Assembly: GCA_022641835.1 (NCBI GenBank)
Contig: CP048721.1
Coordinates: forward strand, 310,001-374,000
Direction of reading: 5' to 3'
Length of the DNA stretch: 64,000 nt
Source: Petasospora fabianii
Lineage: Eukaryota > Ascomycota > Saccharomycetes > Phaffomycetales > Wickerhamomycetaceae
The notes below the pieces were generated by a model. That model was not told the DNA's origin. It ran no database searches and was given only the letters and a program-made list of their open reading frames with translations. Position numbers and translations under genes: made by a program. Positions 1-64,000 of the stretch are shown here, piece after piece; the stretch's first letter is position 1; every line of letters begins with the position of its first letter.

Positions 1-1
1 G

Positions 2-3000
2 CTCTTATCAGGATACAATGACGATGATAAGCTTGAGGAAATTGGACGTTTTGATTTGAGTTATCTCTTCAAGTTCATCTTACATCATGACGTGCTGAAG
101 CAGTTGAGTCCAGCTGAAGAAGAGAACATTAGCAGAGATCTTGTTCATGTCAATCTCAAGAGTAAAGATTTGCAAAAGATTCCAGCATTATGCTATTCCT
201 CCAAAGTGCAGAGTTTGGATGTCTCGAATAATGGTGATATCACTCTCCCATCTGACTTCTTCCAGACTGCTGACTCTCAGTTGAGTTCTTTAAGAATGGT
301 TAACATCAGAACTAAGGTTTTCCCACCAAACATCGTTTATGCAAGAGAGCTGGTCTCCCTGGATCTCAAAAGAAATTTCATCCAGAGCATACCCAACAAC
401 CTTCACATGCTTCGTAATCTTTCTATCTTGAACCTGAGTTGTAACAGACTCACAGACTTACCAAAGTTACCATCCAATTTGAAGATCTTGGACTTAAGTT
501 CTAATGAGTTTGAAGTGTACCCAGAGTCCATCAATAAGTTGACGAGCTTACTTCAACTTGATTTGTCCTACAACAAGCTCAAGAGACTTCCAGAGTCCAT
601 CAACAACTTGAAGTCACTGAAGAAAATGAACATATCGTCCAATTACCTGACCCACGTCGATATCAACATGCACAGTTTGAGGACTTTGAACCTTAGATAT
701 AATGACATCTTTGAGATTCACCTGCAAGGAAACAACTTGGAGAACTTGTATCTCACTCACAACAACATCTCCAACATCTCCGATCCATTGCCCGGTTTAA
801 GACTATTAGATCTCCAGCAAAACCCAATTACACAGCTCAACATTCAAAGTCCAAATTTGGCCTCTTTGAACTTGTGTAAGGCAAAGCTTACATCGTTGCC
901 AGGATTCATCCTAACATTGTCGAAGTTGGAAAAGCTCGAGTTGAGTAAAAATGCCCTCCGTGAATTACCGGACATTTCCAGTCTTGCCAACTTGAGGGAG
1001 TTGTCTATGTACAGTAACAACTTGGAGATCTTGCCAGACCTCTCAGCATTGTCCAAGCTCAAGTTCCTCGACTTGCACGATAACAACTTAAAGTCCATTT
1101 ATGACTTCTCTGTCGTTGAAGACGTGAATCTTTCCTCAAACTTGATCTCTGAATTCCCAGATCCGACCGACGACAAGACCCATATCTTGCGTGCATCTGA
1201 CAACCAACTCGATGAGAATTCGTTCTACGCCATCCGTGCCTTGAAACATCTCAGGACCCTTGACCTCTCCTACAACAAGCTCATTGACATCCCAAACAAC
1301 ACACTCGGATCCCTCGTCCACTTGGAAGAGCTCTACATGTCCGGTAATGCACTTTCCTCTCTTCCAGATGACTTTGATCAGCTTACTCAGCTTCGCTTGT
1401 TGACTTTGAATGGTAACAGGTTCCGTACTTTGCCATCTGACATGTCCAACCTTTCTAACGCAGAGGTGATTGATGTTGGTTCGAACGATCTCAAGTACAA
1501 CACGAGTAATTCCAAGTATGAGTGGAACTGGAAGAACAACCGGAACCTGAGATATTTGAATCTTTCAGGTAACAAGAAACTTGAAATCACAGAGGACTTA
1601 AACTTGCCAAGGCTTAAGATGCTCGGTCTCATGGATCTCACCATCACTACACAGAGTATTCCTGATGAGTCCATGCATATGAGAGTTCGTACGACACCAA
1701 CACAGCTCGCACAGGATCTGTCGTATGGTATTGCCGAGACTATTCAAGGACACATCCTTGCCAGAGATTCTGTTTATCAGAAAATTGATGGTGGTGTGCT
1801 CATTGGCATCTTCGATGGTCTGAACGGTGGTAAGATCTCACACATCATTAGAGAGAACTTCCATAAGGTGTTTGAAACTGAGTTGAAGAAAGACACTGTC
1901 ACTACGGCTTTGAGAAGCACCTTTTTACAGTTGAACGGTATCATTCACCATTCTGACTTGTCATATGAAGATGCCCTCGTTGGTTCCTCTGTGACGGTAG
2001 TGTACTTGAAGGAGAAAAGAGTCTACACGGCAAACATTGGTGATACAATGGTGATGCTTGCTAAGCCAGACGGTTCGTTCACCTTCTTGACTACACACCA
2101 TCAGCCATCCAGCCCTGTTGAATTTGATAGAGTGAGAACCTCTGGTGGATTTGTATCTCCAAACGACAAAGTTGACGGTGTCTCGAAAGTTTCAAGAGCT
2201 GCTGGTTTTACTGACTTGTTGCCACATGTACATACTGGTCCAGATATCACTGAAACTACTATCAACGATGATGTTATTGTCATTGGTACCAAGGAGTTGT
2301 TTGATTATTTGCCAACAAAGACTATTGGTGACATTGTGAGGGAATCTGATAACCCAATGTCGACTGCTGAGAGACTCAGAGATTATGCTATGTCCTACGG
2401 TTGCACCTCCAAGGTCCTTGCCTCTGTTATATCCAGAAAGAAGGCCAAGAAGATGAGCTTCCCAGTTTCAAGACAACTTGTTGAAGACTCAAACCTGAGA
2501 AGATTGAAACCAGAGATCCGCCCACCAGTCGGAGAGCTTGCAATGGTGTTCACTGATATTAAGAACTCTACACTTCTTTGGGAGAACTACCCCTTGGCCA
2601 TGAGATCTGCCATCAGAACTCACAACGACATTATGAGACGTCAGCTGCACATTGTTGGTGGTTATGAGGTCAAGACCGAAGGTGATGCCTTCATGGTGTC
2701 TTTCCCAACTGTCACATCTGCAATGGTTTGGTGTTTCAATGTTCAACAGCAGTTGTTGCTCGAAGACTGGCCAGCTGAAATCCTCCAGAGTGAGGAAGGT
2801 TGTGAGTTGAAGGATCCTAACGGTACTGTTATCTATAAGGGTCTTTCTGTTCGTATGGGTATTCACTGGGGTACTCCGGTGTGTGAGCCAGATATCATTA
2901 CTAGAAGAATGGATTACTTCGGTCCAATGGTGAACAAGACTGCTCGTGTCTGTGCTGTTGCTGATGGTGGTGAGATTACTTTAACTTTGGACTGTTTGAA

Positions 3001-3517
3001 TGAGTTCAGAAGAATTGAGAAAGCTTGGAAAGACTGCAGAAATGGTATTCCTATTGAACAGGCATTTGGTAATGGTGAGATGTCCTCTGTTTTGGAGAGC
3101 GAGTTCACGATCTTGAAAAACATCGGCTGGACAACTGAGTTCATGGGTAAGGTGCAGCTCAAAGGTCTTGAGACAGAAGAGGAGATCACATTGGTGTTAC
3201 CTAAGCAGTTGGAGACAAGATTACAGTTCCAGCGTAAGCCAGACTTGACATCGGAGGACATTCACGGTATCAGAGACATTGCCCTCAGGCTAGACCGCAT
3301 TTTGTGCAAGCTGAATGGTAACCCACTTCATATCAGCAATGTCAAAGGAAGTGAACACGTTGAGAAACAATTGTTGGAGGTGTTCATCTCCAGAATCGAA
3401 CACACTGTGGCACTGTTGCTGCTGAGAGAGCAGACAGTGGGTCTATTTGATGAAACGAAGGACCTCTTTGCTCTCGTCAAGGAGTTGTCCGATGCTTATA
3501 AAGGACGCCGAGCTTAG
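2..3517 (+). CDS. CYR1: Adenylate cyclase, C-terminal part (5' end outside window)
   Basis: Makes cAMP downstream of Ras in the PKA nutrient-signalling pathway, at the membrane periphery. The reading frame is open from the first bases of the window, so the gene starts upstream and only about 1171 residues are visible; the Ras-association region is mostly missing. In order: a long leucine-rich-repeat array (about residues 45-545 of the visible part), a PP2C-like domain (about 560-790), and the class III cyclase catalytic domain (from about 840). The cyclase domain carries the metal-binding aspartates in FTDIKNST and in TEGDAFMVSF. This LRR-PP2C-cyclase order is diagnostic of fungal Cyr1. Several CTG codons fall at consensus leucines of the repeats, which supports the standard genetic code here. 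The gene ends about 190 bases before PFA4 on the same strand. Confidence 0.97.
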   Translation, partial: LLSGYNDDDKLEEIGRFDLSYLFKFILHHDVLKQLSPAEEENISRDLVHVNLKSKDLQKIPALCYSSKVQSLDVSNNGDITLPSDFFQTADSQLSSLRMVNIRTKVFPPNIVYARELVSLDLKRNFIQSIPNNLHMLRNLSILNLSCNRLTDLPKLPSNLKILDLSSNEFEVYPESINKLTSLLQLDLSYNKLKRLPESINNLKSLKKMNISSNYLTHVDINMHSLRTLNLRYNDIFEIHLQGNNLENLYLTHNNISNISDPLPGLRLLDLQQNPITQLNIQSPNLASLNLCKAKLTSLPGFILTLSKLEKLELSKNALRELPDISSLANLRELSMYSNNLEILPDLSALSKLKFLDLHDNNLKSIYDFSVVEDVNLSSNLISEFPDPTDDKTHILRASDNQLDENSFYAIRALKHLRTLDLSYNKLIDIPNNTLGSLVHLEELYMSGNALSSLPDDFDQLTQLRLLTLNGNRFRTLPSDMSNLSNAEVIDVGSNDLKYNTSNSKYEWNWKNNRNLRYLNLSGNKKLEITEDLNLPRLKMLGLMDLTITTQSIPDESMHMRVRTTPTQLAQDLSYGIAETIQGHILARDSVYQKIDGGVLIGIFDGLNGGKISHIIRENFHKVFETELKKDTVTTALRSTFLQLNGIIHHSDLSYEDALVGSSVTVVYLKEKRVYTANIGDTMVMLAKPDGSFTFLTTHHQPSSPVEFDRVRTSGGFVSPNDKVDGVSKVSRAAGFTDLLPHVHTGPDITETTINDDVIVIGTKELFDYLPTKTIGDIVRESDNPMSTAERLRDYAMSYGCTSKVLASVISRKKAKKMSFPVSRQLVEDSNLRRLKPEIRPPVGELAMVFTDIKNSTLLWENYPLAMRSAIRTHNDIMRRQLHIVGGYEVKTEGDAFMVSFPTVTSAMVWCFNVQQQLLLEDWPAEILQSEEGCELKDPNGTVIYKGLSVRMGIHWGTPVCEPDIITRRMDYFGPMVNKTARVCAVADGGEITLTLDCLNEFRRIEKAWKDCRNGIPIEQAFGNGEMSSVLESEFTILKNIGWTTEFMGKVQLKGLETEEEITLVLPKQLETRLQFQRKPDLTSEDIHGIRDIALRLDRILCKLNGNPLHISNVKGSEHVEKQLLEVFISRIEHTVALLLLREQTVGLFDETKDLFALVKELSDAYKGRRA

Positions 3518-3709
3518 AAGTGGGCTGATGAAATTAAGTTATATGATCTGGTTCTAAGGACCCATTAGATGTTGAAAGTATAAACCGTAGCTTGTATTGA
3601 TGTCAAGACCCCGCGAACCTCTAGCTGTGGAAAGATCGCGTACAAAGAAACGAAGTCAGATCACAAACCCTATCTCTCTCTTTCTAGCTAGCAAACGTCA
3701 CCCTTTCTA

Positions 3710-4893
3710 ATGCATATAAGCCTTCCTCCGGCTTTGGGGATTGGTGTAAGTCTTAAAGTTCTCACCATTGCTTTTAAACAGCAGCTGACATTTGCTCGCA
3801 GATCCCCGTCACCATCATCGCCACGTTAGGCTATGTCTCGCACTATTTTGTCTTCACCGAAGACCTCACTCGAAATCAGCAGATATGGTTCCAGACCTGT
3901 CTCACAATGCTGTGGATCTCATATATCATTGCTATCTACAAAGACCCGGGATCACCGCCTCCAAACTTCGAGCCACGGCCAGGACAATGGAGAAGATGGT
4001 GCAAGAAGTGTCAGAACTACAAGCCTGAGCGAGCACATCACTGCAAGACGTGTAAGAAGTGTGTCCTTATGATGGATCACCACTGTCCATGGACTGCTAA
4101 CTGTGTCGGTCATGCTAACACGCCACATTTCCTTAGGTTTTTGCTGTGGGTCATGTATACAAATGGCCAATGCTGTTACTATCTCTGGCTCCGACTTCTT
4201 CAATACTGGGAAGACCGTGCTCTCCCGATCTATATGGTTTCCAAGACCACACTCTCGATAACAATCGTGCTGACCCTTCTGAGCATGTTTGTCGAGTTCT
4301 CAGTTGGAACACTTACCCTCCGCTTCTTTTACGGTATCATGTTCACGGGTATGTCACAGATTGAGCGCTGGGAATGGGATCGTATCGAGTCTCAGCATAC
4401 TACTCCGAGATTCTACGACAAGTTGAGTAAGAATTTCAAAACTATATTCGGTAAAGATTTGCCCTCCTCGAAGCATTGGGCTGCTGCAAGTCGTGTATCA
4501 AATGTGGAGAGACCTTTCGTCGATCTAGACGAAATTGTGTTCCCCTATGATATCAATCCGTGGACGAATCTCATTAACGCATTTGGATACCCTTGGAGTT
4601 GGATCCTTCCTTTTGGCCAGCCAAGGGGTGATGGACTCACGTGGCAAAAGGATGAGCTTTTAGAGCTGGATAATGATGACATCAGCTCGATGCCATGGCC
4701 CCCTGATCTGGGTCATGATGATAAAGAAGGTAATGAAGGGCTTCGTGATATGAATATCGTGGATGAAAACAATGAGATCGCATTGAGGAGACGTATGGTG
4801 TCACAGGATCAAAGTTCACGGATGACTAGTCGTGAGGAGTGGACAAATGGATACGGAGAGGGTCTCTCAGACTTTGGAGTTGATGTCGAGTAA
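3710..4893 (+). CDS. PFA4: DHHC palmitoyltransferase Pfa4, two exons
   Basis: S-palmitoylates membrane proteins in the ER; S. cerevisiae Pfa4 acts on chitin synthase Chs3. Exons are 3710-3745 and 3802-4893, 375 aa. The 56-base intron starts GTAAGT, ends GCAG and has a CTGAC-type branch site 13 bases from its end. I place the start at 3710 because the first exon (MHISLPPALGIG) joined to IPVTIIATLGYVSHYF matches the conserved first membrane segment of Pfa4, which would otherwise be missing. The cysteine-rich domain has CxxC pairs and the catalytic DHHC at about residues 104-107. Flanking hydrophobic segments give the usual four-pass topology. The tail ends in a DFGVDVE-like motif shared with S. 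cerevisiae Pfa4. It is convergent with the next gene, 132 bases away. Confidence 0.93.
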
Positions 4894-5025
4894 AGTCTAC
4901 GATATATGCATAATTTTGGTATCGACAAAACGTTCATCTTAACGTCTAAACGCAAACCGACGTAGACATCCAAAAGCAAGTGGGTCATGAGCATGGTCGT
5001 TAAGTGTTATGCAAGCTGTTCAAAC

Positions 5026-6156
5026 TTACTTGTCCTCCTTCTTGGCCTTCTTCACCTTCAAAGACTTGGCAAGGAGCTCCTTGAGCTCTGGAGAAACCTC
5101 CTTCTCGGACTTGACAATCTCGTTGTCAAACTCAGCAGAGGTGAACTTGACCAAACCGTTCTTGGTGATGGCAACGGTGACGTAGACCTGAGCAATCTGC
5201 TGGCCCTCCTTCTCCTGGTAGATGTCGTAGGCAATCATGGTACCGTGAGAGCAGTTCTCCTTAAGACCGGTCTTACCCTTGGTTGGGTCGTCCAAGTTCT
5301 TGATGGCGAATGGGAACTTAGAGGCCTTTCTCTTGATCTCGTTGAAGACCAAGTGGGAGGACTTAAGCTTGAGCTGGTAAGTGTTACCGGTGAGCTTGTA
5401 GATAGAAGTTCTGATAGCAGCTGGCTTGACCTTACCCTCACCAGAGGAAACGAGGATGTCCAAACCGAAAACTTGGCCAACCTCAAACTCGAATGGGGCG
5501 ACCTGAGCTCTCTGCTCCTCGTTAGGGTTGATAATGATCTCCTTCTCACCGGTCAAGACACCGCGCTCCTGGTTGTGGGAAAGCATACCCTCAAGTGGTG
5601 TAACACCGTACTCCTTGGCGACCTGGGCGACAACCTTGGTGACGTCGTAGTTCTTGTTACCTGGCTTGATGGTTCTAAGAGCAGCCTCAGAGGCCTTGTA
5701 GGCAGCGGTAAGCAAGTCAGCGGTGGCACCAGTGACTGGGGCGGCCTTGGAGGCACCAACAACAACAGTCTCGGAGACAATGGATGGGAAACCGTCAATC
5801 TGAGCACCCAAGTGGATCTTGGCAACATCACCAGCCTTCAAAGTCAAGTTAGCGGCCTCATCGTCGGCAGAGATTGGGGACAAGTGGTCGGCAATGTTGT
5901 TTGGAGAGATGGAGGTTGGGAAAGCGATACCCTTAGACTCAACCTTGTTCTTCTTGGAGTTATAAATCTTGGAGATCTCCTCCTCGATGAGCTCATCACC
6001 AGCCTGGCAAATGTCCCAGATCTTAGCGCCGTCAACGACAAGAGTCTTGACGTGAGCAAGGGCCTTCTGGGCAATAACACCGGCGGTTCTGTACTTCTCA
6101 ACAACGTCAGAGTTGTTGATGCTGTAATCTGGCTTGGAATCCTTGGTAGCGGACAT
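5026..6156 (-). CDS. Ebp1/PA2G4/Cdb4-type methionine-aminopeptidase-fold protein
   Basis: A 376-aa protein with the pita-bread fold of type 2 methionine aminopeptidases, of the proliferation-associated 2G4 family (human Ebp1; S. pombe Cdb4 curved-DNA-binding protein). Family members bind ribosomes, near the exit tunnel in human, and are not peptidases. Recognisable stretches include YRTAGVIAQKAL near residue 22, FPTSISPNN near 80, GDVAKIHLGAQIDGF near 109, and a lysine-rich C-terminal tail. The position of the first aspartate metal ligand of true aminopeptidases reads His in IHLG, in keeping with a non-catalytic protein. Codon use is strongly biased, suggesting high expression. To my knowledge S. 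cerevisiae keeps only the diverged relative Arx1, so this is not a one-to-one S. cerevisiae gene. It is divergent from ARG7. Confidence 0.9.
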   Translation of the reverse strand: MSATKDSKPDYSINNSDVVEKYRTAGVIAQKALAHVKTLVVDGAKIWDICQAGDELIEEEISKIYNSKKNKVESKGIAFPTSISPNNIADHLSPISADDEAANLTLKAGDVAKIHLGAQIDGFPSIVSETVVVGASKAAPVTGATADLLTAAYKASEAALRTIKPGNKNYDVTKVVAQVAKEYGVTPLEGMLSHNQERGVLTGEKEIIINPNEEQRAQVAPFEFEVGQVFGLDILVSSGEGKVKPAAIRTSIYKLTGNTYQLKLKSSHLVFNEIKRKASKFPFAIKNLDDPTKGKTGLKENCSHGTMIAYDIYQEKEGQQIAQVYVTVAITKNGLVKFTSAEFDNEIVKSEKEVSPELKELLAKSLKVKKAKKEDK

Positions 6157-6808
6157 TGTAGGGTCTGTTAGATGGTTTTAAGAGACTATCACTTCGATCG
6201 CATCGCCTTGGTATGTTGGTGTTGCTTGAAATTTTTTCGACGTTGTAAGAGGTGGTGTGCGGGTGTTTTGTGGGGTTGATGGGTTGAATTGACACTTTGG
6301 AGAATCATTTCGGGATCATTCTGAGCTAGAACTAATCTTTATGTCATCATTAATAGCTAGTATTATCTTTAAGCAGTACATGATAGCAATTGAGCTAGGG
6401 AATGCGCTGCTATGTTCCCCCGACAAGAGAGACGGACTGGGGGAAGCAGAACGCGAAAAGAGCATCAGGGCTCATAACAAGTAAGGGTATGAGCCCTGTG
6501 GTTTTCTTTATGGGGTTGGCTTCTCGTAACCGATTTAACTATTCTGTCAAGTTTGGGGCCACTGTTCAGTCAGATGTCATTGTATGTGTTTCTATCACTC
6601 TGCTGTTACATTAGATGACCAAACACCGGTTAGTTAGTCCCATTGTGTGGTACTTCCCGAACCTTTCCATGCGCCAATCAAAGCTGAGTCACATTTTCCG
6701 TTATCGATCGATACGGGCATAAACCCCATCCAAACTTTTCATGATCTTTCGAGCTCATCGCACCACAACGATACCAACTCTTCCTGTATCGGCACAACTG
6801 TGACAACT
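6157..6808. other. Divergent intergenic region, Ebp1-like / ARG7
   Basis: Promoter region for two divergently transcribed genes. It holds a consensus Gcn4 site (listed separately) on the ARG7 side. Reading frames here are short and lack support. Confidence 0.7.
6685..6691. promoter_or_regulatory. Gcn4 (general amino-acid control) site upstream of ARG7
   Basis: TGAGTCA, a perfect match to the Gcn4 consensus TGA(C/G)TCA, about 118 bases upstream of the chosen ARG7 start. Arginine genes are standard Gcn4 targets, so the placement makes functional sense. The site is seen; its use is inferred. Confidence 0.7.
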
Positions 6809-8101
6809 ATGAGTAAGAGACTGTTTTCCACTGCCTCGGCACTTTCGAACAAGTGGACAAAGTACGTCCCACAAGCTGGCTCTTACCCACAGGGGTACCG
6901 CGTCGGAGCTATTGCCTCTGGTGTTAAGAAGAATGATACTCTTGACCTCTCTCTGATTGTCTCCGAGACCCCAGCGAGTGCTGCTGCTGTCTTCACCACC
7001 AACAAGTTCAAAGCCGCTCCAGTACAAGTCTCTCATAAGATTTTGCAAGAGACTGAAACCGTCAACTCCATCGTGATCAACTCCGGCTGTGCTAATGCCG
7101 TTACCGGTACAAAGGGTCTTGAAAACGCCAACACCATTGTTAATACAGTTGATTCTCTTGTGTCTCCATCCACTTCTACCCAGTCTACGCTATGCATGTC
7201 CACCGGTGTCATTGGTCAACACTTGTCCATGGACAAGATCCTTCCAGCACTTCCAAAGCTATATAACTCTAACTTGGGCTCCGACCACGATGCTTGGCTC
7301 ACTTGTGCCAAGGGTATTATGACCACAGACACTTTCCCAAAGCTCGTGTCAAAAGAGATCTCTATCAATGGTACCACTTATAAGATTGCTGGTCTCTCGA
7401 AAGGTGCTGGTATGATTTGTCCAAACATGGCTACATTACTTGGATTCTTTGTCACTGATGCTCCTATTGCGCCAGCTGCACTCAAATCCATATTGACATA
7501 TGCTGTTGATCGTTCGTTCAACTGTATCTCCGTTGATGGTGACATGTCTACCAACGACACCATTTGTGCTCTTGCTAATGGTGCCGCTGGTGGCGCTGTC
7601 ATTGATGAGTCTACAACTGAGTCTTTTGAATTGATCCGTCAAGAAATTACTGACTTCGCTCAGACTTTGGCTCAGCTTGTGGTTAGAGACGGTGAAGGTG
7701 CTACCAAGTTCGTCACTATCAAGGTGAAGGATGCTTTGACTTATGCTGATGCTAAAAAGGTTGCCAAGACGATCTCTAACTCACCATTGGTTAAGACTGC
7801 CCTGTACGGTAAGGATGCTAACTGGGGTAGAATCCTCTGTGCTGTTGGTTACTCCGATGTTGAGGTTAATACTGAGAAGACTAATGTTTCCTTCATTCCA
7901 ACTGATGGTACTGCTGAGCTGAAGTTGCTTGTGAACGGTCAGCCGGAGGCTGTTGATGAGGAGAGAGCTAGCGAGATTTTGCAGTTTGAGGATCTAGAGA
8001 TCTCTGTTGACTTGGGTACCGGTGGTGGTGCTGAGGCCTCATTCTGGACCTGTGACTTGACTCATGAGTATGTCACCATCAACGGTGATTACCGTAGTTG
8101 A
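6809..8101 (+). CDS. ARG7: Mitochondrial glutamate N-acetyltransferase / ornithine acetyltransferase
   Basis: ArgJ-family bifunctional enzyme of the mitochondrial arginine pathway. It moves the acetyl group from N-acetylornithine to glutamate, and many members also use acetyl-CoA. I start at ATG 6809 (430 aa): [16 protein letters not shown] is a basic, Ser/Thr-rich presequence of the mitochondrial type. The open frame continues upstream to 6647, but that part holds no other in-frame ATG and includes the Gcn4 motif. The precursor cleaves itself at a conserved Thr to give alpha and beta chains; here the motif PNMATLLG puts that Thr at about residue 209. The length agrees with S. cerevisiae Arg7 (441 aa). 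The ordered ArgJ motifs ([34 protein letters not shown]) are all present. Confidence 0.97.
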
Positions 8102-9192
8102 AATAGGGAAATCTATAGAAGCAGAAACATAGATGCTCAATGGGCTAGTAAGGCGCAAGACGCAACTGTAGTCTTTACGTCTGTAGTTATGACAACGCTG
8201 TCATAGACTAAACAATCTAGAACTGAGCCTGTATTGTAGTTTTAAGGTACGTTTCCTATGTCAAAGCCTAATGTGAAGAACCAAGCTGACGATGCAAAGA
8301 ACAAAGGACAGTTTAAAGGAGGATAGAAAGTAATGAAACCGGGAAAGAGAAGCCTTCGGCCCGCGCTTTTTGGGCGGAGCTGGTCCGGCTGCAACAAGCC
8401 CAATTAATGAGACTAGGGGAGATAAGCAGCTATCTTCATGAAAGCTGTATAGGATTTGCAAGTTGAAAGTGTTCACAAAAATGACCACCTTAGGGTGGCG
8501 ATGCTTGCTTACTTCCTGAGTTCGCCGAGATTAGGATTGGCACCCATAAGTAGTTCTGCAGAAGCCAGTTTTTACCACGTGATCTAAAAGCATTGTAGTC
8601 AAATTTCGGCTGGGATAAACTACACATAATCAGTAATGAGTGTACACTATAGTAAGTAGTGCTTACTTAGCAGCCATTTATTTCCAGTACATCTTCGCCT
8701 TCTGCATTCCCTGTGGAGAGACAGATATCCCTCCAACTCACCATCATCACCACAGCCGGCGCGCTGACAAAAAAAAAAGCGCTGTTGGAAACACACGCAC
8801 AGCCCAACCAAACGCGTCGCTCTCTTAGGCTAACAACTTGCATTGGCGCCCTTTCCCTCTTCCCGCCACGCTCACTTGTACCTTCCAACCGGATACAGAC
8901 TCGCTGCTTCGCATTTACTGTTCTTCCGCCACCTGCTTCCCAGCCTACATCTCTACCCGCCAAAGAGACCTCCCTACCGCGGCCTCAGATCCCAGAGCGC
9001 GTACGCGCAAGCACCAGGCACGCATTACAGTCTCAACCGCCACACACTGATCTCCAGGGCCTGCCCCTACTGTTTGTCTTGAGCTGCTGCTGAATACGAA
9101 GGTGTCCACGCTTGTACCATTACCGTCCCACAGCCTGCAAAGGTTGCCCACCCAGAACACCACACAGCACAGAACAGCATTTTCCTTGCATC
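8102..9192 (+). other. 1.1-kb intergenic region and likely RCO1 leader
   Basis: Lies between ARG7 and RCO1, both on the plus strand. The first half is AT-rich with one GC-rich stretch near 8355-8395. The second half, from about 8730, is rich in C and CT runs, like a long promoter or leader. It contains one ACGCGT (8812-8817). Frames of up to 126 codons are low-complexity and look non-coding. Confidence 0.6.
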
Positions 9193-12100
9193 ATGGCGCC
9201 ACCGTCAAGCTACGATAGTGTGCTCAATGCCGCCATTACCGAGTCCTCATCCTCAATCAAGAACAAAGACAGTGACCCTGACCAGAAACTTTCTCTAATG
9301 GACCTTGTGCGTCGGCCAAAAGTCTCCAAGACACCTTCCTCTGACACGCCCAAGTTTACCAAAATTGCAAACATTGGGTCCCATCCCGTTTCCTCATTCT
9401 CTTCCACCGCATCTACACCAAAGACGCCATTTAGCTTCCATGAGACACATAAGGCTTCCACTGCACCAGTTACATGGAAGAAGATAACATCCACGAACCT
9501 TGGGAGTGTTAATGGTACCCCATCCCCGGCAATCAGTACCACTCCAGACAAGATGGCCTTCCACAAACCATCCCCATTCAACAGCACATCCAAGACGCCT
9601 ACGTCATTCCAATCAATAGTCGCAAACAGCACACACTCTTCACACTCAGGCGCAAAAGTATCAACAGCCACCGCCCCACTCCCTCTGTCTTCCATGCTCA
9701 ACAAGTCTGCTGAGTCCAAAGCATCAAACCCGAACTCTCAACCAGTCACATTGACGCCTTTCCACATCAACACTCACGCCACAGAACTTCCATCTACTAA
9801 GAAGTCTGTGTCTACTGACTCCAAGATCAGTCCGCCAAAAATGAGACAAGGCACACTTTGGGACTCGCACATGAGCAACTCGTCCCCGATCAGGACAAGC
9901 CAATCGCCGTCCAGTTTTTCAGCACCAGCAGCTGAGTCAAACGGTACTGCTGCAGTGTCTCCAGTCGATGAAAAGCATAGTGACCATACTGAGCATACTG
10001 AAGATATTGAAAAGAGTGAAACCGAGCCAAAGATGAGTGCTAGAGAGAAACGCAGAAGAGAGTATGATGCCGCGCGTGATCAGAACCTGGGCTCGAGTTC
10101 AAAAGACAAGGAGAATGATGGATCTGATGCTGCTCCCTCTACAAGTGAAAATGACAAGTCCAATCCACCAAAGAAGAAGAGAAGGAATAAGGAACTGGAG
10201 AATTTAACTCAGTGGATGGATTGGATTGCCGACCAGTGTGACAAGAAGAGCGCTGCCCAGAAGGAGGAAGCTCGGAGATTGGAGATGAGTGACTCACCAC
10301 CAAGAAGAAGACGTACAAAATCTTCTAATGCTGGATCCACATCTTCAAGATCCTCCAAAGCCAATGGATCGGTGTCATCTGTCTCTTCGTCCTCCGCGAA
10401 GCATCCGGCTGCCCCCGTCGCGGAATTTGGCTCAAAACCTTCTTCTGCTTCTTCGTCTCATAAGACTTCATGGGTTCAAAAGACCAGCGTTTCTCCACGC
10501 ACCTCTGTCCCACCGCAACCAACTGCCTCTGCCAATACCTCCACTACTGGTACCCCTGCCACAGGAACTGCTCGCAACTCTGCATCGTCCACCTCTTCCG
10601 CGTTAGCTGACAAACACTCTGCCTCATCACACTCTTCGACTTCACAACCAGAGGCTACAGCTCCTCGTTTGATGTCCCCACCCCCAATCCAGGATGCGGG
10701 ACCGGACTCCATATCCGGCACATCCACAAGACCATCGGTCAATAAATTGACCTTGAAACTGAAGCCATTCGTGGAGCCAGTCCCATCAGAGCCAATAATG
10801 AGTGTCACTGGCCTTCCCTTAGGTTCAAACCCAAGTGCTAAAATCAAGAAGGAGAGCCTTTGGCCTCAGAAAAAGGGAACCAAAAGTCGTGGTGCTGGTG
10901 GTCGTCGTAAGAAAAGTGAGAGTGTCGAAGCTGAAAGTGATGCTTCAGAAGCTTCTCCTGAGGCTGAGCTCTTGTCCCATGAGTTGATTGAGGCCCAGTT
11001 GAACCAAAAATTGATGACACGTGTAAATGAGCAGCTTCAACAGCCGAGTGAGCTCCGATCTTCCTTAAGGGTACCACCCTCATTTAATGACCAGTATGTA
11101 TACGATTTGTCCTCAACCTCCGTGTCCCCAAGTCCAGATATCCCAGAAACTCCGAAGGCTGCCACTAGAGGAAAGAAAAATGGAAAGAGTAAGAAGACCA
11201 CTGAAAAGAGAAACATCAAGAATGCCTCTCCAAAGAAGCATCGTGAGAATCCATTCGGCTTTGAAAACCCACTGTCACTGGCTGGTGAGAAGAGAGATAC
11301 TGCGTTTGACTTCAGTGACGCGACGAAGGATAACGAGGACTTCTGCGCTGCCTGTGGTGAACCCGGTATCTTCCTCTGTTGTGAACGTTGTCCAAAATCT
11401 TTCCACTTCGCATGTTGTGATCCTCCATTCGATGAGAGTACGTTGCCTGAAGGTGAATGGTTCTGTAATGAGTGTCGTTCTAAGAAAGATCCACCCCCAT
11501 TGCATCCACCAGGTCTCTTCTCCAAATTGCTCGATCAAGTCGATAGACGTAATCCAACACAATTCAGACTTCCAAAGAATATCAGAGAGAGATTTTCCGG
11601 TGTTGTCACTGGTCAATTTGGTGAATATGAGGACTCCAATATGAAGCCATTCAAACCAGCCAAGATTGGTTCCCTCCAAGAGTTGGCTCCGGGTTCTCAT
11701 TACGATAAGGATGGCAAGGCGTTGGTCTGTATCAAGTGTGGTGAGACCGGTATCAGTCCAAACAAGCTGATGGGTGAGGTTGATAAGCCAATAGTCACCT
11801 GTGAGTTTTGTCCTTGTTCATGGCACCTGGACTGCTTGAGCCCTCCATTGGCCAGTGCCAAGCAGTTGGGTAAGAAATGGAAATGTCCAAACCACGCAGA
11901 TGAGTTGATTCCAAGAAAGAGAAGATTGAGAAGAGCTGAAGTTGTTGATGTCGACCTGACACGTGGATTCTCGAACGATGGACATGTCGAGGTGAAGCTT
12001 GATAGCTCGGACTCTGACAATGATGATCAGCCAGAGACTGTCAACATTCCAACACCTCCACATCTTGCCAATTACGATACTTCTAACGGTGTTGCTGCTC

Positions 12101-12516
12101 TTCCGAATAAGGCCCAGGAGAAGCTGTGGAAGGATGACTTTGTTGTCTACAGGTTGCCTGAGCGTGGTATTGTTCTGGATTTCATGAGCAAAGTCAAGCA
12201 GGACAAGGAAGCCGAACGTGATCGCAAGATCAATGATTACTACAACATCACACGTGAAAACCACAAACTTCTGCAACAGTTGGTATCTGACCCATCCGCT
12301 GACCAGAAACGCAAGGAGACAGTTGCAGCGCTAGTTGAATTGAAGGAGGCTGACTTCCGAGAGCTTGTTAAGGTAGCTAAGGACGAGATTGGCGACGATG
12401 AGGATGAAGAGATATCCGATGCCGTCGATGAGGATGAGTTGAAGGTATTATTGGAGATCAAGAAGCTCATGGCGCTCAAGGGTAAGAAAAAGTTGTTGGA
12501 GTTCTTGAAGCAATGA
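9193..12516 (+). CDS. RCO1: Double-PHD-finger Rpd3S subunit Rco1
   Basis: Chromatin reader of the small Sin3-Rpd3 deacetylase (Rpd3S), which deacetylates histones in transcribed bodies and suppresses cryptic initiation. 1107 aa from ATG 9193; the frame is open upstream but holds no earlier ATG. The first two thirds are Ser/Thr/Pro-rich and probably disordered. PHD1 (about residues 717-765) reads CAACGEPGIFLCCERCPKSF then WFCNEC. PHD2 (about 845-895) has a CIKCGETG start, a CEFCPCSWH core and WKCPNH. The PHD1-linker-PHD2 layout and the conserved block between the fingers fit Rco1 and S. pombe Cph1. It is longer than S. cerevisiae Rco1 (684 aa), mostly in the N-terminal region. Its convergent neighbour is PDS5, 170 bases away, an arrangement I recall from S. 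cerevisiae (YMR075W-YMR076C). Confidence 0.92.
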   Translation: MAPPSSYDSVLNAAITESSSSIKNKDSDPDQKLSLMDLVRRPKVSKTPSSDTPKFTKIANIGSHPVSSFSSTASTPKTPFSFHETHKASTAPVTWKKITSTNLGSVNGTPSPAISTTPDKMAFHKPSPFNSTSKTPTSFQSIVANSTHSSHSGAKVSTATAPLPLSSMLNKSAESKASNPNSQPVTLTPFHINTHATELPSTKKSVSTDSKISPPKMRQGTLWDSHMSNSSPIRTSQSPSSFSAPAAESNGTAAVSPVDEKHSDHTEHTEDIEKSETEPKMSAREKRRREYDAARDQNLGSSSKDKENDGSDAAPSTSENDKSNPPKKKRRNKELENLTQWMDWIADQCDKKSAAQKEEARRLEMSDSPPRRRRTKSSNAGSTSSRSSKANGSVSSVSSSSAKHPAAPVAEFGSKPSSASSSHKTSWVQKTSVSPRTSVPPQPTASANTSTTGTPATGTARNSASSTSSALADKHSASSHSSTSQPEATAPRLMSPPPIQDAGPDSISGTSTRPSVNKLTLKLKPFVEPVPSEPIMSVTGLPLGSNPSAKIKKESLWPQKKGTKSRGAGGRRKKSESVEAESDASEASPEAELLSHELIEAQLNQKLMTRVNEQLQQPSELRSSLRVPPSFNDQYVYDLSSTSVSPSPDIPETPKAATRGKKNGKSKKTTEKRNIKNASPKKHRENPFGFENPLSLAGEKRDTAFDFSDATKDNEDFCAACGEPGIFLCCERCPKSFHFACCDPPFDESTLPEGEWFCNECRSKKDPPPLHPPGLFSKLLDQVDRRNPTQFRLPKNIRERFSGVVTGQFGEYEDSNMKPFKPAKIGSLQELAPGSHYDKDGKALVCIKCGETGISPNKLMGEVDKPIVTCEFCPCSWHLDCLSPPLASAKQLGKKWKCPNHADELIPRKRRLRRAEVVDVDLTRGFSNDGHVEVKLDSSDSDNDDQPETVNIPTPPHLANYDTSNGVAALPNKAQEKLWKDDFVVYRLPERGIVLDFMSKVKQDKEAERDRKINDYYNITRENHKLLQQLVSDPSADQKRKETVAALVELKEADFRELVKVAKDEIGDDEDEEISDAVDEDELKVLLEIKKLMALKGKKKLLEFLKQ

Positions 12517-12686
12517 AGATATGATGTTAATGACCCCTCTATGTATACGGATCTGGTATTTAATCATGTTCCACGCACACATGATGTAGCAACTACGCCC
12601 AACCACAAAGAAATGATGTAACCCATAAATTAGCATTAGTGAAACAACATAGAACCGAACTCCTGATAAAATTAAAAGTAGAGACA

Positions 12687-15600
12687 CTATAGCTCATGAT
12701 CCATTTCAACATCCTCTTCCTCTTCACCCTCACCCAGTTGATACTCATTCACCTGGTCAGCATAACTAATCCTCTTGGCCCTTGAGCTCTTTCTCACTGG
12801 CTCGGCAGGATTTCCAAAAGATTCATCAATGTCACTTCCCTCCTCGTCAGACGTAGTTCTCTTTCTGTACTTTTTAGATGTCGCCTTCGGCTTGGTAGCC
12901 CTGGACATGGTCTTAGACTTCTTTCTCTGGACGCCAGCCTCTGTAGAGCGGACCCTCTTGGTTGTGGTGATAGAGTTAATCTTCTGCTTGACAATACCAC
13001 CAAGTCTCTTGATGATAGTATCCTGAATGTAGCTTGTACCAGCCACTCTGTGGCCCTCCTCACTTGATTGCATCTTCGCAAAGATCTCGGTAGAGAGCTG
13101 AAGCTTTCCTGGATAAGTCTGGATAGTCCAACCTCGAGACTCGGCAAGGTCCCTGATGGTGAACTGAGCAAGGTCAGAGACTCTGTAGATATTATTGACA
13201 GCATCAGTTGGCTCGGTAGAATAAGCGGATTCTGGAAGTGTGGCATCACGGTACTGCTTGACACGAGTAGCAAAGTAATAAATTAGCGAAATGTTCTTCT
13301 CCATAGCAACATTCTCAAGGAAGAATGCAAGGTATTCCAAACCGAATGTGTAGGCCTTCAACAAATTCTCCTCTGAAGTATTAGAGCCGTCTTCTGTAGG
13401 CTCCTCATTCGAAGCATCGATGTACTCCACGAACTCCGCATGATGGGCAATGGCATGAATGAGACCAGTGATACTTTTCTCGAACACAATGTCATTGACA
13501 CTCTCACTACTGGAGTTAGCTCTCTTGGAAAACGTCGATCTAATCCATGTTTTGACCTCTGCCTTTAGCTTAGCGTTAGGCTCGTAAGCCATGAAGTACA
13601 CTGATGGGAAGAATCTGTTTGATATTTCACCCTTCTTCAAATTGTCAGTCAAAGCCCTGATAAATCTTGAGCGGATATTCTCATTCTCATCTTGGATCAG
13701 GAGGATCACTCTGTTGATAACGACTGGCTTCATAAGGGAATTGTAACGAGGAACCTGTGCCAACTTGAGCAGGCAAAGACCAGCTTCCAATCTCAAGTGA
13801 GCCTGGAAAAATCGAGGCGATGGATAGTTCTTGGCTTTAGAGTTCACAATCTCACCACCCTTAGCAATGAGAGACAATAGAAGCTTGAACACATTCTCGG
13901 CAGCGGTGGTAATCACCTCCTCGGTCTCCGTGTTGGCTTTGTCCAAAGACAAAAGTCTGTTAGTGAACACTCTGAGCGCCATAATTTTAGCAGCAAGCTC
14001 AGGTTGTTTTCCATTCTCCACCTCCTCGTCATCAATAATAAAATCTGGGTCGTTCTTTTTAGCCTTGGTATTGTTAGCAAGAAGGATGTCTCTCACAAGA
14101 ATTGGTGTCATGTCATCAGCGTACTCCTCTGGGATATCCGGGAATACGTTGAACAACTCTGCAATGGATGCGAGGTGTGTGCAAAGCTTGTCGGTAATCT
14201 CAAGTGGATGGACGGCATCAAACACAAGCTGTCCCATGAGGTCAATCTTCCCAGTGAGCTTGAGGACTCTGATGGCATATGTGGCTTCGAGTGGAGTACC
14301 ACTCTGGGCGATATTGACGAGGGTATCGAGGAACGTGTTGTCATCTTTTGGAACGTACTCCTCCAACTTCTTGAAGATATGAAAAAGAGCCCTTACAGTG
14401 TTCAACTTTGATGTAATCTTAGTATCCTTGAGCTTGATGACAAGGTTGCCTACCTGATCAGCGAATGCGGCAGGAGAGAGCTCCGAGATGTGTTCAACAA
14501 TATCTTGAGCAACCTTGGAATACTTAGGGTCATCACTGAGGGAGAACAAGGCAGCAATATTGGATCTGTTGTTGAAAGTCAAGCCACCTCTATACATGAA
14601 AAGTTTGAAAACGTTCTGCATGTCCTTCAATGATGTGGAAGATGTGGACTTGACACTCTGGATTCTGGTGAAGAGCTCCTTACGGGCATTGATCATGGCT
14701 TTGTACTCAGTATCTGCGGCGACGCACCACTTGACAAGCTGGTACATTCGTCTGTTGTTGACAGTGGCAAACTTTTGAAGGGCATCAGCAGGAGAGAATC
14801 TCACGGGAAGTGAGGCAGCCAACCAGTTGACAGTCTTGTCAAATTTAGCCCTTGTGTCGTCATCAGACATACTAAGGCCATTCAAGTTCTCACAGAACTT
14901 GATGTAGTTGCGAAGAGCATTATTAAGATTTTCCTGACGCTTGTTGAAAGCCAAGAAGGCGCTTTTAGCAGTCTGATCAAGGGTTCCAACAATCTTCACC
15001 AATCTCATGACTCTCTTCATGTCATCAAGCTCCTCTGGAAAGATGTCTTCAATCAACACCACATCTACTAGTGAGTTGATGTCCGTGTTGTTGATGTAGT
15101 AGAGGTTCAAGAGATTGGATGGAATCTGTTTCACGATCTTGAAGGTATCTGGCAATTCATCCTCCGTCTCTGCGAACACGTCCTCATAGGCTTCCTTGAA
15201 AAGTGAGCCCATGATAGTGATAGCCTCCTCACGAACGTCGACATGCTTCTCTCTAATCAATTGGCCCAACCCTGTGAGTATAGAGCTGTTGTGTACCTTT
15301 CTCAACAAGACGTCTGAAGGAATATTGGAAACGGCTCTGACAGTAGCCAATCTGACATGTTCGTCAGTATCGATAAGAGTCTTGCTCAATCCATTGGTAA
15401 TCTCGGCAAGAACATCAGCCCTGTTCACAAGCACCTCAGCAGCCTGCTCAACCCACTTAACTCTCACAGAAGGTGACATATCCAATGTCTTCTTCATCCA
15501 CGAAAGCCATGTATCACGATGCACTGTTACAAAGTTGACTCTTGACTGTGATGCAAGGACCTTGCCCACCGTCTCAGTTGCAAGGGCACGGAACTTGTCC

Positions 15601-16528
15601 GAATCTGCATTGAGCTCATCATCGAGGAGGCCCATGACGGAAGCAAGAATCTCTGGGACGTGCTTCCACGCCTCAACGAGTAGAGTGTGAAGTTTTGATA
15701 AGCTCTTGTAATCGACTTCACCATCAGTAGTGTTCTCATATAGCGTCTCAGAAAAGAACTTAGTCAGCTGACGAGCGAGGCGGTCTGGATTAGCATTGCA
15801 GATATTGATGGAGAAGTTGAATGGTTGCGCAGAGGAGGTCGAGAGGCTAGCAGTCACTGTGCCTGTCTGTCTTGTGAGAAACTTGTTGAGGATGAGCTTG
15901 AGCACTGGAGAAGAGATTTGATCCCATTCCGAGATGATCTCGATAAGAATATCTGAAATGATTGGCTCAAGTTTCTTGTGGAACACATTTGTTTGATCGT
16001 AGAACATTTGGAAGATGTTTTCGATCAATGTCGAACTGCTTTCGATGTCGGTCACGAGGATGATGGATCTCACCTCGGCAAGACGAGTGATCAAGTACAC
16101 CTGTTGCGAGTAGTACCCATTCTCTGGATCAGAAAGCTTCTTGAACATCTTTATGAAGAGCTTGAATATCTCAGCGAGCTCTGCATCCGTGTATGGGGCG
16201 TCTGGGGCGTAGAGTCTTAGCACATCTGCAAGACAGCAGGCTACGAGTGATTGCACTCCGATGTCCTTGTGTGCGAGAAGCTTTCTGTTTACGAGGTCAT
16301 CTTTGTACTTGTCAAGTGATTTGACGTTGAATCTCTCCTGTTCGATTTTCGAGAGCTCCGTGGATAGAGTCTGAAAGTGCGTGTTAGTGGCTAATCCATA
16401 TGCGGAGGAGGGGGTAAGGGTAAACGTACATCAAGACGTTCCAGGAGGTCTTTCTGCGAAATCGTATCCTTAGCCGAAGAGATTATGCTCTTCTTAAACT
16501 GAAGGGACGCAGCCTGGGCCCTTGTCAT
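12687..16528 (-). CDS. PDS5: Cohesin-associated HEAT-repeat protein Pds5, two exons
   Basis: Binds the Scc1-Smc3 interface of cohesin and sets the balance of cohesion establishment, maintenance and Wapl-dependent release. Exon 1 is 16430-16528 (33 codons, starting MTRAQAASLQFKK); exon 2 is 12687-16370; total 1260 aa (S. cerevisiae 1277). The 59-base intron starts GTACGT, has an ACTAAC branch site and ends TTTCAG. Without exon 1 the conserved opening KKSIISSAKDTISQKDLLERLD would be lost. The signature CCLADVLRLYAPDAPYTD follows soon after the splice. HEAT repeats fill most of the length. The C-terminus has basic SKTMSRATK/KKYRKR-type clusters and an acidic end, as in DNA-binding Pds5 tails. 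Two MCB boxes lie just upstream. Confidence 0.96.
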
Positions 16529-16843
16529 GGTGTATGAAGGGCGTTATGTGGGTGAAGCGCCGTGGAGAGTGTGATCTGGTGGTAGTACGCGTGCTTGTAG
16601 CAGCGACGCGTCTTTTGTTTTCGTTTCCCGTTTTCGCGTTAGTGGTTCGGGCAACAGTTTCGCAAGAGCTCTAATCTTTCTTATCGTAGAATCAAAGATG
16701 TTCTACACGCTGAGTGTTCGCCTGATCCAATAAACCGATTTGCTTTTGTATGAGATATATATACAGTGTATGATTACCCAATAAATCAAACCCCTTAAAT
16801 TAGTAGTATGCAAGCTTAAATGCAAAATATCAAATCATTTCAC
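16529..16843 (-). other. PDS5 promoter and transporter gene 3' side
   Basis: 315 bases holding the PDS5 upstream region with two ACGCGT motifs and a TTTCGCG-like repeat near 16630, then an AT-rich stretch (about 16740-16843) that probably contains the 3' end signals of the transporter gene. No coding frame of note. Confidence 0.6.
16587..16611. promoter_or_regulatory. Pair of MCB boxes upstream of PDS5
   Basis: Two ACGCGT hexamers at 16587-16592 and 16606-16611, starting 59 and 78 bases upstream of the PDS5 start codon. ACGCGT is the MluI cell-cycle box bound by MBF at G1/S. Cohesin genes are classic MBF targets, so this placement is plausible; regulation itself is inferred. Confidence 0.65.
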
Positions 16844-18682
16844 TCATTGTTCCTTTTCATCAACGTCGCCCATTATCGCATCTGACATTGCATCCAGAGA
16901 TCCAACTCTTGACCCGGACCCAGAAGTGATTGGGTCCAATTGAACTTGTTGTGTTAATCCCTGTGATCTCTGTGTCCTTGCATCTGATGTGTAATGTGAC
17001 GATGTGGACTTCTGACTTGCTGTTCTGGCAGGACGAGGCCGCGAGATAATGTCATCAGAGGAATAGCTTTCGATACCAGCGATGTTATCAGAAGCAGATG
17101 CAGCCCTTTGTGTGATTTTGTGTCTGTTGAGGTGGTCATTAATGCCCTCAGCAGTGTCTGGTTGACGTTGTGTCATTGCTGAGAATGTGCGTAAAAGTTT
17201 TGAACCAACGCTCTCACGTCTGGCTAGTTGTGGCGGCGATAGACTGGGACCTTGTCCCATTTCAATATCTGGCTGTGTATGTGATTCTTTTGATGAGCGA
17301 CGACAATTCGTGACAGCTCTCTTCAGTGTCTCTCCGAGTGTGTTCTCACGGGCGTTATAACCGCCTGCTGAGACGTAGTTATCTTCTTCTTCCTGCTGAG
17401 ACTTCTTGAGTGATCTTCTCGATAGCATGGATGCACCATCATTCACAGATCTTGATGATGTGTGGTATGAATCTAGAGATCTTGCGTCATCAATGACACT
17501 CTCATCGTCGTGGTTTGAACCCGCAATGGTGGCTTCACGGCTAAGCGGTTTACCCATACCCATCACCGGGAAGACACCAGGTGGAGATCTCATATGTCTT
17601 GATGATCTTGTTGTAGCAGATGAGAATCTCGACATTGCAGATTGTGTCCTCGTGAGTGGGTCTACTGGTTCATCAACCTGAGGTCTGTAGGAGACCGGAT
17701 TGAAATCTGGGCCAGTTCTCGAAGTAGAATCGGAGCCATCAGTCTCATCCTCGCTGACACTCTTCTCCGGTGACGGGTTCTGAGAAGACTTTGATTTCAC
17801 TCTCACAACTCTAGAATCCATTTCAAGTTCTGGCTGTTCGTCCTTAGCATCGTACTCTGGTAGACTGAGCATCTTTCTATCTCTCTCAACGGTAACCAAG
17901 TGCAAGTACCATGGGATGACGATACCAAAGAAACTCCCACCAACTGCGTTACCAAGAGTAGCAGGGATCAAGCCCTTCCATATCCAATGGCCAACACCAT
18001 AAGGGGCACCATTGATAAGTCCCATCGGTACCAAGTACATATCGGCAACTGTATGCGTGAATCCCATTGAGACAAAAGTGAAGATAGGGATAGCCATAAC
18101 GATGAGCTTAACGTGGATCGGTTTGGCGAGTAGTTGGAGATAGACGGCAAGACAGACACAGAAGTTTCCAGCAACACCTTTGAGGAAAGTCTGGATGAAT
18201 GAGTAGCTCATCTTATCCTCAACAATCTGGATTGATCCTTGAACGTAGAGCTTTGCCTGTGTTGCCCCAGATAGGTTACAAATCACGTAGCAAACAAAGA
18301 GATTGGAACCAAGGTTAAAGATCCAGCTGACGGACCAACTGATGAGGAGATCGATGATGGTGACTGCTCCACGGCAGACACCGACAGAGAAGTAAAGGAT
18401 GTTACTGTTGAAAAGTTCTGCACCCATCATGATGACGTAAAAGAGTCCGATGGCATAAACAGCACCCTGCTGGAAGTGAATGATGCCCGGGTTCTCTTCC
18501 CAAAGCTTTGGGTTCTCTGCCTGTGCACAGAGATGAAGCATTCCACCAGCTGAGAAGAGAATTCCACCAATGATAGAATTGATTATGAGCGTGTCGAGCC
18601 GTAGTCGGGCCTTCTTCATAGAGGTTGCTACCACGGCGAGAGCCGCCTCGTGCGGTGTGATGTAGTAGGTGTCGTCTGCCAT
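16844..18682 (-). CDS. Formate/nitrite transporter family membrane protein (YHL008C-like)
   Basis: 612 aa, ortholog-like to S. cerevisiae YHL008C, a plasma-membrane FNT-family protein whose substrate is not settled. FNT proteins are pentameric channels for small monocarboxylates such as formate, nitrite or lactate. The first 275 residues hold about six hydrophobic segments, with the family start YITPHEAALAVV and the conserved GAELFNSNILYFSVG, QTFLKGVAGNFCVCLAVYL and PIHVK blocks. The second half is a hydrophilic Ser-rich cytosolic tail. It keeps two islands also found in YHL008C, DEQPELEMDSRVVR and RSPPGVFPVMGMGKPL, so the tail is conserved and not random. Potential phosphosites abound. Confidence 0.93.
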   Translation of the reverse strand: MADDTYYITPHEAALAVVATSMKKARLRLDTLIINSIIGGILFSAGGMLHLCAQAENPKLWEENPGIIHFQQGAVYAIGLFYVIMMGAELFNSNILYFSVGVCRGAVTIIDLLISWSVSWIFNLGSNLFVCYVICNLSGATQAKLYVQGSIQIVEDKMSYSFIQTFLKGVAGNFCVCLAVYLQLLAKPIHVKLIVMAIPIFTFVSMGFTHTVADMYLVPMGLINGAPYGVGHWIWKGLIPATLGNAVGGSFFGIVIPWYLHLVTVERDRKMLSLPEYDAKDEQPELEMDSRVVRVKSKSSQNPSPEKSVSEDETDGSDSTSRTGPDFNPVSYRPQVDEPVDPLTRTQSAMSRFSSATTRSSRHMRSPPGVFPVMGMGKPLSREATIAGSNHDDESVIDDARSLDSYHTSSRSVNDGASMLSRRSLKKSQQEEEDNYVSAGGYNARENTLGETLKRAVTNCRRSSKESHTQPDIEMGQGPSLSPPQLARRESVGSKLLRTFSAMTQRQPDTAEGINDHLNRHKITQRAASASDNIAGIESYSSDDIISRPRPARTASQKSTSSHYTSDARTQRSQGLTQQVQLDPITSGSGSRVGSLDAMSDAIMGDVDEKEQ

Positions 18683-19426
18683 GGGCTGCGAGAAGACGAA
18701 GCAGAGAAGTCGGCGCCAGTTGAATGGGAGGTCCGTGTGTGGTGTGTTGAAGGGGATCTAAATGAGTGTAGAAGACAGGCAGGGACAGGGCGACGGGTGG
18801 TTTCCTATAGCCGCTGCTGGTGACGTCGGCCTAGAATAAAACCACCGCCGCACGGAAGTCCCGTCGGATCCTGTTCGCGAGATGTCAACCTGAAGGGCAT
18901 AGGTTCCTGGGGTGGGTTTCTCTCGTGAACACTAACAAACGCAAGTGCGCTCATCTCCACCGCTAACGGTTAAAGGGTCCTGTTCTTTCTATGTACCTTT
19001 CGTGCGCCTCTACCCCTCTTCTCATCGTTGCCCGTGGCCGCTTGTGGCCGCCCGAACTGTTGTTGCCGTTGCCCTTCCCTTTCCCGCACTACAAGTGCCT
19101 AAGCGCCTAAGTGCCCTGTGCCCTCTCCCAACAAACAATGTGTCAAAAACAGGCAAAGGAATCCTCCGCGGAGACCGAGCCAATCACAGCGCCGCCCGCC
19201 ATGCTCCGCGGAACCCCACATACAGTGCCTGCCAACATCCAAACACCAAATCTCGCGGCATCGCTTTATGTATCTAGTTTCTGTTCCGTAGGTCTTGATG
19301 CACAAAGGAAGGCATGGGCCCACTGATGTCTTGATCTTCCATGGCTCATGAACAAAAGCTAGCCATACTGTATGATGATTCTAATTCTAATATCTGTGTG
19401 ATTGATGTCCCAGTATACAAAGAATC
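18683..19426. other. Intergenic, transporter promoter side
   Basis: 744 bases upstream of the FNT gene and downstream of the DUF1769 gene. C-rich, with a short imperfect repeat of GTGCCTAAGC-like units near 19092-19120. Overlapping frames near 18945-19326 look non-coding. Confidence 0.55.
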
Positions 19427-20362
19427 TTAGTCAACGTCCAGTTCATCTTGTTCAGCCGTCTCTGTTTCTTCCTTAGACTCAGCATTTTCCGCAGTACTCT
19501 CTGCCGTCTTTTCCTTTCTAGCATCATTGCTCTCCAGAGCCTTCTCCAGTTGGAACTCAATCACCAGCAGTGGCTCACTATTCTCAACAGTCACCTCGTC
19601 GCCACTCTTCGCCTTTTTCAAGACGTATCTGACACTGTTAAACTTCTCATTGAGGTATCTGGACAAATTCACCTCGAATCCACCAGGCAACGAGATTTGG
19701 AACTCACCATCCTTCAAACTAACCAATCCAGAAAAGAAGTCAAAGTAATACGTATGACCTGCCAAGAATGTGAACTCCTTCTGGTTCTCCAACTGCTGGA
19801 AGAACTTTTGTCTCTCAGAGCTTTTACTAGGTATCTTCAACTCACCATCAATACTCAAATCCTCTTCAATCACAGCATTCCCAGTATCAGAACCAATATT
19901 CGAGTTCACAACATTGAAACTACTTAATGCCTTACCATACAAGAATGGCTCCTTGGCATAAAGATCACCATCCACACTTGGATCAACATAAGTTTTGAAA
20001 AGCCTCAAACCGGCAGCGGTACCATAGGGCAAGGAATCCTTGATCTCGTAACCAAAGTCATTGCCAAACAACAACTCATCTCCAGCAATGTCCTGCTTTG
20101 GTGTGAACCCAATCTGAATTGAAATATTTGTACCCGTTCTCTTATCAAAATATGCTGAAGTGGCTGGACATGCCTGATGTTGTGAGGATCCAACAAACCC
20201 ATTGATACGAACCTGCACTGAGAGGTCTGCTAGTGGTGTTGTAAGTGTGATTGGTGTATCAGTATTCACTGGGATAACATGAGGAGTCGAATTGTACGAT
20301 GTGGCAGCTGTAATGGTGAGGGTATGCTTCGCTGGCGTTGCTTGGGATGAGAACCACGACAT
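19427..20362 (-). CDS. DUF1769-family protein
   Basis: 311 aa, recognised as a fungal DUF1769 protein. The family includes, as I recall, S. pombe Duc1, described at ER-plasma-membrane contact sites and tied to PI(4,5)P2; that link is from memory and should be checked. There is no signal peptide or membrane segment. Residues 1-265 look like one beta-rich globular domain, with landmarks near 52 (RINGF), 72 (FDKRTGTNISIQI), 95-115 (LLFGNDF) and a C-terminal half with HTYYFDFFSGLVSL and ISLPGGFEVNL. The last 40 residues are Glu/Ala/Lys-rich, acidic and probably disordered. The start MSWFSSQ is the first in-frame ATG. Function in this yeast is unknown. Confidence 0.8.
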   Translation of the reverse strand: MSWFSSQATPAKHTLTITAATSYNSTPHVIPVNTDTPITLTTPLADLSVQVRINGFVGSSQHQACPATSAYFDKRTGTNISIQIGFTPKQDIAGDELLFGNDFGYEIKDSLPYGTAAGLRLFKTYVDPSVDGDLYAKEPFLYGKALSSFNVVNSNIGSDTGNAVIEEDLSIDGELKIPSKSSERQKFFQQLENQKEFTFLAGHTYYFDFFSGLVSLKDGEFQISLPGGFEVNLSRYLNEKFNSVRYVLKKAKSGDEVTVENSEPLLVIEFQLEKALESNDARKEKTAESTAENAESKEETETAEQDELDVD

Positions 20363-20713
20363 GCTTGCTCTTTGCTACCCTATATGTGTTGATTCGTTAC
20401 TTGGTCGGACTCTCAATTATTGCAAGCTTATCAGCAATCTATCTCTGTTATCCTTTCCTAATCTCTCTGTGAGTAGACTTTGAAGAGATATGCTGAAACA
20501 AAAAAGGTAATTTATGGCAGAAAAGGGTTTCAAAAGATGCGAAGCTTTCTCTTCAGCAATTTTGCCTTCCCAGCAGGCTCACTGAGAGATGTACCCCGCG
20601 ACAATATTGTGCGTGCGATTACCATTTTTCTAGGTGCAATTGCCATAAAGAAGTGGTGTCCCTACCAGCCTATTTTGACCGGTCAGAGCTAGGAAGTTTA
20701 AGTTTTCGAAGAA
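20363..20713. other. Intergenic between DUF1769 gene and tRNA-Thr
   Basis: 351 bases: promoter of the DUF1769 gene, and 5' flank of the tRNA gene. Nothing else recognised. Confidence 0.5.
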
Positions 20714-20786
20714 GCTTCTATGGCCAAGTTGGTAAGGCGCTACACTAGTAATGTAGCGATCCTGAGTTCGAATCTCAGTGGAAGCA
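20714..20786 (+). tRNA. tRNA-Thr (anticodon AGU), no intron
   Basis: 73 bases that fold into a full cloverleaf. The acceptor stem GCTTCTA pairs with TGGAAGC (one G-U pair), discriminator A. The D stem is GCC/GGC, the anticodon stem CTACA/TGTAG, and the loop CTAGTAA gives anticodon AGT. The T stem CTGAG/CTCAG encloses TTCGAAT. The B box GAGTTCGAATCTC is canonical. The gene reads ACU (and, with inosine, ACC) threonine codons. Confidence 0.98.
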
Positions 20787-20793
20787 TTTCTTC

Positions 20794-20800
20794 TTTTTTT
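20794..20800 (+). terminator. RNA polymerase III terminator of tRNA-Thr
   Basis: A run of seven T starts eight bases after the tRNA 3' end, the usual Pol III stop signal in yeast. Confidence 0.85.
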
Positions 20801-21272
20801 GATTTTCTTTTTGGCAAAAACGTTTATACAAAAGCTTTATCTTTTGATGAATTCTTATTATTATCCAAGTTCACCCGTATCCCCCCTCCTCCCCACAATG
20901 ATCAATGGCAGATTGTATCTTAATGTTAAAACGGAGTTCCCCATGTCGCACTCCGCGAGTGATGTGCGCTGCACCTTTGCAGCATCATTGTACTGTGGAT
21001 CCATAGGTTGTCTTCAATCAGGGGATTTTCTGAAGACATTGAGGCACAATTGCCACTAAGTTGCCACTCAATGTTATAGAGAACCTCATCGAGTTCCGCA
21101 GGATGGCATCTAAAGCTTGGCCACCCTTCAAACCAACGGATCCTCGACTGATTTCGCGTATCGTTTCCCAGAGTTCGAGAACACTTCGATCGGAATATTT
21201 TGGAAGCTCCCCACATACAAACTCCACACTGCCACAGCCATACAGCGGCATAAGCAAACCCCACAACCACAC
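20801..21272. other. Intergenic between tRNA-Thr and DUF1
   Basis: 472 bases with the DUF1 upstream region. The DUF1 frame is open back to 21117 without another ATG. No other feature seen. Confidence 0.5.
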
Positions 21273-23606
21273 ATGAGCAAGCAGTGCAAGTCGCTCGCCT
21301 ACGTTCTGGGCGGCTCGGCACACACGGGCTCCCATGTCCTCCCCATCAATGTGATGCGCTGCGACCACAACCACATGCTCTCTGCAGGCCGAGACGGAGC
21401 CATCGTTCTCTACGACGCAGACGCAAACTCCAAAAATCACATCCAGTTGCATTCAGACTGGGCTAATGACCTTCTTCTCTATTCAGAAGCCACGGTTGTA
21501 TCTTGTTCTTCGGACCTGAGCGTTAAGTGGTGGAACTATGACAGCGGCGAACACGGACTAGTGGGACATCACGCCGACTATGTCAAGGCTCTAGCCAAAA
21601 GTGGCAATCACATCGTCTCTGGTGGCCTCGATAAAGTAATTAACATCTGGGACGTGGAGAAATGTGCTGCACTGCAGTCCTTCGCTAACGACTACGGCGA
21701 AAAGGGCTCAATTTACTCCATGGCCTCCTCCAAGTCCGGACTCATAATGTTTGGCGATAACGTCGGTAATGTCCAACTCTTTGATGTCAGGTCTTCACAA
21801 GTTGTCAGTGCGTACCAAGGACACAAAGATACAGTAAAGTCCATTGTGATGGGTGATCAGAAGTGTCTCTCGGGAAGCAGTGATGGTACCGTCCGTCTAT
21901 GGGACCTTCGCAACAAAGTTGAGCCCCTCAAGCTCTATCAAAACTTTGATGGTGCCGTCTGGGCCTTATACTCTTCTCAGGAAGACGACTTTGAAAAAGA
22001 TTTCTACACAGGAACATCCACTGGTACCATCTATCATACCCAGCAGGACATTACCAAGGAATTCGGCAAGGAAAGGAGAGGTATTCTATCAATCGCACAG
22101 TTTAACGGGGAGCTATGGTCCTCCTCCATGAATGATTCCAGCATCAAGAATTGGAACAACGAAACAAAAAGTAAGAAAGGAGACGCTGGTCTCATCAAAT
22201 CGAGAGTGCTGAATAACAGAAGACATGTTGTGACGCTGAGTACTGACGACTCAGTCGTTCTCTGGGATATCTTAAAGTGTTGTCGTGTCCGCGATTTTGG
22301 TTCAGATAAGGCGTTCGAGGATGTCATCGATGAATTGCAGACAAGTGAGATCCTTCCCACATGGTGCAGTGTGACAATCAGAGCAGGAAAGCTGTTTGTT
22401 GTAGTGAGAGAGGCAAGCTTCACGAACACCGAGGTATATGGTAACAATCTCGATGAGTACGGGCTTAATCTGGATAGAGATACCAGATACAATCTGGGAA
22501 AGATTCTGATCAAGTCGATATTCACCGGACTTGTCGAGTACGAAATTCAAAAGGATCAAAGAGTGAGAGATGCTCGTATTAGAGAACTCAAGGGTAGTTC
22601 AAAGCTCAGTCTTCTGACAAAGTTCTCTTCTCATGAAAACTCGCCTCTCAACACACCAATTGAGGAAATGAAAGGATATTTCAGTGATACTGTTGCATCA
22701 AGACGCCCATCCACTGCTGACTCAACGACCGCTCCGGCTACCGCTCCAGAGCAAGAGTCGAAAGATGCTAAAGACGCTAAAGATGCAACATCAAGCTTCC
22801 GGAGGCTTAAACTCTTTTCAAGAAAATCATCAAGGGTATCAACCACGTTAAATGAAGAAGGAGAGAGTGAAAACGAACTGCCTACAGGCGGTAGTCTTGC
22901 TACTCTCAATAGTCTGGCTGAACAATCCGAATCAGCTGCACAGGTTTCTGATTCTGGATCCAAGGACTCATCCCGGAAGTCCTCCCACACTGATATGGAT
23001 TCACTTGCATCGCTCCTCGCTGAGATAAAGATCTATTACGCATCGGTAACATCGGCATCGTCTCTCAGCGTTTCCCAAATTACGCCGCCTACATCAGATG
23101 AGGTTCCAGTCCTTCCACTTCCAGATGATCTCCTGATCATTCTCAATGAATGCATTCAAAACTCTAGTGCCGAGATTGACATATACTCGGAAGAGCGCTC
23201 ACATCTGCACTTCCCAACTCTCGAACCCCTTCTTGCCAAATGGATTGGAAACTTCCTCCTCCGCAATAAGACAGTCATTAAAGACTTCCCAAAAGTTGGC
23301 TTTGTTGTCCGTCTACATCCAGGTTCGGAGGAGAATCTCCCTGGTGTTACCAACGGAGAGACGAGACTCAACGCCTACTCGATGCTTCGTGTTCGTCGTG
23401 TCTTGTCATACATCACAGATCGTCTTGAAACCAAAACCGCTGAGATCACATCTGGGCAGGACCCAGAGATGTGGCTGGAAGCTATGTGTCATGGTAATGT
23501 GCTGGATAACAACATGACTTTGGCTACATTAAGAAGTGTCATTTGGAAGCAGAGTGGTGATGTGGTGATCACATACAGACGTAAGGAAAAAAATTTAGAT
23601 AATTGA
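21273..23606 (+). CDS. DUF1: WD40 deubiquitinase-associated factor (Duf1/WDR48/Bun107 family)
   Basis: 777 aa, WD40-repeat protein with a DUF3337 C-terminal region. It is the counterpart of human WDR48/UAF1, S. pombe Bun107 and S. cerevisiae Duf1, which bind and activate ubiquitin-specific proteases. The start is ATG 21273 (MSKQCKSLAYVLGG), the first ATG in frame. About seven WD repeats span residues 15-330, seen as INVMRCDHNHMLSAGRDGAIVLYD, VSCSSDLSVKWW, HIVSGGLDKVINIWD and CLSGSSDGTVRLWD. After a charged, Ser-rich linker, the C-terminal part (about 600-777) has the ubiquitin-like-fold segment ending in WKQSGDVVITYRRK, the typical last strand of this family. The S. cerevisiae protein is longer (about 1116 aa), mainly in the linker. 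Confidence 0.9.
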   Translation: MSKQCKSLAYVLGGSAHTGSHVLPINVMRCDHNHMLSAGRDGAIVLYDADANSKNHIQLHSDWANDLLLYSEATVVSCSSDLSVKWWNYDSGEHGLVGHHADYVKALAKSGNHIVSGGLDKVINIWDVEKCAALQSFANDYGEKGSIYSMASSKSGLIMFGDNVGNVQLFDVRSSQVVSAYQGHKDTVKSIVMGDQKCLSGSSDGTVRLWDLRNKVEPLKLYQNFDGAVWALYSSQEDDFEKDFYTGTSTGTIYHTQQDITKEFGKERRGILSIAQFNGELWSSSMNDSSIKNWNNETKSKKGDAGLIKSRVLNNRRHVVTLSTDDSVVLWDILKCCRVRDFGSDKAFEDVIDELQTSEILPTWCSVTIRAGKLFVVVREASFTNTEVYGNNLDEYGLNLDRDTRYNLGKILIKSIFTGLVEYEIQKDQRVRDARIRELKGSSKLSLLTKFSSHENSPLNTPIEEMKGYFSDTVASRRPSTADSTTAPATAPEQESKDAKDAKDATSSFRRLKLFSRKSSRVSTTLNEEGESENELPTGGSLATLNSLAEQSESAAQVSDSGSKDSSRKSSHTDMDSLASLLAEIKIYYASVTSASSLSVSQITPPTSDEVPVLPLPDDLLIILNECIQNSSAEIDIYSEERSHLHFPTLEPLLAKWIGNFLLRNKTVIKDFPKVGFVVRLHPGSEENLPGVTNGETRLNAYSMLRVRRVLSYITDRLETKTAEITSGQDPEMWLEAMCHGNVLDNNMTLATLRSVIWKQSGDVVITYRRKEKNLDN

Positions 23607-23872
23607 TAGGGCTTTGGAATTATTTTCAGGTTGATGGCATTGTATACGAAACGATTTTGGTTTGTATGAACTTTTGATGTAGCTATGTTACGGACCATAT
23701 TATCGATACTTCCGAGGAGCTAAGTTGGTGACGGAGCAGGCGCATGTATTCAGTACATATTCTCAAGATTACAATACATTTCATTCAAGATCAAAATTTA
23801 AAAAATAAACCTAGGGGAAAAGAACAGCAATTCTAGATATTCTCAACCACATAATAAAGTACAATCATCCAA

Positions 23873-26800
23873 TCACTCCATCTTAGCATCACCGTCCTCA
23901 TCAACATCAGTCTTACCAGTTGACAGAGGAGCCTTTGAGTCTTCAGTCACAATACTTGCGGTATCTGTGTTGTTCGGCTCGTCAGCAATGGCGTTTTCAT
24001 CAGTAGTGGTGTCGTTACCCTTGATTTCGGTGTCATCCTGTGGAATAGTCGAGTCAGCATCGACAGTTATATCCTGCTCCATCACAGAGGCAATGGCAGG
24101 ATTTACCTTCTTCGAAATAGTCTCAGCAACACCATCTTCAGCCTTATCCTCGTCCCTAGTTTCGTCAAGCTTGGTAGCCTGTTTGGCCTTGAACTCCTCC
24201 AAAGCAGCTCTGAATGCCTCTGGATCCTTCTTCAGCAGCTCGAACTTCTCAGAAATTTCATCAAGTTCCTCTGGTGTATCGAATGCTGAGCGGGCCTTCT
24301 CATTAGCAACCTCAACAAGTTTATCGAAGCTTTTGGTCTTCTTCTTCTGCTTGTCCGCCATGGTATTCTGGAAGACGCTATTTCTGGTGAACTCATCATG
24401 AGTGCCAGCCTCGAAGAAGAGCTTGTAACTGTCACGAGCCACCTTGATCTTAAGCTGAGCGTCAGTGTAACCGTCAAGCTCGGACTCATCAACGTCATCA
24501 AGGTCTTGTGACTTGAGGAATGGCATTCTAACCTCACTCACGTTAACACCTTCAGTTGGGTGAGCAATGACATAAGATGTCAAGTAGTAGTTCCATCTCT
24601 CTTCATCCGTCTTCAGATCCTTCAGCGTCAGGTCATCCAGAGATACATACTCGATACAAACATGGTTTTTGGGCTCGTTGAACTCAATGCGGAACATGTT
24701 CTCGTCTGCTGCCATCTGCGCTCTGACAGCGTTACGGTACAACATCTGTTCCTTAGCCGTAGTAGTTGGAGACTTTCTGTCCTTGTCAAAGAGCACGAGA
24801 ATCTCAGAAGAACGAGCGTCGGTCAAAATTGAGTGAAGATGCTTGACAAGAGCTTGTGTGACCTTGTCAACAGTATAGAGCTTGTACGCTCTGTTTCTGT
24901 ATGCCTGACGCAAGGACTCCTCGAACCACTGATGCTCGATGTCGCCCTCAATCACTCTCTCAGAGAAGGCCAACAACTGAGTGTAGGCATCCTCCTTGGC
25001 AAACTCCAGGCCCATAGACTCAAGCTGACTGGAGATCAAATTCAAGTCCTTGGCAAACTGAACTGTGGTGCGAGACTTCAAGTCCTTAGTCACTTCCTCG
25101 TTCAAGTCCTTTACCTCCAATAGTCTGTCGTACAGCACCCTCAAGTGACGGAAGAAAGCATATATGTTGGTGTTACCAAATAGGTTGAAGACAGTACGCT
25201 GGGTGTTGGCAGGAGCGGTATCCTGTGGAGCTGGACCAGATGTCTGAACCCATGTGTCTGAGAGAGCGTCAATGTCTTCAGCGTCCTCTGGTTCCTCATG
25301 CTTTTCCTCACTCTCAGGCGCAGGAGATGACTCGGCATCTTCCTTGTGGTGCTTTTTGTTTCTGCGAAGAACATCCTTGAGAAGCTGGTGTTCACGAGGG
25401 CGCTTACGACCATTGGCAGAAGAGTTACCACTCTCAGACTCCGAAGTAGAAGAGGGGTTGTGAACAGGTGGCTTGTCCGAGTCCAGTGGAGTGTCATTAA
25501 CTCTCTTGGCCATGGACTCCTCAACATCCTGGGGATCCAGTGAGAAGAAAAGAGATAAAAAGGACTTGAAGAAGTCATACAATCTTTCTTTGTCATTGAC
25601 AGAGTATGAACTAGAACTCAAGAACACGTAAACCAACTTGGCTATGTCAAACAAAATCTCTGTGTCATCAAAGTCATAGTCGAGCTGTTTCTGTGGCTTC
25701 GGTGTCAGAGGATGCAGTCTCTTGTTGGTTTGTTCAGACTTGATTGTGCTGATTTCAGAGACCAATTGCTTGGTAGTTAACAACTTTTTGTCCGTCTGCT
25801 TGAATGTCAGACCCAGGTGATCCAAAGATTTGAAAAAGACCTTCTGCTCCATCTCTCTCCAAACCTTGTTCCACTCACGATGTGCTCTTCTCCATTCTTC
25901 ATCCTTCTGTTGGAGTCTTTTCAAGACGATTGGGACAGCAACAGCTGGGTTCTCATGCAAAGCATCAATGACCTCGAAGCCTTTCTCCTGACCATAGATC
26001 TTGCGGATAACCTTTTTGTAGATGGTCTGAGAAGTGTGGCCCAAACCACTTGGAAGCTTGAAGGAAGCCTTCTCCTCTGGAGTCATAACCGAGATTCTGT
26101 TGGCAATGGTCTCCAAAGTCTGAATGGTTCTAATGTTGGACTCCATGTAGTAGTCGTACTCATGTCTCTCTTCCTCGATTCTGAACAAGATCTCCTCGTA
26201 CTGGTTCTTTCTGTGGGCAACGAAACCGGAATCCTCAGAAGCCCATGTTGGGTGACCAACCCACTCATCGTTCAACACTTCCCAGCACATCTCGTCTCTA
26301 CCGGAGCAAGGCATGTAAGTCTCGATTTTTGGCAACTTTCTGTAACTTGGACCGTAAGGTTTGCAGAGTGTGAGCTCAAGCTGATGCTTCTTATAGGTAA
26401 TGTTTTCAATGTGGCTTGGCTTGTCATCATAACCAACGAAGGATTTGAACCAGTCAAACAAATCAGCATGAGAACCAATGAAGCCCTCGACTCTCTCAAT
26501 AAGCACGTCCTTGTCAATCAAATCCTGGTTGAATAAATTCAAGATCTTTAGGAACTCATTGTAACTCTGCTTGCTTCCGATGGCCTTCTTCACCTTATCG
26601 AAGAACCCGATCTCCTCCATCAGGTTGGAAGTTCTTGTTGGGGCCTGTACTGGTTCTGGGACTCCTGGTACCAAGGTCGCTGGCACATCCTCACTAACCT
26701 TACGTCTGGCACCAGAGACAGATCCCCTCAAGCTGGAAGTTGGCACATCTTTGACAGCCATCTTAGAGGCCTCATAATTAGCCAACTGCTCATTAGTGAC

Positions 26801-28596
26801 CTCAAACTGTTTCATCTTACCAGCAGTTGGTGGAGAGAAATTACCCACAGGAGGCAACTGAGATGGCGCACTTTGTGGAGGTGGAGGGTAGTACTCACCC
26901 TGTGGTTGAGGAGGAACCATGCTCTGCTGAGCAGTACCACTTGTGTCTGGGAGGAACTGCTTGAAGTCATCCAGCAAGTCTGGTGCACCCTGGAACAAGA
27001 TCGTTACTTGCTGATACACCTCAGCAATAGTCTTTTGTTCTCTCTGATAAGTCTGCAAGATCTCCAAGAAGTGCTTGTAGACGTCAGGTTGATGAGCAAA
27101 GCGTGTCTTGATCTTGTTGACGTAGTTGATGGCATGATTGAACTCAACTGGGACCATAGAAGCAGAGACCCTGCGCTCCATGTTCTGTGGAGCTTGACCA
27201 CCTCTGTTAGCAGCATCCTGGAGTTGTGACATCGAGTTATGACCACTGTACTGGGCATATGGCTCGTGTTGGCCCTGATGCATAGTCTGCTGATGAGGTA
27301 TCTGGCCTGGTTGAGTACCAGGAGCCTGTGTGTGTGGCTCTCCTTGGGAACCCCATCTGTGCATCTGCTGCTGGCCCTGCTGTTCGAAGACGACATTCGA
27401 GTTGGAGTCTTGCTGCGTGGTGGTACCCATTGGAGTTGTGACTCTAATTGGATTTGGGTCAGATGGATCCAAAGAGCATTCAATTCTGTAGCCCGGTGGT
27501 AAGAACGTGTTAAATCCCTGGATAAGAGCTGGATGACCTCTGAACAAGGAAGAAACTCTTTGAATGACACCTGGAGTATCAATTGTCTGACTTTTGAAGT
27601 CCTTCATGATGTCAAGGAATAAATTGTAGACATCTGGACGAGATTGGAACTGAACCTTAACCTGATCCAAGTAGGAGAGTGCGTCTTTCACATTCAACGG
27701 TCTGTAAGCGGCCATTGGGGTGTTGGTGCCACTTGATGGTTTTGGAGGCTGAGAGCCCGGTTGGCCCTGGGCCTGGCCCTGTCCATTACCCTGCTGGGAC
27801 AGAGGTGGTGGAGGAAGACCATTCTCTGTCTTACCTGGGAAACTCACACCTGGCTGCTTTGTTGGTTAGTATCTGATGATGCTGTGCGCTATTCTCTTGC
27901 GCTTCGGGAAATCTTCGGCTTGTTCACCGCGCCAGGAGAATCCACCGGGGATAAAGGCGGGCACAATCCGAAAACCCCTCACCTTATCAGCGGCGCTTTA
28001 GCTAATTGATGGGAACTTACACCGTATCCTGGGTTGAGCATGTAGTTGGGGTTGGATCCCATGTGGCCGGAGCCAAGAGATGGCAAGGAATATCCGCCTG
28101 GCACATAGTTAGTATTTTCCCCGTTTGCGCGAGCGAGACGCAGGTGTCTGGCGTCCTCTCACGTATGGCATTTCCAGCACTTCTCAGAGGCACTATCTTA
28201 TAAAGATACCGGGTTCCTCGAAGAATCGTTTCCTCGGTCGTCTTTGTGTGTCTCTGAGCAACTCAGTGCAACAAGTGTATACATACCTGACTCCATAGAA
28301 GTATGGGAGGGGAGGGCTGAAGGTGGTGGCAAGACGGGAGCTCCCTGGCGACTGTATGAGGTGCTGTTAGTATAGAAGTGCTAGATAACGAAGCACAGGT
28401 ACCCAATGTACGATTGTGAGAGAGAAGGTTTCAAACCGGCCGAGCCTGTAGACACAGGAGCCGGAAACCTGTCACAGCGTACGACGGGCTCGGAGTACCT
28501 CGAGGGACGGATAACATACTGGGAAAGGGGAGGAATTCCCGGTCTTGAGGAATCAGTGCTATCAGGATGTGACTTCCACTGCTCCTGGTTGGACAT
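23873..28596 (-). CDS. SIN3: Sin3 corepressor scaffold, four exons
   Basis: Scaffold of the Rpd3L and Rpd3S histone deacetylases in the nucleus. My model is exons 28520-28596, 28287-28351, 28021-28097 and 23873-27853, giving 1399 aa. All three introns (168, 189 and 167 bases) have GTATGT or GTAAGT, a TACTAAC branch and a CAG-type end, and the frame is kept through all junctions (phases 2, 1, 0). Domains: PAH1 about residues 124-185 (PLNVKDALSYLDQVKVQF), PAH2 about 311-375, PAH3 about 495-560, then the histone-deacetylase-interaction region from about 585 (YRKLPKIETYMPCSGRDEMC, EVLNDEWVGHPTW). The C-terminal Sin3 domain has acidic stretches. The N-terminus coded by the small exons is Pro/Ser/Gly-rich. 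Use of each splice site is inferred, with RNA evidence lacking. It is divergent from RPB11, as I recall for S. cerevisiae. Confidence 0.94.
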
Positions 28597-29051
28597 TATG
28601 GCACACTCGTGGGTCTGCTGTGCAACGCTCTCAGCTTCTGCTGGTTCGTGCAAAGGGCGCTCTTTGTTCAGTTATTTCTGCTCTCGATCACGGAAGCACA
28701 AGGCTGCTGCAATCTTCGATGAAAACAACGAGGGCGTGTGAGTGTAGATATCACTTGGAGGTCAGCAGCGCTCTGAGAGACTCGGAACGGATTTGGTGTG
28801 GTGTGTGGTGAACACTGCCAGTGCTGTGTGTGAAGGTGGGCTTCTCAACAGGATAGCGTTATGCTGATGCGCGTGGAATCACAAGGCCGGGTAAACGGTT
28901 TGCGCACTCTGAGCACAATCGCTGATTACTTAATCGAGCGGGTAATTTGGCGTGCGAATTACGACAAAAGATGCCTTGAACAACACTTCTGCCTGACATT
29001 GGCAAACTCTAGCAGCGTTTCTCCACATACACTCAGGACCCCAGTGCCGAA
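28597..29051. other. Divergent promoter SIN3 / RPB11
   Basis: 455 bases between the two divergent start codons. No recognised element beyond AT-rich stretches near 28920-28960. Confidence 0.6.
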
Positions 29052-29479
29052 ATGAACGCTCCAGATAGATTTGAGCTCTTCATCTTACCAGACGGAGTTG
29101 ATAAGTACGTTTGGATCCACATCCTTGTCATTCTCTTTCTTGATTTGAAACTAACACCATCGGCAGGCTGAACATTTCTCCAGATCCAAAGGTCCCAAAT
29201 GCCGCTATTGTGACGTTTGAGAAAGAAGATCACACACTAGGTAATCTTCTGAGAGCTCAGCTTTTGAAGGATGAGAGAGTTATCTTTGCTGCCTACAAGG
29301 TTGAGCATCCATTGTTTGCTAAGTTTGTGATGAGAATCCAGACAGAAGACGGATACACACCAAAGGAGGCCTTGAAAAACGCATGCACTGCGATCATTGT
29401 TCAGCTGGAAAACGTCAAGAATAAATTCATGCTTGAGATGGAACTCAAGAAAATGGAGATGGCGGACAACTTTGCTTGA
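29052..29479 (+). CDS. RPB11: RNA polymerase II subunit Rpb11, two exons
   Basis: Forms the Rpb3-Rpb11 heterodimer that nucleates Pol II assembly (the bacterial alpha-dimer equivalent). Exons are 29052-29104 and 29167-29479, 121 aa (S. cerevisiae 120). The 62-base intron starts GTACGT, has a CTAAC branch 12 bases before its end and ends GGCAG. The split lysine codon (AA|G) restores [10 protein letters not shown]...[28 protein letters not shown], nearly the S. cerevisiae sequence. The signature [16 protein letters not shown] and the [13 protein letters not shown] block are intact. CTG codons occur at leucines conserved with S. cerevisiae (for example K-L after the splice), which supports CTG = Leu. 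Confidence 0.98.
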
Positions 29480-30579
29480 TCAACTATGAATCTAAGAATG
29501 GGGGGTGGCGCTGTGTGCGAGCATTTAATGACTGCCATGAAGGGCTGTACGCTCCTTTATGGCCATGATACCAGGAGTATTATCACGAAGCTATCATATT
29601 TGTACAATAGAATGTTAGGTTACGACAATTTTGTCATGGTTTGTAGATAGCGATATGTTGCAGTGCCGAGAGGAGTTCTGCTTAGCGGACCTGGTACGGA
29701 TTAACTTGTTGGCACCGAAGAAAGCTTCATGAAGCAAAAACAGTGAGCGAAACCAATTATTAGTATGGTGGGTCACCAACGAAAGGGAAACGCCATCCAA
29801 TGTGGTGTTCTCCCGAAGTGTTGGCATCGGCTTCGGTTTTAGGCGGGCCCATCTTGATAAAAAGGAGAAATTTAAAGCTTGATGTGAGCCTTTGGCGCCA
29901 GATAGACATTATGCAGTAGATATTAATAATTTTACATATTTCAATATTCCACTCGTTAATATAATAAAGAAATTGCACCAGCTAATTAATAGGATAACAA
30001 ACCCCTCATTATCTGAAAGTTAAAAGTAAAAAGATGATTTACTGTTTCTGGGGATAGACAGTATCTTCCGGAATTTTTAACAATAAAAACGAGTAAATCA
30101 TTCTTAAAGTATGCTGCAAAAGAATGAATCCTTGAATGGTACCTCAATAGCCTTATAGGTGCCTCGAAACCAGTTTCTAAAGCTATTACCGGATATCGAG
30201 GTAATGTAGTTTACTTGTTGGTGACCGGGTGTAACTAAAATATGGTGTTTGGATGTTCTCCCAGCGGGAGGATCAGCTTGTGATGGGGGCCTCTTCGAAG
30301 CTCATATATAATGTTTGGGACTAGCCTGACCTGCAAGGAAGTGAAGCGTGGAGAACATGTAGGAGTCAACAGCACCGGAAGCATGTCAACTTCAACCTAT
30401 TTGGCTGCGTTTGGCGCTCATAAACGACGCTTGTCGGTATGCATATCTTCGAGCGACATCACCTACGTCTTAAACATACAGTAAACAGAACAGATATCCA
30501 TGAATTAGGAATGGGGTATTGAATCATCAATGAAACTGACAGCTTCATGTAAAAAGTAACGTACATATGGGGGTGGGTA
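29480..30579. other. 1.1-kb gap between convergent RPB11 and CDC5
   Basis: Unusually wide for a convergent pair here; most other convergent gaps are 100-270 bases. The middle (about 29880-30120) is AT-rich. Short minus-strand frames exist (30 to 72 codons), including one with a fair ATG context at 29852, but none has recognisable similarity. No tRNA, snRNA or repeat recognised. Confidence 0.5.
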
Positions 30580-32619
30580 TTAGTTGTTGTTGATCTTCTC
30601 TTTTAAGGCTGCCTTGATCAGATGAAGCTTGTCAGTGAGCCCAATGTCTTCCGCAACTCCTGGGAAGCCATTGTTTTTCAAAACCGAAGAAAGCAGGCAA
30701 GTCTCAGAGCTGCGATCAGGAGAGATATATGTGATGACAGAACCAGTCTGTGAAATGCAAATCTTGTGGTGATCTTTGAAGTTGAATTGGAAGGAGCCAT
30801 TGCTCAACTCAAACATGACGAATTGGTCATCTCTTGTGTATCTTCTCAAAAAGATCTCCTCATGCTCAACCAGTGAATCATCATCGTTCGAGACTTTGCA
30901 CAAGTTGGTTTTCATGTATTTGGCAAAGAACTCAGTGATCTCAACCTGTCTTGACAAATGATGTGGAGCAGAGTTGATGCTATACTCTTGTGCTAACCAG
31001 CCACCAGTGAAGTCATTGATAATGTACCAGAATGCATCTGTATGGCTGATACGCAACAGAGTGTTTCCATCGTTGAACAAGACTCCGATATCATCGGTAG
31101 ATAACTGATAGGAAAAGCCGTGCTTGTTGGAATAGTCAACCCATTTGCTTATCAATATTGGTGTTCTCAACTCATCATCAGACTCTCTGAGGTTTCTCAT
31201 CTTAGCTTGGCGCTCGGAGATGCTAATTCCATTTAAGGTGTTGGCACATTCCTGCTGAAGAATGGATTCAGACAAGGAGGCAGCCTGTGTTCTTCTCAAG
31301 CTTCCATCCTCCAGTCTTCTGGCTTTACCCAGCTTACCATCGTCATACTTTTTTGGTCTCAAAGTTGGGTCCATGACCTCTTTATATTTGCTCTTGGTGT
31401 TGCCTGGAGACAAGGACTGTGGCAAGAGGGCCTTTGGCTTTTCAGATTCCAAGTCGGTCTTGAGAATCTCCACTGGGTTGGCGTGGGATGTGTGGATCAA
31501 GCCAGCGTTACGCTTGGCGTTCAGGAAGTTCATTTGAGACTGTGATCTTCCCAAATCAGAAAATTCTGGCTGGGAGACCAAAGTCTCAACGGTGATTTTC
31601 TCTGGGAATGGACCCTTGAAGAAGTCATATTCCAAAATCTCATCAAGTGTTGGTCTGGTGACTGGATTAGTAGTCAAAATGTCTTTGATCAAAGACTTGG
31701 CTTCTTTGGAGATTGGCTTTTCGCTAGGGAAGCCATAATCATTACGCTTGATTCTCTCATAAATCTCGGAAACATCTTTTGACTGGAATGGCGGCTTGCC
31801 AATCAACAAAGCATACATCATCACACCAATGGACCAGATATCGACCTCATAACTGTGACCAGTCGTCTTGCCGGTCAATACTTCTGGAGCAATATAGTTA
31901 GGTGTTCCACAGATTGTGTACTTGCGCTCGTTGCTGGCCTGCAACACAGCGGCCAAACCGAAGTCACCGATCTTCAAGTTCATTTCTGGGTCAAAGAAGA
32001 TGTTACCGAGCTTCAAATCTCTGTGAATGACTCTTCTTGTGTGCATATATCTGATTCCTCCAATTATTTGGGTCATGAAGAATCTGACTTCTGGCTCTGT
32101 AAGGACCTTTCTCTTCTTCAGCAAGTCCATCAACGACTGGTTGGGACAAATCTCGAGAAGAATATAAACATTGACGTCATCTTCAAAACAATCAACGAAT
32201 TGGACAATATTTGGATGTGTCATACTCTTGTGAATCTTTATCTCAGAAAGCAACTTTGTCTTGGTCTTGTCGCTCTTGATGGATGCCTTGGCAACAGTCT
32301 TAGCGGCAAACACTTTTCCACTGTCGTCTCTGATCTGGAAACATCTCGCAAAGCCACCTTCACCCAAGAAAAGTCCTCTCTTGTAGTCCTTTCCTGTTCT
32401 AGTACGGATCAACGATGGTGGAGTCTTGCATAACGAAGACAGCTTTTCTCTCTTCTTCTTTGCTTTGTCCTTGGGTTGTTGGGTATCCTTTTGGGCCTTG
32501 AGGGCATCCTGGTTATGGTTCTCAAGCTTCCTCGTTGACTTTAAAGGGGTAATGTGGGCCCTAGAGTTGAGCTCTCTGGCACCTAATGCCTGTAATGGCT
32601 GTCCTCTAGCAGTTGCCAT
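30580..32619 (-). CDS. CDC5: Polo-like kinase Cdc5
   Basis: Mitotic Ser/Thr kinase for mitotic exit, cohesin cleavage, adaptation and cytokinesis. 679 aa (S. cerevisiae 705). The N-terminus carries basic stretches and RELNSRAHITPLKS. The kinase domain spans about 80-340: glycine loop LGEGGFARCF, catalytic HRDLKLGN, DFGLA, a TICGTPNYIAPEVL activation segment with the activating Thr position, and a conserved kinase C-lobe. Two polo boxes follow. The first, from about residue 494, has WVDYSNKHGFSYQLS, GVLFNDGNTLL and a Trp for phosphopeptide binding; the second includes FNFKDHHKICIS. Kinase plus two polo boxes is diagnostic. The 5' region holds an Mcm1-Forkhead composite motif, as expected for a G2/M-transcribed gene. 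Confidence 0.98.
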   Translation of the reverse strand: MATARGQPLQALGARELNSRAHITPLKSTRKLENHNQDALKAQKDTQQPKDKAKKKREKLSSLCKTPPSLIRTRTGKDYKRGLFLGEGGFARCFQIRDDSGKVFAAKTVAKASIKSDKTKTKLLSEIKIHKSMTHPNIVQFVDCFEDDVNVYILLEICPNQSLMDLLKKRKVLTEPEVRFFMTQIIGGIRYMHTRRVIHRDLKLGNIFFDPEMNLKIGDFGLAAVLQASNERKYTICGTPNYIAPEVLTGKTTGHSYEVDIWSIGVMMYALLIGKPPFQSKDVSEIYERIKRNDYGFPSEKPISKEAKSLIKDILTTNPVTRPTLDEILEYDFFKGPFPEKITVETLVSQPEFSDLGRSQSQMNFLNAKRNAGLIHTSHANPVEILKTDLESEKPKALLPQSLSPGNTKSKYKEVMDPTLRPKKYDDGKLGKARRLEDGSLRRTQAASLSESILQQECANTLNGISISERQAKMRNLRESDDELRTPILISKWVDYSNKHGFSYQLSTDDIGVLFNDGNTLLRISHTDAFWYIINDFTGGWLAQEYSINSAPHHLSRQVEITEFFAKYMKTNLCKVSNDDDSLVEHEEIFLRRYTRDDQFVMFELSNGSFQFNFKDHHKICISQTGSVITYISPDRSSETCLLSSVLKNNGFPGVAEDIGLTDKLHLIKAALKEKINNN

Positions 32620-33060
32620 GGTCTTGGTGATGGTGAAAGTATCAAAGCGTATGAGGTTGTGAAGCGGCAGCAGAAATTCTGCGCAAGAGGGAATATATTT
32701 GAGGCGGCAATGCTATGATGAGCGCCAATTGCCGATGATGGTCTTGTGTTGATAGTGGATGATCTCAATATGGCGTCCTAGTGTTCCTGAACAGAGGCTC
32801 TGCTATTGATCTGACGTCCACAAAGAAATGTCTTTTGGGGTAGAAATTCCGGGCAGGAAAATGCTGGTGCGTCTATAGTCCTGTGGTGATGATCTGGCGG
32901 TAGCCGCTATAGTGAAATATGAGTGTAGGAGGAAGAGATCGACCACTAACAGGTAGGAACGGCGGTGATGATATTAGGTGATCTGTGGTCTCAGAGTAGT
33001 GTTTGCGACGTCGAGCGTTGGGGCCGCTAGTTATACGTTCTGTGTGTTTTCTCGAACTGC

Positions 33061-33086
33061 TTCCCAAAATGGGAATATGTAAACAA
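33061..33086. promoter_or_regulatory. Mcm1-Forkhead composite (CLB2-cluster type) upstream of CDC5
   Basis: TTCCCAAAATGGGAA (33061-33075) is a palindromic Mcm1/CArG-type site matching DCCYWWWNNRG. Three bases later GTAAACAA (33079-33086) is a perfect Fkh1/Fkh2 site, continued by TAAC. The order and close spacing resemble the S. cerevisiae SWI5 element. It is about 440 bases upstream of the CDC5 start. CDC5 belongs to the Mcm1-Fkh2-Ndd1 regulon in S. cerevisiae. Confidence 0.8.
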
Positions 33087-34128
33087 TAACAATGTACTGG
33101 TTGCGCGGCCCTGGCCGAAATTTAGACCGTTTTGGCAAAAGGGTCAACAGATGGATCAGGAAGCCAAAACAAGACGCACGATCATGCTACTGTCACACTG
33201 ATCTTGAGATGAGTATATCATTCTCACTACAATATTTGATTTAAAAACAGACTCTGAAGAGTGAGTGTATTGGGCCAGTTGGATCTTTAGCATCACTTGA
33301 GGCGCTTTCTCTGTTCGCGCTGTCATGGTGATCGCAGACCATCTCTAGGAGCTTTGCACGTTGTAGAGGGTGTTTCAGGTTTTACTTCAAATTGTACTAG
33401 AGCTGAATAAGCTGTAATATGGGGTGCACATCTCAGATCACCCTTTGTGAAACAGATTAGCAGCAGGTGGCCACAAGCTTCTCTGGGAAGAGAGGTGTGC
33501 TCTTACCAATAGTTATCGACGTTATACACCTGGACACCACATGAATATATGACTCTCTTGACATTGGGGAAGGTGTGCGCAGGCGGAAGAGATTTTTGGC
33601 TCATGGGTATAGTATTTGCTGAGGACTTGCATCAGGGAAAGCACGAGATATTAAGACATGTGTCACATGCTTCGGTGATCGATGGTTTGACGTAGTTGTC
33701 CGGAAGAGCATATTCAACGCGCTCATGGGTGACAGAAGAGGAGACTGCTTCGCCATTATATTTGTATAGTATGAGCACTGTTGAAAGTTTAGATGCAGAA
33801 GATTCACAATAAGTCATAAATACTAAATAACTAAATGAAGTGAGTGGTTCATTGATTTAATGAGGTAATCAATCGCAGCTAAACATGGCTAGAAGCTAGG
33901 GGTCTAAAAAAGTGTGATCTGCACCTACGAGCCGACGTTAAAACTACCCACAAATTAGTTCTGACCTTGAATAGGGATCGACAATATGTTATGATTGAAA
34001 CCTGATAGCGAGGCGAAATAGTTGTTTTTTTGATGTACCCTGTTTGGGTACGTGTGTGGCGGTTCATCCCGAAAATTTTAGGCACATCGATTGTGCGTGC
34101 GAAGGGTGCAGAACATGTCCAGAAAGGA

Positions 34129-34232
34129 GGGGTGCCCCGCCCTGGCTGAAACGTACCCCTTCCTGATTCGAAAGGGGTGGAAGTCGTATCTACTTTACGC
34201 GAAGGTGGAGTCTGCTCCCTTGATGTGAGGGG
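34129..34232. promoter_or_regulatory. Cluster of four STRE (AGGGG/CCCCT) motifs
   Basis: AGGGG at 34129-34133, CCCCT at 34156-34160, AGGGG at 34173-34177 and 34228-34232. STREs are bound by Msn2/Msn4-type stress factors. The cluster is about 720-830 bases upstream of the AGE1-like start, far for a yeast promoter, so its target is unclear. Confidence 0.4.
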
Positions 34233-34954
34233 AAAAGCCATCAATAGAAATCCTGGAGAGGGAGAGAGCAAAGCAGCTTTTGTAACGGCCACAAACGAGA
34301 CAATTTCAGATCAACAACACATCGATCGCGTTCCTTCTATGAGATGTCATGTCATGCGCAGGTTCGGGCTCGCCTCTCGAATGCTTGACGCAGATCATTC
34401 CGCGCTGGGGAGAAAAGCTAACAATAGACCCATGTCTTGTAGCTAAATTAGGGATAACAAAGACAGGCTGGGTGCCTGTACAAGGCATCACGGTGGCTGA
34501 GTCGGACTTCTCCAAGCACTTCGCCTCATCAGTGAGTTGTCTTAGTTCAGTGTGAAGTACCTAAATAAGTGTGCCATGATCTGTCCGGACAGAAGAGGTG
34601 CGTGCATTCTAGATCGCGCCTGTATATATGTGCGGTGTAAAAAATTGTCAACACCATTCTCAGAAGGCACATTTCTACTGATAAATCATCATAGACATCT
34701 ATCTGATCATCTTGTGTGGCATAGTACCACATGGTCCCAAGCCCAGCACCACAATAGCGTCTTTTTTCGAAGCACCTGCCGCTCCTGCGTCTCTACTGAC
34801 CAAATCCCACACTGACGCCTGTCTTCACGCAAGTTGTAAATCACAGATATATCACTGGCCATCTTAACATCAGGATAGACCTCCCGTGATCTACTTTAGT
34901 CACATCACTTAGTACAACTGCAGATACCCCACCCCTCAAAAAGCTCCAGCATCC

Positions 34955-37720
34955 ATGGGGCAGGTAACGAGCACCAACTCGGCTTATCAGAGCCCCGTAT
35001 ACGTCACTAAGGGCCTTACGATAACGAAGATCCTAATACAACCACACAAACGAGAGAACCGACGTATAATAAAGGTCGATTTGGATACTATGAATCTGGT
35101 TTTACCCAAGACCAAACCACTGGCTACTTTCACACAGAACGAACGATTAACTGAGCATCCCTTTCTCCTGAACTGTTTGTCATCAGATACCATCACCGTA
35201 TCATTCAAAGTTAACCCAGACGTCTTATCAGACTTTGATAAGATTGAGTCCGATTCTTTCACTATCTACCCAAACCTCGTACTGAAGATCTTTGATAGTG
35301 AGTACAACGCTATCAAGTATGCGTCTCTTGCTTCAAAGCTCATCATGACAACATCTGACGAGAAGACCACCATGGACCCGAGCGTCATCGTGATCACCAA
35401 GAACAAGGATGAGTTCAAAATCACATTATCACTCAATGGTCTACTAAGGTATGGAAAGACTTACATTACGCTCATGGGAGGTAAGGAGGAGATCTTCAAG
35501 ACAATGGTGTATATAGAGAAGGATGATACCGTTGCTGACTCGTCACTTGAGAATGCCACATACAAGGATGCACTGTTCCCGTTCCCTCCAGATGGTGCAG
35601 AATTCAGAGAATTACTAGCTAACCTCGAGGAAAGGTCTACAAAGCTGAGACAACTGCTGAAAACATCCATCAAGAAGGCTCAGGCTCTTGATGAAGCCAC
35701 TCGTCACCTTGCTTTGGTAAGATCAGGGTTCTCCAGTACACTTTCAGAGATTGCAAGCTATTCCAGAGATATCGAGAACCCATTAATGTTTGACATCATC
35801 AACGATCTAATCCCTGTCATGACCGAGAAGTCCACACTTAATATTGAGGAGTCGAACGCTCTGACAAGGAATATCATCACTCCACTCACATTGATCTACA
35901 ACTCTGACATCAAACTTCTTTCCAACAAGCGCAGACTATTCTATGACCAGACTAAGGAGTTCTATTCATCTGCCTCCAAGGAGTATTACACTGATTATGA
36001 TATGCTGAAGTCTCAGGTTTCGTTTGAGCTCAATCGATACGATTATTTCCAGTACCTGAACGAATTCCGCAACGGTCACTCGGTACGAAATTTGCTTTAC
36101 AACTTCTCTCTGTATCTGGAGAGCTACGACAAGAAACTTTTTGCTCCAAACGCCAATGAGAATATATCCAAGTCTCACTTTTACTATCAAAACTTCTTCA
36201 AGTACAAAGGTGCCCAGCAACGCATGAGGAACGCCCTTGCTACCACCACAGATCCGAAGGACCTACCATCTATTGGGAATTCACCATTTCCCCAAGCATC
36301 AGCATCATCACCAGCATATTCCACTGCTACCAATTCAAGACCGAAGACGCCAGATTCATCTGTGGATTTTTCAACCATGAGTGCAGCTAACACAGGGACA
36401 TTGAGTAAGTCTGGCATACTGATGACACTTGGAGGCAAAAACAAGTCTGGCTGGCACAAGCAGCAAGTCGTCATCTCTGACAATATCCTCAGCGAGTACA
36501 TTGATTGGCGTGAGAATCACGAGGTACTGAGAAACAACCCAGTTGACCTGACCTTCTCCTGCATCAAGACTGTTGACACGCTCAGAGATCGCAAGTATTG
36601 CATCGAGGTCATCACGCCATCCAACGTGAAAAGGCTGTTCCAGGCAGAGAGTGAAGTCGAACGGGAGTCATGGGTTCAAGCACTTACTGCTGCTGCCAGT
36701 CTCAAGGCTAAAGAAAACCAGTATAACCGTCCAAGATCTGTGTCCAGTGACAGTTTCCGTACCAAGAGATCCTCAATGAGAGTAGAGCACTTGAGCGCCC
36801 ATCAGGAGCACGATCCTGATGTTGATAACTTAAGTATTGTTCGTGACGTGGATGTATCGAACCAGCTATGCTGTGACTGTGGCTCATTGGAGCAGGTGGA
36901 GTGGATATCACTGAACTTGCTTGTCGTGGTCTGCATAGATTGCTCTGGTGTTCATCGCTCTTTGGGCTCTCATGTCTCTAAGATCAGGTCATTGACTCTT
37001 GATACCAAGTCATTCAGATCCAAGGAGATGAACACGCTGCTCTACCACGTGTCTAACAAGTTTGCCAACTCATATTACCAGGGTGCACTGTCTCACAATG
37101 AAAAGTTGTCACCGAAGGCTTCAGACCAAGAGAGAAGAGAGTACATTACTAACAAGTACGTCAAGAAGATGTTCCTTCTTGAGGAGCCAAGCTTCCATGC
37201 TAATGAATCCTTGATTAAGGGTGTTCACTCTGCCAATGTGCCGCTGGTGCTAAAGGCTTTGGCATACGGTGCTAACGTGAAGATGGTTGTCATCAAAGAT
37301 GTTCGTGGTGAGAAGAAGGAAATCTCCTTGTTTGAATATTCCCTCACACACTGCCATGGTACCCCTTCTGAGCCGATCTTTGACGTCTCCCTCCTATTGT
37401 ATTTGAACAATGCCCCTTGTGGTGATAAGGTTGCCCCTGTGCTCGAGCTAAACGACTTTCAGAAGAAATTCTGGGGCACCAAGATTTCGTCACCAGTGAA
37501 TTCACCAGCTACCTCAGCTGAGAAAAGTGCTACTCTTGAGAAGACCGAGCCGAAGAATATTTTAAGATCTCACTCAATGCTTCTGAGAAAAGGCTCTACG
37601 ATCCAGAAAGCCACTCCAGCCACAGATGATCACCAGCCGGCCAGTGTTGAGAAGAAAGATCGCACTAACAGAGTCAGTCGCTTTAAAATGCTTGCACAAC
37701 CATTCAAGAGTAATGCATGA
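34955..37720 (+). CDS. AGE1: BAR-PH-ArfGAP protein, AGE1/Csx2-like
   Basis: Arf GTPase-activating protein of endosome/Golgi traffic. 921 aa. N-terminal region about 1-200 unassigned; an alpha-helical BAR-like region about 210-430; Ser/Pro linker; PH domain about 470-580 (GILMTLGGKNKSGWHKQQVV to ESWVQALTAAA); ArfGAP domain about 625-745. The last has the zinc finger C-x2-C-x17-C-x2-C (CCDCGS...VVCIDC) and GVHRSLGSHVSKIRSL with the catalytic Arg. An ankyrin-like stretch (ANVPLVLKALAYGANVK) follows. The start MGQVTSTN fits an N-myristoylation site. S. cerevisiae Age1 is only 482 aa. I use the symbol because the next two genes are SPS1- and SPS2-like in the same order and orientation as I recall for YDR524C-YDR522C. 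By architecture alone it is closest to S. pombe Csx2 and human ACAPs. Confidence 0.85.
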   Translation: MGQVTSTNSAYQSPVYVTKGLTITKILIQPHKRENRRIIKVDLDTMNLVLPKTKPLATFTQNERLTEHPFLLNCLSSDTITVSFKVNPDVLSDFDKIESDSFTIYPNLVLKIFDSEYNAIKYASLASKLIMTTSDEKTTMDPSVIVITKNKDEFKITLSLNGLLRYGKTYITLMGGKEEIFKTMVYIEKDDTVADSSLENATYKDALFPFPPDGAEFRELLANLEERSTKLRQLLKTSIKKAQALDEATRHLALVRSGFSSTLSEIASYSRDIENPLMFDIINDLIPVMTEKSTLNIEESNALTRNIITPLTLIYNSDIKLLSNKRRLFYDQTKEFYSSASKEYYTDYDMLKSQVSFELNRYDYFQYLNEFRNGHSVRNLLYNFSLYLESYDKKLFAPNANENISKSHFYYQNFFKYKGAQQRMRNALATTTDPKDLPSIGNSPFPQASASSPAYSTATNSRPKTPDSSVDFSTMSAANTGTLSKSGILMTLGGKNKSGWHKQQVVISDNILSEYIDWRENHEVLRNNPVDLTFSCIKTVDTLRDRKYCIEVITPSNVKRLFQAESEVERESWVQALTAAASLKAKENQYNRPRSVSSDSFRTKRSSMRVEHLSAHQEHDPDVDNLSIVRDVDVSNQLCCDCGSLEQVEWISLNLLVVVCIDCSGVHRSLGSHVSKIRSLTLDTKSFRSKEMNTLLYHVSNKFANSYYQGALSHNEKLSPKASDQERREYITNKYVKKMFLLEEPSFHANESLIKGVHSANVPLVLKALAYGANVKMVVIKDVRGEKKEISLFEYSLTHCHGTPSEPIFDVSLLLYLNNAPCGDKVAPVLELNDFQKKFWGTKISSPVNSPATSAEKSATLEKTEPKNILRSHSMLLRKGSTIQKATPATDDHQPASVEKKDRTNRVSRFKMLAQPFKSNA

Positions 37721-38020
37721 ACCTTTCACACTCGTCTTTCTGGCTACTCACTCGTGCAGACTTGCATGGTGGCGCTGTTCTTGGGTTTTGTGTTCTGCGG
37801 ATATGCAGCTCCGGACTCTCCACACTCTCGATTCTTGCAGTCACCATTCGACTCGATCATACTGTCTTCGACCTTTGAAATATCTTCAATACCATTGCAC
37901 CACTCATAAACTTTACTTTTTTGTGCTTACAGTGCCTATAGCTGATTGCCACTTCATTCGCTACCGCTATAATTTGACGACGGCTTTCCTTACATTTTGC
38001 TAGCATTGTACTTATCCAGC
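37721..38020 (+). other. Intergenic, SPS1-like promoter
   Basis: 300 bases, CT-rich, no clear element recognised. Confidence 0.4.
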
Positions 38021-39493
38021 ATGAACGACGCAAACGAACTTTCTAGACAATACGAGATCAACGAATGTGTTGGTAAGGGAAACTTTGGCGATGTATACAA
38101 AGCAGTTGAAAAGCGATCAAGAAAGGTTGTTGCTGTGAAGGTGATTGACCTTGAAGATTCTGAGGATGAGATCAACGTGTTGATACAGGAGATTTCCTTT
38201 CTTTCCCAGATGAGAAGTCGTAATATAACCCAGTATTTTGAGGCTCTTGTGGTCGATGTGAAGTTGTGGATAGTCATGGAATACTGTGGGGGTGGGTCAT
38301 GTGCCGAGTTGTTAAAGTGCCATAAGTCTTTGAGCGAGGAGGTCACCGGGTTCGTCATCAGGGAGACCTTGAAAGGATTGAGGTATTTACACAAGGAAGG
38401 CAAGGTCCATAGGGATATAAAGGCGGCCAACATTCTCTTGACTGAACAAGGTGAAGTGAAGCTTGCTGATTTTGGTGTTTCCGGTCAAATTACTGCCACC
38501 AAGGCCAGAAAGAATACGTTTGTTGGAACGCCGTTCTGGATGGCACCAGAGATTATTACCAGGAAAACAGGCTACAACCAGAAGGTTGATATCTGGTCCT
38601 TGGGTATCACTACTATTGAGTTGGTGACAGGTTCTCCGCCATTTGCTGACCAAGAACCTATGAAGGTGTTGTTCGAGATTCCAAATAATTCTCCACCCAG
38701 ATTGGAAGGTGACCAGTTCAGTGACATCATTAAGGAGTTTGTCAAGTTGTGTTTGCAAAAAAACGAGAAGAAAAGACCGACTTCAAAGGTCTTATTGGCT
38801 ACACGATTCATGAGAGTATCCAGAAAATGTTCATCATTGGTACAGTTGATCCGGGAAAAAAATGAGTGGTTCAGCCAGCGGAGAACCCCCCAGAAGAGGC
38901 CCCGCCACAGACTTGAGGAGAATATCTACACCAAGGGTGAGTCGAGCTTTAGATGGAACTTCACTGCTTCACCTATAACTCCGATTACTTATCAGACGAA
39001 CAACGCAGGTGACAGCTCACCAGACTGTCAATTGAGCTCAGATATTGTACCAGAAACTCCATTGACCTCACCAGAGCCACAGCAGCTGTTGGACTTTGAT
39101 GACGTTTCACCCAATCCAATGCAACTGGGTCGTACGAACGAGAGTTCCAGTGATTCCATCGAGTCTGTTGTGCTTCAAAATCCCCCTTTGGCAAATGGTG
39201 CAATCTCTGGGCAACTTAGTGAGCCATCCCAAGGAGCCATTTCATCCCCAGTACGCCAGGGCAGAATGCGTACAGGGCCCTCTCGTGACGTTGACTACTT
39301 GAATGAGGTTATCCTCTATTGCTTTAAACGTGTTCAAAAGAGAGCGGTAGACCCAGATACAAGAGCAGCGGTTTCTACACTTGCTGGTATCTTTAGAAAG
39401 ACTGAGTTGAATTATCCCGGATTGTGTGAGGCTTTCTCATCGGAGATCCGCGTCCGTATGCTGAGTTTACATGATACCAAAGATAACACATGA
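38021..39493 (+). CDS. SPS1: Ste20/GCK-group protein kinase, SPS1-like
   Basis: 490 aa from ATG 38021, the first ATG in frame, exactly the length of S. cerevisiae Sps1. Kinase domain about 13-270: GKGNFGDVYKAV loop, VAVKVIDLED lysine, HRDIKAANILL, DFGVSGQ, and GTPFWMAPEII typical of germinal-centre kinases. A polar middle part (about 290-415) is followed by a helical C-terminal domain of about 60 residues (DYLNEVILYCFKRVQKRA...) as in GCK-III kinases that use it for dimerisation. Sps1 acts in spore-wall formation in S. cerevisiae; S. pombe Sid1/Ppk11 and yeast Kic1 are relatives. Gene order with AGE1 and an SPS2-family gene favours SPS1 over KIC1. Confidence 0.85.
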   Translation: MNDANELSRQYEINECVGKGNFGDVYKAVEKRSRKVVAVKVIDLEDSEDEINVLIQEISFLSQMRSRNITQYFEALVVDVKLWIVMEYCGGGSCAELLKCHKSLSEEVTGFVIRETLKGLRYLHKEGKVHRDIKAANILLTEQGEVKLADFGVSGQITATKARKNTFVGTPFWMAPEIITRKTGYNQKVDIWSLGITTIELVTGSPPFADQEPMKVLFEIPNNSPPRLEGDQFSDIIKEFVKLCLQKNEKKRPTSKVLLATRFMRVSRKCSSLVQLIREKNEWFSQRRTPQKRPRHRLEENIYTKGESSFRWNFTASPITPITYQTNNAGDSSPDCQLSSDIVPETPLTSPEPQQLLDFDDVSPNPMQLGRTNESSSDSIESVVLQNPPLANGAISGQLSEPSQGAISSPVRQGRMRTGPSRDVDYLNEVILYCFKRVQKRAVDPDTRAAVSTLAGIFRKTELNYPGLCEAFSSEIRVRMLSLHDTKDNT

Positions 39494-39794
39494 TACTTCC
39501 ATAAGGACTTGTAACTTGTTGTTGTATACACGACTTTGATGACCTAAAAATGGCTAGCGTAGTTTTGTTTATGCTTGTAAATTTGCGAGGAAATGTACGT
39601 AGGCTGCTTTGTGCCACAGTACACTCGGTATCTAGAGCAACGGCATTATGAATACCAGCATGCAACCCCATGACTTTGTGTCGATGAACCAACCTTAAAT
39701 GAGCATTAAAAGAGTAGAGGAATGAGTAGCGAGTAACCACTACAACGCTTGTCATTTCCACATCATCTTCAAACTCAAACTGAGCCCCAACAAT
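39494..39794 (+). other. Intergenic, wall-protein promoter
   Basis: 301 bases between the SPS1-like kinase and the ECM33/SPS2-family gene, same strand. No recognised motif. Confidence 0.4.
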
Positions 39795-41192
39795 ATGAGA
39801 CTCATCAAAATTTATATTTCTGCCCTCGCCTCGACCGGTGTATTGGCTGCTGCTATTGAATATGGTTCTGCCAAGGGTTCCAAACCCTACTCTCCAGTTG
39901 TTGCATCTATCAACGATGGCTTCATTACCCAGAAGAATAGGGATGAATTCGAGTCAGATACTTCTGAGTCCAACACCATTGAGATCCCAGAAATTTGCAG
40001 CAAGGACCAGTATGTAATTCACAGCCAAGCTGATCTTGATGTGTTGTCAGATCTGTGTCATGATATTATGGGGTCCATCATTGTAAGTAACTATTATGGT
40101 CCCGTGATTGATGCTGGTGATATTCTGACCATTGGTGGTGATTTTGTTATTGTTAATGCTACAAGCTTGGTGAGAGTTCAGCTTTCCAAGGTTGCAGCCA
40201 TCTCTGGTATGTTCAAGTTGAATGAATTGACTGCATTGACAGCTGTGAATGCTCCAGCCTTGAACACAGTGAGGGTCATTGATTGGAGAATTTTGCCCAT
40301 CTTGAGTACCGTGAACTTCGATAACGGCATCAGCGAGGTGAAAAGCATAACGATCTCTGACACATCTTTGGTTGGGTTCTCAGGCTTCGAGGTTGACTCA
40401 TTAGAGACCTTGAATATCAACAACAACAGATTTATGGAGATCATCAACTCCAACTTGAGAGGAATCAACGAGAAGTTAAGTATCAGTGCCAACGCTAAAA
40501 ATGCTGTTGTCGCCTTGCCAAACTTGGAATATGCCAACAATGTCACCATCAGAGATGTCGGTTCCTTGTCTTTGCCGAGTATCGAGGGTGTCAATGCCTC
40601 TATGGAATTGATTAACAACAACTTCCTGTCCATCAAGTTCCCAAAGTTGAAGCATATTGGTGGAACCTTGTCTCTTATTGAAAACTTCAACATGAAAGAT
40701 GTCGAGTTCCCGACTGTCGAAGATGTTGGTGGTGGGTTGATGGTTGTGAATAACACCATGTTGAACAAGATCAATTTCCTTCCAAAGTTGAGCATAGTTG
40801 GTGGTGCTATTGAGTTCGTTGGTGACTTTAAGGAGGCCATCTTCAGTAAGTTAAGTTTAGTGAGAGGAAGTGCACAGATCAAGTCTGTCTCAGATAGTTT
40901 TGATTGTTCCAGATGGATTAGAGGAGATGATCAGAATGGCACAACTGCCAGCAACTCCATCATCAGAGGAGGCAAGATTGTTTGTACCAGTGGTAATATG
41001 CAGCAGACTGTCAAGTACGACCAAGACGGTGCTGTTCTTGACGAGGACATCTCCTTCATCGATGATCACGAGTCTGATGACGCTAAGGTTGGAAATGACA
41101 CAAGCAGTGGCGCACACTCCACCTCAGTAACCAAGGCCCTCCTTGGTGGTTACATCATACTCGCTGGAAGCCATTCGCTTGGTCTCTTGTGA
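39795..41192 (+). CDS. SPS2: GPI-anchored cell-wall protein, ECM33/SPS2 family
   Basis: 465 aa. Cleavable signal peptide about 1-19 (LIKIYISALASTGVLAA), a receptor-L/leucine-rich beta-helix body (about 50-375) with repeats such as LETLNINNNRF, LEYANNVTI and GGTLSLIENFNM, then a polar Ser/Asp/Thr stretch. The hydrophobic C-terminus (LLGGYIILAGSHSLGLL) follows a small-residue site around GNDTSSG: a GPI attachment signal. N-glycosylation sequons are present (NAT, NAS, NNT, NGT). Ecm33 and Sps2 paralogs organise the glucan/mannan layers of the vegetative or spore wall. S. cerevisiae Ecm33 is 429 aa and Sps2 502 aa, and sequence by eye does not separate them. I use SPS2 because of the adjacent SPS1-like kinase; ECM33 function is equally possible. 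Confidence 0.82.
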   Translation: MRLIKIYISALASTGVLAAAIEYGSAKGSKPYSPVVASINDGFITQKNRDEFESDTSESNTIEIPEICSKDQYVIHSQADLDVLSDLCHDIMGSIIVSNYYGPVIDAGDILTIGGDFVIVNATSLVRVQLSKVAAISGMFKLNELTALTAVNAPALNTVRVIDWRILPILSTVNFDNGISEVKSITISDTSLVGFSGFEVDSLETLNINNNRFMEIINSNLRGINEKLSISANAKNAVVALPNLEYANNVTIRDVGSLSLPSIEGVNASMELINNNFLSIKFPKLKHIGGTLSLIENFNMKDVEFPTVEDVGGGLMVVNNTMLNKINFLPKLSIVGGAIEFVGDFKEAIFSKLSLVRGSAQIKSVSDSFDCSRWIRGDDQNGTTASNSIIRGGKIVCTSGNMQQTVKYDQDGAVLDEDISFIDDHESDDAKVGNDTSSGAHSTSVTKALLGGYIILAGSHSLGLL

Positions 41193-41496
41193 TCATCGCG
41201 GGATTCTCTTTACTCTTTTGATATAATCTCTAGCCTGACCTTGATGCCTTCTGCTCGCCCTCTAGGTACCATGTTGAACAGGTTTTAGCTTATTTAAGGC
41301 ATGCTTAAAAACTCAATAGTTTTGATGTAGTATTGTTTGGCTCTTTACGATTAGGTGATCGTGGTGTCCGGGTGGGGCTCCACCTTGCGATCGAACGGCA
41401 GAGGCGAAAACGTCCAGCCCACAATCAGTCGTCAATCAACTTCGAGTAGACAGTCCAGATTGTGCTGCCTTCCGTCTTTTACATATTACTCAAGCT
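41193..41496 (+). other. Intergenic
   Basis: 304 bases between the wall-protein gene and the small membrane-protein gene. A GC-rich stretch lies at 41355-41440; no feature recognised. Confidence 0.4.
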
Positions 41497-41871
41497 ATGG
41501 CCCCACCAGTCAAGAGAGAGGACCTCATTGTCCCATACATCCACGTTAAGAAGGTGGCCGATGACAATGCTTCGGCGAACTTTGTGTCGCAGTCCATGCC
41601 TATGGCTGCCATGTTCATGAGAAACAAGCTTCTCTCGTGGTTCACCATCTTCTCTGCAGTTATTGCCGTTTTGTACGAGGTGCACGGCCAGACCACGGTT
41701 GATGGCCAGTCCGGTTTCTTGCGTTTGTTGACTGCCCTTGTCGGTGTCGGTGTCTGCTACATGGAGCTTCTTCTGCCTGGTACCATGATGGGTCCACAAT
41801 CCAAGATTAAAAAGGCTGCTGAGCAGTTGAGCGAGACCGTGTCTGCCGTTTCTGCTTCTGCTACCAAGTGA
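41497..41871 (+). CDS. Small two-pass membrane protein, tentatively Asterix/PAT10 (UPF0139) family
   Basis: 124 aa. A polar N-terminal segment, then two hydrophobic segments at about 48-67 (LSWFTIFSAVIAVLYEVHG) and about 78-97 (LTALVGVGVCYMELLLP), and a Lys/Ser/Ala-rich tail. The MAAMFMRNKLLSW entry into the first segment and the YMELLLPG end of the second recall the Asterix family, an ER component of the PAT intramembrane chaperone complex. The match is by eye only. Codon use is strongly biased as in well-expressed genes, which supports a real gene. It is convergent with FCY1. An unrelated two-pass protein is the main alternative. Confidence 0.6.
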   Translation: MAPPVKREDLIVPYIHVKKVADDNASANFVSQSMPMAAMFMRNKLLSWFTIFSAVIAVLYEVHGQTTVDGQSGFLRLLTALVGVGVCYMELLLPGTMMGPQSKIKKAAEQLSETVSAVSASATK

Positions 41872-42141
41872 TGTTATTCCTATTCATACAGGTGTTCAAT
41901 TCTTGAAGTGGTATCAATAACAAGGGAATACCCTCCTGGGCTATTCTTTATGTTCGATCCCCACTTTTGTTTGCATACGTTTACGATAAGAAGAAAAATG
42001 AAAAGTTGCTACAAGTTGTTGTTTTCTTAAGTGTGAAAATGTAGTCTGTCAGTGTACAGAGTGCAGAGGTCATTATAGGGTCATAACAAGATAAGTTAGA
42101 GAGAGGAACAAAGAATGAGATGATGTAGTGCATTACAAAAC

Positions 42142-42732
42142 TTACTCGGTACCAATGTCCTCGTTCCATTCCTCTGGCTTCTCCTTAATGAACTTGGCCA
42201 TGAGATCCTTACATTCCTGATTGTCCAAGTTGACAACCTCAACACCTCTTTGTCTCAAGTAATCCTCACCACCGACAAAAGTGTCATTCTCTCCCATGAC
42301 GACTCTCTTGATACCATACATAAGGATGGCACCGGTACACATGTCACATGGAGACAAAGTGGTATACATGGTACAGTTCTTGTACACGTTACCTTTGAGT
42401 CTACCGGCATTCTCCAAAGTGGAGATCTCACCATGCAAAGTTGCAGAACTCTTCTGGATTCTCAAGTTGCGGCCGGAACCGAGAACCTCACCGTCCTCAG
42501 TCATGAGACAACCTCCGATCGGAACACCACCTTCGTGCAGACCTATAAGGAAACATGTTAGTATACTTTCATTTGGAAACACATCCGAGAATTAGGGATA
42601 TGGGTCCTGGAGAAGTGGGAAAAAAGAGCGGAGTTGGCTCCGCTTTTAATATAGTGTCCAGATAGGAGAAGACATACCCTTGACAGCTTCATCAATGGCA
42701 ATCTTCATTCCCTTAGCGTCGTCCCAAGCCAT
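42142..42732 (-). CDS. FCY1: Cytosine deaminase, two exons
   Basis: Zinc-dependent deaminase that converts cytosine to uracil in pyrimidine salvage (and 5-fluorocytosine to 5-fluorouracil). Exon 1 is 42678-42732 (MAWDDAKGMKIAIDEAVK); exon 2 is 42142-42542; 151 aa (S. cerevisiae 158). The 135-base intron starts GTATGT, has a perfect TACTAAC and ends TTATAG; the split glycine codon (G|GT) rebuilds VKGLHEGGVPIGGCL. Zinc ligands and catalysis: HGE with His about 55 and Glu about 57, and PCDMC with Cys about 84 and 87. The C-terminal EWNEDIGTE matches the S. cerevisiae end WFEDIGE, which closes the active site. All key residues are present, so the enzyme should be active. Confidence 0.98.
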
Positions 42733-43145
42733 TTTGAAATGTGTTCTATGATGATTAAGAATCTCTGTAGAGTTGAGAAGAGGGCTAAAGGGAATTTAGT
42801 GGAAGATGTTAAAGAGAACACCAACTGTCATTTTTATCTGTGAGGCCCCTGCTCCGACGGTTAATTTCTTTTTATCGGAATAACGTATGGCACGCAGACA
42901 AAAGCCGACGGCGCTCTTTCCACCCGACGGGTTGGGCCCTGGTGGCTTTGGGGAAAGCTTTTGGTAGAGGCAGAACATATGTTCACGTGCAGCTCTTTAG
43001 TATCTACGGTGATCTTATATGGATATTTGTTTGTATTGTGTAGAGGAAAAGGGAGAAGAAAGGCACCCGTGAAGTCACAAAGAAGGGCACCACTGCGCGG
43101 TGAGAATTAAAGAAAAAAGTAGGGCAAGGGGTATCTATAAATTAC
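42733..43145. other. Intergenic, FCY1 promoter side
   Basis: 413 bases upstream of FCY1 and downstream of the phosphatase gene. No recognised element. Confidence 0.45.
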
Positions 43146-44597
43146 TCATTCAACATCAATGTCCTTGATGAGCTCGGTGATCTCGTCCAAATCGACACCG
43201 AGCTCCTGGGCAAAGAAGTGTGGGATCTCGGTGTTCTCGATAGAGGAACCAAATGCGGCCTGAAGTCTCTGGTATCCCTCCTCGGTGTTGGACCAGGCAT
43301 AGATACCAACATCCTGCTGGGTGTGAGCAGTTGAGGTCCAGCCCAAGTTGACAGCAGCAGAGAAGACGTGGGCCAAGTCGACCAAGAAGTCTTCGGATTC
43401 AACAAGACTCTCAATGTCTGAGTCGGTGAAGTTGCTGAAGTTACACTGATCGACCAAGATCTCCTTCAGAACCTCGGTCTTGTTGTCACCTTCGTATTCA
43501 CCGAACTTCTTCTGAACCCACTCAGCAGAGTGTGTCATGTTGTTGATGTAGTTCTCTGGCCACCATTCGTAGATACCGTTGTAACCAACACCAAGACCAC
43601 CGGTCTCGTGGTCAGAGGTGGAAACAACGAGGGTCTCAGTGTCCAAAGAGGAGACTCTGTCAAGGACAGCCATGAATGCATCAGAGTGAGCAATGGTCTC
43701 AAGGGCATGGGCCTTTGGATCGTTAGCATGACCAGCGTGGTCGATTCTGGCACCTTCAAGCAACAAGACGAAACCCTTCTCAGTGTTTTCAGTGGCGAGG
43801 ATAGCCTGCTCCAAGGCAACGAGGGACATCTCAGTCAAGGATGGATACTCAGAGGCGTTACGGTCAACCTCGTATGGGATGTTGTGAGCGGCAAAGAGAC
43901 CGAGCAATGGCAATTGTGGCTCTGTGGAGTTCCAGACATCATACAAGTCATCCATGTTCTCCATGTATGTCCAGCCTTCCTCCTGGGCCTTAGAGATGTA
44001 GTCAACACCGTCCTTACGGGCACCCTTGGTTGGGTACTGTGTGGAGTTAGCACCGTGGAGGTACTGACGACCACCACCGATGACAATGTCCATGGTTTGA
44101 CCCAATGGATGGGTGAAACCAAGCTGCTGGGTGGCAACGAGGTCGTAGGACTTTCTAGAGAGAACGTGTGTGTTTGGTGTACAAATGGTGGCGTCCTGGA
44201 CGAAAGTGGTGGAGACGATACCTGTGGTGTAGTTGAGCAACTTGGCACCTTCGTAGAAAGTACCCTTTGGAACTCCGTTAGGGTCAACGGAAATGGCACC
44301 GTTATAGGTCTTTTCACCCATGGCAAATGCTGAACCAGCAGCAGCGGAGTCAGTGATGTAGTTGGAAGAGGATTGGGTTCTGACAGTACCGATGAGGTAG
44401 TTCTCCATCTCCAAGGTTGCCTCCTCATAGGTCAAGTTGTTTTTGACCTGCAAATACTCTCTAGCAGCTGTGATACCTGAAAGACCAAGACCATCGGCAA
44501 CCATGAAGATGATGTTCTTCTTCTCATCGTACTTGTGTGGGACGGCGGCGACCAATGCGGTAAACAGACAAAGCAGGACAGCGTGTGGGAGCTGCAT
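43146..44597 (-). CDS. Secreted-type alkaline phosphatase
   Basis: 483 aa, alkaline phosphatase superfamily, Pho8-related. Metal and nucleophile motifs are intact: MVADGLG (Asp about 35), ITDSAAAGSAFAMGEK with the nucleophile Ser at about 84, a zinc-site stretch EGARIDHAGHANDP, and STSDHETGGLG. It should hydrolyse phosphomonoesters at alkaline pH with two Zn and one Mg. Unlike S. cerevisiae Pho8, which has a cytosolic tail and an internal membrane anchor, this begins with a cleavable-looking signal peptide (about 1-18, ending VAAVP) and lacks a C-terminal hydrophobic anchor. It carries several N-glycosylation sequons (NLT, NYT, NST, NAS, NMT, NKT). Periplasmic or secreted location is inferred; a soluble vacuolar enzyme is an alternative. 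Confidence 0.93.
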   Translation of the reverse strand: MQLPHAVLLCLFTALVAAVPHKYDEKKNIIFMVADGLGLSGITAAREYLQVKNNLTYEEATLEMENYLIGTVRTQSSSNYITDSAAAGSAFAMGEKTYNGAISVDPNGVPKGTFYEGAKLLNYTTGIVSTTFVQDATICTPNTHVLSRKSYDLVATQQLGFTHPLGQTMDIVIGGGRQYLHGANSTQYPTKGARKDGVDYISKAQEEGWTYMENMDDLYDVWNSTEPQLPLLGLFAAHNIPYEVDRNASEYPSLTEMSLVALEQAILATENTEKGFVLLLEGARIDHAGHANDPKAHALETIAHSDAFMAVLDRVSSLDTETLVVSTSDHETGGLGVGYNGIYEWWPENYINNMTHSAEWVQKKFGEYEGDNKTEVLKEILVDQCNFSNFTDSDIESLVESEDFLVDLAHVFSAAVNLGWTSTAHTQQDVGIYAWSNTEEGYQRLQAAFGSSIENTEIPHFFAQELGVDLDEITELIKDIDVE

Positions 44598-45782
44598 TTT
44601 TGATTTTGAGTAGGTTGTGGTGATGGGGATTAGCCAGATATAGAAGATGAGATGGAACCACGATCGTGATAGAGAGTGGGCATAAAGCAGTCTTTATAGT
44701 CTTCGGGCTCGAGAGGGGCAAGCACCACCCAGGAAGAAGCAACACACGCCACACGTACACCACACGTTGCTCGGATTTACAATTCAACATGGACTATATC
44801 TTGCATGCAGATTGGAACCGTATAAGGACATATTTCCAGAAGGAGCCTAACTCAGCGCAGAAACCGTGCAGATTGGGGTCGGGATTGACTCCGTCATGCA
44901 GCTTCCTGAGGACTAAGTTCGGTCTCGGGGCCATGGTGGGAAAATTCATGCAAGAAAATCAACGTGGGAGCTAAGTCTCGCATCTAAATTAGAGTGGAAA
45001 GTGGAGATAATCGTATGCAGGAGGAGACGAGAGCTCAATGTGTCAAAAGGTGTTCAAAGATATCGCGGTTTTGAGTGTACGATGGCGTAGGGCTTGCTAA
45101 GATGGTGAAAGGACACAAATTTCAATGAATTCTAGACAAAAACTTATCCAATTGACTTCTATTTAGTATCGATAAGATGAATTTGTTCCCCTTTAGGAAC
45201 CAATTGGGCTTCGTGTGGGGATTTCGAGAGCCTGCTGCAGTTCATGTAGTCTGGCCCGAGAAACTCTCGGCATTCTGGGCACTCAAGCACCAGACACGTG
45301 GAGGATGGAGCAGGCGTCAGGAAACAGGGGTAATATCAAGATAAGGAGTGTTAAGGAGTGCCCCAAGTATCTAGCTGATAGGAAGGCTCAATACCTCTCT
45401 TGAGCTCTGTATCTAGTGGCCGGCCATCCCAGATGGTGTTCAGGGTCCTTACGGCCCGATGCAGGGACCTCTGGGGCACGCGACTTACAATGCTTCTCCT
45501 ATCACTTCCTGGGGGCACATGGGCCATTCATGTATGCACGCACTGCGGGTGTTACTCGTTCTCGTTACCCCATGTGGGCCCTCGATAGATGACTGGGTAC
45601 CCATCTGTAGATCTTCAACATCGGCGGGCGTCACCACGAGATCGTCGCACATGCGTCACTCAATTGACTAAATCTACAATCGCACACATGCAAAGTCAAT
45701 TTGTCGAACAGGTAAATCTTATTACAATGAAGCTTGTGAATTATCACAAGACTCTTGAAACATGTGAATGTAGTCGGGATCT
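44598..45782. other. 1.2-kb intergenic region upstream of phosphatase gene
   Basis: Lies between the phosphatase start and the 3' end of the Zn2Cys6 gene, both on the minus strand. It contains three Pho4-core motifs (listed separately). Frames up to 102 codons show no similarity. The part beyond about 45000 has no feature that I recognise. Confidence 0.5.
44763..45300. promoter_or_regulatory. Pho4-type CACGTK motifs upstream of alkaline phosphatase gene
   Basis: CACGTT at 44763-44768, its reverse complement AACGTG at 44961-44966, and CACGTG at 45295-45300: about 170, 370 and 700 bases upstream of the start. Pho4 binds CACGTG and CACGTT. Phosphate-starvation control is plausible for a phosphatase but is inferred from motifs only. 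Confidence 0.45.
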
Positions 45783-47741
45783 TCATTGACTAACAATACC
45801 CTTGAAGAATTCCTCAAAAGTTTCAAATCTCTCAACATCCAATAGCGCACTTCTCATATCGCTTGAATATTCATAGCTAATTTCATCATGGAGTGGTTTA
45901 TAGTCAAACTCGAAACCACCATCCAATGGCGGTTCCAAACCGTTAACAGCTCCACTTGACGCACCATCGGCACTGACACCGTTGACAGACCGCACATCGA
46001 CAAGCGTCTTGATGATCTGACCCACAGTGTCCGTAGCATCATTCCTCGTCTCTCCAACGTGATTAAGATGCCAGTACACCTTCGACACCAGGCTCAGATA
46101 CTGTGTACTGAACTTAGCATCGAACCTGCTCTGGAAATCGTACAATGTAACACAACTGTACACAATCTGTGTGAGTAGGAAAGATGGGGACCCCTTCACA
46201 ATGGATTTTGGAAGTTTGAGGAAGCGGGTAAGAATGGACATGCAATAAGCCATCGCGGTGTTATAAGCAATCTCAATGTACTTTGTGGTCTCAGAGTCCA
46301 CTGAGGACTTGTAAGAGGAGAGGAAACGACGGGAGAGTGTAACATGATAAAAGTCGTAGTTGAACATCAGTACACCAGAGACGTCTTGATGGATCAGTTC
46401 ACTCCATTGCACTTTCCACTTGTGAAGGTCTTCGAACTTGAAGCATTGAAGGTCTTCATAGGTGGAGAACTCTTCGTCACGCATCAGATTCATAATGAGA
46501 TCCTTCACATAGAAGAGTTTATGTGCTGTGCGCGCAAGTTGGACAGCAGCGTGATTCACAGTGTCTTCAAGATTACTTTGGGGGAATTTGATTAGAAGGT
46601 CACATACATCAAAGTAATCGTTTGGGATTGTGTGGGGTCTTCCACTGCCAATAGAGTTTTGGAGATGACTTATGGCGAGAAGGGTAAAGATTCTTACATG
46701 GAATAAATCATCTGGTTCATATCTTTTCTCCTTCACGTTGGTTCTAATCTTGTAAAAATTAGAACTCAGCATCATATGCTTGACACCACTACCCGATGTA
46801 ATCCAATTGTCCAACAATGGTTGTGCTGGTTTTCTGGCTATGTTGTACAGTGAGCAGTACAGAATGGCTTCACAGTCATGGTCTGTGAGAGGAGTAGTTG
46901 ATAGCGCCATCGAGAGCATTTTCCTCACAATCCAATAAAGCTGATGCTGTTCCTCAACATATGAGTAGTTTTCGTCAAATCCCATGGCCAGAAGCACAAA
47001 AACAGCAGAGATTAGTGGGTGCTGCTCGACGTAGTCGTTAGAGATGGATTTAATACCACCAGGTACGATCCAGAAGTGGGCAATGTTCAGAAAGTTTGTA
47101 CCAAGCTTCAGACAAAACTCCTTTCTTGGGTAGTAAAAATTGGTGAGGAACTCGGTGCGACAAAGGTCCATGAAACAGGTGTAGTTGTTAATTCTTCTGA
47201 ATAGCTTCCCGTCTAATCGTGAAATAACGTTAAGTGGAGCATTAACAACGGAGTTATCCAAATAGTTACACTTTCCACCAGAGCTAAAACTTCCCCTGTG
47301 TTTTCTTCCATTCGCAGGGCGGACACTCTCGGGGCTCGAGACATCACCTCTGACAAACTGTACCGAGCTTGAATTCGAGTATGTCCGAGTGTCATGTTGT
47401 AACTCATCTAGTTTCTTTAACACGGCATTTAGTCCGTTCTCCAAGCGATCGAGCCTATCTTCTTCTTCCTCGTCATAAGAAGACTTTGATGCCTCTGCAA
47501 TCGAATTAGCTATCTGATCCATCTTCTCCTCAGTTAGCGAACAATCTATCTTCAACACATTGCAACGATGACACTTTCCCGCAACGGGTTCAAAGTCGCA
47601 TCTAGTCTTGAGCTTACGACATGCGTTACAACTCGAAGTTTTACGACGTCTCTTTGCCGGACGACGCTTCTCTGGTTCCGGGGACAGCGTCACTGCGGAC
47701 GGCGTGCGTAGTAACTCAGGGGTCATCGTATTGTTCGACAA
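45783..47741 (-). CDS. Zn2Cys6 transcription factor
   Basis: 652 aa fungal binuclear-cluster regulator. Cysteines at 38, 41, 48, 57, 60 and 67 give C-x2-C-x6-C-x8-C-x2-C-x6-C, preceded by a basic stretch KRRPAKRRRK. A coiled-coil-like segment (about 95-118, LDRLENGLNAVLKKLDELQ) likely serves dimerisation. The middle (about 185-430) looks like a fungal transcription-factor homology region (HPLISAVFVLLAMGF, FHVRIFTLLAISHL). The C-terminus is acidic and may activate. The target cannot be read from sequence. Because S. cerevisiae URC2 (YDR520C), also Zn2Cys6, sits near YDR522C-524C, this could be its counterpart, but orientation differs and I have no alignment. Confidence 0.85.
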   Translation of the reverse strand: MSNNTMTPELLRTPSAVTLSPEPEKRRPAKRRRKTSSCNACRKLKTRCDFEPVAGKCHRCNVLKIDCSLTEEKMDQIANSIAEASKSSYDEEEEDRLDRLENGLNAVLKKLDELQHDTRTYSNSSSVQFVRGDVSSPESVRPANGRKHRGSFSSGGKCNYLDNSVVNAPLNVISRLDGKLFRRINNYTCFMDLCRTEFLTNFYYPRKEFCLKLGTNFLNIAHFWIVPGGIKSISNDYVEQHPLISAVFVLLAMGFDENYSYVEEQHQLYWIVRKMLSMALSTTPLTDHDCEAILYCSLYNIARKPAQPLLDNWITSGSGVKHMMLSSNFYKIRTNVKEKRYEPDDLFHVRIFTLLAISHLQNSIGSGRPHTIPNDYFDVCDLLIKFPQSNLEDTVNHAAVQLARTAHKLFYVKDLIMNLMRDEEFSTYEDLQCFKFEDLHKWKVQWSELIHQDVSGVLMFNYDFYHVTLSRRFLSSYKSSVDSETTKYIEIAYNTAMAYCMSILTRFLKLPKSIVKGSPSFLLTQIVYSCVTLYDFQSRFDAKFSTQYLSLVSKVYWHLNHVGETRNDATDTVGQIIKTLVDVRSVNGVSADGASSGAVNGLEPPLDGGFEFDYKPLHDEISYEYSSDMRSALLDVERFETFEEFFKGIVSQ

Positions 47742-48406
47742 TAGTGGTGCGATGGCGTTTTAAGGGTACCTGTGCATCTCCTTAGTTTCTTTGTTGTTTA
47801 AGAGCGTTATCTTTCTCGGTCCTGGCTTCCTCCGACGGCCGATTCGCATCCCAAAGGTAATCGGAAAAACCCGGACACCAAATTGAGATTAGCTTATGTC
47901 TGTGTGTTCAAGGCCAGTACGATATCAAGCCAATAATGAACCCATTTTCATGAGATTCTCACGTTTCTCATCACCTTCTTTAGAACAACCAGTTGCGTTT
48001 TGGCTCTTCCTACTTAGACTCTTAAGTATCCATGCCATGCTGGAGAGAATGGTCTCTTGCAATCATGAAATTGCCCACCAGTGCGCGGTACTATAATTGG
48101 TGTCCTAGTATAGGTGACATAGCTTTTCTATAAAAAGACAATAGGGTGACGTTGATAAGATCCATCTTGTAGGTACCCTAAAAATCAATACACCAACAGC
48201 TGAAAAGCTGGGATTTGTGGGTCATAAGGCTGGCCCAATCACATGCGACAGCAGAAACCCGTACACCATATCCATTATTGGAAGTTGGCCCGGCCCCCGC
48301 AAGCGATAAGGTGCCGTTCGTTCCTTGACTTATTGATTAAAAACCAGCGCCACTGGCTCATTTCTATCCACGAGAAGGAAATCCCAGTGAGTAAACACAC
48401 AAAAAG
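47742..48406. other. Divergent promoter Zn2Cys6 gene / PRC1
   Basis: 665 bases. On the PRC1 side there is a TATA box and two GATAAG motifs (listed separately). No coding frame of note. Confidence 0.55.
48129..48310. promoter_or_regulatory. TATA box and GATAAG motifs upstream of PRC1
   Basis: TATAAAAA at 48129-48136, GATAAG at 48154-48159 and 48305-48310, all within 280 bases of the PRC1 start. GATAAG is bound by nitrogen-regulated GATA factors, and vacuolar proteases are commonly raised on poor nitrogen. Motifs are seen; control is inferred. Confidence 0.45.
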
Positions 48407-49984
48407 ATGAAACTCTCACAGCTTTTGGTGGCAGGAACGGCAACTGCCGCTGCCGTTGACATCCAGAAGCCATTGGGAAATTTTGGTTCTGTGCTTGAGC
48501 ACGCAGGCGTTGACTTGAACTCGATTGCCGAAACTATCTCCGTTGTCCCTGAACTCATTGACACATGGAAGAACCTTATAGAAGAGAACTCTGCTGAGTT
48601 CTTGCGTCACCAGGTTGACTTGTTCAATGCTAAGCAGTTCACCCCAAAGAACAAGGTTCAGGATGTCTTTAAGGATACCAGTAAGTTTGACATCTTGTCC
48701 AAGGAGGAGTTCCCAGATTACTCTCTCCGTACCGCCAAGTCCAACCCAGCAAGCTTGGGAGTTGATAATGTCACACAATACTCTGGTTACTTGGACCACT
48801 TGGAGGACCATTTCTTCTACTACTTTTTTGAGTCTAGAAACGATCCAAAGACGGACCCAGTTATTCTTTGGTTGAACGGTGGTCCAGGCTGTTCCTCAAT
48901 GACCGGTCTTTTCTTCGAGCTTGGTCCATCTTCCATTGGCCCAGATATCAAGCCAGTTTATAACCCATACTCCTGGAACTCTAACGCATCCGTTATCTTC
49001 TTGGAGCAACCAATTGGTGTCGGTTACTCCTACGGTGAGTCCGAGGTCTCTACATCTTATGCCGCAGCCAGAGATGTGTTTATCTTCCTCGAGTTGTTCT
49101 TCCAGAAGTACCCACAGTATCTTGGCCTTGACTTCCACATTGCTGGTGAATCATATGCTGGTCACTACATTCCAGCTATTGCTTCCGAGATTATCAACCA
49201 TGCCGACCGCTCCTTTGAGCTCACTTCTGTTATGATTGGTAACGGTATCACAGATGCTCTCATCCAAGATAAGTACTACCAGCCAATGGCATGTGGTCTT
49301 GGTGGTCACCCAGCTGTCTTGTCCGATGAGGAATGTGACACCATGGATGCAAAATATCCACGCTGTGCTGCTCTTGTCAAGGCTTGTTACAAGTCCCGTA
49401 ACTCCTTCGCTTGTGTTCCAGCCAACATTTACTGTGCTTCTGTCACCTTGGGCCCATATGAGAAGACAGGATTGAACGTCTATGATATTAGAGGTCCATG
49501 TGATGGTGGTGAGGCCCTGTGTTACAAGGGCTTGGATTACGTTGAGCAGTACTTGAACGACCCAGAGGTTATGGCTACCCTTGGTTCCGATGTTGAGAAG
49601 TACGTTGGTTGTGATGACGATGTCTTCAAGAGATTTGCCCTTACTGGTGATGAGTCCAAGCCATTCCAGTACTTTGTTTCCGAGTTGTTGGATAAGGGCT
49701 ACCCAGTGCTTATCTATGCTGGTGACAAGGACTTCATCTGTAACTGGTTGGGTAACCACGCCTGGACTGATGCCTTGGAATGGATTCTTGCTGATTCTTA
49801 CAGAGCTGAGAACCTCAAGCCATGGAAAAACGGTAAGGGTGAGGCCGGTCAAGTCAAGTCTTTCGGTGGTTTGACCTTCCTCAGAGTGTACGATGCTGGA
49901 CACATGGTTCCATACGACCAGCCAGAGAATGCCCTAGACATGGTCAATACTTGGATTTCTGGCAACAAGACATTTGGTTACTGA
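48407..49984 (+). CDS. PRC1: Vacuolar carboxypeptidase Y precursor
   Basis: Serine carboxypeptidase (S10) that trims C-termini in the vacuole. 525 aa (S. cerevisiae 532). Signal peptide about 1-17; then DIQKPLGN, where QKPL matches the QxPL-type vacuolar sorting signal recognised by Vps10; then a propeptide to about residue 110. Catalytic Ser about 249 in GESYAGHYIP, Asp about 442 in GDKDFICNWLGN, His about 499 in DAGHMVPYDQP. The oxyanion motif NGGPGCSS is intact. Cysteines for the conserved disulfides are present, and sequons include NVT, NAS and NKT. Strongly biased codons suggest high expression. All key residues are present, so the enzyme should be functional. Confidence 0.97.
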   Translation: MKLSQLLVAGTATAAAVDIQKPLGNFGSVLEHAGVDLNSIAETISVVPELIDTWKNLIEENSAEFLRHQVDLFNAKQFTPKNKVQDVFKDTSKFDILSKEEFPDYSLRTAKSNPASLGVDNVTQYSGYLDHLEDHFFYYFFESRNDPKTDPVILWLNGGPGCSSMTGLFFELGPSSIGPDIKPVYNPYSWNSNASVIFLEQPIGVGYSYGESEVSTSYAAARDVFIFLELFFQKYPQYLGLDFHIAGESYAGHYIPAIASEIINHADRSFELTSVMIGNGITDALIQDKYYQPMACGLGGHPAVLSDEECDTMDAKYPRCAALVKACYKSRNSFACVPANIYCASVTLGPYEKTGLNVYDIRGPCDGGEALCYKGLDYVEQYLNDPEVMATLGSDVEKYVGCDDDVFKRFALTGDESKPFQYFVSELLDKGYPVLIYAGDKDFICNWLGNHAWTDALEWILADSYRAENLKPWKNGKGEAGQVKSFGGLTFLRVYDAGHMVPYDQPENALDMVNTWISGNKTFGY

Positions 49985-50423
49985 ACTTCATCTAATTGAG
50001 GATGTTCTAATAACATAATATTACGGAAACTTTTCTATTGAAGCGCATTATTGTAACGATCTGGAAATGGGCCGGTGTGGAGTGGCCAAACCAGGGAACC
50101 TTGGGTAGTTGTAAAGCGCCTTAGCGACATCCTTGGTGTATATAGTGCCACTTAGACGATGTTAGAGAGACACAAGCACTGGAACTATACACATTAATGC
50201 CAAAATTACCCCAGTCTTCTCTTTGGAAGAAGAAAACAGGGCAAAGCGTGTGATTCCTTTTCAGCTCCAAAGAACTTGTAGCCGTATCGCGATCAGGAAG
50301 GTAGCATCGACATGGGTATTCGCTTCAAGCAGAGAGTTACTTTTCCCGTCTTTTACTAAGCGAGCTCAGATACTCATACACAAGACCAAGCACTCAGTAG
50401 GTGCCCACCAACAGGACTCGAAG
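49985..50423 (+). other. Intergenic, leader of RNase III-like gene
   Basis: 439 bases between PRC1 and the next plus-strand gene. The frame of the downstream gene stays open back to about 50223 with no ATG; its translation there is basic, so an unannotated upstream exon or non-AUG start cannot be excluded. Confidence 0.4.
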
Positions 50424-51995
50424 ATGTCCTCGGGCGAGAAGAAAAGACTGGCAGATGACTCGGAGATCTACGAGATGCTTAACAAAATCCGACGTTGTGA
50501 GATCAACCCCGAGATGGCGTCCTTTGATATACTCTCCTCCTTGGCCATGGCGGAAACGGCAGGCTCGTTCCTCACCGGTGCCGAGTATCTCACAAAGTGT
50601 CCCAGTGCCTCACAGCTGGAATTGATAAGGTCAACGTCATTGGACAAGGCAGTGCTTGAGCAGTTGGACAACCCTCTTGTCATGCTCGCGCTCCGTCTTA
50701 GGCAGGAGTACGATGAGGGTAACATCCCATTGTTCGATAAACTTGTTGAGTTCTCAAAGACCCACCCAGTGAAGCTGGAACCTGACGAATACATGAAAAT
50801 GTTCTACGAGAATGCACATCACTTCCTACCGCCTCTACCGGATATCAGAGATTGGGAGCTCAAGGATAAGATTGTGAACTGGAATGATCTGGGAGAAGAC
50901 CTTGAATATTTTGTTCAACTTGGGCGTGGAAAGTTTCAAGAGGTGGTCACAGAGCTTCTTTACATCAGATTCCCTGACCAGAATGTCATTGCCGATATCA
51001 CAGCACACCTGTTCAGTCCAGATGCAGCTAGAACTTGGGCCGTGCTGTATCAACTGCCCATGAGTGGGAAGACACCACCAGCGGAGTTGTTCTACAGTTA
51101 CTTGGGGGCACATCACATCTCAAGTGTACCAAGGGAAGAGGAGTTGCAACTCCAAGAAGTAGTTTCTACGCTGATTCAGCCTATGGTGATGCAATATGAT
51201 CAGACGAAGCCATTGGAGTTTGCTAAAGAAAACTTGGTTAAGATGAGTGACAAAGTTTTCTTTAAGACGATTCATTCCACAGCGTGGGATGATAACGAGT
51301 ACCATCTTGTACATGCCTATGTGGGGACAGAAACTACATGTGTACTTCTTGGAGTGGGGGCAGCCAGCACTGTGGAAGATGCACAAATGGCTGCCGCTAC
51401 CAATGCCACGATCAAGGAGTCACAACTGACACGCCTCTTCAACAATCTTACCGAACTTGAAAAGAGCGAACTACACCACAAACCACGAGCCACAATGAAC
51501 AAGCACGACCAACCACAATCTAGAACATATGGCCAATTTGACCAACACTCTCAATACCCACAGAAAGCGACAGCAGCAGGCGTATCTGCATATGAGACCA
51601 CGCCTTCACCTGCGCAGAATGGTTATAATGCAAGCGAACTTGCAGTGAAATCCTCCGTGTCCAATAATATGGGTTCAGTGCTCAACGATGATTATAAGCT
51701 TCTTCAGAATATCAATTTTGCTGAAGTAATTCTGGCCCCAGATATAGATGACGACGCGGCCATTGATATGTCATCGAAGGAGAAGTTGAACCACTTGCTA
51801 ATTGAAAAGAGGTATTCACCAGCGGAGTACAAGACATCAAAGATTTCAAATGTTGAGGTGATGGTGTTGTGTTTCATTGAGAAGAAACCGCTTGTGAGGG
51901 CCATCTCAGGGAACAAAAAGAAGGCTGGACAAGTATGCGCGCAGTTGATCTTGAACTACTGGGACTACTTCTTCACGAAGTTGCCACCACGTTGA
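50424..51995 (+). CDS. Degenerate RNase III-fold protein with two dsRBD-like domains (Rnt1/Dcr1-like, probably inactive)
   Basis: 523 aa from ATG 50424, the first ATG in frame. The middle aligns by eye with S. cerevisiae Rnt1: LPPLPDIRDWELKD corresponds to the region before the RNase III domain, then DLEYFVQLGRGKF...LLYIRFPD to HNERLEFLGDSIL...IIYNKFPD, AARTWAVLYQL to QIKQWSIMYNF, and ELFYSYLGA to DVFEAYIGG. In this alignment only the first signature Glu (161) is kept. The second Glu reads Val164, the Asp reads Arg168, and the later Asp/Glu pair reads Glu221/Tyr224. The metal site should therefore be lost. A dsRBD-like domain follows (about 259-326), then a Gln/Ser-rich linker, then a second (about 449-515; KKKAGQVCAQLIL helix). 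One RNase III domain plus two dsRBDs is the budding-yeast Dicer layout. Alternatives: a mitochondrial ribosomal mL44-type protein or an Rnt1 paralog with a new role. Confidence 0.7.
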   Translation: MSSGEKKRLADDSEIYEMLNKIRRCEINPEMASFDILSSLAMAETAGSFLTGAEYLTKCPSASQLELIRSTSLDKAVLEQLDNPLVMLALRLRQEYDEGNIPLFDKLVEFSKTHPVKLEPDEYMKMFYENAHHFLPPLPDIRDWELKDKIVNWNDLGEDLEYFVQLGRGKFQEVVTELLYIRFPDQNVIADITAHLFSPDAARTWAVLYQLPMSGKTPPAELFYSYLGAHHISSVPREEELQLQEVVSTLIQPMVMQYDQTKPLEFAKENLVKMSDKVFFKTIHSTAWDDNEYHLVHAYVGTETTCVLLGVGAASTVEDAQMAAATNATIKESQLTRLFNNLTELEKSELHHKPRATMNKHDQPQSRTYGQFDQHSQYPQKATAAGVSAYETTPSPAQNGYNASELAVKSSVSNNMGSVLNDDYKLLQNINFAEVILAPDIDDDAAIDMSSKEKLNHLLIEKRYSPAEYKTSKISNVEVMVLCFIEKKPLVRAISGNKKKAGQVCAQLILNYWDYFFTKLPPR

Positions 51996-52242
51996 TTTGA
52001 TAGCGATAGTAGAAGGGATCGAAGAGGAACTCATGCTACATGAATTTAATGAATGAAACGATTGTTAATGAAGATTGGCCAGTATGAATGCCTAGTTTCC
52101 ATTTTGGGATGTTTCGCATGCTTTTATTTTAGTTCCAGAAGTGTGCGCGGATCAATTGTATTTTGTATGAGAGACTGTATCATTGGTGCTTCTCCTTTCT
52201 TGTTCAGTGATAAACCACACAAACACACCCAAGACATCTGTT

Positions 52243-53145
52243 ATGAAGAGACACTTCACGGGAAAGCCCAAGGACCATGATGTGGCATCAAGTTCGGGAT
52301 CTGAAGAGAGCGACTCTGATAACGAGTCGGTTCAACAGGCGATGCCTTCCAAGAAAATGACCATCAACACGATACAACAGATGCCAGGATCAAGGAAGGA
52401 AGTTAGCGATACGCGACCAGTGTCGAGTCAGGTTCAGAATATACTACCTAAACATTTTGATCTCCAGGATGATGAAGAAGCCGAGGAAGAAGATGAGGGA
52501 GAAGATGAGGGAGAAGATGAGGGAGAAGATGAGGAAGAGGATGAGGAAGATTCTGAAGGCTCATCAGATGAAGACTCCTCATCAGACGACGAACCTCAAT
52601 TACTTAAACCCGTGTTCATTTCTAAGAAGCAACGATCTCAGCTCCAATCCAAGACCCCAACTCCACCCGCATTGGCCAAAGACAAGGCCGCAACATCTAA
52701 AGAACGTACGCTCAAGGCTATTGAGACTCATATCCAGCAGGAGATGGAATATCGGAAGGAGCTTGCGCTTGCTACACAGAACTATGGTGGTATTGATGAC
52801 ACGGATGATTTGGACCCTGAAGCTGAGAAGGCTGAATGGGAATTGAGACAATTGCAGAGAGAGGAGAGGGAAAGAGAAAGAATGGAGAAAGAGATGGACG
52901 AACTAGAGGAGTTGGAGGAGAGGCGTATGCGTACAGAAGAGGAGAGGGATGAAGAATTCAAATTGAAACAAGAGGAGGAGAATAAGAAAAGAAAGCAACA
53001 GGAGAATGAAGAGAAGACGAGAATCAAAGGTGCTTTCTACCAAGATGAGAATATATTGAAGAGATCGATGGAGGGAGAGGTGGAGAGATACGATAGAAAG
53101 ACGCTGATGCCGCAAAGGTATAGACCAGATGTGGAGAAGCATTAA
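52243..53145 (+). CDS. SPP381: MFAP1/Spp381-family spliceosomal protein
   Basis: 300 aa. Highly charged, with an acidic repeat at about residues 80-110 (EDEG units), then a long Glu/Arg/Lys-rich helical region. The C-terminus RIKGAFYQDENILKRSMEGE...RYRPDVEKH carries the MFAP1 signature (GAFYQDE, RYRP). MFAP1 is a B-complex component that contacts the tri-snRNP; S. cerevisiae Spp381 is its diverged counterpart and binds Prp38. I use SPP381 because the next genes are RIB7 and RPB5 in the same order and orientation as I recall for YBR152W-YBR154C. The C-terminus looks closer to animal MFAP1 than Spp381 usually does. Start ATG 52243 is the first in frame. Confidence 0.88.
   Translation: MKRHFTGKPKDHDVASSSGSEESDSDNESVQQAMPSKKMTINTIQQMPGSRKEVSDTRPVSSQVQNILPKHFDLQDDEEAEEEDEGEDEGEDEGEDEEEDEEDSEGSSDEDSSSDDEPQLLKPVFISKKQRSQLQSKTPTPPALAKDKAATSKERTLKAIETHIQQEMEYRKELALATQNYGGIDDTDDLDPEAEKAEWELRQLQREERERERMEKEMDELEELEERRMRTEEERDEEFKLKQEEENKKRKQQENEEKTRIKGAFYQDENILKRSMEGEVERYDRKTLMPQRYRPDVEKH
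52489..52536 (+). repeat. 12-bp coding minisatellite in SPP381
   Basis: Unit GAAGATGAGGGA in three perfect copies (52489-52524), followed by a fourth with one change, coding for repeats of Glu-Asp-Glu-Gly. Identical copies suggest recent slippage, so length may vary between strains. Confidence 0.9.
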
Positions 53146-53348
53146 ATGCTAGGCACCGCAACACCAATTCTAATTTACGACCAGTTATGACCTGACCATC
53201 ATGATTTGATTGCTCTGTCATTAGTCGAGCCGCATGTAGCAGCATCGCGCAACAAGTTTATTCCCCACAGAGTTTATGACCGAGAAAAATCACAACATCA
53301 AAACTCTCTCTCATATGACATCAGTTACCTAAACTCACTCAACGCAGA

Positions 53349-54107
53349 ATGTCCGCCAAACTCCACCCGCTCGACCCATCGCTCCCGGCTTTTCTTGCAC
53401 CTTTCCTACCCGTGTTGCTCCCTCTCCGTCCCTTCGTGACGCTGACGTACGCTCAGTCGCTCGATGCTAGAATCGCTGCGGCTCCTGGAACACGCACCGC
53501 AATCTCACACCAGGAGACAAAGACCATGACACATTTCCTTCGTGCGAACCATGCTGCGATTCTCATAGGTACAGGGACGGTGCTGGCGGATGATCCGGGG
53601 CTAAACTGCCGTATCGAAGGCGAGGAGAGCCCACGACCAATTGTGATCGATGGGACGTTCAGGTGGGAGTACAAGGGTAGCAAAATGGAGACCCTTGTGA
53701 TGGCTGGACTGGCCAAGGCACCATGGGTCTTGGTTAAAGAGGGCGTTGATGTTGATTTGAAGTTGAAGTATCTGGAGAGAAGCGGTGGTAAAGTGATCAA
53801 GGTGAAGCTTGATCAAGATGGCAGGTTGGACTGGAATGACATCTTGCTCAAGTTAAAGAAAGAGGGTATAGATAGTGTGATGGTGGAAGGTGGTGCCCAT
53901 GTCATCAATGAATTGCTCGAGAGACACGATTTTGTTGATTCGTTGATTGTGACTTTGGGTCCTGTTTATTTAGGTGATAAAGGTGTTGCAGTTAGTCCCA
54001 CCAAGAGCGTCAAATTGAAAGCTGTTAAATGGTGGAGTGGTATACAGGACAGTATCATGGCTGCTACGTTGGACAAGTCCGAGGCCCTTGGCCGTATTGA
54101 TGTTTGA
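53349..54107 (+). CDS. RIB7: Riboflavin-pathway reductase Rib7
   Basis: 2,5-diamino-6-(ribosylamino)-4(3H)-pyrimidinone 5'-phosphate reductase, the NADPH-dependent second step of fungal riboflavin synthesis. 252 aa (S. cerevisiae 244). RibD C-terminal (DHFR-like) fold: RPFVTLTYAQSLDARIAA near residue 27, the substrate-binding SHQETKTMTHFLRANHAAILIGTGTVLADDP near 53-83, RPIVIDG near 96, and the cofactor motif VMVEGGAHVINELL near 178. All landmark blocks are intact. The ATG lies 203 bases after SPP381 and the gene is convergent with RPB5. Confidence 0.96.
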   Translation: MSAKLHPLDPSLPAFLAPFLPVLLPLRPFVTLTYAQSLDARIAAAPGTRTAISHQETKTMTHFLRANHAAILIGTGTVLADDPGLNCRIEGEESPRPIVIDGTFRWEYKGSKMETLVMAGLAKAPWVLVKEGVDVDLKLKYLERSGGKVIKVKLDQDGRLDWNDILLKLKKEGIDSVMVEGGAHVINELLERHDFVDSLIVTLGPVYLGDKGVAVSPTKSVKLKAVKWWSGIQDSIMAATLDKSEALGRIDV

Positions 54108-54225
54108 TAGCTCACAACCCTTTTATTAAATAAAAATCATTTTCTGTATCGACAGCTACCCTTCAAATATAGTACAAAATGCAAGACGAAATTTTGAGAT
54201 CGACCCTCAAACAAGTTAATCAAGA

Positions 54226-54873
54226 TCAAAGACAGATTCTATAACTTGCGTATCTGCCTGACGTCTCACTCTTTCTGATAATCTTCACCACTTGACCTCT
54301 CTTCAGTCCCATGTAACGTGCTACTGGATCCTCTCTCTGGATACGTGGCAACTGAGATTCCTTGAGTCTGTATCTCTCCAAGAGCTCTTTCTTTTCCTCA
54401 GAACTGAGAAGAAGATGTTTAGGCACAAGCTCGTGGTGTGTGATGTTGACGATGAGATCGCTCTCTTGGAAGAGCTCAATAGTGGCTGGGGCCACAGTTG
54501 GAATGAGCTTGGAAGCACTCGATGTGATGTTTGATTGATAGATGAAGAGACCTGTGCTAAAGTTCTTTTCTGAGATGTGAATGATAAAGTTTTTCATGGT
54601 CTTGATACCAACACTTGGCTCGTCACAGAATTCAACCCAAAGCGAACCCATATCTGTGAACTTCTCCAAGGTCTCAGAATCTGGGTTGGCCTGGAAGGAC
54701 ATACGGCCACGATCTGGACGACCAGAGGCATCGCACACACGAGAACGGAACTCCTCAAGAGAGAGATCGATCTCGTCCTGAGTAATAAAGTATCCTCTGT
54801 CGCGTACCATCTCCTTGACGGTACGGTAGGCACGCCAAAGGCGGGAGACGGCTCTGTCGTTTTCCTGTTCCAT
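54226..54873 (-). CDS. RPB5: Rpb5, shared subunit of RNA polymerases I, II and III
   Basis: 215 aa, the same length as S. cerevisiae Rpb5. The N-terminal jaw domain (about 1-140) has [22 protein letters not shown] and [19 protein letters not shown]. The conserved C-terminal (archaeal RpoH-like) domain has [47 protein letters not shown] and the end [10 protein letters not shown]. No intron and nothing missing. Divergent from SAP30 across 305 bases. Confidence 0.98.
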
Positions 54874-55178
54874 TGTGTTGTGATGTGTTTGGGAGAAAGT
54901 GTTGGGAAATTGAGGAGAGGAGAGGGACTCGCTGCTGCGCTAACGTTTAGGTTCAAAAGTGTTTTAACCTTTACCAACTGTCGTTTGTTTGTTCAAACCG
55001 AAAAAATTTCGAGGGACCCGCAATTCAAATCGAGCGAGTTCGCGAAACGCTTGGGCACGTGACCTTGGGGATGTTTTTTAGCATCTCAAAAGATAAAGCC
55101 GAGTTCTTCTCTTCTCCGCGGACAAGTGCTCAATATAAACAACTCAACCTATTCATACACATACACACATATTAAGAA
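54874..55178. other. Divergent promoter RPB5 / SAP30
   Basis: 305 bases with a CACGTG-core site (listed separately) and an AAAATTTC stretch near 55003-55010. No coding frame of note. Confidence 0.55.
55055..55063. promoter_or_regulatory. Cbf1-type CACGTG site between RPB5 and SAP30
   Basis: GCACGTGAC (reverse complement GTCACGTGC) fits the Cbf1 consensus RTCACRTG. It lies near the middle of the divergent promoter and could serve either gene or act as a general regulatory element. Confidence 0.5.
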
Positions 55179-55637
55179 ATGCCTCCACGTGCAGCCAGAG
55201 ATCCATCTGCCTCCGAGACAGAGGCAAACGCCAACCCAAACTCGCGTGCTTCTACAAAGGCCCGTAACGCTGCTGCGCAGGCTGCACAGGCGGAGCTCCT
55301 GGCGCGCCATATCCACTCTAACGGTCCTCTGGATAAACCGATCGTGGACCCAATGGACTTTAGTTCCCTCCCAGATGATACACTTCGCAAGTATAGCCAT
55401 ATGTACAAACTGCCGAACGACAGTGCGCTCACGATGGCTGGGTACTTGCTTGAATCCGAGACTGGTAAGAAGACGCATGCCTTCAAGAACAAGACACGAG
55501 TGTCCAAGCCAGAGCTCGCTAGTGCCGTGAAGAAACACTTGCTGGCCCAACCAATCAAGGAGAGTGAGGTAATTACGAATTTCTTGTACAAGGTAAATAA
55601 TCAGGATAAGGCGTTCAAACTCAATTTCAGGGGTTGA
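55179..55637 (+). CDS. SAP30: Sap30, Sin3-binding subunit of Rpd3L
   Basis: 152 aa. A disordered Ala/Arg-rich N-terminal part (1-55), then the Sap30 Sin3-binding domain (about 57-148): MDFSSLPDDTLRKYSHMYKLP, an insertion LESETGKKTHAFKNKTR, RVSKPELASAVKKHLLAQPIKESEVITNFLYKVNNQ. The blocks match human SAP30 (LRRYKRHFKLP... and the FIYSVK-type end). It bridges Sin3 and other Rpd3L parts. The next gene is CUE1 on the same strand, as I recall for S. cerevisiae YMR263W-YMR264W. Together with SIN3 and RCO1 it makes three Sin3-complex genes in this window. Confidence 0.88.
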   Translation: MPPRAARDPSASETEANANPNSRASTKARNAAAQAAQAELLARHIHSNGPLDKPIVDPMDFSSLPDDTLRKYSHMYKLPNDSALTMAGYLLESETGKKTHAFKNKTRVSKPELASAVKKHLLAQPIKESEVITNFLYKVNNQDKAFKLNFRG

Positions 55638-55943
55638 CTGGTGGTGGTGCCAATGATTTGGTGAAGCGATGGCCCTGTTGCCTCTGCGGAGGGGAAAAAG
55701 GCTACACTGTTTAATGACTTAATTTTATGATATATTGATCTGTTAGAAGAGTTTTAGATCTATAGTAGCAGCCGATTTAAAACGCCAAAGAGATTAAAGG
55801 ACTCTCTATAGGACAATACGCTTGGTGCGGTGAATTCGCGCCCAATGATCTCTACGCGTGTCCGAATTCCATCACAATCGCCGCCACTGACCTCAAACAC
55901 CTCTCTAACAGGACCCGCTACCAATCCCACTGCAAGTACAACA
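55638..55943 (+). other. Intergenic, CUE1 promoter
   Basis: 306 bases after SAP30. It contains one ACGCGT (55854-55859) and an in-frame upstream ATG at 55845. Nothing else recognised. Confidence 0.45.
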
Positions 55944-56579
55944 ATGGATAGCACCACTGTAACATTTGTCCTGGCCCTCGTCGTGGCCTTTATCTTCCTG
56001 AGATGGTTTGTTAACTCCGAGGAGGAGCCCGACTTCCACGGACCAACACCCACACGCAACGCTTCCACCACTGGAGCAGCTGCCGCTGCCGACAGTGGTG
56101 ATGATGATGACGATGACGATTCGGCTCACATCCGTGCACAGCCACGCCGCCAGGTCACCACAGACATGGTGGATGTGGTTAAGCAACTTGCTCCACACGT
56201 TTCCGAGGCTCAGATCCGCCATGATCTTCTTAGATCAGGTAGTGTAGAGGCCACAGTTGACCGCATCCTCTCAGAGGGCACACTTCCATTCCCACCAGGA
56301 TACACCGCATCCACTGCTACTTCCACAACGACGACAGCAACAACGAACTCCGACACAAGAAATAAGAGCAAGATCCAACCGGAGAACTTGATGGAGAAGT
56401 ACGGCGTCGACGATAAGGCTAATGCAACGGGCACTGAGAAGAAGATGCAGTGGTCAGAAAACGCCGATGAGAGGGCAAAGACGCTTCAGGAGAAGAAAGC
56501 AGAGATGATCTTGAGGGCAAGACGCAGACTAGAGGCACAGTTGTCCAACCAACAGGATTTGTCTGGCTTAATGAAGTGA
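55944..56579 (+). CDS. CUE1: ER membrane Cue1, Ubc7 recruiter
   Basis: Anchors and activates the E2 Ubc7 at the ER for ER-associated degradation. 211 aa (S. cerevisiae 203). I choose ATG 55944, so that the membrane segment (TVTFVLALVVAFIFLRWFV, about 5-23) is N-terminal as in S. cerevisiae; an upstream in-frame ATG at 55845 would add 33 polar residues. The CUE domain at about 72-112 (TDMVDVVKQLAPHVSEAQIRHDLLRSGSVEATVDRIL) keeps the proline and di-leucine-type ubiquitin-binding positions (AP...LL). The C-terminus (about 150-211), with ENLMEKYGV and a basic helix, is the Ubc7-binding region. A short poly-Asp run precedes the CUE domain. Confidence 0.93.
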   Translation: MDSTTVTFVLALVVAFIFLRWFVNSEEEPDFHGPTPTRNASTTGAAAAADSGDDDDDDDSAHIRAQPRRQVTTDMVDVVKQLAPHVSEAQIRHDLLRSGSVEATVDRILSEGTLPFPPGYTASTATSTTTTATTNSDTRNKSKIQPENLMEKYGVDDKANATGTEKKMQWSENADERAKTLQEKKAEMILRARRRLEAQLSNQQDLSGLMK

Positions 56580-56689
56580 AGATATGTATATATCACTGTT
56601 TCGCTATGCAGTACTAATAATGAATTTGGGATATCAACGGTCTAGAATTAAAAGTGGGTCATACATTCGTAGTTATAAATTTTGAGTGA

Positions 56690-58369
56690 TTACTGGGAAA
56701 CAGGGGTCGAGTCAGTTACCAATGTTGGAGAAATGCGCTTTTTTTGTTTCACTGGCGGAATGTGTACCACTGGTTCAGCGTCCTTCATCTCCACATCGGG
56801 CTTCTCTGATTTAGCAGCCGCAGCACCAGCTTTATTGACAGGTGTAGGTTTCACTTTCTTTTTGATCAAATGGTCAATCATGTTCATCACTGGCGCAGGC
56901 TTGCTTAATGGACTTGGAACCGCCTTCTTCGGCTCCTCTGGAGCTGCCAACGGAGATGATGGTATTGTTCTGTTCGTGGTAGTTGTGCTCACTGTGGAAG
57001 GTGATGTATTCTGAGATGTCGTCATCCCGTTAGCTTTCCTCTTTGCAGACTTTGGTGTTCCGGTTATCAATGCCTCCTCTGGAAGCAGCGTCTTGTAGTC
57101 AGCCTTGAGTGGAGCTCCGAATGTCTCTGGTGTGAAGCCAAGGCGGGTACAGAAGCCGTCGGCAGAACTTACGATGAGACTTTGACCATCGTTGTTCCAT
57201 GTAAGATCTGTTAGTGTCACATAGTGGATTCTAGAGACAGATCCAAGTTCCGTTGTGGATTTTGTGTCGAATATGTGTACTGTGTCTGCCGTTGCGACGG
57301 CATAGATCATCTTGTATGGAAGTTGAAATGCGTTTGACGTGGATGTGGAATCAAGCTCGTAGAAAATTGGGGAGAAGGATATGGCTAGTGCTGGTTTCTT
57401 GAATCCTGGAAGTTGGGCAATTGGCGCCTTATTGAGTCCCTGACGGGTATAGATGTACACAGTATTTGTAGGCTCATCCTTCTCTTCTGCTGAGGACTTG
57501 TAGATACCAGCTGGAGCGAGAAGAAGACTTCCATCAGGCGAGAAAGACAATCGACGGAAGAAGGACCTCAAGGATTCGGTCTGGTAGAGCATCGAAGATC
57601 TTATGTTGTTGAAGTCGAGCGGTGGAAGATCAGAAGCAACGGTCTCAGAAGTTTTACCAGAAGCAGCTCCAGGCTGTCTCATCGGCAGATCGGCTCTTGC
57701 GCTTTTCTGCAACACCGATACCTTCATATCCTTCCCGGTTGTTTTAAACACATGGATATGAACGGATCTATCCGCACTTTGAGTTGCAAGGAACTTTCCT
57801 CTTGGATCCCATGCGGCACCTTGGACATAATGAGCATGATCAGTAATCTGCATAACTTCCTGACCGGTTAACACGTCGTAAACTCTTGCCTTGTTATCAG
57901 TCGAACCAGTGATGATATACTTTGAGTCCGGCGACCAATCCAGTCCATAGATCTCCGAAGAGCTTGACCGACACAGGGTCTTCACAGTCCAAGACTCCAC
58001 CGCTTCTTCATCGGCCTCCACACCAAAATCACGGACAATGCGATCCGCTTTAGTCCATATCATGGCACATCCATCGTCTCCCGCTGTGGCGAGCATCGTG
58101 CCCGTTGGGTCGAATCGCACAGCATTGACGGCCTGTGTATGCTTTGAGAGTGTCGAGAGATATTCCACTTTCGTCTCACCTGGGGATGGATGAACGAGTT
58201 TCCATATGCGTACATTGTTGTCGCCTCCACCCGTGGCGAGTCGTTGGGATGGGGATGGAGATGGGGCCATATTCGTGCTCGTGATGGGAGACGCGGAGGG
58301 CTGGAAGTGTGCGGAGTAGACCGGTTGCTCACCATCGTGCCAGTGCACGGTGAGAATCTGCGCTTCCAT
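56690..58369 (-). CDS. CAC2: Chromatin assembly factor 1 subunit Cac2 (p60)
   Basis: WD40 subunit of CAF-1, which deposits H3-H4 onto newly replicated DNA. 559 aa (S. cerevisiae 468). N-terminal MEAQILTVHWHDGEQPVYSAHF is the conserved start of the propeller. About seven WD repeats follow: RLATGGGDNNVRIWKL, MLATAGDDGCAMIWTK, YIITGSTDNKARVYDV, FLATQSADRSVHIHVF, LLLAPAGIYKSS, MIYAVATADTVHIFD and LTWNNDGQSLIVSSADGF. The C-terminal 130 residues are Thr/Ser/Pro/Lys-rich and disordered. An MCB box lies close upstream, in line with S-phase expression. Confidence 0.94.
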   Translation of the reverse strand: MEAQILTVHWHDGEQPVYSAHFQPSASPITSTNMAPSPSPSQRLATGGGDNNVRIWKLVHPSPGETKVEYLSTLSKHTQAVNAVRFDPTGTMLATAGDDGCAMIWTKADRIVRDFGVEADEEAVESWTVKTLCRSSSSEIYGLDWSPDSKYIITGSTDNKARVYDVLTGQEVMQITDHAHYVQGAAWDPRGKFLATQSADRSVHIHVFKTTGKDMKVSVLQKSARADLPMRQPGAASGKTSETVASDLPPLDFNNIRSSMLYQTESLRSFFRRLSFSPDGSLLLAPAGIYKSSAEEKDEPTNTVYIYTRQGLNKAPIAQLPGFKKPALAISFSPIFYELDSTSTSNAFQLPYKMIYAVATADTVHIFDTKSTTELGSVSRIHYVTLTDLTWNNDGQSLIVSSADGFCTRLGFTPETFGAPLKADYKTLLPEEALITGTPKSAKRKANGMTTSQNTSPSTVSTTTTNRTIPSSPLAAPEEPKKAVPSPLSKPAPVMNMIDHLIKKKVKPTPVNKAGAAAAKSEKPDVEMKDAEPVVHIPPVKQKKRISPTLVTDSTPVSQ

Positions 58370-59080
58370 TGTACTGCTTAGTGAGACGTATCTGAAGTGA
58401 CTTGAAGAGGGAAAAGAGCACTACTGGGCTGCTAATTAGGCAGAGTATCCAAGAATACTGGTGATCGACGCGTCGGATGCTCCTAGATAATTTCGCGTTT
58501 TCGCGTCAGTAACCTAATAGCTTTTTTTGGTAAGCGCACACATACAACAGAAGAAATTTTCGGCCGTCTCTGAGATCTGTGCATTCTTTTCTTCCCTTTA
58601 TTCCATCAAGACTTGTGGCTGTCTCTGTTCTTGAAAAGAGCTGGTGTGGTCGATGAGGATGATATGTGCTGTGTGTGCTTCTGGGCAACATGCAGAAGCA
58701 GGCTGCCAGCAGCAGACACTACTACACGCATTCTCTTTGTCCAAATCTTGATGACAACAGATCTCTTCTCCAGAGGCACTACAAATCTCTTTTATATTGC
58801 ACATTATGTCAAATTACCATTTGTGACGGATTGAAACTACGTCCTCGTGGCGCCGAAATTGTGCAGAAAACAGTTGTGCGTATTAAGTTATGCGGGTCAG
58901 TCTTAGCGCCCTTTTAAATGACGGAGATGTTCATCCATCCGTCATTGGGCCGGTGTGTCCCAACAGCCCTTTGTATAATATATAGTGATATATGCATTCA
59001 TCATGATGTATTGATTTCTCATTATATTGTAACTGTCGTAGAGGTATGAGCGGAGATACAGGTAGACATGCGATGCGTGC
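58370..59080 (-). other. Intergenic, CAC2 promoter side
   Basis: 711 bases between the CAC2 start and the 3' end of the HAD-like gene. Apart from the MCB-like cluster near CAC2, nothing recognised; frames are at most 83 codons. Confidence 0.5.
58468..58506. promoter_or_regulatory. MCB/SCB-like cluster upstream of CAC2
   Basis: ACGCGT at 58468-58473, and TTTCGCGTTTTCGCGT at 58491-58506, which in reverse holds two overlapping ACGCGAAA motifs (MCB/SCB hybrid). All lie 99-137 bases upstream of CAC2. MBF/SBF binding is inferred. Confidence 0.6.
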
Positions 59081-60598
59081 CTATGGGATCCCAGCTTGTT
59101 GGTAAGCGGCCTGTTTCTGCTTTTTGGACTTTAGCGGGCCACCATCATGAATGATCTTGAAGTTGATGAGCCCAGTGACAGTGGTGTTGAATGTTAAATC
59201 GAAATCGACTTCTGTCCAATGATCTATTTGTGCAAACTCCTCCGGTGGACGAACTTGAGATTTACCCTTACTAGCAACGGGGAGAATCGATGGTGTAGTC
59301 AATGTTTGAGCCTCTTTGCCATCAGCTGGAGAGACTCTGACTGCAATATGGTCTTCATTGCGACCGACATGTGTGATTTTCCAGGTTTGTTGATTATTAG
59401 ACTCCTTGAGCTTCTGACTCAGAACTCTACCTGCGATTCCTCTAACAATAGGGATGTGGTCAACTTGGAACTTGAATGTGTGGATGACGTCCTCAGTGAA
59501 GACTTCTGGAAGGTTTGAGACAAGCTTGGAGATGATATCAGCCTTTGTGTCGTAGTCAAGGGTGTATGATGTGTAGTGTGTACTCTTGCGAAGTGACGAT
59601 GTTGCAAGTTTTGGTAGTGGATTTAGGTTATGCTGCTTCGTGATCAGCTCGTTATGGCGCTCAAGCATGTCCTCGACCACCAACCTTTCAGCCTTTGGAT
59701 CCAAGAATACTGGTTCAGTAAATACAGGGACCAACGTTGAGATCAGATCAGGTCTTACAGCTTCGGTATACTCATTCAAGCACTTTTGAAACCCATTCAA
59801 CTGACTTTTTCGATCATCATACAACACAACTTCCTTGATGTCAGGGTATGCATCCAGAACATCCACGAGTACATGTGTCTTGTACTCAATTGTGTTGGAG
59901 AAATCACCAGATCTCAACATCAATCCATCGAGCTCATCATAAAGTCCTTTGGACTTTAGCATCTCCTTCAATATATCAGCAAAAAGCTCTTGTCTGCGAC
60001 CAGTCATGACAATAGTGAGTGCCTCTTCATCCTCCAATGACATTCTTAGCAGTTCAACAACATCTTCGTTCCAATATCCCTCCCATGCCTTTTTCTGCTC
60101 CTCAACGAAGCCATCTCCAAGATTTCTCAACACGAGCACTTCTCTCCACCAACCACCAGTGGCAAGATGTTCTGCACTTGTGAGCATACCAACAGTAGCT
60201 TCATTGAAGAGTAGTGGGTTGGGAGCTGGTGATTTGAATAGTGTGTTGTCGAAGTCATAGACGTGAAACTTTGTGATATGTGAGTTTCTCGATGGACGGG
60301 TATCGCAGGAGTAGTATCGTACTGGGTCTGTCTTGGAGATCATTGGAGTGGTACGGTTGTGAGGGGTAGCTTTCTTTCGAGGTGGAAGGGATGAGGACGT
60401 CCTTGGGCGCGTTGTGCGTGGGTTGGATGCTCTGAAGGGCGGAATTAATTGGGGTTGGCCGTGGGATGATTCATCAAGAGATGTTATATGCTGAGATACC
60501 TGGGAGTGAGGTTGAGATTGTAGTGCCTCTGCGGGTGACGATGGATGTTCTGAAGCGTGAGTCATATCAGGAGTATGTGACCTCCTGTCTGAACTCAT
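59081..60598 (-). CDS. HAD-superfamily protein, Swiss-Army-Knife RNA-repair-like
   Basis: 505 aa. A disordered N-terminus (about 1-105, Ser/Pro/Arg-rich) and then a HAD fold: motif I HVYDFDNTLF with Asp about 115 and 117, motif II ALTIVMTGRR with Thr, and a late acidic motif EVVLYDDRKS. This resembles fungal HAD domains of the SAK RNA-repair-like family, in which the name comes from predicted tRNA-ligase-type RNA-end processing; to my knowledge no member is well characterised in yeast. The C-terminal half (about 300-505) is unassigned and ends in a basic stretch (KSKKQKQAAYQ). Phosphatase activity on RNA ends is a family-level guess. Confidence 0.75.
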   Translation of the reverse strand: MSSDRRSHTPDMTHASEHPSSPAEALQSQPHSQVSQHITSLDESSHGQPQLIPPFRASNPRTTRPRTSSSLPPRKKATPHNRTTPMISKTDPVRYYSCDTRPSRNSHITKFHVYDFDNTLFKSPAPNPLLFNEATVGMLTSAEHLATGGWWREVLVLRNLGDGFVEEQKKAWEGYWNEDVVELLRMSLEDEEALTIVMTGRRQELFADILKEMLKSKGLYDELDGLMLRSGDFSNTIEYKTHVLVDVLDAYPDIKEVVLYDDRKSQLNGFQKCLNEYTEAVRPDLISTLVPVFTEPVFLDPKAERLVVEDMLERHNELITKQHNLNPLPKLATSSLRKSTHYTSYTLDYDTKADIISKLVSNLPEVFTEDVIHTFKFQVDHIPIVRGIAGRVLSQKLKESNNQQTWKITHVGRNEDHIAVRVSPADGKEAQTLTTPSILPVASKGKSQVRPPEEFAQIDHWTEVDFDLTFNTTVTGLINFKIIHDGGPLKSKKQKQAAYQQAGIP

Positions 60599-60716
60599 TT
60601 TTTGGATGCTATTGGTGGCTGTAATACAATGAGATGGGTGCTCGTGGTGGATGCTGGGCCTAGGATATGAAAGATTGTGATCTCTCGCGATTTCTTGACC
60701 AGAAGTGTACTTTCAG

Positions 60717-60722
60717 ACGCGT
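60717..60722. promoter_or_regulatory. MCB box upstream of MHF1
   Basis: ACGCGT, 51 bases upstream of the MHF1 start and about 120 bases upstream of the divergent HAD-like gene. Likely G1/S element for MHF1; inferred from motif and gene role. Confidence 0.5.
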
Positions 60723-60772
60723 CTACCTCCACAACGCATCAACAATACTACTCGGCACCAGTCTACTATAGA

Positions 60773-61306
60773 ATGAAGGCTCTGACAGAAGACGAGAAGG
60801 CATTAGCTGCTGTGAGTATTTCTTTTGAAAATTTGAAGATTTTCACTGGTTGACTGCTATGGGGAAGCTGTGCAGATGCATGCTCGCACCTTCAGTATAC
60901 AACAGTACGCGCCCCTGGCCAGTTATCTCTTAATGCCACGAACTGCCACTAACACCACCCACAGCACTTGAAAGCCCGTCTGTGGCTTGCAGTTGGTAAG
61001 ATTGTTGAGGCAGAGGTTGCAGAACTATCAGCACCGGAAGGCAAACCGATCAAGGCAACGCCGCAATTTATTGCATCGCTAGTAGAATTGGTGTATAACC
61101 AAGTGATCCAGCTGGGAGAAGATTTGGAGAGCTTTGCACGCCATGCTAAGAGGAAAACTATTACACCAGATGATATGATGATGGTAGTAAGACGCAGTGA
61201 GGACTTGACACAACTGTTAAGAGAACATTTGCAAGTATTGAATGGCCGAGCGCTAGAGATGGAGGACGATGACGGGTTCGAGGACAACCTCTTGCAAGCT
61301 ACATGA
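60773..61306 (+). CDS. MHF1: Histone-fold protein Mhf1 (CENP-S), two exons
   Basis: Forms the MHF (CENP-S/CENP-X) histone-fold complex that binds DNA with the Mph1/FANCM helicase and at kinetochores. Exon 1 is 60773-60811 (MKALTEDEKALAA); exon 2 is 60965-61306; 126 aa (S. cerevisiae 90). The 153-base intron starts GTGAGT, has a CTAAC branch 12 bases from its end and ends CACAG. The joined sequence HLKARLWLAVGKIVEAEVAEL, then ATPQFIASLVELVYNQVIQLGEDLESFARHAKRKTITPDDMMMVVRR, is the CENP-S histone fold with the diagnostic FARHAKR loop. The tail beyond the fold is acidic and longer than in S. cerevisiae. Confidence 0.93.
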
Positions 61307-61580
61307 TTAGACCCCATTGAATTGAGCACTAAAAGAGATGCCTGAAGCCCGATAATGAAACGATTTTAATGACGACAAGAAAGCTGTAGTACTTAGACAG
61401 AGTGACGAACCGCTTGAGCCCACCATATTTGGGAACCTTCCGTATTAGGCCATTATTCACCTTTTTCAGAATTTTTCGCGCGCTGCCGTCTGGGCGAAAA
61501 GTTCACCAACACAACCGAAGAGGAGCATCTGTGAACTATCACCCTAGTGTTCTCACGCCAATAAGCGCTCCATCCTTGCA

Positions 61581-62429
61581 ATGTTTAGACGCTCACTGGG
61601 TGCTCTCACCCCTCTCACACGCACAGCATCAATCACACCAGTGCGTGCGCAGTCTACCCTCACAAAGCTTGGGGCTTCGACGCCCGTTTCCAACCCAGAG
61701 CTCGAGATCAAGCGTATTGTTCCAGCACACAAGACCTTTTACACACCCAACGCCGAGCATAACAACAACCTGAACGAGCTCAAGGCTCTCGAGAGAAAGT
61801 ATACAGACCTTCCACGTGTCTCCAATGTGCAGGGTAAATGGCTCTCGCTTCAACAGTACGAGCCTATCGGTGGTGGTGAGCGTCTCAAGGCCTCTCAGCA
61901 CCAAGAGCTCATCAAAATCTTGAACAGACTTAACGCCATCGATCCACAACTCAGACCAGCAGAAGTTGATGAACTTCTCACAAAATACTCCAGATCCTCC
62001 ACCATCAACGAGTCCGGAAAGACTCTCCAACTCCTCGACCAGTTTGGCCGTTCCAAGACTGTGAGTGGAAGAAAATCCTCTACAGCGGTTGTCTACCTCG
62101 TCAAGGGCCAAGGTGAGATTCTCGTCAACAACAAATCTATCAACCAGCACTTCCCAGAGCTCACACACAGACAAGAGATTTTGTACCCACTCCAGGTTGT
62201 GGAAGCCGAGGCCGACTACAACATCTTTGCCATTGTTCATGGTGGTGGCCCAACAGGTCAGGCTGGTGCCATTGCTGGTGCCATTGCCAAGGGTCTTGTT
62301 GTACACAATCCATTGCTTAAGCCAAGATTATACAAGGCTGGCTGTATGACTAGAGATCACAGAAGAGTTGAGAGAAAGAAGCCAGGTAAGGTCAAATCTA
62401 GAAAGTCTCCAACTTGGGTCAAACGTTGA
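61581..62429 (+). CDS. MRPS9: Mitochondrial ribosomal small-subunit protein uS9m
   Basis: 282 aa (S. cerevisiae Mrps9 278). An Arg/Ser/Thr-rich mitochondrial presequence (MFRRSLGALTPLTRTASITPVRA), then the mitochondrial-specific N-terminal part, and the universal uS9 domain at about 155-282: GRSKTVSGRKSSTAVVYLVKGQGEILVNNKSI, FAIVHGGGPTGQAGAIAGAIAKGLV, CMTRDHRRVERKKPGKVKSRKSPTWVKR. The invariant basic C-terminal end, whose last Arg reaches the P-site tRNA in ribosomes, is kept (KR end). In S. cerevisiae it is YBR146W, a few genes from RIB7-RPB5, so it may belong to the same ancestral block. Confidence 0.97.
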   Translation: MFRRSLGALTPLTRTASITPVRAQSTLTKLGASTPVSNPELEIKRIVPAHKTFYTPNAEHNNNLNELKALERKYTDLPRVSNVQGKWLSLQQYEPIGGGERLKASQHQELIKILNRLNAIDPQLRPAEVDELLTKYSRSSTINESGKTLQLLDQFGRSKTVSGRKSSTAVVYLVKGQGEILVNNKSINQHFPELTHRQEILYPLQVVEAEADYNIFAIVHGGGPTGQAGAIAGAIAKGLVVHNPLLKPRLYKAGCMTRDHRRVERKKPGKVKSRKSPTWVKR

Positions 62430-62578
62430 TGTTGTTGGTGTTTGTATATACTATTTTCCAAAAGAAGAAGCAGGTGAAGGGAGAGCATTACACGATCATG
62501 TATTTATGAACAAGGCCAAGTCGTAAGATTAGACTAGACTATGCAGTGTATTTGCCCTAGCTAGCTAAGGAGTGGTAG

Positions 62579-64000
62579 TTAGAGCGCTTCAGAAAGACCA
62601 GAGATGAAGTCAGTGTCACCCAGGGCCCTAGCTCTAGCAAAAGCGGCAGTCAAGATGGAAGCATGGGACCAAGTCAACTGGTGAGCACCCTGTTCTTCAC
62701 CAGTGTACTTGTTGAACTGCTCAGAGTATTTGAAACCATCGCCATAGTGCTTGACAGTTCTCAAAAACGCATCACCCCAACCATAAAGTTTCTGAACCGC
62801 CTCGTCAAAGTCTTCACCATGGAGAGAGTCCTTGGTTTCATCAACATCAGTAAAGAACTTCCAGAATGGTAAACTGATTGGACTCAACACGATCTCACCA
62901 TTATCTTCAAATGCTTTACCAATGGTGTAAAAATACTCAGCAAAGGCAGCACACGACAGGAACCATGGGTTACCTTCAGAAGAGTCATAACCATCATAGA
63001 CATCCTCTGGGTATCTACCAGTTGGTGGAGCAAGTGGGAGACCCTGATCATCAGTGGTGACATTACTGATTGGGAAGACATCAAAGAAACTTGTGACAAC
63101 CTCGTAGGCAGTGGAGAGAACGTAGGCGTCAGTTGGAGCAAAAACGGAGTCTGCGCGGTAGGCATGGTTGATGGCAAGGATAACACTGACATCCTTGTTC
63201 GAAACTTTGCCCTTTCCAACCTCAAGAGAAACTTTGATAAAGTTGTTTGTATTGTCATAAAATTCATTCAATGTCTTTTGAATTTCCCAAGCGATAGAAC
63301 CATATTTCTGAGCTTCCTCTGTGTAATTCTTGGAGCTCATAAAGTCAGCAGCATCAAGGAAGGCCTTTCTTTGCACAAATCTGTTAAAGAAGTGAGTGCC
63401 GTTAACTTCTTCCCAAGGATCAAAGTTATCATTCTGCCATTCCGCTTCAAGATAGTCCAAATCAGTTTTGACAACGTCCCAAAGCCCATAGACGTCACCA
63501 TCATAGAGATCGTTGTACTTGAGAAGCGTGGAAACTCTTAAAGCCGGTCCATCATTCTGTGGACGACCCCAACTTCCTTGATATCCAGAGTTGTTTCCCA
63601 AGTAGTATTTTGGTTCACCAATACCACCGATAGCGGTTGGATCTTCCTGTTCAAACTTGGAGTTCGAAATGTACTCAGTCAAATGTTGGGCAATGAGATC
63701 CTTTTCTGAGTTTCCATCAGGGAAAGCAGCATAAAGATCAATAAGACAGTCATAAACGAGAGCAGCATCACGAGTCCAGTGGTAGGCATAATCTGGATGG
63801 ACCCATGATTGAGCGGCAATGACAAGACCTGGGACTGAGCCATTCACTGATATGTTGTCAAGAATGACAGTTTTGGAGTTTGGTGACTGTGAAGAAGTAT
63901 TTGCCGGGTTAAGCCATTCAGTGATGTCATCATAGAAGCCAGAAGGTGAGATGAGAGCACTGCTAAAAGTAGGAGTACTTGTACTCGAGGAGTCTTGCGA
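62579..64000 (-). CDS. GH15 glucoamylase, 5' end outside window
   Basis: Glucan 1,4-alpha-glucosidase releasing glucose from starch or glycogen ends. 473 residues visible; the frame stays open to the window end, so the N-terminus (and any signal peptide) lies beyond. A Ser/Thr-rich segment at the visible start could be a glycosylated linker. GH15 catalytic (alpha/alpha)6 barrel: YHWTRDAALVYDCL, GIGEPKYY...GSWGRPQNDGPALR, WEEVNGTHFFNRFVQR (catalytic acid Glu in WEEV) and GEEQGAHQLTWSHASILTAAF (catalytic base Glu in GEEQ). Nothing essential is lost in the visible part. S. cerevisiae Sga1 (sporulation, intracellular) and secreted yeast Gla/Glu1 enzymes share this domain; location cannot be decided without the N-terminus. 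Confidence 0.94.
   Translation of the reverse strand, partial: SQDSSSTSTPTFSSALISPSGFYDDITEWLNPANTSSQSPNSKTVILDNISVNGSVPGLVIAAQSWVHPDYAYHWTRDAALVYDCLIDLYAAFPDGNSEKDLIAQHLTEYISNSKFEQEDPTAIGGIGEPKYYLGNNSGYQGSWGRPQNDGPALRVSTLLKYNDLYDGDVYGLWDVVKTDLDYLEAEWQNDNFDPWEEVNGTHFFNRFVQRKAFLDAADFMSSKNYTEEAQKYGSIAWEIQKTLNEFYDNTNNFIKVSLEVGKGKVSNKDVSVILAINHAYRADSVFAPTDAYVLSTAYEVVTSFFDVFPISNVTTDDQGLPLAPPTGRYPEDVYDGYDSSEGNPWFLSCAAFAEYFYTIGKAFEDNGEIVLSPISLPFWKFFTDVDETKDSLHGEDFDEAVQKLYGWGDAFLRTVKHYGDGFKYSEQFNKYTGEEQGAHQLTWSHASILTAAFARARALGDTDFISGLSEAL

Follow-up and report, generated by a model that had tools for sequence, protein, structure and literature searches.

The yeast Cyberlindnera fabianii, now named Petasospora fabianii (order Phaffomycetales), carries a gene for a protein that we read, with a probability of roughly 0.6, as a catalytically dead and maintained offshoot of the Rnt1/Dcr1 family that would act as a non-cutting dsRNA-binding protein. 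Homology to these enzymes, their fold, the loss of five of the six catalytic side chains, equal losses in the relatives, and a shift of conservation to the second dsRBD (dsRBD2) were all computed. The body of the RNase III has been kept and nearly all residues needed for cutting have been lost, and the protein therefore probably binds dsRNA without cutting it. The first-pass annotation of this DNA had proposed a pseudo-RNase III with a budding-yeast Dicer layout; the observation itself was confirmed, and the interpretation attached to it was supported in part.

The gene and its domains

The window, which is the whole stretch of 64,000 nucleotides that was analysed, corresponds to positions 310001-374000 of contig 7 in an assembly of 12.3 Mb. 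The gene begins with an ATG at 50424 on the + strand of the window and runs for 523 uninterrupted codons to a stop that ends at 51995, exactly as annotated, and it is also intact in a second C. fabianii record (BON22_1635), where the protein is 98% identical (8 differences in 523 residues, neither dsRBD changed) and has the identical start Met; it is this protein match that supports the species name. A chance ORF or a wrong frame was ruled out by the 523 codons, by the start shared with the second record, and by full-length relatives. According to Pfam, the upstream neighbour encodes a serine carboxypeptidase, and downstream follow genes for an MFAP1-like protein, a RibD_C-domain protein, and Rpb5. 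Elsewhere in the window, frames of 465 and 652 aa at 39795-41192 (+) and 45783-47741 (-) gave no Pfam match at E ≤1e-5, and a 505-aa protein encoded at 59081-60598 (-) has a match to HAD_SAK_1, a HAD domain whose name refers to RNA-repair proteins.

The gene and its parts, in window coordinates, are as follows:

50424..51995, +, whole pseudo-RNase III gene, 523 aa and stop, the same gene as BON22_1635
50556..50768, +, Rnt1/Dcr1-type N-terminal domain (NTD), residues 45-115, from a sub-threshold Pfam RNase_3_N match at 59-114 and an HHalign alignment with the NTD of Rnt1
50829..51203, +, RNase III fold whose active site is dismantled, residues 136-260, from a model with pLDDT 84 and superpositions on 7dey and 5t16
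50904..50927, +, remains of ERLEFLGD, residues 161-168 (EYFVQLGR), with Glu replaced by V164 and Asp by R168, from MAFFT and HHalign
51084..51095, +, second catalytic segment, residues 221-224 (ELFY), with Asp replaced by E221 and Glu by Y224, from MAFFT and HHalign
51204..51428, +, dsRBD1, residues 261-335, alpha-beta-beta-beta-alpha, superposed on the dsRBD of Rnt1 (1t4o) with 2.5 A over 77 residues
51429..51758, +, fast-evolving low-confidence linker, residues 336-445, with pLDDT <50 at 347-429 and 12-45% identity
51759..51974, +, dsRBD2, residues 446-517, better conserved than any other part, NKKKAG present in 5/5 distinct members, from Pfam dsrm and the alignment

For the protein on its own, the sequence evidence is weak, and it is the profile and structure evidence for RNase III kinship that is strong. 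Pfam dsrm reached 20.5 bits against a cut-off of 23 on the single protein and 23.6 bits, above the cut-off, in the genome search; for RNase_3_N, whose cut-off is 26.8, the scores were 19.1 bits in the protein and 26.4 bits in its relative P0002, and the RNase III domain had no Pfam match in the single protein. A phmmer search of the PDB with the protein alone gave 0 matches, as did a dsRBD2 profile at E up to 0.1. Three relatives (P0002, P0003, and P0004) with full-length predicted proteins of 533-544 aa are 28-32% identical to the protein over the full alignment, and together with it and a paralogue in the same genome they make up the five distinct family members considered here, P0001 being the second record of the same gene. 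When the family alignment was used for a second round of protein search, in which scoring covered the 7996 candidates with most words in common, the same four proteins came back and none further. In the PDB, a profile of the protein and its three relatives found P. stipitis RNase III/Dicer at E 8.5e-4 as well as the dsRBD of Rnt1 at E 0.0039; lower in the same search stood a maltose-binding fusion chain that looks unrelated (E 0.018) and mL44 (E 0.023). With the paralogue added, HHalign aligned the family with the Rnt1 of the same genome at 98.8% (E 4.5e-17), a match that spans NTD, RNase III domain, and dsRBD1, and with a four-member Rnt1/Dcr1 profile at 99.5% (E 2.6e-22), the match to the NTD of the Rnt1/Dcr1 type beginning at profile column 35. 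The controls gave 0.4% for an unrelated neighbour, 0.2% for mL57, and 7.4% for mL44 over 38 dsRBD columns.

Since a first full-length model had a mean pLDDT of only 59, the RNase III domain and dsRBD1 were remodelled separately (pLDDT 84). The modelled RNase III domain superposes with 2.4 A over 121 residues on P. stipitis Dicer (7dey) and with 2.6 A over 127 residues on Rnt1 (5t16), and the VIA Z was highest for P. stipitis Dicer, tied with Rnt1, with mL44 behind both. These are domain-wise VIA values; whole-chain superpositions by Foldseek were poor (14-19 A for the Rnt1 rows) because the two domains sit in a different relative placement. As modelled, the protein has the fold of the RNase III superfamily, and the characteristic NTD recognised ahead of the RNase III domain by alignment assigns it to the Rnt1/Dcr1 clade. 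The second C-terminal dsRBD (446-517) is as in Dcr1, which is a likeness of layout. The annotated arrangement of one RNase III fold and two dsRBDs was thus recovered by HHalign, modelling, and Pfam, with the NTD as an addition, and the structural comparison that had been proposed placed the modelled core nearer to P. stipitis Dicer and Rnt1 than to mL44. In a usual dsRBD, the second helix opens with lysines and a loop carries GPxH; here, the lysines are missing from dsRBD1 and the GPxH loop is missing from dsRBD2. The invariant NKKKAG segment of dsRBD2 lies where canonical dsRBDs grip RNA.

The active site

The residues E208, D212, D279, E282, N245, and K275 of C. fabianii Rnt1 align with V164, R168, E221, Y224, P199, and T217, the last two positions having been counted manually on the alignment, and thus five of the six catalytic side chains are replaced and one is changed from D to E. 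Residue pairing at the active site agrees between MAFFT and HHalign; this agreement ruled out that an acidic ligand had been overlooked, and neither method placed intact Glu or Asp ligands elsewhere. In E. coli RNase III, the catalytic side chains are reported to be E41, D45, D114, and E117, of which D114 alone lacks direct Mg contact, and Rnt1 is described as using two extra side chains, N5 and K6. We assigned N5 and K6 to N245 and K275 from invariant alignment columns, which makes this a probable correspondence, and for the four acids the motif spacing fits the E. coli numbering. With the columns of E208, D212, and E282 replaced, the three acids that would touch Mg are gone, and the fourth (D279) is conservatively changed.

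The losses are shared by the family. The E208 column reads V, S, S, I, and a stop codon in the five members, the D212 column R, R, K, M, and R, and the E282 column Y, F, F, Y, and Y; the Rnt1 residues at E208, D212, E282, N245, and K275 are absent from their columns in 5/5 distinct members, and the D279 column is acidic (D or E) in all five. The pairing of E161, V164, R168, E221, and Y224 given in the annotation was reproduced by both methods. Its treatment of E221 as a plain loss has to be corrected, as this is a conservative D-to-E change at a position that is acidic throughout the family. Glu161 does survive, as had been stated, but as a match to the first Glu of ERLEFLGD, which is E. coli E38 and is counted apart from the four catalytic acids, and it is absent there in the four other distinct members. 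E. coli E38 and E65 are described as further valley acids beside the four catalytic ones, and removing these two was reported to make the complex of protein and RNA more stable; in the protein and its family, the column taken as that of E65 (Rnt1 E232) holds a gap. The motif Gly (Rnt1 G211) is invariant in the alignment, in a signature region that sits after a gap and is hard to align. Judged from the residues V164, R168, E221, and Y224, the protein would be neither an RNase III enzyme with its four catalytic acids nor a Dcr1 with an active site that cuts dsRNA. The prediction that relatives would show like losses was borne out by P0002-P0004 and the paralogue, although P0002-P0004 may be orthologues either of the protein studied here or of its paralogue.

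Conservation and selection

Conservation in the family is shifted to dsRBD2: between members, identity is 54-83% in dsRBD2, 30-57% in the RNase III domain (30-34% outside the close pair P0002/P0003), and 12-45% in the linker. Between the gene and its paralogue, dN is 0.37 and dS 1.4 in dsRBD2, dN 0.82 and dS about 3 in the RNase III domain, and dN 1.40 and dS 1.38 in the linker, which shows no constraint. These values come from this one DNA pair, and as shuffled codons yield similar synonymous values, dS is at or near saturation and dN/dS is therefore only rough. They fit, only roughly, purifying selection centred on dsRBD2, and the identity of 30-34% in the RNase III domain outside the one close pair also fits relaxed selection. 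The earlier view of a protein that is maintained and not decaying would fit the conserved dsRBD2 and the full-length relatives.

Other RNase III genes in the genome

A genome search with PF00636 found three places, namely an intact, canonical Rnt1 (562 aa, NERLEFIGD), which had been sought as a check on the annotation, and two proteins that we take, from their length and build, to be mL44 and mL57. A search with dsrm found five places: mL44, Rnt1, the gene described here, its paralogue, and a third divergent pseudo-RNase III (L005). The latter two are located as follows:

contig 11, 376458-378116 (L010:2956-4617), strand -, paralogue with an in-frame TGA, 33% identical to the protein
contig 1 near 121-122 kb (L011:7015-7944), strand -, L005, third divergent pseudo-RNase III with one dsRBD, from profile matches

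The paralogue has a frame of 553 codons with a single in-frame TGA at codon 191, which falls in the Rnt1 E208 column, that is, on a lost catalytic Glu; it may reflect a strain allele, an assembly error, a broken gene, or read-through. The L005 frame lies about 4 kb from the RNT1 frame on contig 1, with other frames between them. It matches the Rnt1/Dcr1 profile at 97.2%, the Rnt1 of its own genome at E 3.2e-5, and P. stipitis RNase III at E 1.3e-6, and its columns for Rnt1 E208, D212, D279, and E282 read V, E, D, and K, so that just one of the four catalytic acids is kept unchanged, another has gone from D to E, and two have been lost. A protein search with L005 (970 candidates) gave a single sequence of 309 aa with 98% identity, and a joint alignment of L005 with the paralogue was too poor for use. 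In a tree of 10 sequences, from which P0001 was omitted as the same gene, the family stands apart from L005 and the canonical enzymes with a support of 98, with inner splits at 57-96; the family may have come from either Dcr1 or Rnt1, and the two dead lines may have arisen once or twice. By its gene sequences, the genome appears to hold one canonical Rnt1, two pseudo-RNase III genes with open frames, and a third with one stop.

For the Argonaute search that the annotation had called for, a Piwi domain gave no match in the C. fabianii genome; the same search matched in 1 of 14 control genomes (Methanocaldococcus jannaschii), with no fungal positive control. Searches for PAZ and RdRP were also empty, and so were their controls. 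The yeast seems to be without RNA interference. Candida utilis is a relative of C. fabianii. This species has been reported to lack a Dicer-like RNase and Argonaute.

Discussion

The reading that we favour, a dead and maintained protein that binds dsRNA, may be pictured as follows. The main grip on RNA would be that of dsRBD2; the RNase III valley, having lost most of its acidic residues, would be a docking or dimer surface and no longer a blade; and the retained NTD may join the protein to itself or to Rnt1. Such pairing is suggested because the NTD has been kept and its counterpart, the N-terminal part of Rnt1, is reported to stabilise the Rnt1 homodimer. The protein could then shield, hold, or present RNAs that Rnt1 can cleave (pre-rRNA, snoRNA precursors, and hairpin mRNAs) or other long dsRNA. 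The canonical Rnt1 in the genome, which is there to do the cutting, supports this reading, and the unconstrained linker, the lost dsRBD1 lysines and dsRBD2 GPxH, and the in-frame stop of the paralogue count against it. The protein may shield substrates of Rnt1, tune Rnt1 as a dead partner, or have an unrelated role.

The role of a partner, in which a mixed dimer with Rnt1 would have one cutting site and would nick one strand or shift the choice of substrate, is in itself rather unlikely. It is suggested by the kept counterpart of the dimer-stabilising part of Rnt1, by the kinetoplastid (trypanosome) editing endonuclease complexes described as a precedent, and by a genome that combines a single canonical Rnt1 with several pseudo-RNase III genes. 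The Phe of the ERLEF motif is a dimer contact, however, and it has been lost in 5/5 members (Q, Y, S, Q, and A) and retained in L005. A more elaborate and still less likely version would have the one cutting Rnt1 pair through NTD and RNase III domains with non-cutting paralogues that derive from a Dicer after loss of the pathway, giving mixed dimers that nick or select substrates. Another reading is a remnant of Dcr1 that decays slowly after the loss of RNA interference and has no present function. The lack of a Piwi match in the genome, the low identity of the RNase III domain, the unconstrained linker, and the TGA of the paralogue would all agree with this, but full-length proteins in the three relatives and in two C. 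fabianii records, the strong conservation of dsRBD2 with dN below dS, and the like kinds of replacement in all five members make such decay improbable. An active nuclease with a rearranged site could point to the acidic residue (D or E) in the D279 column of 5/5 members, but none of the remaining five catalytic columns keeps its residue in any of the five, Asp being replaced for example by Arg, Lys, or Met and Glu by Tyr or Phe, and activity is thus highly improbable. That the protein is an mL44- or mL57-like component of the mitochondrial ribosome has almost no probability left: mL44 combines the RNase III fold with a dsRBD and has no catalysis, and mL44 chains occur in the fold lists and in the PDB profile search, but identity with mL44 or mL57 was ruled out by their separate genes, their weak HHalign scores, and a fold nearer to Rnt1 and Dicer.

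Returning to the dead dsRNA-binding protein as the preferred reading, its closest likenesses are to Rnt1, with which it aligns collinearly over NTD, RNase III fold, and dsRBD1, and to budding-yeast Dcr1 (K. polysporus, and P. stipitis Dicer), with which it shares an NTD, a single RNase III domain, and two dsRBDs. It differs from Rnt1 in its five replaced catalytic side chains and in the additional linker and dsRBD2, and C. fabianii has its canonical Rnt1 as a separate gene beside it. The folds of mL44 and mL57 are likewise non-catalytic RNase III folds, mL44 also with a dsRBD, but both have genes of their own in C. fabianii and are weaker matches in sequence and fold. For further comparison, we relied on open-licence papers (PMC11047096, PMC3356342, PMC7175516, PMC12663654, PMC5499181, PMC8708148, PMC9291653, and PMC9508840). 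Candida albicans Cdl1 is described there as an inactive RNase III paralogue with a function that is not known, beside an active enzyme; compared by description, the protein presented here would be alike in being an inactive paralogue, as predicted from its residues, but the host of Cdl1 has Ago1 and an active Dcr1. The four proteins found in our family searches, which had limited sensitivity, included none named as from Candida albicans. Inactive RNase III relatives are also described in maize (RNC1) and in the RNA editing complexes of kinetoplastids (KREPB proteins), the latter differing by a zinc finger instead of dsRBDs, a mitochondrial location, and a distant sequence. In the parts of the open-licence literature covered, we noticed no inactive budding-yeast RNase III paralogue besides Cdl1, and we did not find a family with Dcr1 layout and dead site that stands beside a canonical Rnt1 and a broken second copy and has its conservation shifted to dsRBD2. 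Because inactive RNase III relatives such as Cdl1, mL44, and KREPB are known, the family is not new in kind; a small pseudo-RNase III family in a yeast seemingly without RNA interference is apparently new.

Noncanonical yeast Dicers are thought to derive from a duplicated RNase III gene, according to the published accounts, and the fate of Dcr1-type proteins after RNA interference has been lost is little explored. If mixed dimers of Rnt1 and pseudo-RNase III do form, they would parallel, in a fungus, the editing endonucleases of kinetoplastids. In the family described here, a protein of the Rnt1/Dcr1 type appears to have given up cutting and to have kept its dsRNA-binding domain as the most conserved part, in a genome in which no Argonaute was detected.
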